Part shown: positions 1 through 64,000 of the stretch, one piece after another
Position numbering within the stretch: the first letter of the stretch is position 1
Layout of the letters: each line of letters begins with the position of its first letter
Source: Thamnidium elegans
Taxonomy: Eukaryota; Mucoromycota; Mucoromycetes; Mucorales; Mucoraceae
DNA: 64,000 nt
Assembly (NCBI GenBank): GCA_025201345.1
Contig: JAIXMG010000003.1
Span: 1,054,001 to 1,118,000, forward strand
Reading direction: 5' to 3'
Position numbers and translations under genes: made by a program
Notes under the pieces: model-generated
The model's input: only the letters and a program-made list of their open reading frames with translations
What the model was told of the DNA's origin: nothing
Database searches by the model: none

Positions 1-1227
1 TCCCAATTACTGCTACTAATTGCATTCTTACACATCCAATAACTTATCGAAATACCAGGATAATCCAAATGTAAATTAGGTATACCATGTCCTTCCAATA
101 ATACAGACTTTAAGTTTGATTCTATAGCACTATTACCCTACTTTTAAATATCTTTTTCTTTTGTGTGTACCAATACTACTTACATTTCTTGTCGACAGAT
201 ATCTTTCAAGTCATTTAATAATTCTTTTGTAATAGAAAAGAAATTGACGGGTTCATACTTGACATTAAGTTGATCCAACAAGGCTAAACTTTTTAAATTT
301 CTAGTGAATAAATCAAAGTTTCGTGATTGAAGGTTTTCAGCAAGCATATTATCCACTCTATCGTCTTGACCATTTTGTAAAGTTTCTGATACATAAGTTA
401 CTTTCGATCTTAATACCCTTCCTGACTCGTCAATATCAATCTAAATAAATTCCCTTTTTTTTTTAAAAAAAAAATTATGCTATTTTGACGACTCTTATCC
501 TTACATCAATAACGATAACAGTTCCACCCAAAGTAATTGTTGTTATAGGTACACCAGATTCAAATTTATGTGAATCTATAAATGTAACCAAACTACAGTC
601 TAGTTAGTTTCCACCGCTTTTGTAACAAAAAAAAGTCTTTTTTTTTTTTTTTTTTACCCCATAGACTGTGCTAGCTTTTCCAATCTTTGTGTCTCAATTT
701 TCGATTTTGATTCTTCCTTTTCTCGTAAGGATTTCTCGAGAAATTCTTTAGTGTTTTTTAAAGTATCCTTGACACGAATAACTGTACTTTCCAATGCAGC
801 TTGTTCCTAAATAAAACAAGTGTAAATACAACATCATTTAAAACGTTTTGTCGGTGTTGTACCTTTAAATGAGTGAAATGTTTACGAAAAGCAGGATCTG
901 CTCCAACACCCATTTTCATAACATCGCCTAAAACTTCTGCTTCAAATTGAGAACATACACTACGAATAATATTGATTTGTTGAGAAAATTCTTCTCTCGC
1001 CTTATCAAGATTGATAGTGCCAAGCGCATGAAGCTCTAAAAAAAAGGTATATATAAGTAAATCAGTTTGTTTAATAGTACGCTATTTTTTTTTATACCGT
1101 TAGGTTGAACTTGGTTATTATCTTCTGTAGGTTTTTGAAGACTACTACAGTCTTGTTGAAGTTTTCGTAAAGAGCTCTGAAGCCCAAACACAGCTGAACT
1201 TATCGAGTTTTGAGATTCAGGCTGCAT
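1..1227 (-). CDS. MED1: Mediator complex subunit Med1-like protein (3' end outside window)
   Basis: Mediator links transcription factors to RNA polymerase II in the nucleus; this looks like its Med1 subunit. Minus-strand exons are 1098-1227, 863-1035, 658-806, 505-592, 184-440 and 129 to the window edge, with five GT..AG introns of 54-65 nt and a frame that stays open throughout. The first ~150 residues are charged and helix-prone (for example LEKSLREKEESK). The Med1 core follows: ITLGGTVIVIDIDIDESGR, then ENLQSRNFDLFTRNLKSL, then GHGIPNLHLDYPGISISYW, the order expected for the fungal Med1 domain. The start is the first ATG of the open frame at 1225-1227. The C-terminus lies beyond base 1. 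The family call rests on motif recognition only; a different coiled-coil Mediator-like protein is the main alternative. Confidence 0.75.
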
Positions 1228-1653
1228 AGTCTATAGATTCTTATAAACGAAAAATAAAAAAAAGAAAGTCTAACGCGAAAAATGTCTTTTTTAAATCAAA
1301 AACGAAACACTTGAGCTACCATGAGTAAGAGCAGTCATATCAATATTAATTCGACCTACCACGACAATTACTGAGTAACAACAGTAGTGGGTTTGGTCTA
1401 CATAAAAACGTAGTGAAATATATAAAAGCAAGTGATGTATTATGTTATTATAGGTTAGTATGTGGTAGAAAAATAAAATAAGCAATAGTAAGTAGTTTAA
1501 GTGAGTAAGCATTACTTCTTGTTTTATAAGTAGAACGACTTTAGATAAAGAAGATAAATGGCTTTGGTAAATTGTACAATGGAAAGTAAAGTTTCAAGTG
1601 AATTCAAGTACAAAATAAAATACTACATTTGTAGTAGTAGTTGGGATTTTATT

Positions 1654-1705
<52 letters not shown>

Positions 1706-2593
1706 ATAAGTACTATTATATTTAAATCTTGGAATAAAGATGGTCCATTAGTTTTTTCGACAAAACTAGAGAAATAGAATAAAGAGGACATAAAATAAAA
1801 GAGCTAAACTTACTTTTATAACTAATAAGTTAAGAGAAGCATAAGATTAAAATACGAATTGATTTTTATAAAATAATGGAAAGGAAAGAAAAAATTAGTA
1901 AAAAGTTACTTAGAGAAACTTACAATTGATTAAAAAAATAGCAAAAAGGACAGACAGAATGAAAGAATGAAACAAATAAGTTGAGCTTACCGTCCGGTGA
2001 AGGAGATGCATCTTGTGGTAGACAACAGGCGATAACCAGGTTGGTGATGTAAGTAGTATCAATGGTAAGGAGTGTAACTGGTATAAGTGGTATAAGTGGT
2101 GAAAGTATACATGCGTAGAAGTATGTCCAATTGTAAACAGCTAACAATAATGATCTGCCTTAAAATTTGATTTGTGTATCAAAATATAAAAAAATTAATA
2201 AAGTATTTTCATTTACAGTAGTTGTTACTGTATACCTTTGCAGACCATATGTATATGTAATATATGTTATCTTTTATAATCGATGGACTCATCGATTATT
2301 TTATTTTAAGTGTGATTTTACCACAGTTTCAACAAGTTCAATTTTTCCAAAAAAAAAAAATCTTCAAACTAATTTTTTACAATTGAAACCCCCCTTCCGC
2401 ATTTGGAGAGAACATCCTTTTTAACGAAAGATCAACGAATATAACTATATAAAAATATGCTAAATAACTATCGCAGTAACACAATATTTTTTTTACGTAG
2501 TTTGCACAGCTTATTTAGTCATGTTTAGTTCATATTTTCTGGAAATAATTTTTATTTGAGTCTTGTAAAATATTGTGATTTTTTAAATAAAAA
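1228..2593. other. Intergenic, AT-rich; long A tract and one exon-like stretch
   Basis: No gene is supported here. It holds an uninterrupted run of about 46 A at 1658-1703. On the minus strand, 1991-2155 reads as a hydrophobic, codon-like stretch ending in a good donor (GACG then GTAAGC), but no partner exon or convincing ATG was found. Confidence 0.6.
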
Positions 2594-2666
2594 GCCTAGC
2601 TAGCTCAATCGGTAGAGCGTGAGACTCTTAATCTCAAGGTTGGGGGTTCGACCCCCCCGTTGGGCT
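2594..2666 (+). tRNA. tRNA-Lys (anticodon CTT)
   Basis: A 73-nt cloverleaf with no intron. The acceptor stem GCCTAGC pairs with GTTGGGC (with G-T wobbles), the D arm is GCTC..GAGC, the anticodon stem TGAGA/TCTCA encloses CTCTTAA with anticodon CTT, the T arm is GGGGG TTCGACC CCCCC, and the discriminator base is T. Internal box A (TAGCTCAATCGG) and box B (GGTTCGACCCC) for RNA polymerase III are intact. T-rich sequence follows the gene, although no clean run of four or more T lies directly at its end. Confidence 0.95.
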
Positions 2667-4208
2667 TATATTTTGTATTTTCTATGTTATAGTAGTGTAT
2701 GTAGTTGTTGCTAATGCCGTTGTTACACCGGTTTTTCTTTTGATAACTGGGTATTAGAGCCTGGTAATAATGTATTTCTCTTTATATCAGTCAAGTTATA
2801 TCGTCTTTTTTTTTTAAAAAAAAAGACTAATTGAGAGCGATCATTTTAGTATCGACTGTTGGTACTACTTATTGATCGTAAACGACAAGTTACTTTTTGT
2901 ATTCTATTTTTTTTTTTTTTTTTCTTTATATATACTTATAGAATTTAATTAACAGGTGGGTGTATCGTATTTACTCCTACAATGAAACGGAATACTAATA
3001 CATCTTACGAAAATTCGATTAGAGTATAACTATAACAAAACACCAAATAATAGTGCTATCCACTAAAAGAATCTCTATTGTTACTAAATTTAGTAATTTA
3101 TATCTTGTCAAGTAATTAAAACTTACTTATTCGTAATCTACGGATGTAGTCGTAATACTAGTATTTTCCATCGATAATAACAGGTACCATGTAATGACTG
3201 TTATATAGGATATATATTTGTTAATTTTCACTCCCATAAGTTATTTTGACAGTTATCTTTACTCCCACTTATAAACTGATAACTGCGTATTAAAACGATT
3301 AAGTAATAATTTACTATATAAAAAGGAGCCCTATTTTTTTTTTTTTTTCTTAGCATAAACAAGTCTCCATTGTATAATAAAGGATTACAGAGTTTTATTT
3401 CTCTTATATTTTTATATTTTATCCCTAAATTATTACGATTATCTATTCTACATACAATAAAAAAAAAACGCTTTATATATTATTTCGCATTCAGGCTTGT
3501 TAAATAAAGAAATTTGTTACTAATAGTATATTTTATTTTTTACTGGGTCGAGTAACACTTACTTCATCTCCCTTTCTTGCTAAACTTATCTTTTTTACAC
3601 AAAAATTCAAATAGATTTATGATCTGTGTACAATATATATATCTTATTACTTTCTTTCTTTCAGGTAAAAGTATTTTTTTTTTATAAACCAAAAAAAAAA
3701 AAGTTTATGCGATAGTATTAATCCTTTATACTGTATATATATAATACATCAAAATCAAGATTGCAGGAACACAAAGAAAAAAAAAAAAAGGTTTCAGTTA
3801 TCCTTGCTCCATAAAAAAAAAAAAAAAAAAATGCCAGGGCTAAAGGATATATATAATTTTAGAAGAAACTTTGCTAAACGAACAATAACAACTACTGACA
3901 CTCTGGGTCTATATCATTTTTTTATTGTACCAATAAAAAAAAACTTTTTAGTTATATTTAATTATCGCAGTTGTTCTTTATAGGGAAAGGGTAATGTAAC
4001 CTCTAGTAATATGGTTATAACGTAGCAAGTAAAGCTTGTTTTTAATAAAACCTTTTTTTTTTTTTTTTTTGAAAAGGGGTTGGAAAGACATATTCCTTGT
4101 ACAACATGGAAAATAAATAATATAAACAAAAAGGTTTTTTTTTTTTTTTTTTTTCTTCTTTTTCCATATCAAACAACAAACAAAACGAAAAATAAAAAGT
4201 GAAGATTT
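2667..4208. other. Intergenic, AT-rich
   Basis: No coding stretch with usable splice sites was found on either strand. It contains a symmetrical T-then-A tract near 2805-2824 and several homopolymer runs; the last ~100 bases are presumably the promoter and leader of the RasGAP gene. Confidence 0.6.
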
Positions 4209-6836
4209 ATGGCAGATCGTAAAAACGGTATGGTTCAAGCCTATGGTTATCCAGTACCTACTTCAGGTACGATAGTTTCCAGAGCAGTTGCAGCAGCAGC
4301 AGCCAATAGTCATCATTCGAGTAGAGGAAAGACAGGTCGCAATTCCAAAAGGTATTCTGTTTCGGCCTTTTATTCTATGGCGGCTGAACAGGATAATGAA
4401 GTAGAAGATGAATTAGCACAAGCACAAAGAAGTTTGAGAGAATTAAAGTCTAAAATATCTGGTCAGTCAAAAAAGAACTTTGTGTTGGAAAGAGACGTAC
4501 GCTATTTAGACTCTCGTATTGCTCTTTTAATTCAGAATAGAATTGCCCTAGATGAGGTAAGTTTTTGTCAAGTAGTGTACAATATTTTTTTTACTAAAAA
4601 TAAATAAATAGCAAAATGAAATGGCTTCTCATCTCGAGGAGCATGGGTTAGGAGATAGTGATTCTTTTCCAGATGATCGTAAAATGCAACAATATGGAAA
4701 CTTTTTTTTTATTCTTCAAAGTGAACCCAGACATATTGCTTCGTTGTGTAGATTAGTTAGTTTAGCCGAGATAGATACTTTACTTCAAACGGTTATGTTT
4801 ACTTTATATGGAAATCAATATGAAAGTAGAGAAGAACATTTATTATTGACCATGTTTCAAGTAAGTGTCACTAGTGAAGTATGCAATATATAAAATATTA
4901 AATTTTTTTTTTTTTTATTAGAATGTTCTTGCTGCACAGTTTGAGACATCCACTGAATTTGGATCATTATTACGTGCAAATACGCCTGTTTCACGTATGA
5001 TGACAACTTATACCAGAAGAGGACCTGGGCAATCTTATTTAAAATCAATTTTATCCAACAAAATTAAAGAACTTGTGATTGACCAAGAGATGAATTTAGA
5101 AATTAACCCACTCAAAGTATACGAGCAGATGGTAACACAGATTGAAAGTGAAAAAGGATATTTACCAACAGATTTACCAAGAAGTGTGACACCAGAAGTA
5201 GCTGCTGTGAATCCAAACGTGCAAAAGATAATTCAACCTAGATTGGAAAAATTAATCGAAATAGCAGAAGAGTTTTTAACTACCATTATTTCTTCTACTG
5301 CTTCTGTTCCATACGGTATTCGTTGGATATGTAAACAAATTAGGTCTCTAACAAAACGAAAGAGTCCAGATGCATCAGAATACTCTGTCTGTTCAATGAT
5401 TGGTGGTTTCTTTTTTTTAAGATTTATTAATCCTGCTATTGTTACACCCAGAGCCTACATGTTACTAGAAACTGCTCCTGGTAATTTACCTAGAAGAACA
5501 TTAACCTTGGCAAGTAGTTTTATTATTATTATTATTATTATCATTTACTAACAGCAAATATAGATTGCAAAAATGTTACAAAATTTAGCAAATAGACCTT
5601 CTTATGCAAAGGAATCGTATATGCTTCCAACAAATCCATTTGTAGAAAAGAACAAATCAAGAATCAACAAGTTTTTAAACGAATTATGTGAAGTGAGTGA
5701 TTTTTATGAAACACTGGAAATGGATCAATATATGGCATTATCAAAAAAGGATATTGATATTAATATCACATTAAATGAAATGTATAATACACATACTTTG
5801 GTTCACCGTCATTTGGATACCATTGCACCAAAAGAAAAAGATCATCTAAGAGTTTTATTGAACGATTTAGCTCCTTTACCTGCTCAAGTATCAAGAAAAG
5901 AGAATAAGACTATTGATTTACCGTTATTTAGTAGATGGGAAATTCCAATTCAAGATCTTACAACTGCTCTTATGTCGGAAAATAATATTACTCAAAATGA
6001 TATTCTTTATATGGAGACAAAGGCTATCTATGTTCAGTTAATTCGTTCTTTACCACATCTTTCTACATTACCACTTGATCTTGATTATATTGCAGAAACT
6101 GCAGCGACAACAAAGGATGCACAATTAGTAAGAAAAGGTATCAAGGTAAAGGATATGTTGAGAGAATTGGAAGACGCTGGCGTCATTGATCATCGAGATC
6201 ATTATAAATTACTAGTAGAAGAAATCACACAAGAATTAGCTCACCTTGGTAATCTTAAAGAAAAAGTGATACAAGAATCTGATTCACTAGAAGGTGTATA
6301 TCAAACTATTTTGGACCATAATAATTACCTAAGAAGTCAATTAGAAAGTTATAAAGCATACCTTCAAAATGTTCGTATTCAAAGTGGTGGAGAAAAGACA
6401 ACAAAAAATTCTGTTGGTATTGGAGTAGAAGTAGAAGGTGGTAAACCAAGAAAGGCTCCCAAGGGTCCCCCAAAGGGTCCTTTTAAATTTTCTCATAACC
6501 ACTTAGAAAAAGATGGTGTTATATCTGAATCTACTGTGCCTGAGAATAGAAGACCCAATATATTCTTTTCAATTACTTCACCTTTACCTGGAACTTTTAT
6601 TATTGCAATGCACTTTAAAGGACGTGAAAAACCTATTTTAGAAATGGATTTAAAATTAGATGATTTATTAGAAAAGGTAACTTATTATACAATCTTTTAT
6701 ATTCTAGTTACTAATTTACTATTTTATTTAATAGCAACAAGACAATGTTGAATTGCTTGACTTGGAATACGTTCGTTTAAATGTGACAAAAACGCTCGGT
6801 CTTTTAAACAAGACCTTTGTCACAAGAAACAAGTAA
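4209..6836 (+). CDS. Ras GTPase-activating protein, GapA/IQGAP C-terminal type
   Basis: Predicted RasGAP that would speed GTP hydrolysis by Ras and so switch off Ras/cAMP signalling at the cell cortex. Exons 4209-4556, 4612-4860, 4922-5509, 5564-6676 and 6735-6836 give 799 residues. The RasGAP domain spans roughly residues 150-430 and carries the conserved region with FFFLRFINPAIVTP and, across the third intron, RRTLTLIAKMLQNLANRP. A RasGAP C-terminal (IQGAP-related) domain fills the end, closing with DLEYVRLNVTKTLGLLNKTF. There are no IQ motifs or CH domain, so it is the short GapA/Gap1/Sar1 form rather than IQGAP itself. The intron at 5510-5563 uses a GC donor (TTG then GCAAGT) with a perfect TTACTAAC branch site; the family sequence requires this joint. 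The promoter has A/T homopolymers only. Confidence 0.93.
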
Positions 6837-6921
6837 ATTTTACCCTTATTTAATATCATAATTTCTAAACTCTTATTCCCTTTTTTATTTCTCTCTCTTT
6901 TCTTTTTAATACAATAATAAA

Positions 6922-7692
6922 ATGGTAAAACATAATAAAAAAATATAATTTTTACCTGTAAATAATTATGTTTACTTGTACATAGAGTGCTACATCTACT
7001 TGTGAAATAGATGCCGACTTGGTACAAAAAATCAAAGACTTTCGTTTTGCTAAATATGAAAGTGGCAATGCTGCCTTTGTCTGTAAGTTTTTTTTTTATA
7101 AAAAAAATAGAGCTCATCTAATTAACTAGTGAATAGTACAAATCGATCGCAAAACTTTAAAGATTGTTGAAGATGAAGTTTATGATGATATTAGTCTAGA
7201 AGATTTAATTGAAGGTAAAAAATGATACACACGTCATTTTATTACTTGCACTAGAAAAGCTATATTTTCCTATTATTAGAATTACCAGAAAATACACCAA
7301 GATTTGTTATTTTGAGTTACGAAGTAAGTTTAATAAAATATCGTGTACATATAAAAAAGGGAGTTAAAAAAAATCTAGTTGAAACATAGTGATGGAAGAG
7401 TAAACTTTCCCCTTGTTTTTATTTACTGGTCACCTTCTACTGCTAAAGCAGAAGTCAATATGTTGGTAAGAGAGAATTATTTTTCCATAGGTAATAAATG
7501 TCTTACACGTATTTTTTTTTTTTTTTTCAGTATGCTTCAGCAAAGACATATCTTCAAGAAACTGTCAGTGTTATGAGAGTAAGTTTTTTTTTTATTACAA
7601 AAAAAGTATTAATTCAATTGAACATTATATAGGGTTTTGATATTCGTGATCCTGAAACTTTAACCGACGAATTTCTTTCTAAACAGCTTTAA
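6922..7692 (+). CDS. GMF1: Glia maturation factor (ADF-H fold, Arp2/3 debranching)
   Basis: Small cofilin-like protein that binds Arp2/3 complex, inhibits actin nucleation and removes branches. Seven exons: 6922-6924, 6986-7082, 7137-7214, 7280-7323, 7379-7465, 7531-7578 and 7633-7692 give 138 residues, the usual size of the family. The first coding exon is just the ATG; the intron donor (GTAAAA) follows directly and exon 2 continues with SATSTCEIDADLV. Family landmarks include KIKDFRFAK near the N-terminus, LPENTPRFVILSYELKHSDG in the centre and FPLVFIYWSP. Its TAA (7690-7692) overlaps the TAA of the convergent USP39-like gene on the other strand (7689-7691). Alternatives such as cofilin or twinfilin fit less well because the central GMF signature is intact. 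Confidence 0.93.
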
Positions 7693-9383
7693 GCAGAAGC
7701 AGGTTTTCTTTCCCAAATCTAGATATAGAGAAAAAGTTAAAAAAAAAAAATGTATATCTATCAATTAAATTTTTTTTACCTGAATATAACTTTCAGACAT
7801 GAAAATCATTTGAGGTAAAATCTCTTCTACAATTAAATCTTGAATTTGATACCATTGTTCTGTTCCACGGTGACGGACATGCACCTTATAAGTGCCTTTG
7901 CCTGCATCAGGTTTACCATCATGACAAATATTTGCTAGTAAATCATAATGATCACCCAGTTTCTCAGCATCTGGATCAGTAGTGACTATAACAACAAGAA
8001 ATATATATATATATATTCAGTATTTAATATATATATATGTGTGTGTGTATGAGGGGGACTTACATTTTGACATGTCTACATTTTTAATAGGAAAATTAAC
8101 AATGGTAGGATTCTTTTCATGAGTCCAACTGTTTTTATGAAATCTCTTTATATGAAAAATTAAGAATTGAGGTAAACGAGTAATAGTGTATCTCCTCATT
8201 TGATCCCCTACTTCATGTACTTTATGTCCATCAAATTTACCGAGAATAGCTGTTAATGGTACTTGTGGCACAATTTCTTTATCTTTTTCATCTTGGTACA
8301 ATGGTGCTAAAGGCAAATCTAGAGCCAAAAATAAAAAGGGGGATGTATTGGTTTTGATTTCTTTGGAATCATCAAACATCAATAACGCTTCCTTTTCCGT
8401 TGTTTGATGTGAAGGACCAAATGCCTGTGTTTCTACCTTGACTTCACCTTGCAATTGCTTATAGATAATACTGCTGTTCTTCTTTCGAGTTCCACCTAAA
8501 TCTTTATGAAGTGTATTTAAAAACCAAGACAAGAAATCGATTGCATTGCTTTGTTCGGTCAACTTGAACCTTTTCCCACTCGCATTTGATATCTCTTGTA
8601 ACAATTCATGAGGACTTACTTGACCTTTGAAGGCCTTTGGATTCCACATCTTTCTAATTAATGCACCGAGTCGACACACAAGTTGAGAAGATCCCTTCTT
8701 TTCAAAATCGGTCAAAATAAAATAGTCTCGAATAGGAGGAATATGCGCTAATGCTTGAATAATTACGTTGACATAATCGTTTGCTTTTACATTGTTTAAA
8801 CCAACAAATCCAGGTAAATACTTTTTGTTATTTAAATCGTATGAAGTTTTAAATTGCGTATCCAGTTCAGCCACTTGAGCTTTGGTCAATGTAGGATTTA
8901 ATACATACTATTAAGTATTGTTTAGTAGACACACATATATATGTATATTAATATCTTATACCTTGATATCATTGAGAGAAGGGTTATCTACTTCATAACC
9001 ATCAGGAAGAACATAAACCTATTATTTATAGATTTTTAGCACTGTCTTTTATTTTCATTTTTTTTTTTTTTTTTTACCTTTAATGTTGACAGATTAATAA
9101 ATACGTGATGATCTTTATCCATACTGTGAAAATAAGCATGCGATGACTTTCCACGCCCTTGATAATATTTTCCACAAGTCAAACAAGCATAAACATTAAT
9201 TTGAGAAAGAGAAACTGAACATACTTTCTCGAAATCGAAATCAAGCATGTGACGATTGATAGTATCCAAATAAAGGTCAGTAGAATCATTTGCTTGTGCT
9301 TGTACTAGTTCAAGTGGAGGAGTTGAACTAATACGTGCACGCTTTGTTTGTGGTTCATCTTGTATCGTAGTACGTCTATCCAT
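7689..9383 (-). CDS. SAD1: USP39/Sad1, U4/U6.U5 tri-snRNP ubiquitin-protease-like splicing factor
   Basis: Catalytically dead ubiquitin-protease homologue needed for tri-snRNP assembly in pre-mRNA splicing. Minus-strand exons 9078-9383, 8962-9018, 8064-8907, 7780-7985 and 7689-7718 give 480 residues. A UBP-type zinc finger comes first (CSVSLSQINVYACLTCGKYY then SHAYFHSMDKDHHVF), followed by the USP fold. Where active USPs have a Cys box (GNTCYMNS), this protein has GLNNVKANDYVNVIIQAL, so the nucleophile position lacks Cys; the histidine box is also changed (GTYKVHVRHRG), as known for USP39. The C-terminus EILPQMIFMSESYIQIWERK is typical. The protein ends tail-to-tail with GMF, the two stop codons overlapping. 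A very long A tract follows the first donor (GTAAAA...). Confidence 0.95.
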
Positions 9384-9530
9384 TTTCGCGTTTATTTTGT
9401 ATATGACAACAACAAAAGAAAAAAAAAATACGCGGAGGCTTAAAATAAAAAAAAAGGAAAAGAAAAGGCTTTTTTTTTTTTTTTTTTTTTTTTTTTATAC
9501 GTATCTTTCTTTTAATTTATTTGACATCCC

Positions 9531-10767
<1,237 letters not shown>

Positions 10768-10858
10768 TTTTTTTATATATTATTAAATTTTGAATATATA
10801 TATACATATATGTACTATTTTTTATTTATTTATTTACAGTTATCTTTTTTCTTTTTCC

Positions 10859-12466
10859 TTAACGTCTATGTTTTTCATATCCTTGTACAATTGCTTCCAA
10901 TGTCTTTCCTTTAGTTTCAGGCAAACAGATTAAAGTAAATGCAAATGCAGCGGCTGCAATTGCAGCAAAGATAGCAAAAGAGTAACCAGCAATATGAGCA
11001 AAGATAATAGGGAAACATTGGCCGACCAAGAAATTCATACCCCAATTAACACAAGTGGCTGTACTACCAACAGAAGAGGATGCATAAGTAGGTGTGAGTT
11101 CGGAAGTCAAAAGCCAAGGAATGGGACCGATACCAATAGCAAACGAAGCTACATATAAAAAGACGCTTACTACCAATAAGGCAGGAAGGTTATATACATA
11201 ACCAACAACCAAAAGAGCAGAAAAGATACAAGCACCAGCATTAGCAATTAATAATAAAGGACGACGACCCATACGATCAATTAGTGCAACCGAGACAGCT
11301 GTCATGACAAAGTTAACTACAGTAGTAATAATTGCCATATATTTTGAGAATTCAGAATCGAAAGCCAAATTGAAGATGGTAGTAGAATAATACATGACAG
11401 CGTTAATACCAACCAATTGTTGGAAAGCGTGTAAAGCAATAACTGTTAAAGCAATACGACGAATAACAGGATCTACAAAGATTTGAATAATACTCATGGT
11501 TTCGTTATTATGACGAGCTGGAACCAAATTTTCATCAGTAGCATTATTATCAAATGAATCAGAATGTTGAGTGACAGATGTTGTAAGATGATCACCCTCA
11601 CCAGCACCAGCTAATTCAGAGGGAACATCATGAGCAGGTTGTTGTCTCATTACGGGACTTCTAGGGATAGATTCTTTCTTTGTATCATCCTCCTTTTCAT
11701 GATAATTTGTTAAAGATTGAGCAGCGGCAGTACCGAAATGACCTTCTACCATACCATAGAATTCAGCATCAATATTAGCATTACCACGAAGTTTTTGAAG
11801 TGAAGCACGAGCATCTTCAATACGATTAATAGAAACTAAATAACGAGGCGTTTCAACACAAGTGTTCATTAAAAAGAATTGAGTGATAGCAGGGATAGCG
11901 ACAATAGCGTAATTGACACGCCAAAGAGGAACTGTAGCTAAAGGTAAACCAATAACAGAAGATAACAAAATACCGATAACAATAAAGAATTGATTACAAG
12001 TGCCCATTGCACCACGAGCAGAAATAGTAGAGACTTCTCCAATATAGGTCGGAATGGATAAAGAACCTAACCCACAAGCAATACCACATAAAATACGACC
12101 AATAATAAACATGGCATCATTCACCGCACACCCAATTAATATACCACCAGAAATATAACCTAAGTTGTTTAAAATAATTGATCGTTTTCTGCCAACTTTA
12201 GTTTGTAAAGCTCCACCAGATAAGCCACCAATTAATCCACCTACACAAAATGAAGCAACAGCGAAACCCCACAGCGCATTATCCATAGGTAAACAATCTG
12301 GAAACACACTGTTGTAAACGCGAGCATTACCGTTTGGACAATTATGAGTGATTTCTCCCGGTACGTTTGGTGAACCAATAACCCAACCGTTACTAAACGA
12401 ACCCAAGCATGCCACAAAGACACAGTATACCATATACTTTGGATACTTTATCGTATGAGAATCCAT
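10859..12466 (-). CDS. Hexose transporter, SLC2/GLUT-type major facilitator
   Basis: Single-exon gene, 535 residues, predicted to carry glucose or a related hexose across the plasma membrane. Twelve membrane segments are visible. Sugar-porter signatures: KVGRKRS between segments 2 and 3, GRILCGIACGLGSLSIPTYI, VETPRYL after segment 6, FQQLVGINAVMYYST in segment 7, DRMGRRPLL between 8 and 9, and PETKGKTLE at the C-terminus. The central loop between segments 6 and 7 is unusually long (about 100 residues) and rich in Ser, Thr, Asp and Glu, suggesting a regulatory, possibly phosphorylated, loop. About 90 bp upstream is an inverted repeat (12558-12580). Neighbours are on opposite or unrelated functions. 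Substrate cannot be told from sequence. Confidence 0.93.
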   Translation of the reverse strand: MDSHTIKYPKYMVYCVFVACLGSFSNGWVIGSPNVPGEITHNCPNGNARVYNSVFPDCLPMDNALWGFAVASFCVGGLIGGLSGGALQTKVGRKRSIILNNLGYISGGILIGCAVNDAMFIIGRILCGIACGLGSLSIPTYIGEVSTISARGAMGTCNQFFIVIGILLSSVIGLPLATVPLWRVNYAIVAIPAITQFFLMNTCVETPRYLVSINRIEDARASLQKLRGNANIDAEFYGMVEGHFGTAAAQSLTNYHEKEDDTKKESIPRSPVMRQQPAHDVPSELAGAGEGDHLTTSVTQHSDSFDNNATDENLVPARHNNETMSIIQIFVDPVIRRIALTVIALHAFQQLVGINAVMYYSTTIFNLAFDSEFSKYMAIITTVVNFVMTAVSVALIDRMGRRPLLLIANAGACIFSALLVVGYVYNLPALLVVSVFLYVASFAIGIGPIPWLLTSELTPTYASSSVGSTATCVNWGMNFLVGQCFPIIFAHIAGYSFAIFAAIAAAAFAFTLICLPETKGKTLEAIVQGYEKHRR

Positions 12467-12557
12467 TTTTTATTTTTTATTGTAATTAAAAAAAAAGAAA
12501 AGAAAAAAAGAATTAATAATTTAAAAACTCACGAAGATCACCCTTTTTTTTTTTTTA

Positions 12558-12580
12558 CGTGAAACCCTTGGATGGTTTCA
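12558..12580. promoter_or_regulatory. Perfect 8-bp inverted repeat upstream of the hexose transporter
   Basis: GTGAAACC, seven-base spacer cttggat, then GGTTTCAC. It lies 92 bp upstream of the transporter ATG and just past the 3' end of the Whi3-like gene. It could be a dimeric regulator site or an RNA hairpin; nothing else in the sequence tells which. Confidence 0.35.
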
Positions 12581-12696
12581 CTCACTAAAAAAATGAAAGA
12601 GAAAATGAAAACCCAAGGAAAAATATTTAATAAAAAAAAAAGCAAAAAAAAAAAAAAAGAAAAGAAAAGAAAAAAAAAAGCAAAAAAAAAAAGGGT

Positions 12697-14123
12697 TTAA
12701 GAAAGTTGTGGATCAAAATTGGAAGTAGTTGTACTTTCTCTTCTATTATTAAATACCATAGGATACGTTGCAGGAGTATTTTGACGTACGCCCTATAATA
12801 AAGATTTGTTTGTTAGTTTTTTTTTTTACTTGAATAATAAGTAGGGTATAAATATTTACCAATGGGTTTTTACTAAATGATAATCGAATACCACCTTTGA
12901 TTGAATTCGATAATGGGTTACCATGGAGATCTTGTAAAGCTTGCGCAGCATAAATCGCATCATCAAATTCAACAAAGCACATGGGACCATTTGACTTGTT
13001 ACGAAAAGAAAGTCTTTTATAACCAGGACATTTGTTAAACATTGATTTCAATTCATCTTCATTTGTATTTGGTGGCAGATTACCAACATACAGTGTATTA
13101 CAAGGTGGATTTTGATCAGCAGGATTAGAACTACCAACAAGCATACCACCTAAGCTACGATAACTTGTAGTAGGCGATAAAGGTGAAGAAGAAATGGGAG
13201 TAGAAATAGAAGGTTGATGTTGATGCATAAATAATTCTTCCATCACTCTACTCAAACCTGTTGAAGTAGTTGTACTTGGGGGTGAATTCATTGGATGAGA
13301 TGCAATTTGATGATGAATGCTATTATGATTGAAATTCATGAAAGGTGTTTCTGGAGGTGTAGATTTTGAAAGATAATCAACTTGATGAAAGTTAGGGATA
13401 TGAAATCTGGTAAGAGGTGGTGATCTAGCATCGACTGATTGGGACCGTGAGATAAATGCCGATTCAGGCTCTGAATAAAAATCGGAGTAGTCTCTTTCAT
13501 TAGGAGATTGAAGCGAATGTGGTACAGAATAGAATGCTTCATAAGCTGTGGTAGTTATTGCTGTTGTACCTGCTGTTCTCTGCTGCTGCTGCTGCTGCTG
13601 CAGCAGCTGTTGCTGTTGTTCATTCAAAAGTCCTCGTTTCGTGTGCAAATTCTTTTTAGCCATTTCTGCCTTTAAAAGACTGCCCTTTTCTGAATCTACT
13701 TTACGTCCATTTAATATATCTCTTGCATCCATAGCTTCTTTACGTGTACAAAATTTAGCAAATCCAATCTAACAATAAGCCACGTTTAGTAAACACGTAT
13801 ATAAAAAAAATTGCCCTGGTCTTTTTTTTTAAAAAAAAAATACTTACAATTTGCTTTCTTCCATTATTATTATTATTCATCAACATATCTTCTTCATCTT
13901 TAGTTCCATTAGGTACCTTTAAAGTAGCAGCTTCAAAACCAGGCGAAAACATAAACATATTTTGAAATTCTCTTTCTTGCATGTCTTCAGGAAAACCAAC
14001 TACAAAGATAGTTGAAATATCTTCTTTTATAGGTGAAACAAGACCATCTTGTTGCAAATAAAGTAAAGTATTTAAAGGTGTAGGTGAGGCCAAAGAGGTT
14101 GGTGTGGATGGTAACTGACTCAT
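12697..14123 (-). CDS. WHI3: Whi3-like two-RRM RNA-binding protein with polyglutamine
   Basis: Predicted cytoplasmic mRNA-binding protein of the Whi3 family, which retains cyclin and polarity mRNAs in phase-separated droplets. Minus-strand exons 13848-14123, 12860-13768 and 12697-12792 give 426 residues. A first RRM-like region starts near residue 40 ([20 protein letters not shown]) and is split by the first intron. A polyglutamine stretch (residues ~130-145) is followed by a long Ser/Pro/His-rich linker. The C-terminal RRM is classic Whi3: [20 protein letters not shown], then [20 protein letters not shown] and [19 protein letters not shown]. The polyQ DNA is a CTG/CAG repeat that turns on itself (13581-13618). 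In multinucleate fungi the polyQ region drives condensation, so its length is of interest. The ATG at 14121-14123 is the first in frame. Confidence 0.9.
13578..13620. repeat. CTG/CAG trinucleotide repeat inside the Whi3-like gene
   Basis: On the plus strand seven CTG-type units run straight into CAGCAG and then CTG/TTG units, so the tract is both a triplet repeat and partly self-complementary. It encodes most of the polyglutamine stretch on the minus strand. Length polymorphism is to be expected. Confidence 0.8.
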
Positions 14124-14520
14124 CCTTTTTGCCACTTTTTTTTTTTTTTTTTTTGCACCAACAACCAAAAGGAAAAAAAAGCGCAAAAAAAGAAAAAGAG
14201 GAAAAAAAAGTGAGCCGTTCGTTTATTATCGCTATTTTAAATAACACGAGGGAGAGAGAGAAAGAAAAGAGGAATAACAACAACAATAACAAGGCACGTG
14301 ATCATAATTAAAACCAAATAGAATAAAATAGCCCATTTTGTTTGCTTATTATATGTGTACACACAGACATAAAAAGAATTTAATAAAAGGGTCAAATATG
14401 TAAAATGAATAGGGGACCCACTTCTTTTTTTTTTAAACAATAATTTAAATTATTTTTTCCCTTTTTTATTTTCTCTCTTTCTCTCTCTCTTTTTTTTTAG
14501 AAAAATAAAACTACTTAAAA
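14124..14520. other. Divergent intergenic region between Whi3-like and ankyrin genes
   Basis: About 400 bp separating two divergently transcribed genes; it must hold both promoters. Polypurine runs lie near 14160-14210 and a CT-rich leader (TTTCTCTCTTTCTCTCTCTC) precedes the ankyrin gene ATG. No other gene seen. Confidence 0.6.
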
Positions 14521-15647
14521 ATGATGTATGCATCTCAAGCAAAACCTACTTTTACTGTAAATAAAAATAATAACATTATTCTCGATATTTTGTACTTAGA
14601 ATTTATTAGGATTCGTGTTTTGTAGATATTGATTTAACTGATGATTTAAAGAGAAATAACGAAGGTAAATATATATTTTTTCTTTTTTTTAAAAAAAGCA
14701 TTAATTAAAAAGTATATTCAGTTTCCAAAAGACCAACACAGGTGAATGTTGCTATGGATACAGAACCACCAATGTCAATTTGGAAAGCAGCAGAGCTAGG
14801 TAACGTAGCCGCACTTAGTTACTTTATACACCGTCACTATAGCGACACAGACCAAGATGGCGAACCGACAATTGTAAACTTATTAAATTCTCGGGACCCA
14901 AATACTGAATGTACACTACTACACTTAATTATATCCAATAACCCCAACCCACTACAACCACTTGAACTATTATTAAAATACGGAGCCGATGCTACTTCTC
15001 GAAACATTTATAATATACAAGCTATTCACGCTTTATTTATTGGTTGTAAAAGTCCATTGGAACCACTAGAACTGTTGATAAAATACGATGCGGATGTAAA
15101 TGCTCGTGATGGAGATGGCTGGACACCTGCACATTATGCTGCTAGATTTTGTCCGTACCCGGATCCCATATTAAAATATTTAGTCGGTGTAGGAGCAGAT
15201 ATAAATGCAATAGATGCTAGTAAAAAGACAGCATTGTTCGCATTATTAGCGAATGGAGATCACAGTATGATATTAGACTGGTTAATAAATACAGCTAAAG
15301 CTTCGATCAAGGTACAAGGAGACTTTCTAAATAATCAAACTAGACGGACACGACAAGGATCACTGGTACTGCAAGCAGCAAAATACGGTCGATTGTCTTG
15401 CTTGAGGATATTAATTAGTTCCGCTTCAGCTATGGAGAGTTTAGAAGGGATTTTAACAAGGGATGAATTAAAGGATTCAATTGAATTAGTTCGACATCAA
15501 TTAATCAAAGTAACGAAAAGAGATAGCATTGAAAGGTTAGGCTTAATGATTATGATTCTAGAGAATTTAATGGAAAAGTTATTCGGTAAAGAATCAACGA
15601 CTATAAAACGTAGACCTAGCTTATTAAATAGAATGGGTTGGAAATAA
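14521..15647 (+). CDS. Ankyrin-repeat protein
   Basis: Exons 14521-14556, 14610-14664 and 14722-15647 give 338 residues. The N-terminal 45 residues are unstructured. At least four ankyrin repeats lie at about residues 50-200, visible as TLLHLIISNNPNPLQPLELL, LLKYGADATSRN, LLIKYDADVNARDGDGWTPAH and LVGVGADINAIDASKKTALF. The remainder is helical and basic, ending RRPSLLNRMGWK. Ankyrin stacks bind other proteins, so a scaffold or regulatory role is likely, but no specific family was recognised. The first exon is placed by the AT of an in-frame ATG preceded by a CT-rich leader; the second intron acceptor TTATTAG is chosen because it alone keeps the frame open. Confidence 0.85.
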
Positions 15648-15865
15648 AAAAAAAAGAACTCCTCTTTAATTGTTTATTATGCAATTTTTACAAGCACACA
15701 CATATATATTCTATATTTTTTTTGTTACACGGTCTTGCAAAATAAAGTTTCGCCGACATTTTTATAAATAAAAGTTAAGAGCAAATATAAAATAATATAT
15801 AATAAAGTAACATAAATGTCACTCTTTTATATGTATATATTTTGTTTTTTTTATTGCGTTAATTT

Positions 15866-17602
15866 TTACTCGTTATGAGTGAAGAAAGCTTGTTCTTTTT
15901 CATCAGATTTATCAAAACCTAATTGTTTATCAGACCACATTGGAGTAGGTTCAATAGCTTCAGAAACACCAACACCGGCGCATCCACCTTGAGCTGACCA
16001 ATCTTGAACGCGCTTAAAGTCGTAACGGTTCCAAATTTTGTCAAGTGACTGAACCAATTCTTCAATCATGGGACCATTATGTCCTGGAGTCGGAGTAATA
16101 CGAAGACGCTCTTCACCAACAGGTACGGTAGGATAGTTAATCGACTGTACATAAACATTATGTTCAGACAAAAGTTCATCGGAAGCCAATTTAGCAGCGG
16201 CAGCATCACCCATTAATACAGGTACAATATGAGATGGGTTAGGAATAACAGGAATACCGATTTCACTTAAACGAGATTTTACAGTACGCGTATTGACTTG
16301 CTGCAAGGTACGTTCAGAACGTGATCCCTTCAAATACTTTACAGATTCCATGGCACCTGAAACAACAGCAGGAGGCAAAGAAGTAGTAAAGATAAAACCA
16401 GGAGCATAAGAGCGAATCATATCAACTAAATAAGCCGAACCAGCAATATAGCCACCTACAACACCATAGGCTTTACCAAGTGTGCCAGTAATAATATCTA
16501 TTTGATCAAGAACAGCACCGTTCCCACGATGAGGGTTGCTGGCATTTAAATCATAATCGAGATGTTCAGCAACACCTGCACCTCTTGGTCCATACATACC
16601 TACAGCATGAACTTCATCCAAAAAGGTAATTGCACCGTACCGTTTAGCTAATTTGACAATATCACGAATAGGGCCAATTGAACCGCACATGGAATAAACA
16701 GATTCAAACGCAATGATTTTAGGTACACTAGGATCAACAGATTGTAATAATTGTTCCAAGTGTGCAACATCGTTATGACGAAAAATCTTTTTAGGAGCAT
16801 TTGAGTGACGCATACCTTGAATCATAGAAGCATGATTCAAGGAATCAGAAAAAATAACACAACCAGGTAATTTAGAGGCTAAAGTAGATAGAGTTGCATC
16901 ATTTGCAACATAACAAGAAGAAAATACAAGTGCCCCCTCGGTATGATGAAGGTCAGCTAGTTCAGATTCAAGGCGTAAATGAAGATCTGCGTTACCTGCA
17001 ATATTACGCGTACCACCAGCGCCAGAACCATAGCGATCTAAAGTACGTCTAAATAAAAATTAAATTCCGAGACCTATACACATACAAAATTAAATTATTT
17101 TTTACTTCATATTATCAATCAAGATGGGATTTCTTCCCATTCCTAAATAATCGTTAGCACACCATACCGTTACTTCATCCGTAACACGAGCAGTATGAGC
17201 ACGAGGAAACTTTTGTGCTAAACGATTAATATTGTTAAAATAACGATAGCTTTTATCTTTATGTTTCTTTTCCAATTCTTCTTGATAAAAGCTTTCATAA
17301 TCAAAATGATTTTTTACATTGTGTGAAACAGGAGGAATAATACCCTGGCCGTAACTGTTGGCTACTATGTACTTTTATATCAGTACACACAATAAGATAC
17401 ATTTATATTTATTTACTTATTTACCATTAACAGGTGCACTAGTAGAAATGGAACGAGCAGAAAGAGCTTGACCCATAATAGGACACGATTTTGCCTTGTT
17501 TAACAACAAATTGTTTTTGCCCATAAGTCTGCGAAGAGAAGAAGCAGAAGCAACGTGTATAAAAGGGCAAGACTTTTTTGCTTGCATCAACGCTATTTCC
17601 AT
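15866..17602 (-). CDS. HEM1: 5-aminolevulinate synthase, mitochondrial
   Basis: Pyridoxal-phosphate enzyme that condenses glycine and succinyl-CoA, the first committed step of haem synthesis, in the mitochondrial matrix. Exons 17425-17602, 17106-17364 and 15866-17048 give 539 residues. The N-terminus is basic and hydroxylated, as for a mitochondrial presequence, and contains two Cys-Pro haem regulatory motifs (KKSCPFIH and KSCPIMG), by which haem is known to control import or stability of eukaryotic ALAS. The catalytic core shows [23 protein letters not shown] and the PLP lysine in [13 protein letters not shown]. The acceptor of the first intron is a TAGTAG tandem, so two proteins differing by one residue could be made. 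COX10, later in the same haem pathway, lies 12 kb away but is not co-regulated as far as the sequence shows. Confidence 0.97.
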
Positions 17603-18021
17603 TTTATTTTAAGCTTAAAAGAGAAGGGGGGGGGGGGGGGAGGGGAATTATAAAAGAAAGAAAGAGAGAGAAATAGAAAAAAAGACCTCTTTTTTTATTT
17701 ATTTTTTTGTGTGGGGAAAAACCCGTTCCCCCACCCAAAGGACTGTCCATTCCCGAATAGGAAGATATTATTACCTTTTTCTGTTAGTTGTCTCAGTTCT
17801 TTTATAATATTTTAATACACTTTTACGGTAAGGCGTTTTTTTAACGGTATTGTTGCACACGCACACACGCGTCTCGGAAACAGACATGAAACAGCATTAA
17901 TGTTAAACCATTTACTTTCAACCCCTCTTACCATACACTACTCATAAAATTCATTTGATTACAATGGAAAGTGTTGTACAGCATAATATGTATAAGACCT
18001 GTTTCGGCCGATATAACTTTA
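17603..18021. other. Intergenic: HEM1 promoter region
   Basis: Contains a G-rich run (about 12 G plus GGGG) at 17627-17645 just before the HEM1 start, and an inverted repeat GTGGGGAA..TTCCCCCAC at 17711-17733. Sec20, on the same strand, ends at the right edge. No further gene. Confidence 0.6.
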
Positions 18022-19116
18022 TTAGAGTTCATCTCTTGATAAGATAGTAGGAATAATGGTAGGTGTAGAAACAATAGTTTTAGCTACTTGTATTACTTTC
18101 TTAGTTTTTTTAGTTTGTGTTAACCAAGAGACCCAAGATATACCAACATCCCAAGTTCTCTTTTTAATAATATAAAACACAACACCGCAAAACAAGAGTA
18201 AACCAAACAGCAGTAATATTCTATCAAACCAATCTGATGATTCAAGTTGAGTAATGACTCTTTTGGAGATATGCACCAATGATCCCAAATTTTGGTATTC
18301 CGTGTATGTAGTAGATAGAGTTTTAGATGATTCAGCTTTTTTTTTAAGATGTTGTCAATTTAAAAGATAAGTTTTTTTTTTGTCACAGATTAAGTTTTAT
18401 ACCTACATAGCATACTAGCTGAAAATGTACTCTTTTCTAATTCTTGCTGCATTAAAGTACTAGTCCTTTTTAAAGCTTCTGTAACATCGGAAGAAGCGCG
18501 TAATACTTGATCATCCTGTTGACTAAGATAAAAAGGGGGATTATTTATTAAATTCATCTTTTGTTTATATCACTTATACCCTCTTTGTACGCCGCGTTGC
18601 TTTAATTCAAATTGTTCGGTAAAATTCTTGCCTCTTTTACCAATACCACCAAACAATTCCAATCTATTCCTCTTTTCTAACTCGTTGACTCTCTTTGTTG
18701 ACCTTAATATAGCTTGTCGAGAGCTTGTTTGTAAACTTTTCTTTTTTTTTAAATTGTTAATATCTGAACTTTTAATTTTTTTTTCTTTTAAAAAATACTT
18801 GCTGTTTTAACTGGTTTTCATATTCTTGTAAACGGTTTAAAATAGATAATTTTGATGATTCCCTATCTTCTTCTTCTGCTAATAGATGTGTTATCTATAT
18901 TATAAGATTAGTTTTAATACAGCTTGCAAAAAAAATAAAGAAAAAGTAAACAGTTACTTTGATATCTTGTTCAAGACACCGAATATTGGTTTTAATAAGA
19001 TCTGCTACTTCTTTTTGTACTGTAAACGAGTCGACAAGGTATAGTCTTTCTACTTGTCTTTGACATTCTGCTGCTAATTTACTTAGAGACCTCAAATTAG
19101 TTTCAATACAAGTCAT
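18022..19116 (-). CDS. SEC20: Sec20-like ER SNARE with C-terminal RDEL
   Basis: SNARE of the ER fusion machinery that receives COPI vesicles returning from the Golgi (yeast Sec20, animal BNIP1). Minus-strand exons 18958-19116, 18799-18894, 18580-18740, 18407-18522 and 18022-18335 give 281 residues. Helical N-terminal half; Sec20 core DVTEALKRTSTLMQQELEKS and LGSLVHISKRVITQLESSDW; one membrane anchor (residues ~205-225, RILLLFGLLLFCGVVFYIIK); a ~55-residue lumenal tail ending SRDEL. RDEL is a KDEL/HDEL-type retrieval signal, matching yeast Sec20, which ends in HDEL. Two introns have an A tract, not a pyrimidine tract, right before the acceptor AG; the alternatives break the frame. Confidence 0.9.
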
Positions 19117-19509
19117 TTAAGAGATGAGAAAAAAGTGTTGTGTTGTTCGCACATAATTGATCTGCTTTTTTTAATTTATTTAAAATACCGCCGATTCGTA
19201 TTTTGAAATGCAAAAAAAAATAGTATGTAATTCATGTGGTTTCCATGGCAATAAATATATATCACACTCGTAACTCATCATACCTAAGACATTAAATCCT
19301 ATCCTGCTGCTATTAATACACTTGACTTAAAAACAAATTTTTTTGTGCATAACACTTTTTCTGCTTAAAAAAATTGGGTTTAAAACTGTGGCTTAGATAT
19401 ATTTTTTTTTAAAAAAAAATTTGTTTGGGATCCATTTTAAGAAAACGTATTTTTTTTTCTTCCTTACACTTTAACACTTTAACCCCCCCATTCTAGAAAT
19501 TAAAAAAAG
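19117..19509. other. Divergent intergenic region between Sec20 and ABCE1
   Basis: Shared promoter space of two divergent genes. T-then-A symmetrical tract near 19402-19420. No coding stretch seen. Confidence 0.6.
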
Positions 19510-21451
19510 ATGAGTGACAAACTTACTCGTATTGCCATTGTTAGTGCAGATAAGTGTAAACCCAAGAAGTGTAGACAAGAATGGTAACGTAAATACTACA
19601 ATAAAAAATACCTGATTAGATTAAAATGATTAAAAAAAAAAATGTTTATCATTATGTAGTAAGCGTTCTTGTCCCGTAAACCGTATGGGTACGTAAAAAG
19701 AAAATTAATAAAAAATAAACGGACAACATTTTTAATAAAATAATTATATTGTAGGTAAACTCTGTATTGAAGTAGAGCCTACTTCCAAGATTGCCTTCAT
19801 CTCTGAAGAGCTTTGTATTGGTTGTGGTATTTGCGTAAAGAAGTGTCCTTTTGCCGCTATTCACGTTATCAATTTACCTACCAACTTGGACGGTCAAGTC
19901 ACTCACCGTTATTCAGCCAATTCCTTCAAACTTCATCGTTTACCTGTACCTCGTCCTGGTCAAGTATTAGGTTTAGTTGGTACTAACGGTATTGGTAAAT
20001 CCACTGCTTTAAAGATTCTTTCTGGTAAAATGAAGCCCAATTTGGGTAAATTTGACGCCCCTCCTGACTGGCAAGATATTTTAAAGTACTTCCGTGGTTC
20101 TGAATTGCAAAATTACTTTACAAAGATTTTAGAAGATAACTTGAAAGCAATTATTAAACCTCAATACGTTGATCATATTCCAAAGGTAGTTAGTGGTCAA
20201 GTTGCTCAACTTTTACAAGATAAGAGTGAACGTGGTAATTTGGAAGATATGCTTGATATGTTGGATCTCAAGGATGTTCTTAAGCGTGAAGTTGGTCAAC
20301 TTTCTGGTGGTGAATTACAAAGATTTGCTATTGGTGTTGTTGCTGTTCAACAAGCTGATGTTTATATGTTCGATGAACCTTCTTCTTATTTGGATGTAAA
20401 GCAACGTTTGAATGCTGCTCGTGTTATTCGTTCTCTTATTTCTTCAAGCACTTATATTATTTGTGTAGAGCACGATTTATCCGTTTTAGATTACCTTTCC
20501 GATTATATTTGTATTCTTTATGGTAGACCTTCTGCTTATGGTGTTGTTACTTTACCTTATTCTGTTCGTGAAGGTATCAACATTTTCTTGGATGGTAACA
20601 TTCCTACCGAGAATTTACGTTTCCGTGAAGAATCTTTAACTTTCAAGATCGCTGAAACTGCTAATGAAGCTTCTGTTTCTAAAGTAAACTCTTATAAATA
20701 TCCTAAAATGAAGAAGGTGCTTGGTGATTTCGAATTGAATGTCGAGCCTGGAGAGTTCCAAGATTCTGAAATTATTGTTATGTTGGGTCAAAACGGTACT
20801 GGTAAATCGACTTTTATTCGTCTTTTAGCTGGTCTTCTTAAGCCTGACGGAGATACTCATATTCCTCAATTGAACGTCTCTTATAAACCTCAAAAGATTT
20901 CTCCCAAGTTCAAGGGTACTGTTCGTATGTTGTTCTTAAAGAAGATTAAGGGTGCTTTCTTAAACCCTCAATTCAACACTGATGTTATTAAGCCCTTAAA
21001 CATTGAAAATATTATTGATCAAGAAGTTATGCATTTATCTGGTGGTGAATTGCAACGTGTTGCTATTGTTCTTGGTTTAGGTCAACCTGCTGATATTTAT
21101 CTTATTGATGAACCTTCTGCTTATCTTGATTCTGAACAACGTATTATTGCTGCCAAGGTTATTAAGCGTTTCATTATTCATTTCAAGAGAACTGCTTTCA
21201 TTGTAGAGCATGATTTCATTATGGCTACTTATCTCGCTGATCGTGTTGTTGTATATGATGGTACTCCCTCTGTCAGTGCTGTTGCTAACTCTCCTCAATC
21301 TTTATTGACTGGTATGAACAAATTTTTGGCTTCTCTTGAAATTACTTTCCGTCGTGATCCTACCAACTACAGACCTAGAATTAACAAGCTTGATTCTCAA
21401 CTTGATCAAGAGCAAAAGTCCACTGGTAATTACTTTTTCTTGGAACAATAA
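19510..21451 (+). CDS. RLI1: ABCE1/Rli1 ribosome-recycling ATPase
   Basis: Essential iron-sulfur ABC ATPase that splits the ribosome after termination and aids initiation and export. Exons 19510-19583, 19660-19688 (29 nt) and 19755-21451 give 599 residues, the normal length. Two N-terminal 4Fe-4S clusters: [15 protein letters not shown] across the first two introns, and [13 protein letters not shown]. Two nucleotide-binding domains follow: Walker [10 protein letters not shown] and GQNGTGKST, signature LSGGELQR twice, Walker B with FDEPSSYLD and [10 protein letters not shown]-loops [11 protein letters not shown] and [11 protein letters not shown]. Codon use is the most biased in the window (few synonymous codons), as expected for high expression. 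All key residues are intact. Confidence 0.98.
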
Positions 21452-21580
21452 GTTTTTTTATTACCCTTTTAGAATTCATAATATTTTTTCGCCTTTTTTT
21501 ATTTAAAAACTTGTATTAAAACTCAAATAAGAAAAAAAAAATAAAAACTTTTTTTTTTCCCTGCAATTAATCAAAAAAAT

Positions 21581-22493
21581 ATGTCTCAATCAAACCCTGC
21601 TAGTGTTATTCGTTTCTTGCACGTTATTGAAAACTTGAAAGTAATATATACATATACATATACATATACATATATATATATATATATATATATGAATATT
21701 ATTTTTATATATACACGAACTAACCCCTTGTTCACTTCAGAGAACCAAAAGAACTGGTTGGTTAGACAATGGTATTAAAGGTGCTGAATCCATTGCTGAT
21801 CATATGCATCGTATGGGTATTATGGCCATGTTAGTCAACGATCCTTCTATCAACCGTGAAAGGTATACCTTATTATTATTGGTATTTTATTTTTGCCACT
21901 AACAATACTATATATATATATATATATAGATGTATTAAAATGGCTATTGTTCATGATCTTGCTGAAGCTGTTGTCGTAAGTCCTAATTAGAAAAAAAAAG
22001 CCTCTTCCAAATTATTAACAAAGTACATTAGGGTGACATTACACCTCACGCTGGTGTTAGTAAAGCAGACAAGTTTACAATGGAAAAAGTAAAAATCAAT
22101 TTTTTGCGTACTTAAAAAATTTCGATTTTGACAGCTAATATATAATCAATAGAACGCAATGCTTGGATTTAAAGAATCATTAGGAAACACAGAAACAGCA
22201 AATGAAATTGTTGACTTATGGCAAGAATATGAAGATGCAAAGACACCTGAAGCTCTCTTTGTTAAAGATTTAGACAAGTTTGAAATGATTGTACAAGCAT
22301 TAGAATACGAAAAGTGTAAATATATGAATATTATATATAAAATATAAATTGACCTCTTTTTTTTATGTGTGTAGCCGATAAAAAGAATTTACAAGGATTC
22401 TTTGATTCTACTGAAGGCAAATTTGAACACCCTACTGTCAAGGCTTGGGCAGAAGAGTTATACAAGGAAAGAAGAGAAATGTCGAAAGAATAA
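21581..22493 (+). CDS. HD-domain 5'-deoxynucleotidase, HDDC2/YfbR-like
   Basis: Metal-dependent phosphohydrolase predicted to hydrolyse deoxynucleoside 5'-monophosphates. Six exons: 21581-21640, 21741-21862, 21930-21975, 22032-22088, 22153-22315 and 22375-22493, 188 residues in all. HD signature: the first metal His in SIADHMHRMGIMA and the HD pair in IVHDLAEAVVGDI, followed by the conserved DLDKFEMIVQALEYE helix. Size and motif order match human HDDC2 and yeast YGK1/YBR242W. The first two introns contain TA dinucleotide runs. The ATG at 21581 follows a T-rich leader and gives the family N-terminus (VIRFLHVIENLKRTKRTGW). Confidence 0.92.
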
Positions 22494-22645
22494 GTTATTG
22501 GTTACACTATAAATCAATTTAACGTCAATCATATTTTATTTTTATTTTTTTTGTCTTACACACGCGTTTAAATTATATATATGTAAAAAATAAAATAAAA
22601 AAAGGTATGGAACCCCACATTCCTCGTTTCAGACTTTTATTATTA

Positions 22646-23136
22646 TTATTTTGTAATTTGTTTGGGATGGGCATAATACATGCCTAAAGAAATAGGTAAC
22701 CCAGTAATAAATCCATACTTTTCATAAAGAAATTTAGCATCACCATCTGCCATCAAAGTAATATAACAATCTCTGGTAACATAAGCTTTAAGATAATTCA
22801 TGAGTGTTTCCATAATAAGTTTTCCGAGCCCTTTCTTCTGGTGTTCTGGAAATACGGCAACATCAACAATCGTTAAAGCCAAATATTTATCCCCTACAAT
22901 TCTACCCATGCCAACAACGGATTGATCTTTGTTATCAACCACTGAGACACCAAACACAGTATTAGGAAGTGCCTTTCTTGCTACCTCTACGTTCTTTGGT
23001 GAAAGTCCGGCTTTCTGTCTTAATTCACAGAATTTTTCGGGTGTAGGAACTGATTCGATAATAGAGTATTCGGCTTTCTATACAAAATATAAGTATTATT
23101 ATCTTTCTTTCATTTATATATATAAACGCTTACCAT
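22646..23136 (-). CDS. GNAT-family N-acetyltransferase
   Basis: Exons 23134-23136 (ATG only) and 22646-23077 give 144 residues. The fold is a small GNAT domain: central strand ALTIVDVAVFPEHQKKGLGK with the acetyl-CoA pyrophosphate loop QKKGLG, then helix LIMETLMNYLKAY, and the late motif ADGDAKFLYEKYGF. Similar small GNATs in fungi and bacteria acetylate amines or small molecules; the substrate cannot be inferred. As in two other genes here, the intron donor (GTAAGC) follows the ATG directly, and the mature frame continues KAEYSIIESVPTPEKF. A start inside exon 2 would lose the first strand. Confidence 0.88.
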
Positions 23137-24466
23137 AATTGTAGATAGTTGGGTTAATGATAATAAATAAAAAAAAAAAAGAAAAAGAAAATGAACAAAG
23201 ATACTTTTATACTCTCGTTATCAATACGATGTCACAAAGTTAAAGCTGCGATTTTTAGAATCTCAAGATCTGATAAGAAAAGCTTCATAACAAATTCTAT
23301 ATGTTGACAGATCTAATGATTTTTATCATCTGATTCTCTTTTTATGAAACATTTTGGATACCTTAGCGTACGTTTCTTGTTGGGTACCCTCTCCTTCTAA
23401 TTAAAAACCGTCATCTAAATATTTATAAAATACACTTTTTCTTTTTTTTGTATTTCCGAGGGTTACACTTCTTATTTAAAAAGAGGAATTCTAGAAATTT
23501 TCATATAAAAAATTTGGGTAAATAGTATTTTTAATCTATTTTAAGAACTCAAATTTATCTGGTTCCAAATAACTATCATACACAATAAACAAAAGAGAAA
23601 AAGTTATCTTTGTATACAGAAATATGTTTCGCACAAACTTAATCTATTCTAAGAAGGATTAAGTAAAAGTATTTGAAAAAAAAGAGGATATTTCTTATAG
23701 GAGCCCTTTTATTATTATTATTATTACAACAAGTTGAATAAGTTAGCATTATACCACTTAATAAGTAGTTTTTGGTCCTATCGTTTGTATCGTTAGTGAC
23801 AGGGGAACTTCGGCAGTACCGACATCAAACTCTTTTTTTTTTTGTCATCCAAATTAGACTAAATTGTTTATTTTTGAAAGCCCAAGATGTACGCTCGGTG
23901 ATATCTGATCAAGATTACCCACTCATCGTCTTTCTCAGGATACTCTGAGCTGCATAATAAACAACTTGTTTTCTTGTATTACATCACTTTTATTTTTTTA
24001 TTTGCCAGCCACGTTGTTTTTCAATTGAATCTAAAAATCAATGAAAATTCGCGGATTATGCTCAAAATGTATGATACATTTATAACGATTGTCATTCTCC
24101 GTGTCTTTTATCTCTTTACATGTATTATTGCATAGTAAAGTAACTAAAATAAAATCATTATAATTAATTTTAACATAGACAAAGGCTGCGAAGAGACAAA
24201 AATCGGAAGTTTGTAGATAAGATGTCTTTAGATTGGATTGTAATAAAGATTACGCGTTTTTAATAGAAAGAAGATGATAGAGAGGAGCCGGAGCTATCTT
24301 CATCGCACCATACTCTACAACAGAAGCAAAAACTAGCATAAAAACAAGGGAAAGATGTGCTAGACCCTGTAATTAATATAAATATTTGAGAACTAATAAT
24401 TTGAAAACCTTTCATTAAGCACTATTCGACTTTATCTTCGTAAAGATTTTGGCTGAAGAACATTCG
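23137..24466. other. Intergenic, 1.3 kb
   Basis: AT-rich; no codon-like stretch with usable splice signals found on either strand. It includes ATT repeats near 23710 and ordinary homopolymers. The promoter of the five-exon gene that starts at 24467 must lie in the right-hand part. Confidence 0.55.
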
Positions 24467-25232
24467 ATGGTAAGATAATAGTATCAAGTTAAAGCTTACA
24501 TTATCTCTATTTGGGTTAGGCGATTACGGAATCTCTTGACCCTGATGAGACTTTCGACTCTCTCGAGGGTCAAGAAATCGATTATAGCTCATTAACCTAC
24601 CCTTGTGGCGATGGTAATCTTATGTGAAACCCAGCGAACAGTAATTCTTCTATTTTACATAAGCTAATTCGATTTAGAGACATTAATGCTGTTGACGCTC
24701 AAAACTTTAAAATACTAAACGATATTCGTGTTTTGTAAGTGAAAACTTGTTTGTAGTTGGCATTTTGTTCAACTATTAATTCACTGATAAAATAGATCAT
24801 TGTCCTTAATATTTGTAGTTGGTCACACTAATAGTAATACTCATATATTATGTGAGTACTTAGATATAACAGTTTTTTCGAGCCTTTGTCGACAAGTTGT
24901 CATTCTTATTATTGAAAATTCGTAAACTGTTATGTATTATTTATTTGAATTACAAAAAGTAAGTTATTTCATGGCTGTAACATATATATTGTGCAGCTAA
25001 TAGCTTCCTTTAAAAGGCTTGCTTCAGAAATATTCGTAATCTTGACAAATTCCGATATACTAGTACTAGTACTACTGGATTGATTCAATCAACTATCGAT
25101 AATATCCCCAACTCGTTGATTGCTTGGAATAATTCGACATGTATAACTGAAAGCCAGTTGTCAAAACAAGCAGTATTCACGCTTTTACTTCTGTTATTTA
25201 ATAGATGTCAAGATTACGAGATTTCGAAATAA
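24467..25232 (+). CDS. Spliced gene of unknown function, 160 residues
   Basis: Not recognised. Five exons, 24467-24469 (ATG only), 24520-24613, 24680-24734, 24796-24921 and 25028-25232, join in one open frame across four GT..AG introns (50, 66, 61 and 106 nt). No exon is long enough to stand out alone, which is why it is easy to miss. The product begins MAITESLDPDETFDSLEGQE (acidic), has a hydrophobic strand-like piece RVLSLSLIFVVGHTNSNTH, another (CRQVVILIIENS), a Ser/Thr-rich middle and a hydrophobic helix AVFTLLLLLFNRCQDYEISK at the end. No signal peptide; probably soluble with a compact alpha/beta domain. Four consistent phases by chance are unlikely, but transcript evidence is lacking; the acceptor of intron 2 is the second of an AGAG tandem. 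Confidence 0.6.
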
Positions 25233-25456
25233 GTACTAATTTTGTTATAAAGTTTACACTACTCATATACTTTCTTTTTGTTTATTTAGATATTTAATAA
25301 AGAAAAAAAGAAAGTGTGTGTATATATGAGTAAATAAGCATAATAAACATCTCTTTTAAGAAACAACACAGTCATTAAATATAAAAAAAAAGATGTAATA
25401 TTAATATGTGAAAGAAAGTGATATATATATATATATAATGAATAAGTTTAAAAAAT

Positions 25457-26781
25457 CTATAGTTTGCTTTCGACGGCGGGTATCATATTATTGCGTTTAG
25501 CTTGTTCTTTCTTTGATAAACGAAGGATACCTTCTTGAGCCGTAGTAGCAACCAAAACACCATCTCTACTGTAAATTCTACCGAATGCGACACCGCGGCC
25601 TCCACTTGAGCGAGGACTATGCATATCATAAAGTAACCTAAACCATAATGTAAAAAACTTTTATACATCAAACAATAATAATAATAAGAAAGTCTCTTAC
25701 CAGTCATCGGCTTTAGCTGATGCGTGGAACCACATGGAGTGATCTAAACTCGCCAACATACCAATTCCTCTAGCAGGAACATCGTTTGCTTTAGCTGCAG
25801 TTCCCACAAATCCACTGTCAGAAGCATAAGCAATTACACAAGCATGAAGTCTCTTATCAGGACCAAGTTGACCTCTAGTTCTAAACCAACGACGCTTTTT
25901 TTTTTTTTGCATGTTAGTATATTTATAAAGTCTTATCATATTTCAATTACTTACAGCGATGAAGGTAGGCTTAAGAATAGTAATTTCACGATAATCAACA
26001 GGAGAACTCTCTTCAATACGAAGTTTAAGGTATTCACGATACTTTGGCGGTAAATCGTCTTGTTCCAAAGCTTTTTGAGTTAATTCAACATCACTACAAA
26101 CATTTTATTAGCATTGAATGAGATGGTAAATATATATATACTTTACGAAGGAAGTGATTCTGGTTCAGGAGCTTCAGGCATATCGGTTTGATGACTTAAT
26201 TGAGTGGATGAATCGAATTTGGTGAAACTGAAACTACAGACAAAAATAGCCTTTCCTCTTTGAGAAGCAGTAACGACTCTAGTAGCAAATGATCTACCGT
26301 CACGAAGACGTTCTACTTGGTAAATGACAGGTACTTCAACGTTACCAGGTAAGATAAAATAACTATGAAGAGACTTTTTGTATGAAAAAAAATTTAGTTT
26401 ATCTCTTTTTCTCTCTTATATCTCAATTTTATTTACATGAATATCCATTTCATCAGAAACTGTATAAAAAGCAGCTCTTAAAGCTTGAGCAACAATCTAA
26501 TTCATATTTTATTTATTTATTAATGCCTGTTGTATTATAAGCATCCCAAAACTTCAAATTTTTTTTTTTACCTGTCCGCCAAATGCACCACGTGCGCCAG
26601 CTGGTAACCAAAGTTCTTTACTCATATATATATTTACATCAATTTCTTGCACTTCAACTGCATCAGCCATACGAGCTCCAAAATCTTCATCGTTGGCATC
26701 ACCGTATTTTGCAGTGATAACTGGAGTTGTTTCTTTTTTATCTGCAAAAGAGATAACTGCGGGGAAAGTCGAATTAGGCAT
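25457..26781 (-). CDS. Peroxisomal acyl-CoA thioesterase, TesB/ACOT8 type
   Basis: Hydrolyses acyl-CoA to free fatty acid and CoA; in peroxisomes this assists beta-oxidation. Minus-strand exons 26572-26781, 26437-26496, 26147-26373, 25955-26093, 25701-25894 and 25457-25637 give 336 residues. Double hot-dog fold landmarks: AFGGQIVAQALRAA, LHSYFILPG, SFATRVVTASQRGKAIF, then in the second half FRTRGQLG, ASLDHSMWFHASAKADDW and the conserved TTAQEGILRLSKK. The C-terminus is ESKL, so the last three residues SKL form a canonical PTS1 peroxisomal signal. The intron before RRWFRTRG ends in about 12 A before its AG, preceded by an ACTAAC branch site. Confidence 0.94.
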
Positions 26782-27741
26782 AAATAATATTTGTCACAAA
26801 AAAAAAAGTTTGAAATGAAAAAGAAAAATGTTATCTCCCCATTAGGAGGGGGTTTTATGTATTTCGTTTAGCCACAGTCACAGGCTCTATCTATTTAAAA
26901 TGACTAAAAGTGGATCCTATTTAAAGCCAGTGAAAACTTCTTAGTAAGATTATATTAGTGGCTTCTTGGAAGTAAAATGAATTCTTGTAGGTTTAACCGA
27001 ACATATTTTTTTTTCGCTCAATTAGAAAAAATAATCTATATATCCCTTTTCTATTTGTCAATAGGATTCTAATATGATCAAGTTACATATAAACTGCACC
27101 CAATAACTTTAATTTGAATATAATTGTCAAGGAAAAACCTATCTCCCAAGCTCCTTGTCATACAATTATTTTAACTATTCAATCCCACAACAGATCGAAA
27201 CTATTTTGCATATTTGATAACATAAGGTTCGACGGATAAATACTTTTTTTCTTAATATATAAGAATTACGCCGTAACCGTATATCCTTTTTTTTTTTAAA
27301 AAAAAGAAAAAACTATGCAGTACTGGATAATGTCGATTACAGAATATAATAAATACCCTTTTACGCCCTTTTTTTTTTAAAAAAATACCACAGACATATT
27401 AAATAGTTTTTTTTAATACTTATAGTTTGGCGTAATTAAATATAATGAACCGTTTTTGTATGAATCAAAAACCTCTTTTAATATTCATTCGTTAAATAAT
27501 TTTACCAGTGCATTTAAACTATTTAATTTTTACATTTATTATCCTTACCCATTTATCATTGTAGTATAAAGTGATATTACTAATAGTTTGAAGTACTATA
27601 CATTAGAAAAGTGTCAAGCGCCTTTAAAGCGTTGATATTTTTTTTTTAATAACCGCGTAAAAGAGGTCGTGACTTGGCAATACAAAGGATACGTACGCGT
27701 TAAATTTTCTATCTTTCTCTCTCATTCTTTATTTTAAAACA
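26782..27741. other. Intergenic between thioesterase and TXNL1
   Basis: Divergent promoter space, AT-rich, with T-then-A symmetrical tracts near 27289-27305 and 27369-27385. No gene seen. Confidence 0.6.
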
Positions 27742-28918
27742 ATGTCTGCAATTCAACATATTCATAATGCTACTGAATTCCATAAGCTTTTAACTACAAC
27801 TGACAAACTTGTTGTAGTTGATTTTTATGCTACTTGGTGGTAAAATTTATACATAAACCTACTACGCGCGCTCTTATCTTTTTACATCTCTTTTTTTTTT
27901 TTTTTTTTGATGTAGTGGTCCTTGTAAAATGATTACACCTTTCTATACTCAACTTTCTACCAAGTATAGTCAAGTTGTATTTTCTAAGGTTGATGTTGAT
28001 GAGGCAAAGGAAATTGCTGCTGCTTGTAAAGTTAGCTCCATGTAAGTGACACACATATAATAGGAAGGGAAAGCGATATATAATAACGAAATAAAAAAAA
28101 GGCCTACTTTCCAATTCTATAAGGGAGGAAGTAAAGTAGCTGAAATGAAGGGAGCTAATCCTCAACAACTTGAACATTATGTTAAGCAACATTCCGGAGA
28201 AACCGGGTCTGGTTCTACTAGTGCTGCACCCAAGAAGAGCGTTGGTGTACCTGGTTATGTTGATTTAACTGAATATATTACACCTAATCAAATGGATGCT
28301 TTGAATCAAAAGGAAGAACATAATGTTAAGAACATCTTTAAGGATGATGATACATTTTTGGAAAGTGATGTTGATGAGCAATTGATTATTAGTGTTCCTT
28401 TCAACCAACGTAAGTTTTTATATATGAGAAGAGAGAGAAAAAAAAAATTGACTTTTATTATTATTATTAGCTGTCAAGCTTCATTCATTAAAGTTTAAGG
28501 TTCCTAATGCTGGTAAGAGAAGAATAGAAAAATGTTTGATAATAAGAATAAAAATTAATCAAAGACAAATATAGATCAAGCGCCCAAGACTATTAAAATT
28601 TATGCAAACAGACAAGTTTTAGGTTTTGATGATGCTGATTCAGTCAAGGAAACACAAACTATCGAATTAACGCCAGAAAATTTTGAAGAAAATGCTGTTG
28701 TTAACTTGAGATTTGTCAAATATCAAAATATTACTCATATTATGTTGTTTATTGTCGATAATCAAGAAGATGAAGAGACTACAAAGATTCAACAACTTAC
28801 TTTTGTTGGGTAAGTAAATTACCTTTACTTTTTATTTACTTGTTTAAACTGACATAAATTATATACATATAGTGTTCCCGTCGAATCTACCAACATGGGT
28901 GATTTAAACAAGGAATAA
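27742..28918 (+). CDS. TXNL1: Thioredoxin-like protein 1 (thioredoxin plus PITH domain)
   Basis: Cytosolic thioredoxin that docks on the proteasome lid through its PITH domain. Exons 27742-27839, 27916-28041, 28102-28409, 28471-28512, 28575-28809 and 28873-28918 give 284 residues, close to human TXNL1. Thioredoxin domain with active site YATWCGPCKM (split by the first intron) and the cis-proline MPTFQFYKGG. The PITH domain starts near residue 125 (GYVDLTEYI) and contains VKLHSLKFKVP, KTIKIYANR and ITHIMLFIVDNQE. The second intron has an A tract before its acceptor. Both active-site cysteines are present, so it should be redox active. Confidence 0.96.
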
Positions 28919-28988
28919 ATATCTATTTAAGGATAGAAAAATAAATATACACACATATATATATAAGAGAATCTCTTTATTTTAGTTT

Positions 28989-30182
28989 TTAGCTTTCTTC
29001 TATGACCCATTCAATTAACTCATCCATCTCTTCTTCTTCTTCTGTCTTTGCATGATGAGAATATCCAGGTAAATTCCATTTTTTATGAATCATAAGTAAT
29101 GCAAGTAAAATTGGTAAATGAATAACACTACCAAAGAATAACTGTTTACCCGTTTTTTCATTACTACAAAAAAAAAAAAAAAAAAAAATTAGTTTTTATA
29201 CATATATTTATAAAACTTCTATGCAAATTAAATACCTATTTCTCCAGAATCGATAAGCACCATAAGCCATAACACCATTAATAACAGTTGAATCCGCAGC
29301 AAACCACCAAGAAGTTAAGCCTAAATAAGGTACAGCAGCACAAAGAGGAAACATGGCTAAACTGTATCTTAGCGAAACGCGAGCATTTAATTTAGGATCT
29401 GTAACAGCCATCATACGATAACCTGCTTTTGAATAATCGGCGCGTAAATTCCAAGCCAATGCATTAAAATGAGGAAACTGCCAAGCATAAAGTAAACCAC
29501 CAAGAACCCAAGCACCTGGGTCAGCTAAAGTACCTGTGACAGCAGTATAACCCATCATGGGAGGAATAGCACCGACAACTGCACCAGCCCATGTATTTGC
29601 AATTGAGGTTCTTTTCATGGGTGTATAAATACAGGTATAAAGAACGATATTGGCAGCACCTAATGCGGCAGTAATTGGGTTGACACAGGCGGCTAAAAGA
29701 GATACACCTGTAAGACCTGTCAAGGCACCGAATCCAAACGCATGTGTTTGTGATAATGCTCTTCTACCTAATACTCGGTTTCGTGTACGTAACATTTGCG
29801 CATCGTAAGGTGTTTCAATCCACTGATTAATAGAGTTTGCTGAGCCGATACAAAGACCTGTACCTACTGTGGTAGCAATTAATGTCACTACACTACTTTC
29901 TCCAGGTGCAATAGCATAACCTGCCATAGCTGTTAAAGCAACTAGACCGGCTAGTTTTGCTTTAATAAGTTCTTTGTAGAGTAAAGGTAATTTAGCAAGT
30001 TTAGGTGATTCTATCATTTTATATTTTGTTACACGTTGTTGTTGTTGGTCCATGTCGTTCATGGGTTGCTTTAATGAACTAAGTCTGGCTACCGACACAT
30101 GCGCATTTTTTATAAATAGGTTATGTTTTACTTGCGTTTGCAAGTTGCTTCTCGCAAGTACATTAACTGTTGAACGAAACAT
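28989..30182 (-). CDS. COX10: Protoheme IX farnesyltransferase (haem O synthase)
   Basis: Inner-mitochondrial-membrane prenyltransferase that adds farnesyl to haem B, making haem O for cytochrome oxidase. Exons 29236-30182 and 28989-29163 give 373 residues. The N-terminus (MFRSTVNVLARSN...) is basic and fits a mitochondrial presequence. Seven to nine membrane segments follow. The prenyl-diphosphate-binding motif is NSINQWIETPYDAQMLRTRN, and the second conserved loop is ADYSKAGYRMMAV. The C-terminus is acidic (TEEEEEMDELIEW) and matrix- or intermembrane-facing. The intron acceptor follows a run of about 24 T on the coding strand. ALAS, the first enzyme of the pathway, is at 15.9-17.6 kb. Confidence 0.96.
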
Positions 30183-30317
30183 GTTAAAAGTTAAAAAGAA
30201 GCACGATATATTTTTTTTCTATTATTATTTATTTTAACGAAAAAAAAAAAGAATTTTTTGGTTGTAGTAACCCCGCCAAAAAAAGAAAAAAAGCGACTTG
30301 TGTATAAAAGTTTTTTT

Positions 30318-31889
<1,572 letters not shown>

Positions 31890-32324
31890 CTTTTTTATTA
31901 TTGTTTATCACTAGAAGAAAAAAAAAAAAGAAGAGAAAAGGAAAAAAATATATTTTTTTTTTAATCACTAAAATAAAAGGCTGTAGCCGAGCCCACTTGA
32001 ATAGCCGTTACATTGTGTTACATACGACTAAGATTTTAAAAGGTTTAAACTTTTACTTTCTTTGTTGTAACCATGACAAAAAAAGGGTTACTAATGGGTT
32101 TCTAAGTGATGTAAGGGACCAAGTAAAAATAAGTCCCCTTGGTTTGATTAGGAGACGCATTTTCTTTTTAAAAAAAAGATGAGCACAAGCCAATTTGATT
32201 ACACGTTCTGATAATGTCTTTGTGATACCTGTTAAAAAAATCTGTAATCCAAAAAAGCTGTTAATAGCCCCGCTTTTTTTTATTCACCCTTGGCAATCAT
32301 ATTATAATTTTCCCGCAATAAATA

Positions 32325-32370
<46 letters not shown>

Positions 32371-32421
32371 TTATTCTTTTTTTTTTTCTTTGTTTCAACA
32401 ACAACTTTTTTTTTTAAAAAA
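31890..32421. other. Divergent promoter region of the kinase and HMG-CoA reductase
   Basis: About 530 bp holding both promoters. The reductase leader contains an uninterrupted run of 42 T at 32328-32369, some 50 bp before the ATG. No other gene. Confidence 0.6.
32328..32369. repeat. Poly-T tract, 42 bases
   Basis: Single-base run directly upstream of the HMG-CoA reductase start. Such poly(dA:dT) tracts exclude nucleosomes and are common in fungal promoters; the exact length may be a sequencing artefact. Confidence 0.85.
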
Positions 32422-35400
32422 ATGGCTTCTGTTCTACCAAAACATTCTGGAACGAGTGCGTTTCGATCTGTTTCTGCTGTGTTTGGTAAAGGAATCCATA
32501 GAGCAGCTAAGCTGTCTTCTCGTAATCCTATAGAGATGATTGCTGGTATTCTTATCTTGTCATCGTTTAGTTATTTCTATCTGTTCAACTTGGCTCGTAC
32601 TTCGGATATATTTTCAGGTACTGTCACGCGTCTTTATCCAACTCTTGTGTATGCAGATACACACTCCAACCAGTTTGAACAGTTGACACGCAATGACTTT
32701 ACTTTAAATAATCAACACCATGTTTCTCCTGATGCCATCAAGATTCAGTTAAAACAAATATCTATTACCGATCAAGAAAGAAATGTCATTGATAAAGATA
32801 CTATTGCCTCTATTCTCAAGTTCTCTAATTCTATTCAACATACTTTATTGGATGACCATGTTGGACCTTTAGGCTATCATTCTCTTTGCTTTAAAGATGC
32901 TCAAGGTCAATGCTTTTCTTCTTCTATCGATAACATGTTTGATTTAGATAGTTTAGATACTGATGATTTAAGAAAATCTATCAATCAATACCCTAAATTA
33001 GCTCAAACTATCTTTGCTGACTTGGATTTAAATGCTTCTACTGCTTCTTCTGTCTTGTTATCTTTTGCTTTTAATGCTTCAACTGCTTACAGACAAGAAT
33101 TATCTTATTTATGGGAACAAAAAATTTCCACTTTATCTACTGGTGGTGACCTTGTTTCTCTTTCAAACAATGGTAATCAAGAAGATGTCTTTACTTGGAT
33201 GTTTATTATCACTAGAAATATTGTTATTCGTATCAAGGAATTAATTGAGGTATTATTATATTATTGTACCCCAATATATAAAACTAAACTTTTTTTTAAA
33301 AACCAGATGGCTGATAATATCGATATTATTGTCATCTTGGCAGGTTATGTCATGATGTTGACTACCTTTGTTTCTCTTTACATGAACATGCGTTCTATGG
33401 GTTCTCGTTATACTTTAGCTACTGCTGTTATGGTGAACGGTTTCTTTTCATTCATGTTTGCTTTATTGACTGTAAATGCACTTGGTGTTGATGTTTATCC
33501 TGTCGTCTTAGCGTATGTATCTTTAATTTAGTCATCTAAAACCCCATCCGTCTAAAATTTTATTATACATGTAGTGAAGCTATTCCATTTTTAGCTGTTA
33601 CGATTGGTTTCGAACGTCATTTTAAACTGACGAAAAGAGTATTTGAATACAGTAAAGAGACGCCTTTAACCAGACAAGAAATCAGAAAGACAATTGTGCG
33701 TGCAGTTGATTCAGTTGCTTTACCTATTGCTAGAGATTGTATTATGGAAATCACAGTACTTGCTTTAGGCGCTAAATCTGGGATTTCAGGTTTACGTGAA
33801 TTTTGTTTGCTTAGTGCTATTTTATTAGCTTATGATTTCATTATTATGTTCACTTGGTATATTGCCGTCTTGGCTTTAAAATTGGAGCTTTTAAGAATTC
33901 GTGAAATTAATGGTGCTACTGCTGCTAAAGGGGCTCAAAAAACTACCACTGGAGCTGGATATGTTCGTCGTACCGTCGTCAAGGCCTTTAGTGATACAAC
34001 TACTTCTAATAATAATGATGTTAAACATGACGAACCTATGATCGGTAGAGTTAAATTATTAATGGTAAATTATGCTGCAGAAAACTATTATTTATTTGTT
34101 TATTTAAACTAATAATGAAAAACTAGATTGTTGGATTTGTTGCCATGCAACTTTTTAAAGTATGTACTACCTTCCAAGCATCTTCAGGTCCACAGGTTAG
34201 TGTAGTCGAACCTACCGTTAACAACGTACTTCAGAAGCTCCTTGACCAACACCATGCATCCAGTTCTGGTCACTTACCACTTTTAGTTGAAGTCTTTCCA
34301 CCTTTACCATTCCACGTTGCATCCAGTTTAAACCAAAGCATTATCCCTGAAAGTATTCGTAAACCTTTAGATTATTTATTAGATACCTATGCAGTGTATA
34401 TCCAACATCCTGTTATCTCTAAATGGATCACTCTTGCTTTATTCGTTTCCTTGTTTTTAAATACTTATTTGTTCAAGGTAGCTAGACAACCCGCCACCAA
34501 GGTCGCACCCGTTATTCCCACCCCCGCTCCTGTTGCCTTGGTTGTACAACATAAGAAACATGAAAAGAAACATCATCGTTCAGTACAAGGTGGTGGAGCT
34601 ATGCGTACTTTAGAAGAATGCATCGGTTTAATTCAAACTCCTGACGCTTTATCTGACGAAGAAGTCATCTTGCTTGTTCAAAAGGGTAAAATGGCTTCCT
34701 ATGCCCTAGAAAAGGTCTTGGGTGATTTAGAACGTGCTGTCAGTGTTCGTCGTGCTTTGATTTCACGTGCTTCTATTACTCAAACACTTGAAACCAGTTT
34801 ACTTCCTCTTCACAACTATCACTACGATAAAGTTATGGGCGCCTGTTGTGAAAATGTTATTGGATATATGCCTATTCCCGTTGGTGTAGCTGGACCTATG
34901 AATATTGATGGTGATATGATTCATATACCTATGGCTACTACTGAGGGTTGTTTGATTGCTTCTGCTGCTAGAGGTTGTAAGGCTATTAATGCAGGCGGTG
35001 GAGCCACTACGATTATCACAGCAGATGGTATGACCCGTGGTCCCTGTGTTGAATTCCCCTCTATTATTGGAGCTGCTGCCTGTAAGAAATTTGTCGAAGA
35101 AGATGGTATTGATATTATCAAGGAAGCCTTTAACTCTACATCTCGTTTCGCTCGTTTAAGAAAATTGAAGGTTGCTATTGCTGGTAAACTTGTATTTATT
35201 CGATTCTCTACTACTACTGGTGACGCTATGGGCATGAATATGATCTCTAAGGGCTGTGAAAAGGCACTTTCTGTCTTATCTGAACGTTTCCCTGAAATGG
35301 AAATTATCTCTCTTTCTGGTAACTACTGTACTGATAAAAAGCCTGCTGCTATCAATTGGATTGAAGGTCGTGGTAAATCTGTTGTATCTGAAGCAGTTAT

Positions 35401-35917
35401 CCCTGGTAGTGTCGTCGAAAAAGTTCTCAAAACGACTGTGGATGCTTTGGTGGAATTAAACATTTCAAAGAATTTAATCGGGTCTGCTATGGCTGGTTCT
35501 GTAGGTGGATTCAATGCTCATGCTGCTAATATCTTGACAGCAGTTTATTTGGCTACAGGCCAAGATCCTGCACAAAATGTCGAAAGTTCAAACTGTATTA
35601 CGCTGATGAAGGCTATCAATAATGGTCAGGATTTACACATATCTTGCAGTATGCCTAGTATTGAAGTAGGCACCATTGGTGGTGGTACCATCTTACCCCC
35701 TCAACAATCCATGCTTGATATGCTTGGTGTACGTGGTCCTCATCCTACCGAACCTGGAAAGAACGCTCAAAGATTAGCTAGGATTATTTGTGCGTCCGTT
35801 ATGGCTGGTGAGTTATCTCTTTGTGCTGCTTTAGCTGCTGGTCATTTAGTAAAGGCACACATGGCTCATAATCGTGTAGCTGCTCCTCCAGTACCTGGAA
35901 CTTGTATCAAATCCTAA
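32422..35917 (+). CDS. HMG1: HMG-CoA reductase with sterol-sensing membrane domain
   Basis: ER-membrane enzyme reducing HMG-CoA to mevalonate with NADPH, the controlling step of sterol, carotenoid and other isoprenoid synthesis. Exons 32422-33249, 33307-33512, 33575-34064 and 34127-35917 give 1104 residues. N-terminal membrane region with an anchor at ~38-58, a lumenal loop, then a sterol-sensing-like block (residues ~270-430, including [20 protein letters not shown] and [12 protein letters not shown]). A linker (~430-690) leads to the catalytic domain: [16 protein letters not shown], the active-site Glu in MATTEGCL, Lys region [10 protein letters not shown], Asp region [12 protein letters not shown], and GTIGGGT. 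C-terminal His lies in [14 protein letters not shown]. The first intron (57 nt) has no stop and is a multiple of three, so retention would insert 19 residues in frame. Confidence 0.97.
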
Positions 35918-36397
35918 AAACACACGTTTTTTTAAAATCATATATCTTTTTCTTTCTACTATTTATTTATCACTAATAGAATTCCTTCTCTCTCTCTTTT
36001 ACATTATTTGTATTTTTTTTTCTTTCTTTTTTATATATTAACACACAAAAATAAAAAAAAGAAACTTGTGGAACATTAAAACCAAATAAATGTTTACCAA
36101 CAGGATGTAAAAACCGAAAAAAAAAAAAGGTTCAAAATAATAATAAAGGAGGCCTGTTTGATTGAATTAAACGATTTCTAGTACACCATAAAAAACAGAA
36201 GTTTCTGCCAATAATAGCTTTCTTTTGTCTTGCTTTAATTACAACGATGAGAAAACATGAGGCTAATTAGTGTTCGTGGTTCATGTTTCTTTCTGAAAAG
36301 GGCTTCTTTTAAAGAGTAGAAAGACATTCCAAACGGCTGGCGGCTGCGGGTATAATTACAGCTGGTGTACCTTAGCATAATTATGGGTGTTTTGATT
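35918..36397. other. Intergenic, 3' of HMG-CoA reductase
   Basis: T- and CT-rich 3' flank of the reductase. On the minus strand 36236-36395 an extra open stretch follows the Fanzor-like gene end in another frame and might be its original C-terminus after a frame change. Confidence 0.45.
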
Positions 36398-38860
36398 TTA
36401 ATCCATCATTATACCTTTGATATTTATGGCGGCGTTTATATCTCGGTGCCAAATCTTCTTACCATCTAAGCAAGTTTTGCAAACTTTTAAACAATAAACT
36501 ATACATTAAATGATATTAGTAAATGTACATAATTATTAGCGGGTAGTTAGACATACTCAAAGATGCGTAACTTTTTTTCTGCCAAAGAAAAAAAATAGAC
36601 TTACTCTCTATATTAGTTTTCTAGAGTGCCGTGGCATTTTGAGCATGTTATGGATGTACGGAATTCGTCTACTAATACAACTAAATATTTCCTCGCTATT
36701 GCAACCATCGTCTTCTATTAATTGATAAAAAAAATTATAAAGAGGTGTGTACAGGGTATATTTCATTATAACCTTGACAGAGACAGGTGTATTATTTTTC
36801 ATCGTAACTTGTATGCTAGCGTTACCATAAGATATGATTGGAGCCTTTTCCGATGGGACAAAGGACTACTTAGCTCCAAACTTCCTCCCCTTTTTTTCGT
36901 TTAGCCTTTGTTGATGTGTAGGTTAAATAAAAGGATTCATTACTCAAAATTTGATTTGCTACAACGTTTGAAATGTAGTCGAAAGCCATCTGTCTATTTG
37001 AGTATAAATACCTTTTCGTTTCTCTATGTCTAAATGAGACATAAATAAAAAATCCTATGTATCATAAAAAAAATATTAAATGTCATATTATTTAATGCTT
37101 TATACCAATAATATTTACTTTTTATGCGTAGATGTTACAGATATTGAGTACATGAAATAGTCTTGTAGATTTGCAGTCTTTGGGCTTTTTAATAGATCGT
37201 ATGTTTGTTGTATATTATCATTCTCTCTGTTTTTTAGTTCAACTTTTCTACACCATTCAAATCCACTCCGTACGCTTTTTAAATAAAGGTTCAATAGGCT
37301 AAAAGAATTCCTACTTTTAGAAGATTGCGCTCCCGTTATCAAGTCCCTCACCCCTAAGTATAAAGACTATTGAGTAAATTATACATATATTTATCAAGGG
37401 ATCAAACACTTACCGGGATCAACTCCTACTACGTACTTTCCCGTAAGAGAAAGTCTAATAGGCTATTTTCAAGAGTATAGACCCCTTTATGTACGGAAGA
37501 CAAACTTGCGTTTCTTTTTAATCTTCTAATTTCGTTTTTACCGGAAGATAACAACTCTATACATTTCAGTTCAAATAAGTAGTTTGTATAAAAAACGATT
37601 TAAACAATATTAACGTAGGTATAATGATTCCGGAACAGGATAACCTAGGCTATGGGTCTTTTTGAGTAAATGGTAAACAGAAGCAACACCGCTTAAAGGG
37701 AAATTTGCTATGGTATAAAAAAAAATTATAAGTAATGGTTGCGTTATATGTATAATTGATATACTACCAATGGAATGCATAGGGAGTATGTTCCATCTTT
37801 TGATTTTTTCTATATTTAGTAGGTTTACGAAACCCAACAGTTTACAACTGAATTTGATGATGAGAAGGGCGTAATTTTTTTATAGTGTCGTAATCACAAA
37901 GATTATCAAATGATAAGATATGGTTATTTAACACGAAGCATTCCTCGTATATATCTTGTACGTTTCTAAACATAATCAAATAAGTTATCAACACGGTTTT
38001 TTTTTTTTTTTTGTTAATCGCTTACGTGAATAGAGGTATCTACTACTTCCTTTTTCTCCTCTATGTACTTAGCTATGTCATCTACATCTTTATTCTGTGT
38101 AATATAATTAATAGCTAGAGAAGCTATTTTTAATGCCGTACAAACGTGTTACTATAAATGTTTTACACGCTTCAATAGTACGTGGACTTACTGAGTTTGT
38201 TCTCGTTAATATTTTTATGGTTTTTTCATGTTTGTAGTTCAAATAAAACCCCTGAAAGCTTTTTTTTAAGATAGACTCTACGTTTCGAGACAAATGTACA
38301 ATAACATCTAACAGATATACTTATTATTTTAAATCCAATAATACTTACTCTGTTTCTAGAATTTAAATTATTCGTATCACTAGCCATCAGACTATACGAG
38401 TGATTCCATAAAATTGGTGAGGTTATGTCTGGGAAAGTAGCAAGATTGTAACCAGAAGCCGCCCAACTACGAACAAGAAAATTAGCAAAATGCATAGCGT
38501 CTCTTAATATCGAAAACTCTTCTACTGTAGTTCGAAAAAGTTGTTAGGTACATTACGTTGTGTTAGATAGTTTATATATTTTTAAATAGCTTAATACATT
38601 ATTTTGTACACGTAATTACTCTATATATTTTAAACGGTACCTTCAATACCGTAGAAACTTTGTATTCTCTCGAAAAATTGTACTTTTGTAAAGGTAATCG
38701 ACGCTCTTCATCAGATTTTTTTCTTTTTTTCTTTGTAACTCCTGAAGACTCTGAAGCTTCTTCTTCGTCAGAGTTGTGGGCTTGGAAATATTTTTCTGAA
38801 AGCCTGTATTACACTTTGTACAGCAAATACTTATGAATTTGGGAACTTGTACTTGGAACT
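36398..38860 (-). pseudogene. Fanzor (eukaryotic TnpB-like RNA-guided nuclease) gene, probably decayed
   Basis: Reading the minus strand gives, in the right order, the hallmarks of a Fanzor protein. N-terminal acidic/basic region with an SV40-like nuclear signal TKKKRKK (38701-38790) and YNFSREYKVSTVLK; helical block ILRDAMHFANFLVRSWAASG (38440-38520); KIKRWNILPMHSI (37760-37805); RuvC-I GVDPGVRDLITGA, split by an intron (37350-37425); helix SPKTANLQDY and RETKRYLYSNRQMAF (36960-37180); APIISYGNAS (36810-36845); VVLVDEFRTSITCSKC (36630-36690); and CKTCLDGKKIW HRDINAAINI (36410-36470), which completes a Cys4 zinc finger inside the last RuvC motif. The locus is multi-exon. Two breaks appear: a frame change at the T7 run 37875-37881 and an in-frame TAA (36613-36615) between the zinc-finger halves. 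Exact exon joints near 36900 and 37500 are unresolved, so a still-functional gene with unseen introns cannot be excluded. Confidence 0.8.
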
Positions 38861-39959
38861 CCTTGGATGGACCCCTAAATAAGGTAGGCGTTCTTATTCC
38901 CTGGTATAGACGATGAACGGGTAGTACATGTTCTGTGGGGGGGGGGTTTCCACTTTCTTTTCCGCAGTAAATAGAAAAAGAAAATCGGCATTTATTATTC
39001 TTCTGGCATAGCTTGCTAGTGGCTTTCTTCCGTTAGTGAATTTAGAAGCGAAGAGTATGCAAGGATAGGGACCTCCATGCGGCCATACTCGGAAACGGGT
39101 CCTTTCTTTCTTAAAAAAGAAAACGGTTAGCGTCTATCCCAGTTTATATAGTCTAAATGTTTTTTAAATAAAATAAATTAAATAAGTATTCCGTTCAACT
39201 ACGTGATTATACTAACATTGAGATTTAAACAGTGATACTTTTTTTTTTAAAACCCCCCCCCCCCCTTTGCCATTACCACCTTGACAAGTCCCTCCATTCT
39301 ACTCGTGCGCTCTTCAAAAACACAATTACCACTTGAAGAAAGGGTATGGCCAAAAGGTTTAAGTATAGACAGACTGCTGAATGAGGACACAGTCTAGTTT
39401 TGCTCAAGTTGCCCTACCAACAAGACCAAACGTGACCAAATATTGTTTGTTATTTGGCGTACTTTTTGGGTAATAGTAGTAGGCCGTACTATTTACTTAA
39501 ACAGAAGCTGAACTATGCATATAGCTTTTTGTTTAATAAATCCTCTTCCAAAATTATAAAAATGTCTAAAATTTATAAAATCTTTAAATTTGAATTTTGG
39601 AAGCCACCTATTATATGCATTTGAAGTGAATACTACAAGTCGTTATTTAAATATCATTTCTGACGATTTTTAAAAGAAGCAAAAGTTTAAAACGGAGTAA
39701 AACTGGGTATTAAAAAGTACCTAAAAAAAATGACTTATGGTTCGTTTTAAATTATCGGGAAGGAGCTTTTTGTTATATATGCTGTTGGATGAAACCTATC
39801 AAAAGGTTAAGTTAGGAATTCTTTTTTTTAAAAAAAAGAAAAAGAAGGTCATGGACCATTCCATTGCCCCTGAATATGATGGATAGAAAACGTAATAAAA
39901 AATACCATTTATATGATAGAATATATATGTACACAATATTTATTATTTATTAATACTTT
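38861..39959. other. Intergenic, AT-rich with G and C homopolymers
   Basis: Holds a run of about 10 G at 38937-38946 and about 14 C at 39251-39265, roughly 310 bp apart and in opposite senses, which may mark the ends of a small degenerate element. T-then-A tract near 39820-39837. No gene supported. Confidence 0.45.
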
Positions 39960-41746
39960 TTAATAGGGTAATTGGATATCGATATTTTCAGCTGGAGCAA
40001 TACCTTTAGTTACAACAAATTCAGCACTAGCGACACAACCTTCAAGTAAAGGAATACCTTTCCAACAATAAGAACCAACAAACCAAATACCATTTTTACC
40101 TTGACAAGGACCTAACTCTGGCTCGTTATTTTCTTTTTGTGTTTGAAATAATTCTTGTTGTAAAGCTCTCTTTGATTCTAATGTAACTGTAGCACGTTCA
40201 AACCAACTGACTGATAATACCTTTTTTGGATCTACGGCAAGACATGGGTTGGTAGTTTGCATATAGATACTACCCTTTTCAATCAAGTTACTATGTGTCA
40301 TGTTCAAGATATGTGTGGTCATGGTTGTGTCATGAGGGTAAGGTATAATTAAATCACTGTTGCCAGGATCCACACTCTCATCCAACATGGCTAAATTAAG
40401 TGCTTTCCAGTTACTAGGGTTACTAGGTAATAATCTGGTATCTGTATGATTAATCACTAGTGCCGTATCGTACCGGAATTTTTTCAACATTTCAATTTGT
40501 CGGTGTACAATTTCCAAGTTTTCTTTGTAATGTTCATATGTTGATTGCTGCTGTAGATTTAATATACTTGCATAAGATTGCAGCATTTTAATCGCTTGAT
40601 TTCCTTGTGTTGCAAAAATGATATGGTTAAAATCATACTTGTTGTTATGTTCATCAATAATTTCAAAACGATAGTTGGGATCTTTGTTTGGTTGAATTGT
40701 AATGATTTGAGTATCTAAATGAACATGCTTTAGCGGAGCAGATATGGTTTGTACTACATGTTGTACTCCACAAGCAACAACATAAGACTCCTGAAATAAT
40801 CCAACTGCCATATACTCTATTTTAAGTTAAAGTTTTTTTAGTCCAAAATAAAAATTTAAAAAAATAATATTTTACCTAAAATATCAGAAGCAGGGTAATT
40901 TAACATGGACCTATAAGAATTTGTACATACAGCAGCAAATAAAGGCACAAAAATTTCATGGACAAAATATGGGTGGAATCGATAGGACTTGAAAAACGAA
41001 CCCAAGGTCATGTTGCAAATGGGGTGTTGGGGATCTTTTAAATGACCACGGCGATGAAGCCAAAGTGAAATAACCATAATAGAAACATATGAAAATGCAA
41101 CAATAAATGCTCTCCAAAAGAATCTACATATATCAACAACGTAATCTAGAACTGTAGAGGAGGTAGAAGATTTCACCATATCTAAATGGCCTACTGTACG
41201 AGCACCGCTATAAACTAAGTATGAATTATTCTCTGTATATGAAGCTACTTCAGATGCTTCTATATCTGCTTGTTTCTTCTTTGCCAACTGTAAAATTCGA
41301 TACCATCCAAAACTAAACTTTGCTTCCTTTGCTGGTATTTCAAGATGTTTATATAAATTTGATAAATGAGAGTAATATCCTACAAACAATAAAAATTTAA
41401 TCATTTTACTGCTATTTTTTATTTTTTATAACATGTGTATATGTATAAACATACCAGACATAAACGAGCGCATTGGTACCTATTTATACACATAAAAAAA
41501 TCAGTTCATTTCCAGGTAAAATATTAATAATCTATCACAATTTTCCCTTACATCAATTCTAAAATCCTTTTCAGGCCCAACAGAGATAGAAGCAGCATCC
41601 ATACCCAATTGCGAATTCTTTTCAAATAAATGGACCTGAAAGTGTTTATCTCCTTCTGTTTGACCTTGACTTAACAAGTAGCTAGCTGAAAGCCCTGCTA
41701 AACCAGATCCTATCACTGCTACTTTTATAGTATTATCTCTACTCAT
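39960..41746 (-). CDS. FAD-dependent amine-oxidase-like oxidoreductase
   Basis: Minus-strand exons 41552-41746, 41455-41479 (25 nt), 40876-41379 and 39960-40816 give 526 residues. The Rossmann FAD-binding motif is at the very start: VAVIGSGLAGLSASYLLSQG followed by VHLFEKNSQLG. A conserved VPMRSFMSGYYSHLSNLY follows (microexon region), a hydrophobic stretch at about 140-165 may be a membrane anchor or a buried helix, and the C-terminal FAD motif is NGIWFVGSYCWKGIPLLEG. This is the arrangement of the predicted NAD/FAD-binding proteins related to amine oxidases and desaturases (COG2907 type), found in bacteria and fungi; the substrate is unknown. Ends with ENIDIQLPY. No targeting signal recognised. 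Confidence 0.88.
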
Positions 41747-42520
41747 TAGCAGCTAAAAGAAAACGAAAAAAAAAGTATGAAAAGAAAAAAAATTATATAA
41801 TGGCTTTTTGATCCATACCTTCCTTTTTGTACCAATTGAATTATCTTAAGCCAGTCACTTTTCTGGGAAAGAAAAAAAAGTGACGTATTTATCCAAAAAA
41901 GAACCTCCCTATTTCGTCGCATAATAAGCTGAGTTATAGAGAAAAAAGGCCATGACAAATGTCAAAGTTATTTAAGCGATATTTGCCATATTAGAAAATT
42001 TTGGTCGGTGACGTTTAACGATTCTTATTTTATACTGCTTTTATACAGGATAAAATACATAAACCTATTCTTTTCTGCTTAGGATTCCTGCTGTTCTTCG
42101 TATTTTACTAAACAATAGGTTAATTAAGTTTATAAAAAAATAAATAGAAGAATATTCGATACGAATATAGTCTAAGAAAAGAAAAGTATTAATAGTTTTA
42201 AAAAAAGATATAACGTAGAATATATGCCATAAAATAGAGAAATATAAAGAACCATTTTAGGACCGCGGGGCACCCAATCCAAAGCTACCCTATGAACACA
42301 CCCGTAGTACGAGTTAATCAGAGTTGTGGTCCCTAAGAAAACCGTTAAAACTAAAGGGAAATGTTGTACAGAAAGAGGAAGGAGTTAATGTGAGTCTCAA
42401 CAAAGTATATAAAGCTTTTTATTGGTAATAAAGGATAGGGCTATCTACGTCTGGAGTTTTGGTTGACAGGTTGATTGTTGTTGTTGTTCAGTTCGAGTAT
42501 TGTCAATAAATACCTCAGGA
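41747..42520. other. Intergenic
   Basis: Promoter side of the oxidoreductase gene plus unassigned AT-rich sequence; no gene seen. CAA/TTG triplets occur near 42476-42490, at the edge of the transposase relic. Confidence 0.5.
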
Positions 42521-42529
42521 GTAGGCAAA

Positions 42530-42805
42530 TTTGTTAAAATAACAAAAATAGCAATATTTGCATGTATATCTTTTCAAGAGATACATGCGCTCGCAAACTA
42601 TGTTATTTCAAGTAAAATCAGGACAGTTGGAGGCCTTCATTTTGTCTTCAACGACACTAATATTATAGATAATATCATCTGTAGTAAATGATTTTACCTT
42701 GTAAATTACTTCGTTTTCGTTTTGACTATCTTCGGCTTGTTCTATCAACAAAGGAAGTACTTCCTCGTTGATAGCTTCAAACTCAATTAAACAGCCAAAG
42801 CTTTA
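42530..42805 (-). mobile_element. Relic of a SWIM-zinc-finger transposase (Mutator-like)
   Basis: On the minus strand the frame EVIYKVKSFTTDDIIYNISV, then DKMKASNCPDFT, a stop, then NNIVCERMYLLKR, corresponds to the SWIM zinc finger near the C-terminus of Mutator-like transposases, which usually reads C-x-CPDF-x-WN-x-I-x-CKHMYLL-x-R. Here the conserved Trp codon is TGA (42608-42610), the first Cys is missing and the zinc-binding His is Arg, so the copy is dead. No intact transposase core was found upstream (42.8-43.8 kb), only short lysine/glutamine-rich open pieces. Identification is by motif alone. Confidence 0.55.
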
Positions 42806-43836
42806 AGAAATACAAATATGTCAGTAATTGACAACTGAATAAATCATATCACAAAAGTATAAATATATCCTTATTTTCTTTCTAATTGTTTCTTTCTTCT
42901 TTCTTTACTTTTTTTTTCTCCTACTTAATTGAAAAGCTTCCTGATATTAATAAGTCCTATATCAAGCAAGAAAAAAGAAGGAAGTATCAGTTTCATGCGT
43001 AAAAATGATAGTTTTCATAATGATACTCAATTTTATTTAAAAGTACATGCCTCTGATTAACAAATTCTTACTCTGCTTAAACTGTTGCTCTGGTTGGACG
43101 CTTACTTCGGTTGGACTCTTACTCTGCTTGAACTCTGAATGGTGCTAGTAATGTTTTTATGGTTTTTTTTTTGGTGCCAACGGATGTAATTATATTCTCG
43201 AGTTGTTGCTACTCTTCGGTAATCTTTTCCTCACGAAAGGTTCTTACAGATGCCAAGGCTTAGCACGAACATACCACTCATTAATCTATGCAAAAATATC
43301 GTCTACTCTTATTCATCACAAAGGTAAAATAATCTCACATAAATATTGATATAGTATTTTTAATTATTTTTTTTTATTACGTATAGTCTCGTCCTACTAC
43401 AAGTTTCCAAATAGCTAACTCTGGTGTCGTCCTTTAAGTTTGGTATATGGTTTCCGTTACGAAAGAGTGTTTTAGATCTTACAGGTAATATATTTAAATA
43501 CAAATTTCATAAAATATAACGCACTATGAAAATCCCATCGAACTAACATTTACTTTTTATCGCTCTTTTTAGAACAATATATCATAAAGATTTACTCATT
43601 GAGACTGTTCCCCCAGTGCCCAGTGGGTATTGACTCTGGTTGACTGGTATGGCATGATATAACAATTATCGGGATAATACGTTTATGCTAATATTTTTTT
43701 TTTTTTTTTTTTAGTTTTGTTTTATGATCTTTAACATTACTCCTAGGCTTAAGCAAGGTATATAACAAGGAAACTTAGAAAAGTTTCATTTGCCGCGGTT
43801 CAACACCGTTCGGCCATAGAATCCCCTTTCATTAGG
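42806..43836. other. Intergenic between transposase relic and palindrome
   Basis: AT-rich; a short direct repeat of TTCAAGCAGAGTAAGA-like units on the minus strand (43055-43140) may be part of the decayed transposon. No gene supported. Confidence 0.45.
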
Positions 43837-45198
43837 TACAATGCTTCCAGTGTCAATTGGTCATCTTACCGAAAAAATTGGTCACCTTTCTGAGAACCAA
43901 TCGGTCACTTTTCTGAATGCACCCCTTAAAACATTTTACAGACAGGCTATACAGCTTAAGAAAATAGGTTGGGCCAGAAAAAAAAATTGGGCAACGATAT
44001 TGAAAATGGGACACTCTTTTGAAAATGGGTCAGTACTTCAAAAACGGCACAGCCAAGAAAATTTGGGACACTTATTTTGAAACAGAACAAGGATATTTGC
44101 AAGGGAACCTTTTTGTCAGGAAACCTTTTTTTTTTTTTTTTTTTTTCGCAAAAACAAGTTACCAGCCAATCAGAAAAAGGGGCTTTTTTTTCTCAACCGG
44201 TCCATTTCACAGCTTAGAAAAAGAAAAAAAAACTCAACCGGTCAAGCCTCACATTTACCAAGTGCGATGTTTTTCTTATTTTTTTCTGTGCTAGGTATAA
44301 CTTCAGATAATTCTGCTTTAGTTTTGTACAATTTGTACAGAGCTGGCGCGCCAAATATACGATGGTTGCAAACGAGCATGGGCTCAAATGAATTGTTGGT
44401 GTAGCAGAGAGTAACATCTGGGATTTCTCCACATTCAGAAGACAAACTTCAACATTTTCCTCATTGTATTATTTACAGTAAAATATGCAACCGGTCCATT
44501 TATTACTAGACATGATTTCTAAAGAAGAAGCCAGTTGCATATTTTACTGTAAACAATACAATGAGGAAAATGTTGAAGTTTGTCTTCTGAATGTGGAGAA
44601 ATCCCAGATGTTACTCTCTGCTACACCAACAATTCATTTGAGCCCATGCTCGTTTGCAACCATCGTATATTTGGCGCGCCAGCTCTGTACAAATTGTACA
44701 AAACTAAAGCAGAATTATCTGAAGTTATACCTAGCACAGAAAAAAATAAGAAAAACATCGCACTTGGTAAATGTGAGGCTTGACCGGTTGAGTTTTTTTT
44801 TCTTTTTCTAAGCTGTGAAATGGACCGGTTGAGAAAAAAAAGCCCCTTTTTCTGATTGGCTGGTAACTTGTTTTTGCGAAAAAAAAAAAAAAAAAAAAGG
44901 TTTCCTGACAAAAAGGTTCCCTTGCAAATATCCTTGTTCTGTTTCAAAATAAGTGTCCCAAATTTTCTTGGCTGTGCCGTTTTTGAAGTACTGACCCATT
45001 TTCAAAAGAGTGTCCCATTTTCAATATCGTTGCCCAATTTTTTTTTCTGGCCCAACCTATTTTCTTAAGCTGTATAGCCTGTCTGTAAAATGTTTTAAGG
45101 GGTGACCAATTGGTTTTCGAAAAAGCGACCAATTGGCATTCAGAAAAGTGACCAATTGGTTCTCAGAAAGGTGACCAATTGACACTGGAAGCATTGTA
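43837..45198. mobile_element. 1.36-kb near-perfect palindromic (foldback) element
   Basis: Left arm 43837-44491 and right arm 44534-45198 are reverse complements of each other with very few mismatches, separated by only 42 bp. The outer ends read TACAATGCTTCCAGTGTCAA in mirror image, so a TA target duplication flanking CAATGCTTCC termini is possible. Each arm carries the rare palindrome GGCGCGCC, a long A or T run, and a small array of 21-23 bp repeats near the outer end. Mirror-image open frames of 67 residues (44242-44445 minus, 44580-44783 plus) reflect the symmetry and match nothing known. The element ends 151 bp before the Yth1 ATG. No transposase is encoded, so it would be non-autonomous. 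Confidence 0.8.
45104..45183. repeat. Four-copy 23-bp tandem repeat in the palindrome's right arm
   Basis: GACCAATT recurs at 45104, 45127, 45150 and 45173, an exact 23-bp period. The left arm has only three copies of the complement (AATTGGTC-like at 43855, 43876 and 43899), with different spacing and a changed copy. Subterminal repeats of this kind often bind transposase. Confidence 0.8.
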
Positions 45199-45349
45199 AG
45201 ACCCATTTTTTTTAAAAAAATTGATTTTTGTGCTGACGTCAATTTTTTTTTATCCTGTGGCGAAATAAGGAAATTCTCCAAAAAAAAAAATATTTCTCTT
45301 TTTACTCTTTTTTCACCGAAAAAAAAAAAAGAATATACAATTACAAAAA

Positions 45350-46307
45350 ATGCTGGTCTCTCCAATATTTAATGTAAACCATACTGAACTCACTTTTGAC
45401 TTTGAAGAATTCATTAAAAACGAACTTGGATTAAAACTTGATAATCAAACGAAACGAGAAGGTAATTTTTTTAAAAAAGGATTTGTAAATATGTAAAATA
45501 TTAAAAACTCTTTTTTTTTGTTTTGTTAGATGATCCCATTTGTAAATATTATTTAAAAGGAAGCTGTACTAAAGGATCCAATTGCCAGTTTAGACATAAA
45601 GGATATGATCGCGATAAATCAGTAGTTTGTAAACATTGGTTACGTGGTTTATGTAAAAAAGGTGACGGTTGTGAATTTTTACATGTGTTTAACATGAAAA
45701 AGATGCCTGAATGTTGGTTTTATTCAAAGTATGGTGAATGTTGTAATGGTGACGAATGTATGTATCTTCATATTGATCCCGAGAGTAAACAAAAGGAATG
45801 TCCTTGGTATGCGCGTGGTTTTTGTAAGCATGGTAAGTTTTTATACACATGTAAATATTTAACAATATGATTACTAAAAAAAAAGGGTTAAAATACATAG
45901 GTCCCAATTGTCGTAATAAACATGTTCGAAAACTAGTATGCCAGAATTATTTGACAGGTTTTTGTCCTGATGGACTTAATTGTCCTAACGGTCATCCTAA
46001 ATACGAATTACCGGTAATGTACAATAATCAAGCAGAAGGCTCAAGTGATCAACCAACACAACAACCTTATCAACCTCATATAAATCATAATACCCAAGGA
46101 GATGATGATAATAACAATTCAAAGACATATAATAATAGTAATAATAATAGACCATCTCATTTCCAACAAGGAAATAATCAACAACAGCAACAACAGCAAC
46201 AACAAGGGAGCTTTAGAAAGTTAGAAGATGTGACTTGTTATAAGTGTGGACAACAAGGTCATTATGCTAATCGTTGTCAACAAGGAAGACCTGGACCACC
46301 TAAATAA
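45350..46307 (+). CDS. YTH1: CPSF30/Yth1, mRNA 3'-end processing zinc-finger protein
   Basis: Subunit of the cleavage and polyadenylation factor that recognises the AAUAAA signal. Exons 45350-45461, 45530-45832 and 45901-46307 give 273 residues. Five CCCH fingers in a row (first CKYYLKGSCTKGSNCQFRH, last CQNYLTGFCPDGLNCPNGH), then a low-complexity Asn/Gln-rich linker and a C-terminal CCHC knuckle CYKCGQQGHYANRC, as in animal CPSF4 (yeast Yth1 lacks the knuckle). The N-terminus FDFEEFIKNELGLKLD is also conserved. The gene is essential in yeast. Its promoter abuts the palindromic element, so only ~150 bp lie between the element and the ATG. Confidence 0.96.
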
Positions 46308-46725
46308 ATAAAAGATATAAATAAATAAAGTTTTGACAGGGTTTGATCACTTTCTTTGTAAGAGAGAACATATCCAATGAAAATTTGAAACTTGTACATA
46401 AATTGTTTGATTTACTATTATTGTTTTGTGTGTGAATAAAAGAGAATGAAACAAAAAAGATTTTTAAGCCCATATCGTTATTAAGAAATATGCGAATTGC
46501 TTTATATGAAACAAAAACGTAAGCTGATCTTTAAATTACTATTTTCTGTTTGATCAGGTTCTCTTTATCTAGACTCGCAAGAAAAAATGTAGATCAGTCA
46601 AAGTCGGGACTAAACTGGAAATAAGCATGTCTCGCTTTTTTTTTTAAGCGCATATATAAAGCGGTTTTTTTTTTAGCACTAAAAAGTTACAGTCTATTCT
46701 CTTTTTCTTCTTATATTCTCACATC
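46308..46725. other. Intergenic: Yth1 3' flank and cyclin promoter
   Basis: AT-rich with T runs near 46636-46675 just before a CT-rich cyclin leader (CTCTTTTTCTTCTTATATTC). No additional gene. Confidence 0.6.
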
Positions 46726-47268
46726 ATGGACACTGTACCAGCTAATAATCGCATTATTTTCGATAAGATTTCAAAGAGTACCGTTACAAGTTACCTATTA
46801 GGTAGTAAAAAACCCTTTTTTTCTTCTTCTAATAAGAGTTACTAAATAGAAAAATTATTTTAGATTATGTCACAAAAGAATATGAATCTATTATCTCTTG
46901 TCCACCGGTCAAGCATTGTGATCAATTCGATAACTATTCAAATAATAAAAGATCTAGAAGCAATAGTAACGATTACATATATACTCGATACAAGTCAACA
47001 AGAACACAAATAAACACAACATCTGGTTTACCTTCTCCACCTTTATCTTCACCCGAGTCAAAACTAGGAAAATATAACCAAGCTCCCGCTGAGGTTAGAC
47101 CTCCTACTCCTCCTTTAATCAATCGTGCTATACCTCTTCGATCTTATATCGAATCTGTAGTTCAAAAATCTCGTATTGACACTGGTACTCTATTAACTTC
47201 TCTTTCTTATGCCCGGCGATTAAGGTCCAAATTATCTAATACTTCCAAAGGTAATATATACATCAATT

Positions 47269-47305
<37 letters not shown>

Positions 47306-47729
47306 AAGCATGTATATAATTAGGTATGGAATGTACACACCATAGAATCTTTATAGCGACATTAATTATTGCTTCCAAATATATCCATGACTCTGCCCTC
47401 AAAAATAAATACTGGGTCGGCTACGCTCAGATGTTCTCTCCTTCTGAAATCAATTTAATGGAAAAGCAACTATTACAGTTATTGGTAAAGTAATAGTACC
47501 AATCACACATTTTGCATATATACTCATGTCTTTTTTTTTTTAGGAATATAACTTGGAAATTAAATCAAATGATTATAATACAATCGTTGATGATATAGTT
47601 CAACTCTCTTTTTTACACGACTATTCTTCTAAACAAGATGTTTCGACTTATTCTTTTCAAAATAATACTACTAACGACACATTACTAAATCGATTAAAAT
47701 CTACTTCCTCAATACTATCTAGTTTATAA
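46726..47729 (+). CDS. Pho80/Pcl-type cyclin
   Basis: Predicted activating partner of a Pho85-like cyclin-dependent kinase, acting in nutrient (phosphate) or cell-cycle signalling. Exons 46726-46801, 46864-47250, 47324-47484 and 47544-47729 give 269 residues. The N-terminal ~120 residues are Ser/Pro/Asn-rich. The cyclin box follows: IPLRSYIESVVQKSRIDTGT, LLTSLSYARRL, then across an intron MECTHHRIFIATLIIASKYI and YWVGYAQMFSPSEINLMEKQ and LLEYNLEIKSND. This LLTSLxYxxRL...HRIFIAxLIxAxKY...W pattern is that of the Pcl1/Pho80 group. No single exon is long and continuous from an ATG, so the gene is visible only after splicing. The second intron contains a run of 32 T. Confidence 0.88.
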
Positions 47730-47969
47730 AATTACCCTTTATTTTATTTTTTATATATATCTTTAATATCTATTGTAACATTTTTAGTCCCACACTAAAA
47801 CCAAAAAAAAAAAATAAAAAAAAAAGTTTTGATAATAATTATAAAAAAACGCTTTTCTTTACGTCATATTAAGTTTTTTTTTTTTTTTTTACAGTAAGGT
47901 TCGTTTTTAATTTATATATGAGTTGCTTTATTAACTAAACTCAATTGGGATCCTGTCCCAAGAAAAAAG

Positions 47970-48982
47970 TTATTGATCATATAGTAAATAAGAAGGGTCT
48001 TGGGGAATAATAAAAGAGGGTAAAAATGAATTATTAAAATTATCTAAATTATCTAAATAATTTGTATCAAAGTATAATTCGTTATTAAATTGAGGTATAG
48101 GCCAATCCAAAGAACTAAACATGTTTTGATCAATGACGGAAGAAGGTGCGGATATGTTATCCAAATAAACGGCGCTTGAATACTGAGATGTAAAGAAATC
48201 ATCCAATAAACTGTTTTCCTTTTTGGAAGGTATTATCTCTTGAACGTCAACACCGCTATCACAATCTGAATCATCTTGCTGTTGTTGTTGCTGTTGTTGC
48301 TGGTATTGGTATTTCTTTTCTGTCTTTCTTCTTTTTTTAGGTATGGTTGGGTTCATACGAAAAATGGTAAACAAATGAGAACTCTTTTTACGAGACTTGT
48401 GGGTCTCCATTAATTGTTTATGGCTGGTGATTTTATTTGTTCGATAATGACGTGAATTTCCCAATCCGTTCTTAACCAAGTTATCTATAAACTGCTGTTC
48501 GTAGCCAGGTAAAATCGTCCAAAAACAGCCTTTTCCTGAAGGTGATGTAGTTGTACGGTCTAATTTACTAAATGCTTTTTGAAGTGATAAATTATGTCTT
48601 ATTGAGTTCTACACGTATATATATGAGTAATTGAACTATAATTGCTATTTTTTTTTTTTTTTTTTTTTACCTGCCACCTATGATCATTCATAGAATAACA
48701 AGGGTATTGTTCAGATATCCATTGGTAAATTTCATTCAGTGTTAGTTTTCGGTATTCGCTTGATAAGATGGCGTGTGCAATCAATGTAGCATAGGAAAAT
48801 GGCGGTTTTTCATCTAATTTGACAGGCGTCCATGCGGGTTTTATATGAAAAGGTCCAGTGGGAACTTGTCTTGTACAATCTTTTAAGGTTTGTGTACTAG
48901 GTCCGTCCTTAATAAATGGAAATGAATGTATAACACTACAACCTTTACTTGTTTGACTTGAATTATTGAATTGATTTAACAT
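47970..48982 (-). CDS. Forkhead transcription factor
   Basis: Exons 48671-48982 and 47970-48608 give 316 residues. The forkhead domain lies at about residues 56-150: DEKPPFSYATLIAHAILSSE, LTLNEIYQWISEQYP, HRWQ, then [13 protein letters not shown] across the intron and GKGCFWTILPGYEQQF. No FHA domain. The C-terminal half is basic (PKKRRKTEKK), then a polyglutamine stretch and an acidic, Asp/Asn/Phe-rich tail likely to activate transcription. The intron sits at exactly the same place as in the FHA-forkhead gene at 9.5-10.8 kb, and likewise its donor runs into a long A tract. Targets unknown. Confidence 0.93.
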
Positions 48983-50225
48983 TTTTTTTTTAGGAGAGAA
49001 GAAAAAAAAAAAAAATAGAAGGCCAAGACCCTTTATATATATACCCTTTTTTTTTTTTTTTTTTTTGATAATGTGTCCAAGTAGTGTTACACACATGAAC
49101 CTACATCATTCTTCGCTTTTCAGAAACCCCTTTTTTTTTATCGGGTACATTTGTTCCGTGTAAACACACATTTTAGTTTCTTACGCGTTTAAAAACTATA
49201 TACAACGTGGTAAATTTAGAAATATAAAAAAGGAGGAAACGTTTCTTATTATTCAATAGACTTCTTCTTTACTGTTGTATATATATATTTATGGGAATAC
49301 ATATTATATGTTTTGTCACTACTCTTTTTATCAATTCTATCACCAACATAAACAATATTCAAGAAGATTTAAACTGCATAATTTCGATTCCGTGATGCCA
49401 TACAGTCGTTTGTGGTGGTACGATATTGACACGCATTTTAAATGATGTATGTATGTGATGTCTGTGTGTTTGTACAACCTACATGTTCTATTATTACTCG
49501 TATTTTTATTTTTATTTTTTTTATCGACATTATTTTATTGTTAAAATACCAACATGTATAAAAAAGTGAACGTGTGTTTGTGCGTTCCTACTTAAAAAAG
49601 AACTACTTATTGCAAAGATTAGTTGGGGGAGTGAATCAAATAAATCTGTCACTCTTTTTTTGGGGATGGTGTCATTGTACGTTTTCTGTTACAAATAATC
49701 AACTGTCAATTTTTTGCTTCTTTTCTAACTTCATGTATTCCTTTTTTCAAAAGAAAGTTTCCGTTTAACAATTAGGCTAAACTATTAATAGTTTTTTTTT
49801 TTTTTTTTTTTTACATATCACATATAACTAGATCAATGTGATTTTTTTAAACTAGGAAAAACCTCGTGTGTAAAACAAACTTATCAGAAGAATAGGATGT
49901 TATTTATTTATTATTTGACAGCATGGTAGTACGACTGTAAACAATATCATACTTGTTTCGCAATAGCTTTATTTGTTATTTCTGAGACTAACTATATATT
50001 TTCAATGATTAGATAGTCTGATCTGTTAGAGGACTTTAAAATAAAACTGCAGATATACCACATTCTAACATTTTACAGACACACTCTAATACATATATTT
50101 TTTTCGGTTGTTTTTTTTATTTCGTTTGGGAGTGATTTGTGTGTATATTTTTTTAAAGATAGATTACAAATATTTATAAAGAGAGGATAGAAAGAAAGAG
50201 AAAGAGAGAGTTTATATATAAGAAT
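48983..50225. other. Intergenic, 1.2 kb
   Basis: Poly-T/poly-A runs at 49000-49080 and near 49790. Promoter of the forkhead gene at left and 3' flank of prohibitin at right. Nothing codon-like with splice support. Confidence 0.55.
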
Positions 50226-51368
50226 TTAATCGGACAAAGTAGGAGTGGTGGCAACGACAGTCTCAGCTTGTTGTTGTTGAGGTTGTTGTTGTTGTTGTTG
50301 TTGTTGCTTGTTGGCTGGTGAGTTAACGTTAAGTAATAAAGTATCAGAATCAAGCATGACTCTGTTACCAGAACGAGCAATAACAGCAGCAATTTCACGA
50401 GCAGCTTCAAGTCTCTTCAATTCCAAGAAACCAGGCTTATTCTCAATAGCTTCACCAATTAAAGTAGCAGATTGAGCCTCACCTTGAGCGCGAACAATAA
50501 TAGATTGCTTTTCTTGACGAGCTTTATCGACAACAAATGCAGCACGTTGGGCATCTTGTTGAGAAATTTGCTTGGCTTCAACAGCGGCTTCGAAAACAGG
50601 TGAAAATCCAACATGAGTAATGGAAACATCATCTAAAATAATATTGAAACGCAAAGCACGACGAACCAAGTTATCACGGACGAGACGAGAAACACGTTCA
50701 CGCTGTGTAATCAATTGAGAGGCAGTGAATTGAGCAACAACTGACTTCAAAACTTCGTTGACAATAGAAGGTAAAATACGTTCGTCATAATCTTGACCGA
50801 GAGTACGGTAAACTGTGGCAAGCTCATCGGTACGAGGCTTAGAAAGTACACGACAAGTAATGTTAACCATTTGTAAATCTAGTTATTATTATTTTTAGTT
50901 TCCTCGATATATAAAATAAAACTTGCATATAAAGCACCCATATGCATATATGTACGTCTCTTCTTGTTTTTTTTTTTAGAAATCATTCTAGTTACCTTTA
51001 GTACCGGTTAAAGAAGCAACGTTACGAGGCTTTGCACGAACATCATAGATAATGGGTGTCTCGAACCAGGGGATCATGAAATGAGTACCTTCGTTATATA
51101 CAGTGTTTTGGACACCAAAAAGACGAGTATACTTGATAGCTCTGTGACCACCATCAACTAATCAAATATATATATATATATATAAGCTTACTAAAACTGT
51201 CAAAAAAAAAGTTGTCATCAACTTACCGTTAAAAAGAGATGCATTGAAACCATAACCTAAAGCACCTAAAACAGTAATGGCACCAGCGGCGGCACCAATA
51301 CCTTTACCGGATCCTTGAGGGAAAATACCTCCTAATCTTTGTGCTGCTTGCTTAGCTTGTTGAGCCAT
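50226..51368 (-). CDS. PHB2: Prohibitin-2, mitochondrial inner-membrane scaffold
   Basis: Forms ring complexes with prohibitin-1 in the inner mitochondrial membrane, stabilising respiratory subunits and the m-AAA protease. Exons 51227-51368, 50996-51157 and 50226-50878 give 318 residues. Amphipathic N-terminus, one membrane segment ([17 protein letters not shown]), then the SPFH/PHB domain: [71 protein letters not shown] and the coiled-coil [16 protein letters not shown]. The RVLSKP and ARQEKQ pieces favour PHB2 over PHB1. An unusual glutamine-rich tail (eight Q, then PQQQQ) follows the conserved C-terminus. Confidence 0.95.
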
Positions 51369-51572
51369 TGTTTTAGTAAAAAAAGAAGTAAGGAAAATAA
51401 AAAAAAGAGAATTTTACGTGGCCCTGCTTATTCCCTAGAAGACAACGTCCCCTTGACGTTGAGATAACCCAATCATAATCGGATACTGTCTTTTAAATTA
51501 TTTGACCCATCTTTCCCGCTCCCCAAACGCACAAGAAACTTATGCGATTTATATTTTTCTTTTATAATAATC

Positions 51573-52607
51573 ATGGATCTCAATTTTTTTAGTAATTTAC
51601 AAAGCTCACTTGAACAAGAAACTAACAGAAAAGACGTAAGATAAACATTTTTTTTATATACATGCAGTTATAATTGACAAGAAAAATTCAAAGGAAATTC
51701 GTACTACTGTCAAAGAACTTGATAGAGCATGCAGAAAACAAAACGCGACAATAAATCAAATTCACGCTGATCCTACTGGACTTGGTAAGAATAAAGACTT
51801 TTTTTCTTTTTTTTTAAAAAAAAAAGGAAAGTATAACTGAATCGAGACGGTAACCTTTTTTTTTTTTAGTTCCTAAAGTTGACTTTGAAGAAATTAAACA
51901 AACATTGCAATCACTTGCTACATTAATTCCTAGTAACGAGTTTTACAAGTATAACGATTTATGGTCGAGATCTACACAACAAGCTGTATTTTTAATTATC
52001 TTCGAGTCTTACTTACAAAAGGGAGAAATTATTAACATTATACCTGTTGTTGAAGAAACTCTTGGCGGTAAGAGAGAGAGAGAGTCTTAATATATCAGCA
52101 CTACTAATATATATTCTATCAGTTAAAGTGGATATTCATAACAATTTAAATGAGTTTCATATTCAATTGGAAGATATTTTACACGCTTATATTTCTCTTA
52201 TTAGTGAATTGGTAAAAGCTGAATCAATTGCATACACATGTCATTGTTAATTTTTTTTAAAATGTAGTCCAGATTATCTGTAAATTCAGTTACAGTAGGA
52301 GATTATGAACGACCTTTAGTCATTTCTAAACATGTCAAGGATCTTAGTGCCGGTTTCCAAATTTTAAACTTGAAAAATGATATGTTACGTAAAAGGTGAG
52401 TAAACTTGTAAAAATAAAATATATTTAAAATTTAATTTTAATCATTGTAATAGATTTGATGGTATCAAGTATGATGTCAAAAAGATAGAAGAAGTAGTAT
52501 ATGATATTACTTTGCGTGGATTACATCAAACTAGTAAGAAACGTACTTTGGACGAAGGCGAAGAAACAAAGCCAATTGATGACTTTAAAATGAAAAAAAC
52601 CGAATAA
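51573..52607 (+). CDS. TSN: Translin, ssDNA/RNA-binding nuclease subunit
   Basis: Octameric single-strand binding protein; with Trax it forms the C3PO endoribonuclease. Exons 51573-51635, 51682-51784, 51870-52067, 52123-52211, 52268-52395 and 52454-52607 give 244 residues. All-helical fold with family landmarks KEIRTTVKELDRACRKQN, YKYNDLWSRSTQQAVFLIIF, SRLSVNSVTVGDYERP, KHVKDLSAGFQILNLKND, MLRKRFDGIKYDVKKIEEVV and DITLRGL. It lacks the Trax catalytic acidic set, so it is translin itself rather than Trax. The basic, acidic C-terminal tail is not conserved. Confidence 0.95.
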
Positions 52608-54598
52608 ATTATATATTTCTTCTGTCGACATTCGTCTTTTAATCTTTTCGGTGTATTACATACGACCTTTTTTAAATTTTAACCCAGTTTGAATGATGTA
52701 CCAATTAAAATTAGTTTACAAAAACATGTCTTGTAAAAAATGAAACATTTAGTTGAGTAGGTGTGTCCTGCTACGAAAAAAGCCCGTTAATAACACCTGT
52801 TTAAATTAATTGAGCCAAGTGTTATTTGGTCACACCAATGGGCTTATTTCTTTAGAAGTGGATTCTAAACCGTTTGTTGCTAAGATATGACAAATAAACC
52901 ACATGGCATGAAATGGTGATAGTTTACGGGTACCTTGAAAGCTAAAAAAAAAAAAGTCCGGTATGTCTGCCATTTAAATATTTTAGACGATCATATTTTT
53001 AGTTAAAAAAAAAAGGGATAAAACAATCGTAGTAGGGCTTTCAATAAAACCAAAGTTTTCTTAAAAAATGCAAATTATCATGACGATAAAACCTCGGAAT
53101 AAAAATTAAAAAGTAGATAATCCCACATGGCCAGTGTAGTTTTTACCTTACACTAATTACGCTTTTTCTTCTAGAAAAGAAAAGTTCCATTTAAGGTTTT
53201 TAAGCTCGACTTTGAGAATTTACTCATTGAGCGGTCATTGTAAAAAAAAAAAGAAAAAAGGAAGTTTATACATGGGTAACAAAATATAATGTGGGATTTT
53301 TTTACGATCGAAAAATATCTTTTGGTAACACTTGTAATTTAAACTAATTATTGGGAACTTCTAGATATTCCTTTTTGTATTATTTCTATTGAACTATATT
53401 TTATTTTTTCGACAGCTAAAAGAATATTAAAAAACGTTATCGTACTACAATATATGTATATTGATTTGTAAAACTATTTATTTTTAAACTATGTTAGTAC
53501 GCACGTATACAAAGGAAGTATGACAATTTACCCGATAATATATTTTAGAAAAAAATACGTTTTACTTTTTTTTTTTTTAAAAAAAAATGAGTTTATGTAT
53601 TAAATTATCAAAATGAAAATATATCGTACGCTATTAACATGAATGTACATATTTTTCACCAACGTATTTGGATGGAAAGATTGCTCAATTAAAATTTTCT
53701 TAGTTTTTTGATCTACCTTCTTTATCAAATTTGCTGAAATAGAATTTTTGATTTTAGGTTTTTATAAAACAACGTGAGCGCTTATGGTAATATTATATCT
53801 ATACAACTTGCCCTTTTTTGCTTTCAAAAGAACCACCCTTACTCTTTATATAGTTATTAATTAGTGCACCCTAACACCTAAAATGAAGTAACGATGAGCG
53901 TATGTCTATCGGCTGTATTCCCTTCTTAGTAATTGTACGTTTGTAACTTTCAAATGTTGGTGCGAGGACTTGAAAGGAAATTTATCTGATAAAAAGAACT
54001 GAAAAATCATCGAGAAGTACAACGGGATGAGATTCGTTGAGTTAACAGGAAAAAAAAAAAAAAATCTAACTGCTAATAGTTTATTGAATTGATTTCGTTA
54101 CTGAAAACCATAAAAAGTCATTTATGTTTCATTCACACACCCCTCAAAAAAACCCATTTATCGTAACAAATGAATATAATGAGTAAGCGATATAAAATAA
54201 AATAAAAATAAAAAAAGTAGCTAGTGAATAAAAACCAATAAATGTATATACGCGTTTATTACTTAAAGATCCTGAATCATCTGATTTAGGGTCCATCGTA
54301 TAGTTATATATAGATTTTTAATGACATTTTTTGTTTTGGAGATACCAGGCTTTTTTTTTTTAAAAAAAACACGACCATGAAAATTACTGAATTCCCCCAA
54401 TTGGCGTTTGCGGCCACTGTAAAAGGTAATTTTTTTCTTCAGTTTAATTACAGCGGATCTCTCTTTTAAAGAACAATAAAAAAAAAGTTTGTATCTTCTT
54501 TCTTTTCTATATATCTTTTTTTTCCCTTCTTTTTTTTATAAAAAAAAACTTTTTTTTTCCCTTATATTATCTTTTTTTAAAAAAAAGGGGCGTAGAAA
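52608..54598. other. Intergenic, 2.0 kb, AT-rich
   Basis: Nested inverted repeat at 52780-52845 (AAGCCC..GGGCTT outside, TAACAC..GTGTTA inside) suggests a small degenerate hairpin element. T-then-A tracts near 53570-53587, 54350-54367 and 54573-54590. A short upstream open frame (54377-54469, 30 residues) precedes the MHYT gene. No supported gene otherwise. Confidence 0.5.
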
Positions 54599-57500
54599 AT
54601 GGAGTACGCAGCAGAAGTAGCGCAACAAAATTATGATGGAGGAATTATATTTGTCAGTTATCTTATATCAGTTATTGGAGCACAAACAACACTCGAATTA
54701 TTAAATAGAAGAACACATATTACTGGCTTATACAATTGGTAATAATCGAAAATCCCAGTTTTTTTCAGCTTCAAACTTATATCCTGTTATATAGGTTTTT
54801 ACTAGCTGCTGCTGCCTTTGTTATGGGAGCTGTCAGTATATGGTCGATGCATTTTATAGGAAACAATAGTTTGACATTAACAGTACGCGATAGCACCTAT
54901 CAATTATCTTATAGCGCTGGATATACTTTTGCAAGTTTAGTAGTTGTAATAGCCTGTATGTTTTTAGCTTTTATTTTTGTCGGTATTACAGAAGATGCCA
55001 AAATCACTAGAATAGCTCCAAGTGGGATCTTCGCTGGGGTAATTTTTTTTTCTAAATGTTGTTTATCAAATAATTTTTAATCATCTCTTATCTCTCTTTT
55101 TTTATTATTATTATTGCAATTAGTTGGGAGTTGTCTGTATGCATTATATGGGTAAACTATTTAACGATTTCAACTAGTACAAGAAATTTTTTATTAAATA
55201 CACGATTCAATTTGATAGGCCAATTTGCGATAGATTATTTTGTACTAGTATACTTGACTCCGTATATTATTGGCGCGGCAGTCATTGCTATGTCCGCTGT
55301 AACTGCTGCCTTGTATATCTTTTTCAAGTTACGTGAAAGATGGATGAATGTTTGGTATAAACGATTAGGGTGTGCTATGTTGATGGCTTTAGCTGTCTGT
55401 GGTAATATTATTTACATACATAAGAAAAAAGATATAAATACTAAATTTACATGACAGGTATGCATTACACAGCTCTTGTAGGAACCATATTTTATAGACC
55501 CAATTATTCGGGTACACCACCTATTCCTAAACTTCAAACACCAGCTTTAATCGGTATTATCTCTGGTATCATTGTTTCTGCTTGTATCGGGTTATTATAT
55601 ATCAGTATCAAAACTGGTATGCGTAATTTACCTCTCTATACCAAAAATACAAACAAGCGACTTATCTTGGATGCTGCTATATTTGATCCCCTCGGTCGAA
55701 TCCTTGTAAAAATTGATGGTACCTTACCAATGACCGAAATAGCACATAACTTGGAATTAAATGTAAAACCGTCATTTAAATATATATATATGTATTTTAT
55801 TAATTTTCTATTTTTAAAAAAATAGGAAACGAAACGAGAATTCTGCACTAGCCATCCTCTCTTTATTCGTTTATTTGAAGCTTCTATCGCTAAAGCTTCA
55901 CTTCGATTCAAGGGAGATAAAAGACCTTCCGGTATTTCGAGCACTTCTTCGATCGAAGCTTATGATGCCATTGAAAGACAATTCTTAAACGCTACTCATG
56001 ATTTAAGAGACGAGCTTCATTTTGACAACTTTGGTGATATCGGTATCCTTAGTGATATTGTGGTTACTACAGATACTATCTCTAAGGCCAATATGTTTAT
56101 CAAAAGCTCTCAATTATTTAGAAATTCTACCGGTAACTCTGCTTGGTCTCATAATAAAAGAAATAACGAACATTCATTAACTAACGCTGATACCAATTCT
56201 CATCAGCAACAACAATCTCAATCAAACCAACAACAATCAGACGAAGACGAAGAAAGCACATACGCTGATAAGAAAAAGAAGTCTCGCATAATTAAAGAAA
56301 GCAAAAAGAAGGCACGTAAGTCCAAGTCTTCTTGGAGCGTCAAGAAATCGTTTGCTGACGATGAAGAAATTACCATTGAAAGCCACGGAAAACGTTCTTC
56401 CGGTGGTACTACAGTTGTAGTTAACGGTCTTCGTTCCTCTTCTGAAGAAACTCAACGTGAAGATTCAAAGTCCATAAACGATCGTTTATCTGTTGAAGAT
56501 TCGGATGGTGAAGATAAGCATATCTTTATGGTCAAGAAGTTAGTAGATGAACGTGATGTTTCTCGATTGCTTTCTCAAGGTTATCGTTTCGCTGAACCTG
56601 TTTTTATTGCAAAGACTATGGCTACCAAGTTACGTATTCCTACGGATTGGATGCGTCAACATTTTATTGATATGCAACAAATGTCTGATTCCATCTGTGC
56701 CTTGACTCAACATGACTGGTTACCTTCCGCTGTCGAACCTGCGCCTAATCCAACTGAATTCAAAGCGACTACGAAAGGATCTGTTTATATGGGTGCCTTT
56801 GTTTTGATCGATGAAACACATGAACTTACCAATATGCAAATCGTTGTAGATAAAACAAAGCGATTTACATTCCCTAAAGAACAATTGATACTTGACCACC
56901 AAGTAGAATCTATGGTTCAATTAGATAAAAAAGAAACTGACTTTGTAAGTAACTTGCAAGGTTGTTCTTTATTTGATTTTTCTTGTCTTTCACAAACTTT
57001 CACACTCGAACAAACAAAGAGTGATATTGCATTACCTAGCTTTCAATTTATTGTTTGCTTAGAAAATGCAGCAAAGAAATTATTGGACGCTACATCATAT
57101 AGCAAGGCATTGTATCAAAAGTCAAAGTTACATACTACCGTACTTGAGTTGCCTCCATTCGCATTGACTACCGGACCTTGTCAATTGATTGTTTTCAAAT
57201 CACTCGTCAATACCAAAGGTGCTCTAACAGCTGTCAACCACACGTTCTCTGAGCCAATGAAATGTATGCCTCTCAAATTATACAAGTGCCTCTCCGGGTT
57301 TATTACTGACGAAGCAGCGCGTATCTACCAAGCTAGTTTAAAGACACAACTGTTACCTACCTATTTGGCACAACAACAAATGTATAGACAACAAGCTAGC
57401 ACATTTGACCAAAAAAGATTATATAGCAGTAGTGGCGAAGAAGATATTCCTATGGGACCACTCTTTACAGACACTAATAGTGAATCATTTCAAAGTGGAG

Positions 57501-57760
57501 CTAGTTCACCTACGAATACAATTGTAGCCGATCCTTTCTCATTACCACCTCCACCTAGAGCTAAACGCCAACGATTTAAATTAGCACATACCATCTTGGG
57601 TAACTCTAATTCAGACCACTTAACACCTTTACAAGATTATCAACCCAAATCTTCTATTAAATGCCTTTCAAGTTCTCCGTTAACTATTTTAGCAACACAA
57701 GATAGATATTGGTGGATCAATACCATTGTTGAAGAAACTATTCATAGTAGCATGGATTAA
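54599..57760 (+). CDS. MHYT-domain seven-helix membrane protein with large cytoplasmic region
   Basis: Exons 54599-54738, 54795-55038, 55124-55151 (28 nt), 55219-55401, 55458-55762 and 55826-57760 give 944 residues. The first ~230 residues contain seven membrane helices and the three MHYT signatures (SMHFIGN, CMHYMGQ, GMHYTAL), thought to bind a metal and sense a diatomic gas or other small ligand. Unlike bacterial relatives there is no diguanylate cyclase or kinase; instead a ~700-residue cytoplasmic region with a Lys/Ser/Glu-rich segment (KKKSRIIKESKKKARKSK) and conserved folded parts such as LPSFQFIVCLENAAKKLLDA. Such MHYT proteins occur widely in fungi but their signal and partner are unknown. 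Second MHYT motif is encoded mostly by the 28-nt exon. Confidence 0.88.
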
Positions 57761-58061
57761 AATACTTAGTGTATATATACATAATATTCATACCCCCATA
57801 CACCCCAACTCTTTCTTATATTTATTACGTTATTAGAGACTTGAGCACATTTTTTTACATATAATTTTTAATAAAGTTTTTCGATTCTTCCTTTCGAAGT
57901 TCCGAATATTCCATCATAAATTTTTTTCCCCCGTGTTACGGATGTCGGCACGGCTACTTTTCAATTAAGGAAACTGAAAACTGTCAAAAACAATAGGCGG
58001 TTAAAATTTAGTAAAAGACATCAGATAGCACAGAAATTTAGTGATTGAAAATAAAAGGTTT
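57761..58061. other. Convergent 3' flanks
   Basis: 300 bp between the ends of the MHYT gene and Nup85. No gene; AATAAA-like sequence near 57870. Confidence 0.6.
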
Positions 58062-60250
58062 TTATTGGTTAGCAGTATCGATCGCTCTTGAAATAATGAC
58101 AGCAGTTGAATTAAAGAACTCAGTCATGTCATCGAGTAATAAGTGGTCCGGAATTTTGTCAGAAGGATTTGTATTAAGGTGAATATAATAGTGATACCAA
58201 GTAAAATCTTGTACTGTAATAGATCGTCTTAAACCAGCCGAAATATTTTTCATTTCTAATAAATCGTTTAAAGTAAAATTTGATCTTCTACCTATAAGTT
58301 TCCATCCTTCTGCAAATATAATTGGCATCAGTTGGATTGGAATAGAGTTGTTTTTTATCAGACAGTTAAATATATCTGCAGCCATATGGAACTGTTCCTT
58401 TAAAAATAATTGATTGATATACGATATATCTCTGTACACAATATAATGGATACCACTATAGTTTGATGTATCTTTGAATAATTTGATATCATAAAGTTTT
58501 CCTGTGTGAATGAAATCTTTTAACACTGCGCTGAAAACTTGATCTAAATACTGGTATTTTTCTGCTTGATTATAATATTGTAATGCTTTTTCATAATTTT
58601 TCGATGCGAGACAAATGGTTGCCTTTTTCTACACACAAAAAACACCCACATATTAGATATAAATGTATATATACATACTATAATTGCTTACTTCGTATAA
58701 TATAAGTCCATCATTCTTCATAGAATAATCAACACAAAATTTAACAACACTGTTTAGTTTTTCATCATCGTTTTGGAAATCCATATCTTTCAAATGCTAT
58801 TTAAAAAATAAATATACGTATAATTTTTCCCTAAAAAAAGTACTTTTTTTTTTCTTTTTTCTTTTTACCTCTATAACTACAGCCTTTCCTAATTCTCCAC
58901 ATGTCATAAGATATGTAAATGATTCTTGCCATAATCCAAACTGATTATTTAAATAAGATGCATAAGTCAAGGCAAAATAATCTCTTGCATTCATTTTTAA
59001 AGTATCTCCATTTGCTACGGAATAATCCAAAGTACAATTCAACAAGTTCTTCTTGTCCAACAAGTCTGCTAAATGAGTAATAAACCACCAATCATAAGTG
59101 GCACTACATTCAAGTCCTCTATATAAGTTACCCTCCAAAAAAAATCGAAGCGGTGATTGATCGTTACTATTATGTCTTGTAAAGAAACATTGAGCGAATT
59201 CATGTATTGATGTACTGTACTGATCTCTTTGATAGAATTTAGAGGTGATCAAACCAAGAACATCATCATTCGTATATTGTAAAATGATTTGTTCGTTACC
59301 CATTAAAATATTTAATATGTCTATAATGTATTTTACATGCACTGAATATGAAAGTTGTTTCAATTCAGTTAAAGCAGCTTGGATACGGTCGTGATGTGTT
59401 GTGCCAAATTGTATATCTTTGCTAGTTAAATCGCGTATAAATTCAATGTATCTTGCAAGGTTTTTATGTAATTTAAATCCAAGACCTGATAATACATGAT
59501 TCAAAAGTGTAGATACATTTTTGAGTTGACCTAATAAGATGAGTCGAACTGTGTAAGGCCAGAAATCTGCATGATCGAATGCCGATTGACTATAATATAT
59601 AGACTGTCTATCAAATTCAAGTAAATAAGCTATTGATACATGTATAAGAAAAAAGGTTAAAACAAGAATAAACGTATTAAAATAAAAAGATCATACATTT
59701 ATGACATTTGTTGTACCAATTCATTAATTGTACTGTAATATCTGTTTGATCAACACCGGAGAAATATAAAACTTGACATAACATCCATACTCGTTCTAGC
59801 TCTAGATATATCTTTCTTTCTTCTATTGCTACAGGTCCATAATGCTAAATGCAGTGAAAAAAAGGTGTGTAAGTGCTTTTTTTTTCGCGAGGGAGTACTA
59901 AAAAAATCTATTATACTTTACTTGTTCTACTAAATACATTTGTTGCTTTAACACCTTTAAATATTGGTCGGCAAACACATCCAAGTCTTTTTGACTAGAG
60001 CTAAATAAAGCAAAGAAATTAGTCGAATGTGAAGCTGTCATTTTATATTTAATTACTTTTCATTTAGTGTTTGAAATATTTTTGTTGATTCTACATAAAG
60101 CTAAATTAAAAAAAAAAAAAAAAAACATTAATAACCCAATTGAGCTTTTAAAATATTTTAGCATACTTTTGCTCTAACATCAGGTATATGAACTGCATGA
60201 TCGAGTTGTGAATAACAGAATTTTTTTATAATCTCGTGTTGCGAGCTCAT
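58062..60250 (-). CDS. NUP85: Nucleoporin Nup85
   Basis: Scaffold subunit of the Nup84/Nup107-160 Y-complex of the nuclear pore. Minus-strand exons 60167-60250, 60057-60100, 59922-60000, 59697-59844, 58869-59629, 58692-58796 and 58062-58628 give 595 residues. Entirely alpha-helical, as expected for the ancestral coatomer element fold. Recognisable pieces are FWPYTVRLILLGQLKNVSTL, YDWWFITHLADLLDK, RDYFALTYASYL, FGLWQESFTYLMTCGELGKA and QYYNQAEKYQ, in the order seen in Nup85 (animal FROUNT/pericentrin-like). The start was placed at 60248-60250 because two short upstream exons join in phase; starting at the internal ATG near 60042 would lie within an intron. Confidence 0.88.
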
Positions 60251-60448
60251 GTTCTCGTTTTAACTGTTAAAAAAACAAAGTGGCGAAAAAAAAAAAAAAA
60301 AAAAAAAAAAAAGTGGATTGCGGTGTTTTAATACTTCGAGCGGACTTTTTAATGTTAGAAAGAATGAAGTTAGAAAAAAAAAGTTATAAAAAAAAAAGAA
60401 CTTACCAAAAGTAAATAAGGGTTATCCAAAGGTTATAAAAGATATAAG

Positions 60449-60985
60449 TTAAGATGAGGGTTTATGTCCTCCTAAAAGCTTCTGGGCGATTGCTGTTATT
60501 TTGAGCCATATAAAGAAAAACGGACGAATATTCATACTAGCCATATGGTCTCTATTTCACCGTGTATCACAAGTAGAGCATTTGAGTACAAGGTGTATTT
60601 TTAAGCCGGAGCTGTTTTTTTCGTTCAAAGTTGTTCTGGTTTGGCACCTAGGACATATTTGTGAAGTCAGATATTCATCAACCATTACAACATAAGTTGG
60701 TATTTTTTTGTTTCTTTCGCGAGTCTTTAACGACTTTGGTAGGAGCAGGTACGTTTCCTCTCAAGTTACCAAACATGACAGCGCCAAAAGCAAGTACAAC
60801 AGGTTTGTTTGATTCTTCTGGTCCATCTCCAGGGGAAAGCTCCTTCCACTTCTTGTTACTATCTTCAATCACCATATGTCTGGTAGGGTCACACTTTCTA
60901 TTGCCACTTATTAGACGTCTGGATATTTCTGAGAGTGTTTGCTGTTTTTTAATATAGTTACGAAATTTAAGCTTAAGTATTTTAT
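60449..60985 (-). pseudogene. Second Fanzor fragment, C-terminal half only, broken
   Basis: Minus-strand reading gives the end of a Fanzor protein: FRNYIKKQQTLSEISRRL, KPVVLAFGAVMFGNLRGNVP, then after a frame change TYVVMVDEYLTSQICPRCQ, LKCSTCDTR, a stop, and NRDHMASMNIR. The two Cys pairs (CPRC and CSTC) form the zinc finger inset before the last RuvC aspartate, whose usual context is WNRD. Here that Trp codon is TGA (60557-60559), and the frame must shift at the T7 run 60703-60709. The RuvC-I half is absent. Sequence differs clearly from the Fanzor locus at 36.4-38.9 kb, so it comes from a different lineage of the element. Confidence 0.75.
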
Positions 60986-61098
60986 TTTTTTTAAATTAAA
61001 TTTGTACGAGCATTTATTACACGTGACTGTACAAGTAAGATACATAATGGAAAAAAGTGGGGAGATGGCGTAAATATTTTGGAGTAAAAGGGTGTTGC

Positions 61099-62917
61099 TT
61101 AAGCAGATATTTTACCGCTTGCTGAATAAACGAAGAATAAAATCCAAGCGATTAAGAGACAGGTGGTAAAGATACCAAGATAAACATAGTTTAAAGGTCG
61201 AATGATTGTACTATCATAAGAATCCAATCCTTGTTTGTTAAGTGCAAGTTCATGCTCGTTTCTTTCCTTCATACGAGCAAGACGATCCTTACGTCTGGTT
61301 TCTAACAAGTTGTCATGATAGTAATATTGTGATACCCATAATAAAGCAATCAAGACAAAACCAATACACGCAAGTGTAAGAAACAAAATCATAACACCAG
61401 TGTATGCTTGCTTTTCTGTATGATCTTGAACGACGCCAACAACAATATCAAGTATAGTAGTACCGATATTATTAGATGCCTTGTATAAACCTAAACCTGT
61501 ACCGATATAATCCGAAGGTAGGATCATACCAATAGAAGTAATCATACCAATGGGTCCAAAGGCAAGTGAGATACTATAAAAGATCATACCGACAGTAGCA
61601 TTCACATAGGTCCATCCGAGCAAAGCTGAACTAGCGATCAAAAACACAGCAGATAAGAGTAAAATAGTAATTCGTAGGCCAAATAAATCCATCACTATAC
61701 CAAGAACAGGAGTGGCAACAATAGGAATACTTTGAGAAGCACTTGCAGTATACCCAGCCAAGATATTATTATCTACACCAAAGTGAATGGTAACAAATTC
61801 GGTACTAATTGTTTGAAAAGATGACCAGACGGCTGCAAAGATAAATTCAATTAGAAGAATGTGCCAGTAAATAGCAGGGAATTTAAGTACGCTATTCCAA
61901 TGGAATGCTTTTCTAGCCTTTACTTTCTTTATTTCTTCCTTTGATATAATAGCAATGCCATTTGCATTACCAGTAGGTTTACGTAGATGTCTAACAACAA
62001 GAGCATAGATAAAATTCATAATGATAGAAAAGCAACATATAATAAAAGATAGCCATAAGGACCAAACCCAATCACCTGTTCTTTCTGCAATAGGGTTGGC
62101 TACCAGTGTACCCAAAAACGTGGCTAATCTACTAATAGAAAGTTGTAAACCGATAGCGATAGAAAGGTTTTGAGTACGGAACCATTTTGATAAAATAGAT
62201 TCTTGCATAGTAACAATCAATCCAGACCCAATACCAAATATAACACGGCCTGCTACAATTAACCCGTATGAATTATACTTGGCTGCGATAGCGGTTAATA
62301 GACTTCCGATAATTACAACCAAGTTTATAGCAAGTGTTCCCCAAACTGAACCAAACATATCAATAAATATACCGCCGGCAATAGGAAAGATAGTATTGAT
62401 AATAGAAACCGATGATGATAGGACACCATATTGTGTATTGGAGATGTGAAGATTCTACACGTATAGTAAACAATGATAATATTAACAAAAAGAGTAAATT
62501 AAAAAAAAAAATTGTTGCACCGTTAATTTCACTAAATAAGTGGTTTTTTTTTTTACTTACAGATTTTATAGACCCTTTCATGGCACTAATGGCACTAGTT
62601 GAAAAGTGAGATCCAACTAAAACCGAAATATAATGATTAGCTTAATAAATAAATGAATAAATAGATAAATATAACTTTACTACTTTACGAGGGAAAAGTA
62701 AGGCTGTCACTAGAGCAATAAGTTTATATTGCCAAGGGGCATTTGCTAAAGCTGCGTCTCCTGCTTCTTTTTCTGTCAGTGGAGTATCCTCCTCTGTGCT
62801 AGAAGCGGATGATTCTACAGCAATCATCTTTGCTTCATAAGCTTCTGTTTGATATCCGTCATCATACTTTATATACTCCTCATTATTGACGGCCGTCTTA
62901 TCATTTGATATAGACAT
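61099..62917 (-). CDS. Major facilitator transporter, MFSD1-like
   Basis: Minus-strand exons 62689-62917, 62561-62616 and 61099-62454 give 546 residues. An acidic cytoplasmic N-terminus (~60 residues) precedes twelve membrane segments. Landmarks are GSHFSTSAISAMKGSIKS (segment 1 and following), ISNTQYGVLSSSVSIINTIF, GGIFIDMFG, GRVIFGIGSGLIVTMQESIL and, between the halves, FVTIHFGVDNNILAGYTASA. These fit the fungal/animal MFSD1 group; human MFSD1 is a lysosomal dipeptide exporter, so a vacuolar or lysosomal role is a reasonable guess, not shown here. The short 56-nt second exon supplies the first membrane segment's conserved GSHFS. Confidence 0.85.
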
Positions 62918-63666
62918 AATATAAAGTGAGAAAGAAGAAATATTTTGAAAAAAAAAAGAAAAAAAAAAAAGAAGAGAATTAAAAATATTATCAGATTTTA
63001 TCGCCAACTAGAGTGAAATACAGTACTAGAGAAAAATTGTACTGGGGTTTAAACAGTCTATATTTCCATGCATGACACACATCTATACTCAAGCACGAGA
63101 ACTCCGAAGCTGGTGCCATATATAATCATGAGAGGTCTGCTGCTATAATATAACCACGTTTTTTGTTTCCCAAGAGAAAGATATCGGATTATAATACACT
63201 AACGAATAAAAAGTCGCACAAAAAAAAAGTACGGGAAAAGAAGTTTTTAATTTTAATAGGGTTTTTTTTTAAAGAATCTTTGAAAAGATTAGCTAAAAGA
63301 TTCTACTGCATCAATTGGTTATTGTACATTGGTGTAGTGGTTTTTTAAACTGTCCTTGTTCCAGTAGTAACGACTTAAAGTTTTTATATATGCAAATATT
63401 AAATCAGATAAAGAGTCATTCAAAGTTTCACTGCATTAGTCCTTCTATATTATAGCATGATCTTTTTTATTATATACTAAGTGTATTTATTCAAGTGATG
63501 CCAAAAAAATACATCTTATCAGCAAGTTGTGTAACGACTGACAAGTTTTTTCCCATTTCGTGTTACCTAATAATGTTCAAATATAGTAAAATCACACTTT
63601 TATAGTAAATTTTTACCCGAGAATTCTATTACGAAAATATTTTTATTTGTTAAAAACAATGCTTTC
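62918..63666. other. Intergenic, 750 bp
   Basis: Promoter of the transporter at left; no coding stretch with support. Poly-A and poly-T runs near 62950 and 63260. Confidence 0.55.
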
Positions 63667-64000
63667 TTAAGCAGTTAATGGAGGATAGGTTTCCTTTACA
63701 ACAGCACCTTCTTCAGGACTAATTACTAAGATACTTAATTTATCGATCTTGTCATACATTAGGGCTTTGAGATCGGTTTCGGCTCCACCCATTAAAGCAT
63801 TTCCTTCTGTTACACCGATATAGTCAAATACACCGTTAAGTCCAGTATAACCATCTTTCCAGAAGTGAACCTTTCTACCTTGCTTCATACGAGCATATAC
63901 TTTAACATATGTACCGGCTAAAGGACGTCTGGTACTTCCGCTCATGACACGAACAATACCGAAAGATTCGACGATATGAGTTTGAAGACTGTGAGAGAAA
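63667..64000 (-). CDS. C-terminus of a conserved uncharacterised protein (5' part outside window)
   Basis: The last ~111 residues of a minus-strand gene that continues beyond base 64000; the frame is open from the window edge (SLQTHIVESFGIVRV...) to a TAA at 63667-63669. Visible features are TYVKVYARMKQGRKVHFWKD, GYTGLNGVFDYIGVTE, then IDKLSILVISPEEGAVVKET. This KVYA..DGYT.L.G.FDY pattern ending in a short acidic -PP tail is seen at the C-terminus of large conserved proteins in plants, protists and some bacteria with no assigned function. It looks like a beta-sandwich. A start at the internal ATG near 63945 is unlikely. Confidence 0.7.
   Translation of the reverse strand, partial: FSHSLQTHIVESFGIVRVMSGSTRRPLAGTYVKVYARMKQGRKVHFWKDGYTGLNGVFDYIGVTEGNALMGGAETDLKALMYDKIDKLSILVISPEEGAVVKETYPPLTA

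Follow-up and report, generated by a model that had tools for sequence, protein, structure and literature searches.

The window, a 64-kb stretch of Thamnidium elegans DNA at positions 1054001–1118000 of contig C23, harbours a decayed, end-less copy of a dispersed, probably Fanzor1-type family, which was likely moved in trans by a Mutator-like (MULE; IS256/MuDR-type) transposase. By direct reading of the sequence, all motifs listed in the initial annotation were identified on the minus strand, in the order given there and in exons that are joinable by splicing, including the RuvC motifs. The locus had been placed at 36398–38860, which is close to the actual family match from 38761 to 36296. The accompanying description of an AT-rich desert did not hold, and a stretch of unusual composition was rejected, as the GC content at 36–39 kb (0.30–0.33) is like that of most of the window.

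The N-terminal part of the Fanzor pseudogene (37519–38761, minus strand, as all features of the locus) contains the nuclear-localisation-like TKKKRKK at 38736–38716, and has two internal gaps in comparison to its siblings. An alignment of the window copy and its siblings, 17 copies altogether, divides the C-terminal half into seven exons and six GT...AG introns. Exon 1 (37414–37518) carries a 1-nt deletion at 37469 and ends in G-V-D-P-G (RuvC-I), directly followed by the first intron (37354–37413, GTAAGT...CTTAG). This intron, which had been predicted at precisely this place, is real: the five siblings that cover this place (L039, L040, L041, L043 and L044) have it at the corresponding alignment position, and L047 aligns with its 3′ half. 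Exon 2 (37289–37353) reads VRDLITGA from 37353, and its final 11 nt are deleted together with most of intron 2. Exon 3 (37119–37274) was placed by the alignment of copies, and exon 4 (36773–37054) has deletions of 1, 1 and 2 nt. Exon 5 (36605–36714) encodes VVLVDEFRTSITCSKC, with the alternative catalytic Glu, the first CxxC and an in-frame TAA near its end, and is followed by a remnant of exon 6 (36557–36578) from which 13 nt are deleted. The remaining part of exon 7 (36334–36498) includes CKTCLDGKKIWHRDINAAINI within 36498–36399 and comprises CKTC...HRDINAAINI, that is, the second CxxC and RuvC-III, with a 22-nt deletion at 36399 and then a stop. The truncated right end (36296–36333) is without the distal arm of the family terminal hairpin and without the terminus.

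As an observation apart, the introns of the C-terminal half (window 37414–36499 and siblings) have diverged between subfamilies half as much as fourfold-degenerate sites, or less (24/201 vs 21/81 for window–L040, 20/167 vs 26/49 for L046–L040), and this slow divergence persisted when splice ends and T-runs were masked. In the young L040 group the two rates lay closer together (11/276 vs 7/107 for L040–L041). Constraint and AT mutation bias are equally good readings of the low intron divergence.

The read-through of the window copy, i.e. the C-terminal half translated exon by exon with X at the breaks, was searched against profiles of Fanzor and TnpB, as the initial annotation had proposed, and matched Pfam PF07282 (TNB / OrfB_Zn_ribbon) with an E-value of 5.4e-9 and 36.5 bits over a cut-off of 26.3. 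The match to the NCBIfam TnpB model was weak (22.8 of 100 bits, E=5e-5). The split RuvC and Cys4 zinc-finger signatures claimed for the locus were borne out by the PF07282 match and by motif spacing that fits the rules given for Fanzor proteins. For the pattern D-X(125,275)-[TS][TS]-X-X-C4 zinc finger-X(5,50)-RD, as described in PMC3627910, the read-through has 190 residues from the Asp of DPG to Thr-Ser, then TS-IT-C, two CxxC, and 8 residues from the second CxxC to RD. For DPG at RuvC-I and a Glu six residues ahead of the zinc finger, as described in PMC10711439, it has GVDPG and DEFRTSITC, with 6 residues from the Glu to the first Cys.

Wider relationships were found with family profiles. 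The window composite protein returned nothing at 1e-3 among 7885 candidates from a set of 5.8 billion proteins, and among PDB sequences its best matches were SpuFz1 (E=0.22) and LexA (0.36). All nine members of the family profile A3 match PF07282 at E-values no higher than 1; the best reaches 3.4e-10, and L039, the first in the profile, reaches 0.0012 with a score below the cut-off. From the PDB sequences, profile A3 returned SpuFz1 (0.0014) and an antibody chain (0.48), and from the 7996 best candidates scored in the large protein set it returned at least 18 relatives. These include proteins of T. elegans (with gene tags of two assemblies), Rhizopus microsporus and Mucor bainieri. When Rhizopus and Mucor relatives were added to the family (profile A5), PpFz1 was matched at 9.4e-5 and SpuFz1 at 0.032, with nothing else in PDB up to an E-value of 1. 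An AlphaFold model of the protein P0024 was unusable (mean pLDDT 33.8). Because the PF07282 match exceeds its cut-off and the family profile finds solved Fanzor1 proteins, the window gene is, by its sequence, of Fanzor type, a kind of protein predicted to cut DNA under RNA guidance. Regarding Fanzor1 versus Fanzor2, the two best PDB matches are Fanzor1 proteins and the genomic context is not that of IS607.

The window copy itself is a dead, broken gene, a fossil as judged from its reading frames. Its 296 aligned codons contain 5 in-frame stops. Within the exons, 1, 11, 1, 1, 2, 13 and 22 nt have been deleted, two further deletions remove 3 nt each, and two bases are inserted. Larger gaps in comparison to L040 and L044 were located near 38340 (ca. 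280–300 bp, a region which L051 likewise lacks) and near 37617 (ca. 370 bp), and the copy has neither the element part upstream of the first Fanzor codons nor a complete right terminus. Since start, right end and internal pieces have been lost, and frameshifts and stops have accumulated, it is not a working OMEGA system. Thus, from the proposal of a mobile or formerly mobile OMEGA system residing at the locus, former mobility stands in view of the dispersed family and its duplications, and the resident system falls with the stops, deletions and missing ends. Continued use of the locus as a host-domesticated Fanzor gene would agree with RuvC-I, -II, -III and zinc-finger motifs that are still readable, but a full-length protein is refuted by the sequence, and a working host gene was rejected on the stops, frameshifts and large gaps as highly improbable.

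A DNA search of the genome (34.1 Mb, 64 contigs) with window 36200–39150 produced 77 matches. One is the window copy, 67 rows fall at 29 other places and cover the Fanzor part (query about 390–2855), and nine rows are restricted to query 1–204. The other copies that the initial annotation had proposed to look for were accordingly found, as related copies or fragments at 29 further places. The nine remaining rows represent a separate dispersed repeat at window 38946–39150, just upstream of the Fanzor relic, with nine weak places. No intact copy was present among the 21 of the 29 places that were read with flanks (20 and L062). At least one stop was found in 11 of the 17 aligned copies, window included, in the part scored, and the six stop-free aligned copies (L039, L044, L045, L048, L053 and L058) were all truncated or gapped.

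Most substitutions between copies fall on third codon positions (39/29/66 at positions 1/2/3 for window–L040, 54/37/119 for window–L047). The dN/dS ratio was 0.08–0.35 in 12 of 13 pairs with the window copy, with L045 as the exception (0.81; 145 codons, dS 0.21), and 0.34–0.76 in the young group around L040, among pairs with the window copy, L040, L041 or L047. These values fit a Fanzor protein that was kept by selection during the spread of the family, each copy then decaying neutrally. A chance likeness of AT-rich sequence to Fanzor motifs was ruled out, to near certainty, by the PF07282 match (E=5.4e-9), the 29 further places and this codon-position bias.

The genome yielded 21 PF07282 matches. 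A second, different Fanzor family is present in the window itself at 60527–60995 on the minus strand, in ORF pieces with one in-frame TGA and a PF07282 score of 43.7 bits. The ORF of L003 is close to this gene, and has as its best relative a T. elegans protein (93%).

The better-kept copies of the family combine a constant right end, comprising the Fanzor gene and a terminal hairpin, with a left end of two kinds. They terminate in ...TTTTAGGACTGCCC, and the last 49–59 nt form a two-part hairpin in the 14 copies whose right end could be used; the window copy, L043, L044, L045, L047 and L057 were omitted as truncated or altered, and L050 and L051 offered no right end for this set. Across the 14 copies, 91.9% of the cells were paired, in comparison to 45–69% in slid controls; covariation and pairing in the same copies were no better than in shuffles. 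Single folds of the right end reached a z-score of −2 or lower in 8 of the 14 (best −6.7, L053), and RNAalifold predicted no pair over 19 right-end stretches. The guide RNA had been expected at 36.1–36.6 kb, a zone in which only the beginning of the family right end was found, and window 36296–36420 folds no better than shuffles (z −0.10). According to PMC10711439, the guide-RNA scaffold of published Fanzor1 is predicted to include the inverted repeat and the target duplication, and by this analogy we infer that the right-end hairpin of the present family may likewise be a guide-RNA part. Two further observations concern local structures: L054 has, by the Fanzor stop codon near 3398–3438, a palindromic insert of ca. 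40 nt that folds as one long hairpin and is absent from the other 18 rows of alignment A1, and the sole Rfam match in the window is a tRNA gene at 2594–2666 on the plus strand.

In the first kind of left end (L040, L052, L056, L058 and L062), an ORF (MSDIPIYKYTPLPALEV...) lies ahead of the Fanzor start, with WRKY matches (E=0.016 and 0.031) below the cut-off. A search with this left part returned 17 matches at 14 places, nine beside Fanzor parts and five not, and three of the latter (L059–L061) were read. Two of them, L060 and L061, continue as a MULE catalytic domain, matched by PF10551 below its cut-off (E=0.0047 and 1.8e-4), and L060 matches the IS256 model at 1.7e-8 with 33.8 of 150 bits; these transposase matches are weak and come from decayed genes. 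The ORF stops at codon 192 in four of the five Fanzor copies, and three MULE copies read through there. We take the left part to be a MULE (IS256/MuDR-type) transposase fragment, its N-terminal third, kept as an ORF of its own (ORF-A). Within Fanzor copies, ORF-A has a dN/dS of 0.35–0.95, which suggests mostly decay. A three-point estimate gave about 0.25 on the Fanzor-side branch, and since this branch may include a period that preceded the join with Fanzor and the within-copy pairs are higher, the value is no proof of selection inside the Fanzor element.

In the second kind (L045, L047, L050, L051 and L053) the ORF lies in reverse and corresponds to the tail of a related transposase. Its CxC...CxH pattern we take to be SWIM-like, and Pfam returned no match for the ORFs of L051 and L053. 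Among the twelve matches obtained with this ORF, the one at C1:61434–62527 immediately follows a MULE catalytic part of the same strand. We take both kinds of left part as pieces of related MULE transposase genes. The MULE catalytic part itself was in no Fanzor copy read, and was seen in copies without Fanzor. Because the Fanzor copies keep no more than the N-terminal third or, in the other kind, the reversed tail, the elements appear MULE-derived and MULE-like in movement and not autonomous MULEs.

Target-site duplications of MULE / MuDR elements are 8–11 bp long, mostly 9. Exact duplications were identified for 4 of the 15 right ends tested (9, 9, 8 and 8 bp), and these sizes agree with the MULE / MuDR range; the window copy has no ends to compare. 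The exact repeat adjoins the left terminus CGATTTA in L039 and L056, where it measures 9 bp, and in L052, where it measures 8 bp; L040 has an exact 8-bp repeat next to a left end that is damaged. By chance, a given position would show an exact 9-mer about once in 4^9. No duplication stood where the family match starts at the other 11 right ends, and 9-bp matches of L041 and L053 at 2.7 and 0.6 kb distance were taken as chance. The two ends are alike as inverted repeats in L053 and L058 (0 of 1000 flank controls were as good), and such similarity is absent from L052 and L056 (968 and 970 of 1000 controls as good).

These termini bear on two other routes of spread. One-ended, Helitron-like movement of the Fanzor module, with the MULE pieces as bystanders, would account for a constant right end with a hairpin and for left ends that are variable and often truncated, and variable 5′ parts are described for MCi-2 and Helitron-linked Fanzor1 in PMC3627910. 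Such movement is nevertheless unlikely, given exact 8–9 bp duplications at a defined left terminus, also in MULE-bearing copies, and matching inverted ends in L053 and L058. A Fanzor element may alternatively have jumped into a MULE copy, the composite then being copied with MULE parts that merely offer ends. It is the whole unit, not the Fanzor part, that is flanked by duplications, which leaves this scenario similarly doubtful even though the same Fanzor module occurs beside MULE parts of two kinds and in both orientations, and ORF-A within Fanzor copies mostly decays (dN/dS 0.35–0.95). The preferred reading is that the family likely spread by borrowing a MULE transposase, because several copies adjoin MULE transposase gene pieces.

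Several copies have lost most of the nuclease gene and kept the right-end side. One deletion junction is common to L058 and L062, with nearly the same in L056, and another to L050 and L054. Junctions common to copies suggest that these Fanzor-less derivatives may have been mobilised in trans. The matches within the two pairs stop before the flanks (those of L062 were compared over ca. 300 bp). L056, L058 and L062 are on contig C27, and L050 and L054 on C62; local copying could explain derivatives sharing junctions on the same contig, but L056 has its own duplication. As a related observation, the public T. elegans gene model P0023 (INT48 tag) joins a MULE-like ORF start to a Fanzor zinc-finger end, apparently spanning a deletion derivative like L052.

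In the active past of the family, a full MULE transposase would attach to the ends of the element, cut it out and reinsert it at another place. The site left empty would then be cut by Fanzor carrying RNA from the right-end hairpin and the flank next to it, and repair from the sister copy would restore the element. In one subfamily, the truncated MULE protein beside Fanzor might bind the ends and either tame or help the transposase. The window copy is capable of none of these steps. More tentatively, and with rather low probability, the element would be a two-protein system, in which the transposase is reduced to a putative end-binding part handing the ends to an outside transposase, Fanzor and its right-end RNA re-cut emptied sites, and left ends are swapped.

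PMC3627910 (2013) describes Fanzor1 from Rhizopus, Phycomyces and Mucor as residing in MuDr-like elements that have 9-bp duplications and, by that description, no MuDR transposase. ROr-4, PBl-3 and MCi-4 (Bao and Jurka 2013, PMC3627910) resemble the T. elegans family as Mucorales elements with Fanzor1, MuDR-like ends and 9-bp duplications, and, as far as described there, without a complete MuDR transposase. Unlike these elements as described, the T. elegans subfamilies keep the MULE N-terminal third or the reversed tail. MCi-2 of Mucor circinelloides (PMC3627910) is described as alike in its constant 3′ part with Fanzor, its several 5′ kinds and copies without clear inverted repeats, but has 11–12 bp duplications and a partial Crypton transposase where the T. 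elegans family has 8–9 bp and MULE parts. PpFz1 (Parasitella parasitica, PDB 9cf0) and SpuFz1 (Spizellomyces, 8gkh), the best PDB relatives of the family profile, share the order of RuvC and zinc finger at remote sequence similarity, and are intact and active proteins, whereas the window copy is a pseudogene. The ghost loci of Spizellomyces (Saito 2023, PMC10432273) are, as described, likewise multiplied with the right end kept and without the Fanzor protein; the T. elegans derivatives, in contrast, are internal deletions of a Fanzor element. In a literature search that covered few subscription papers, PMC3627910 was the sole paper found joining Fanzor and MuDR, and none was found joining Fanzor with Mutator-like or Thamnidium. 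New in comparison to print are the putative DNA-binding ORF retained from a MULE, left ends of two kinds, and the deletion derivatives.

The family bears on how eukaryotic Fanzors keep changing transposon partners. One genome presents a constant Fanzor and right-end module joined to left ends from different MULE parts, together with transposase copies that could have provided the function now missing, and with shrunken derivatives that lack Fanzor and have multiplied. The family thereby suggests a route for partner exchange, and for movement in trans, that is concrete enough to test. If the two-protein reading were true, left ends taken from either side of a MULE would be how Fanzor modules change transposon partners.
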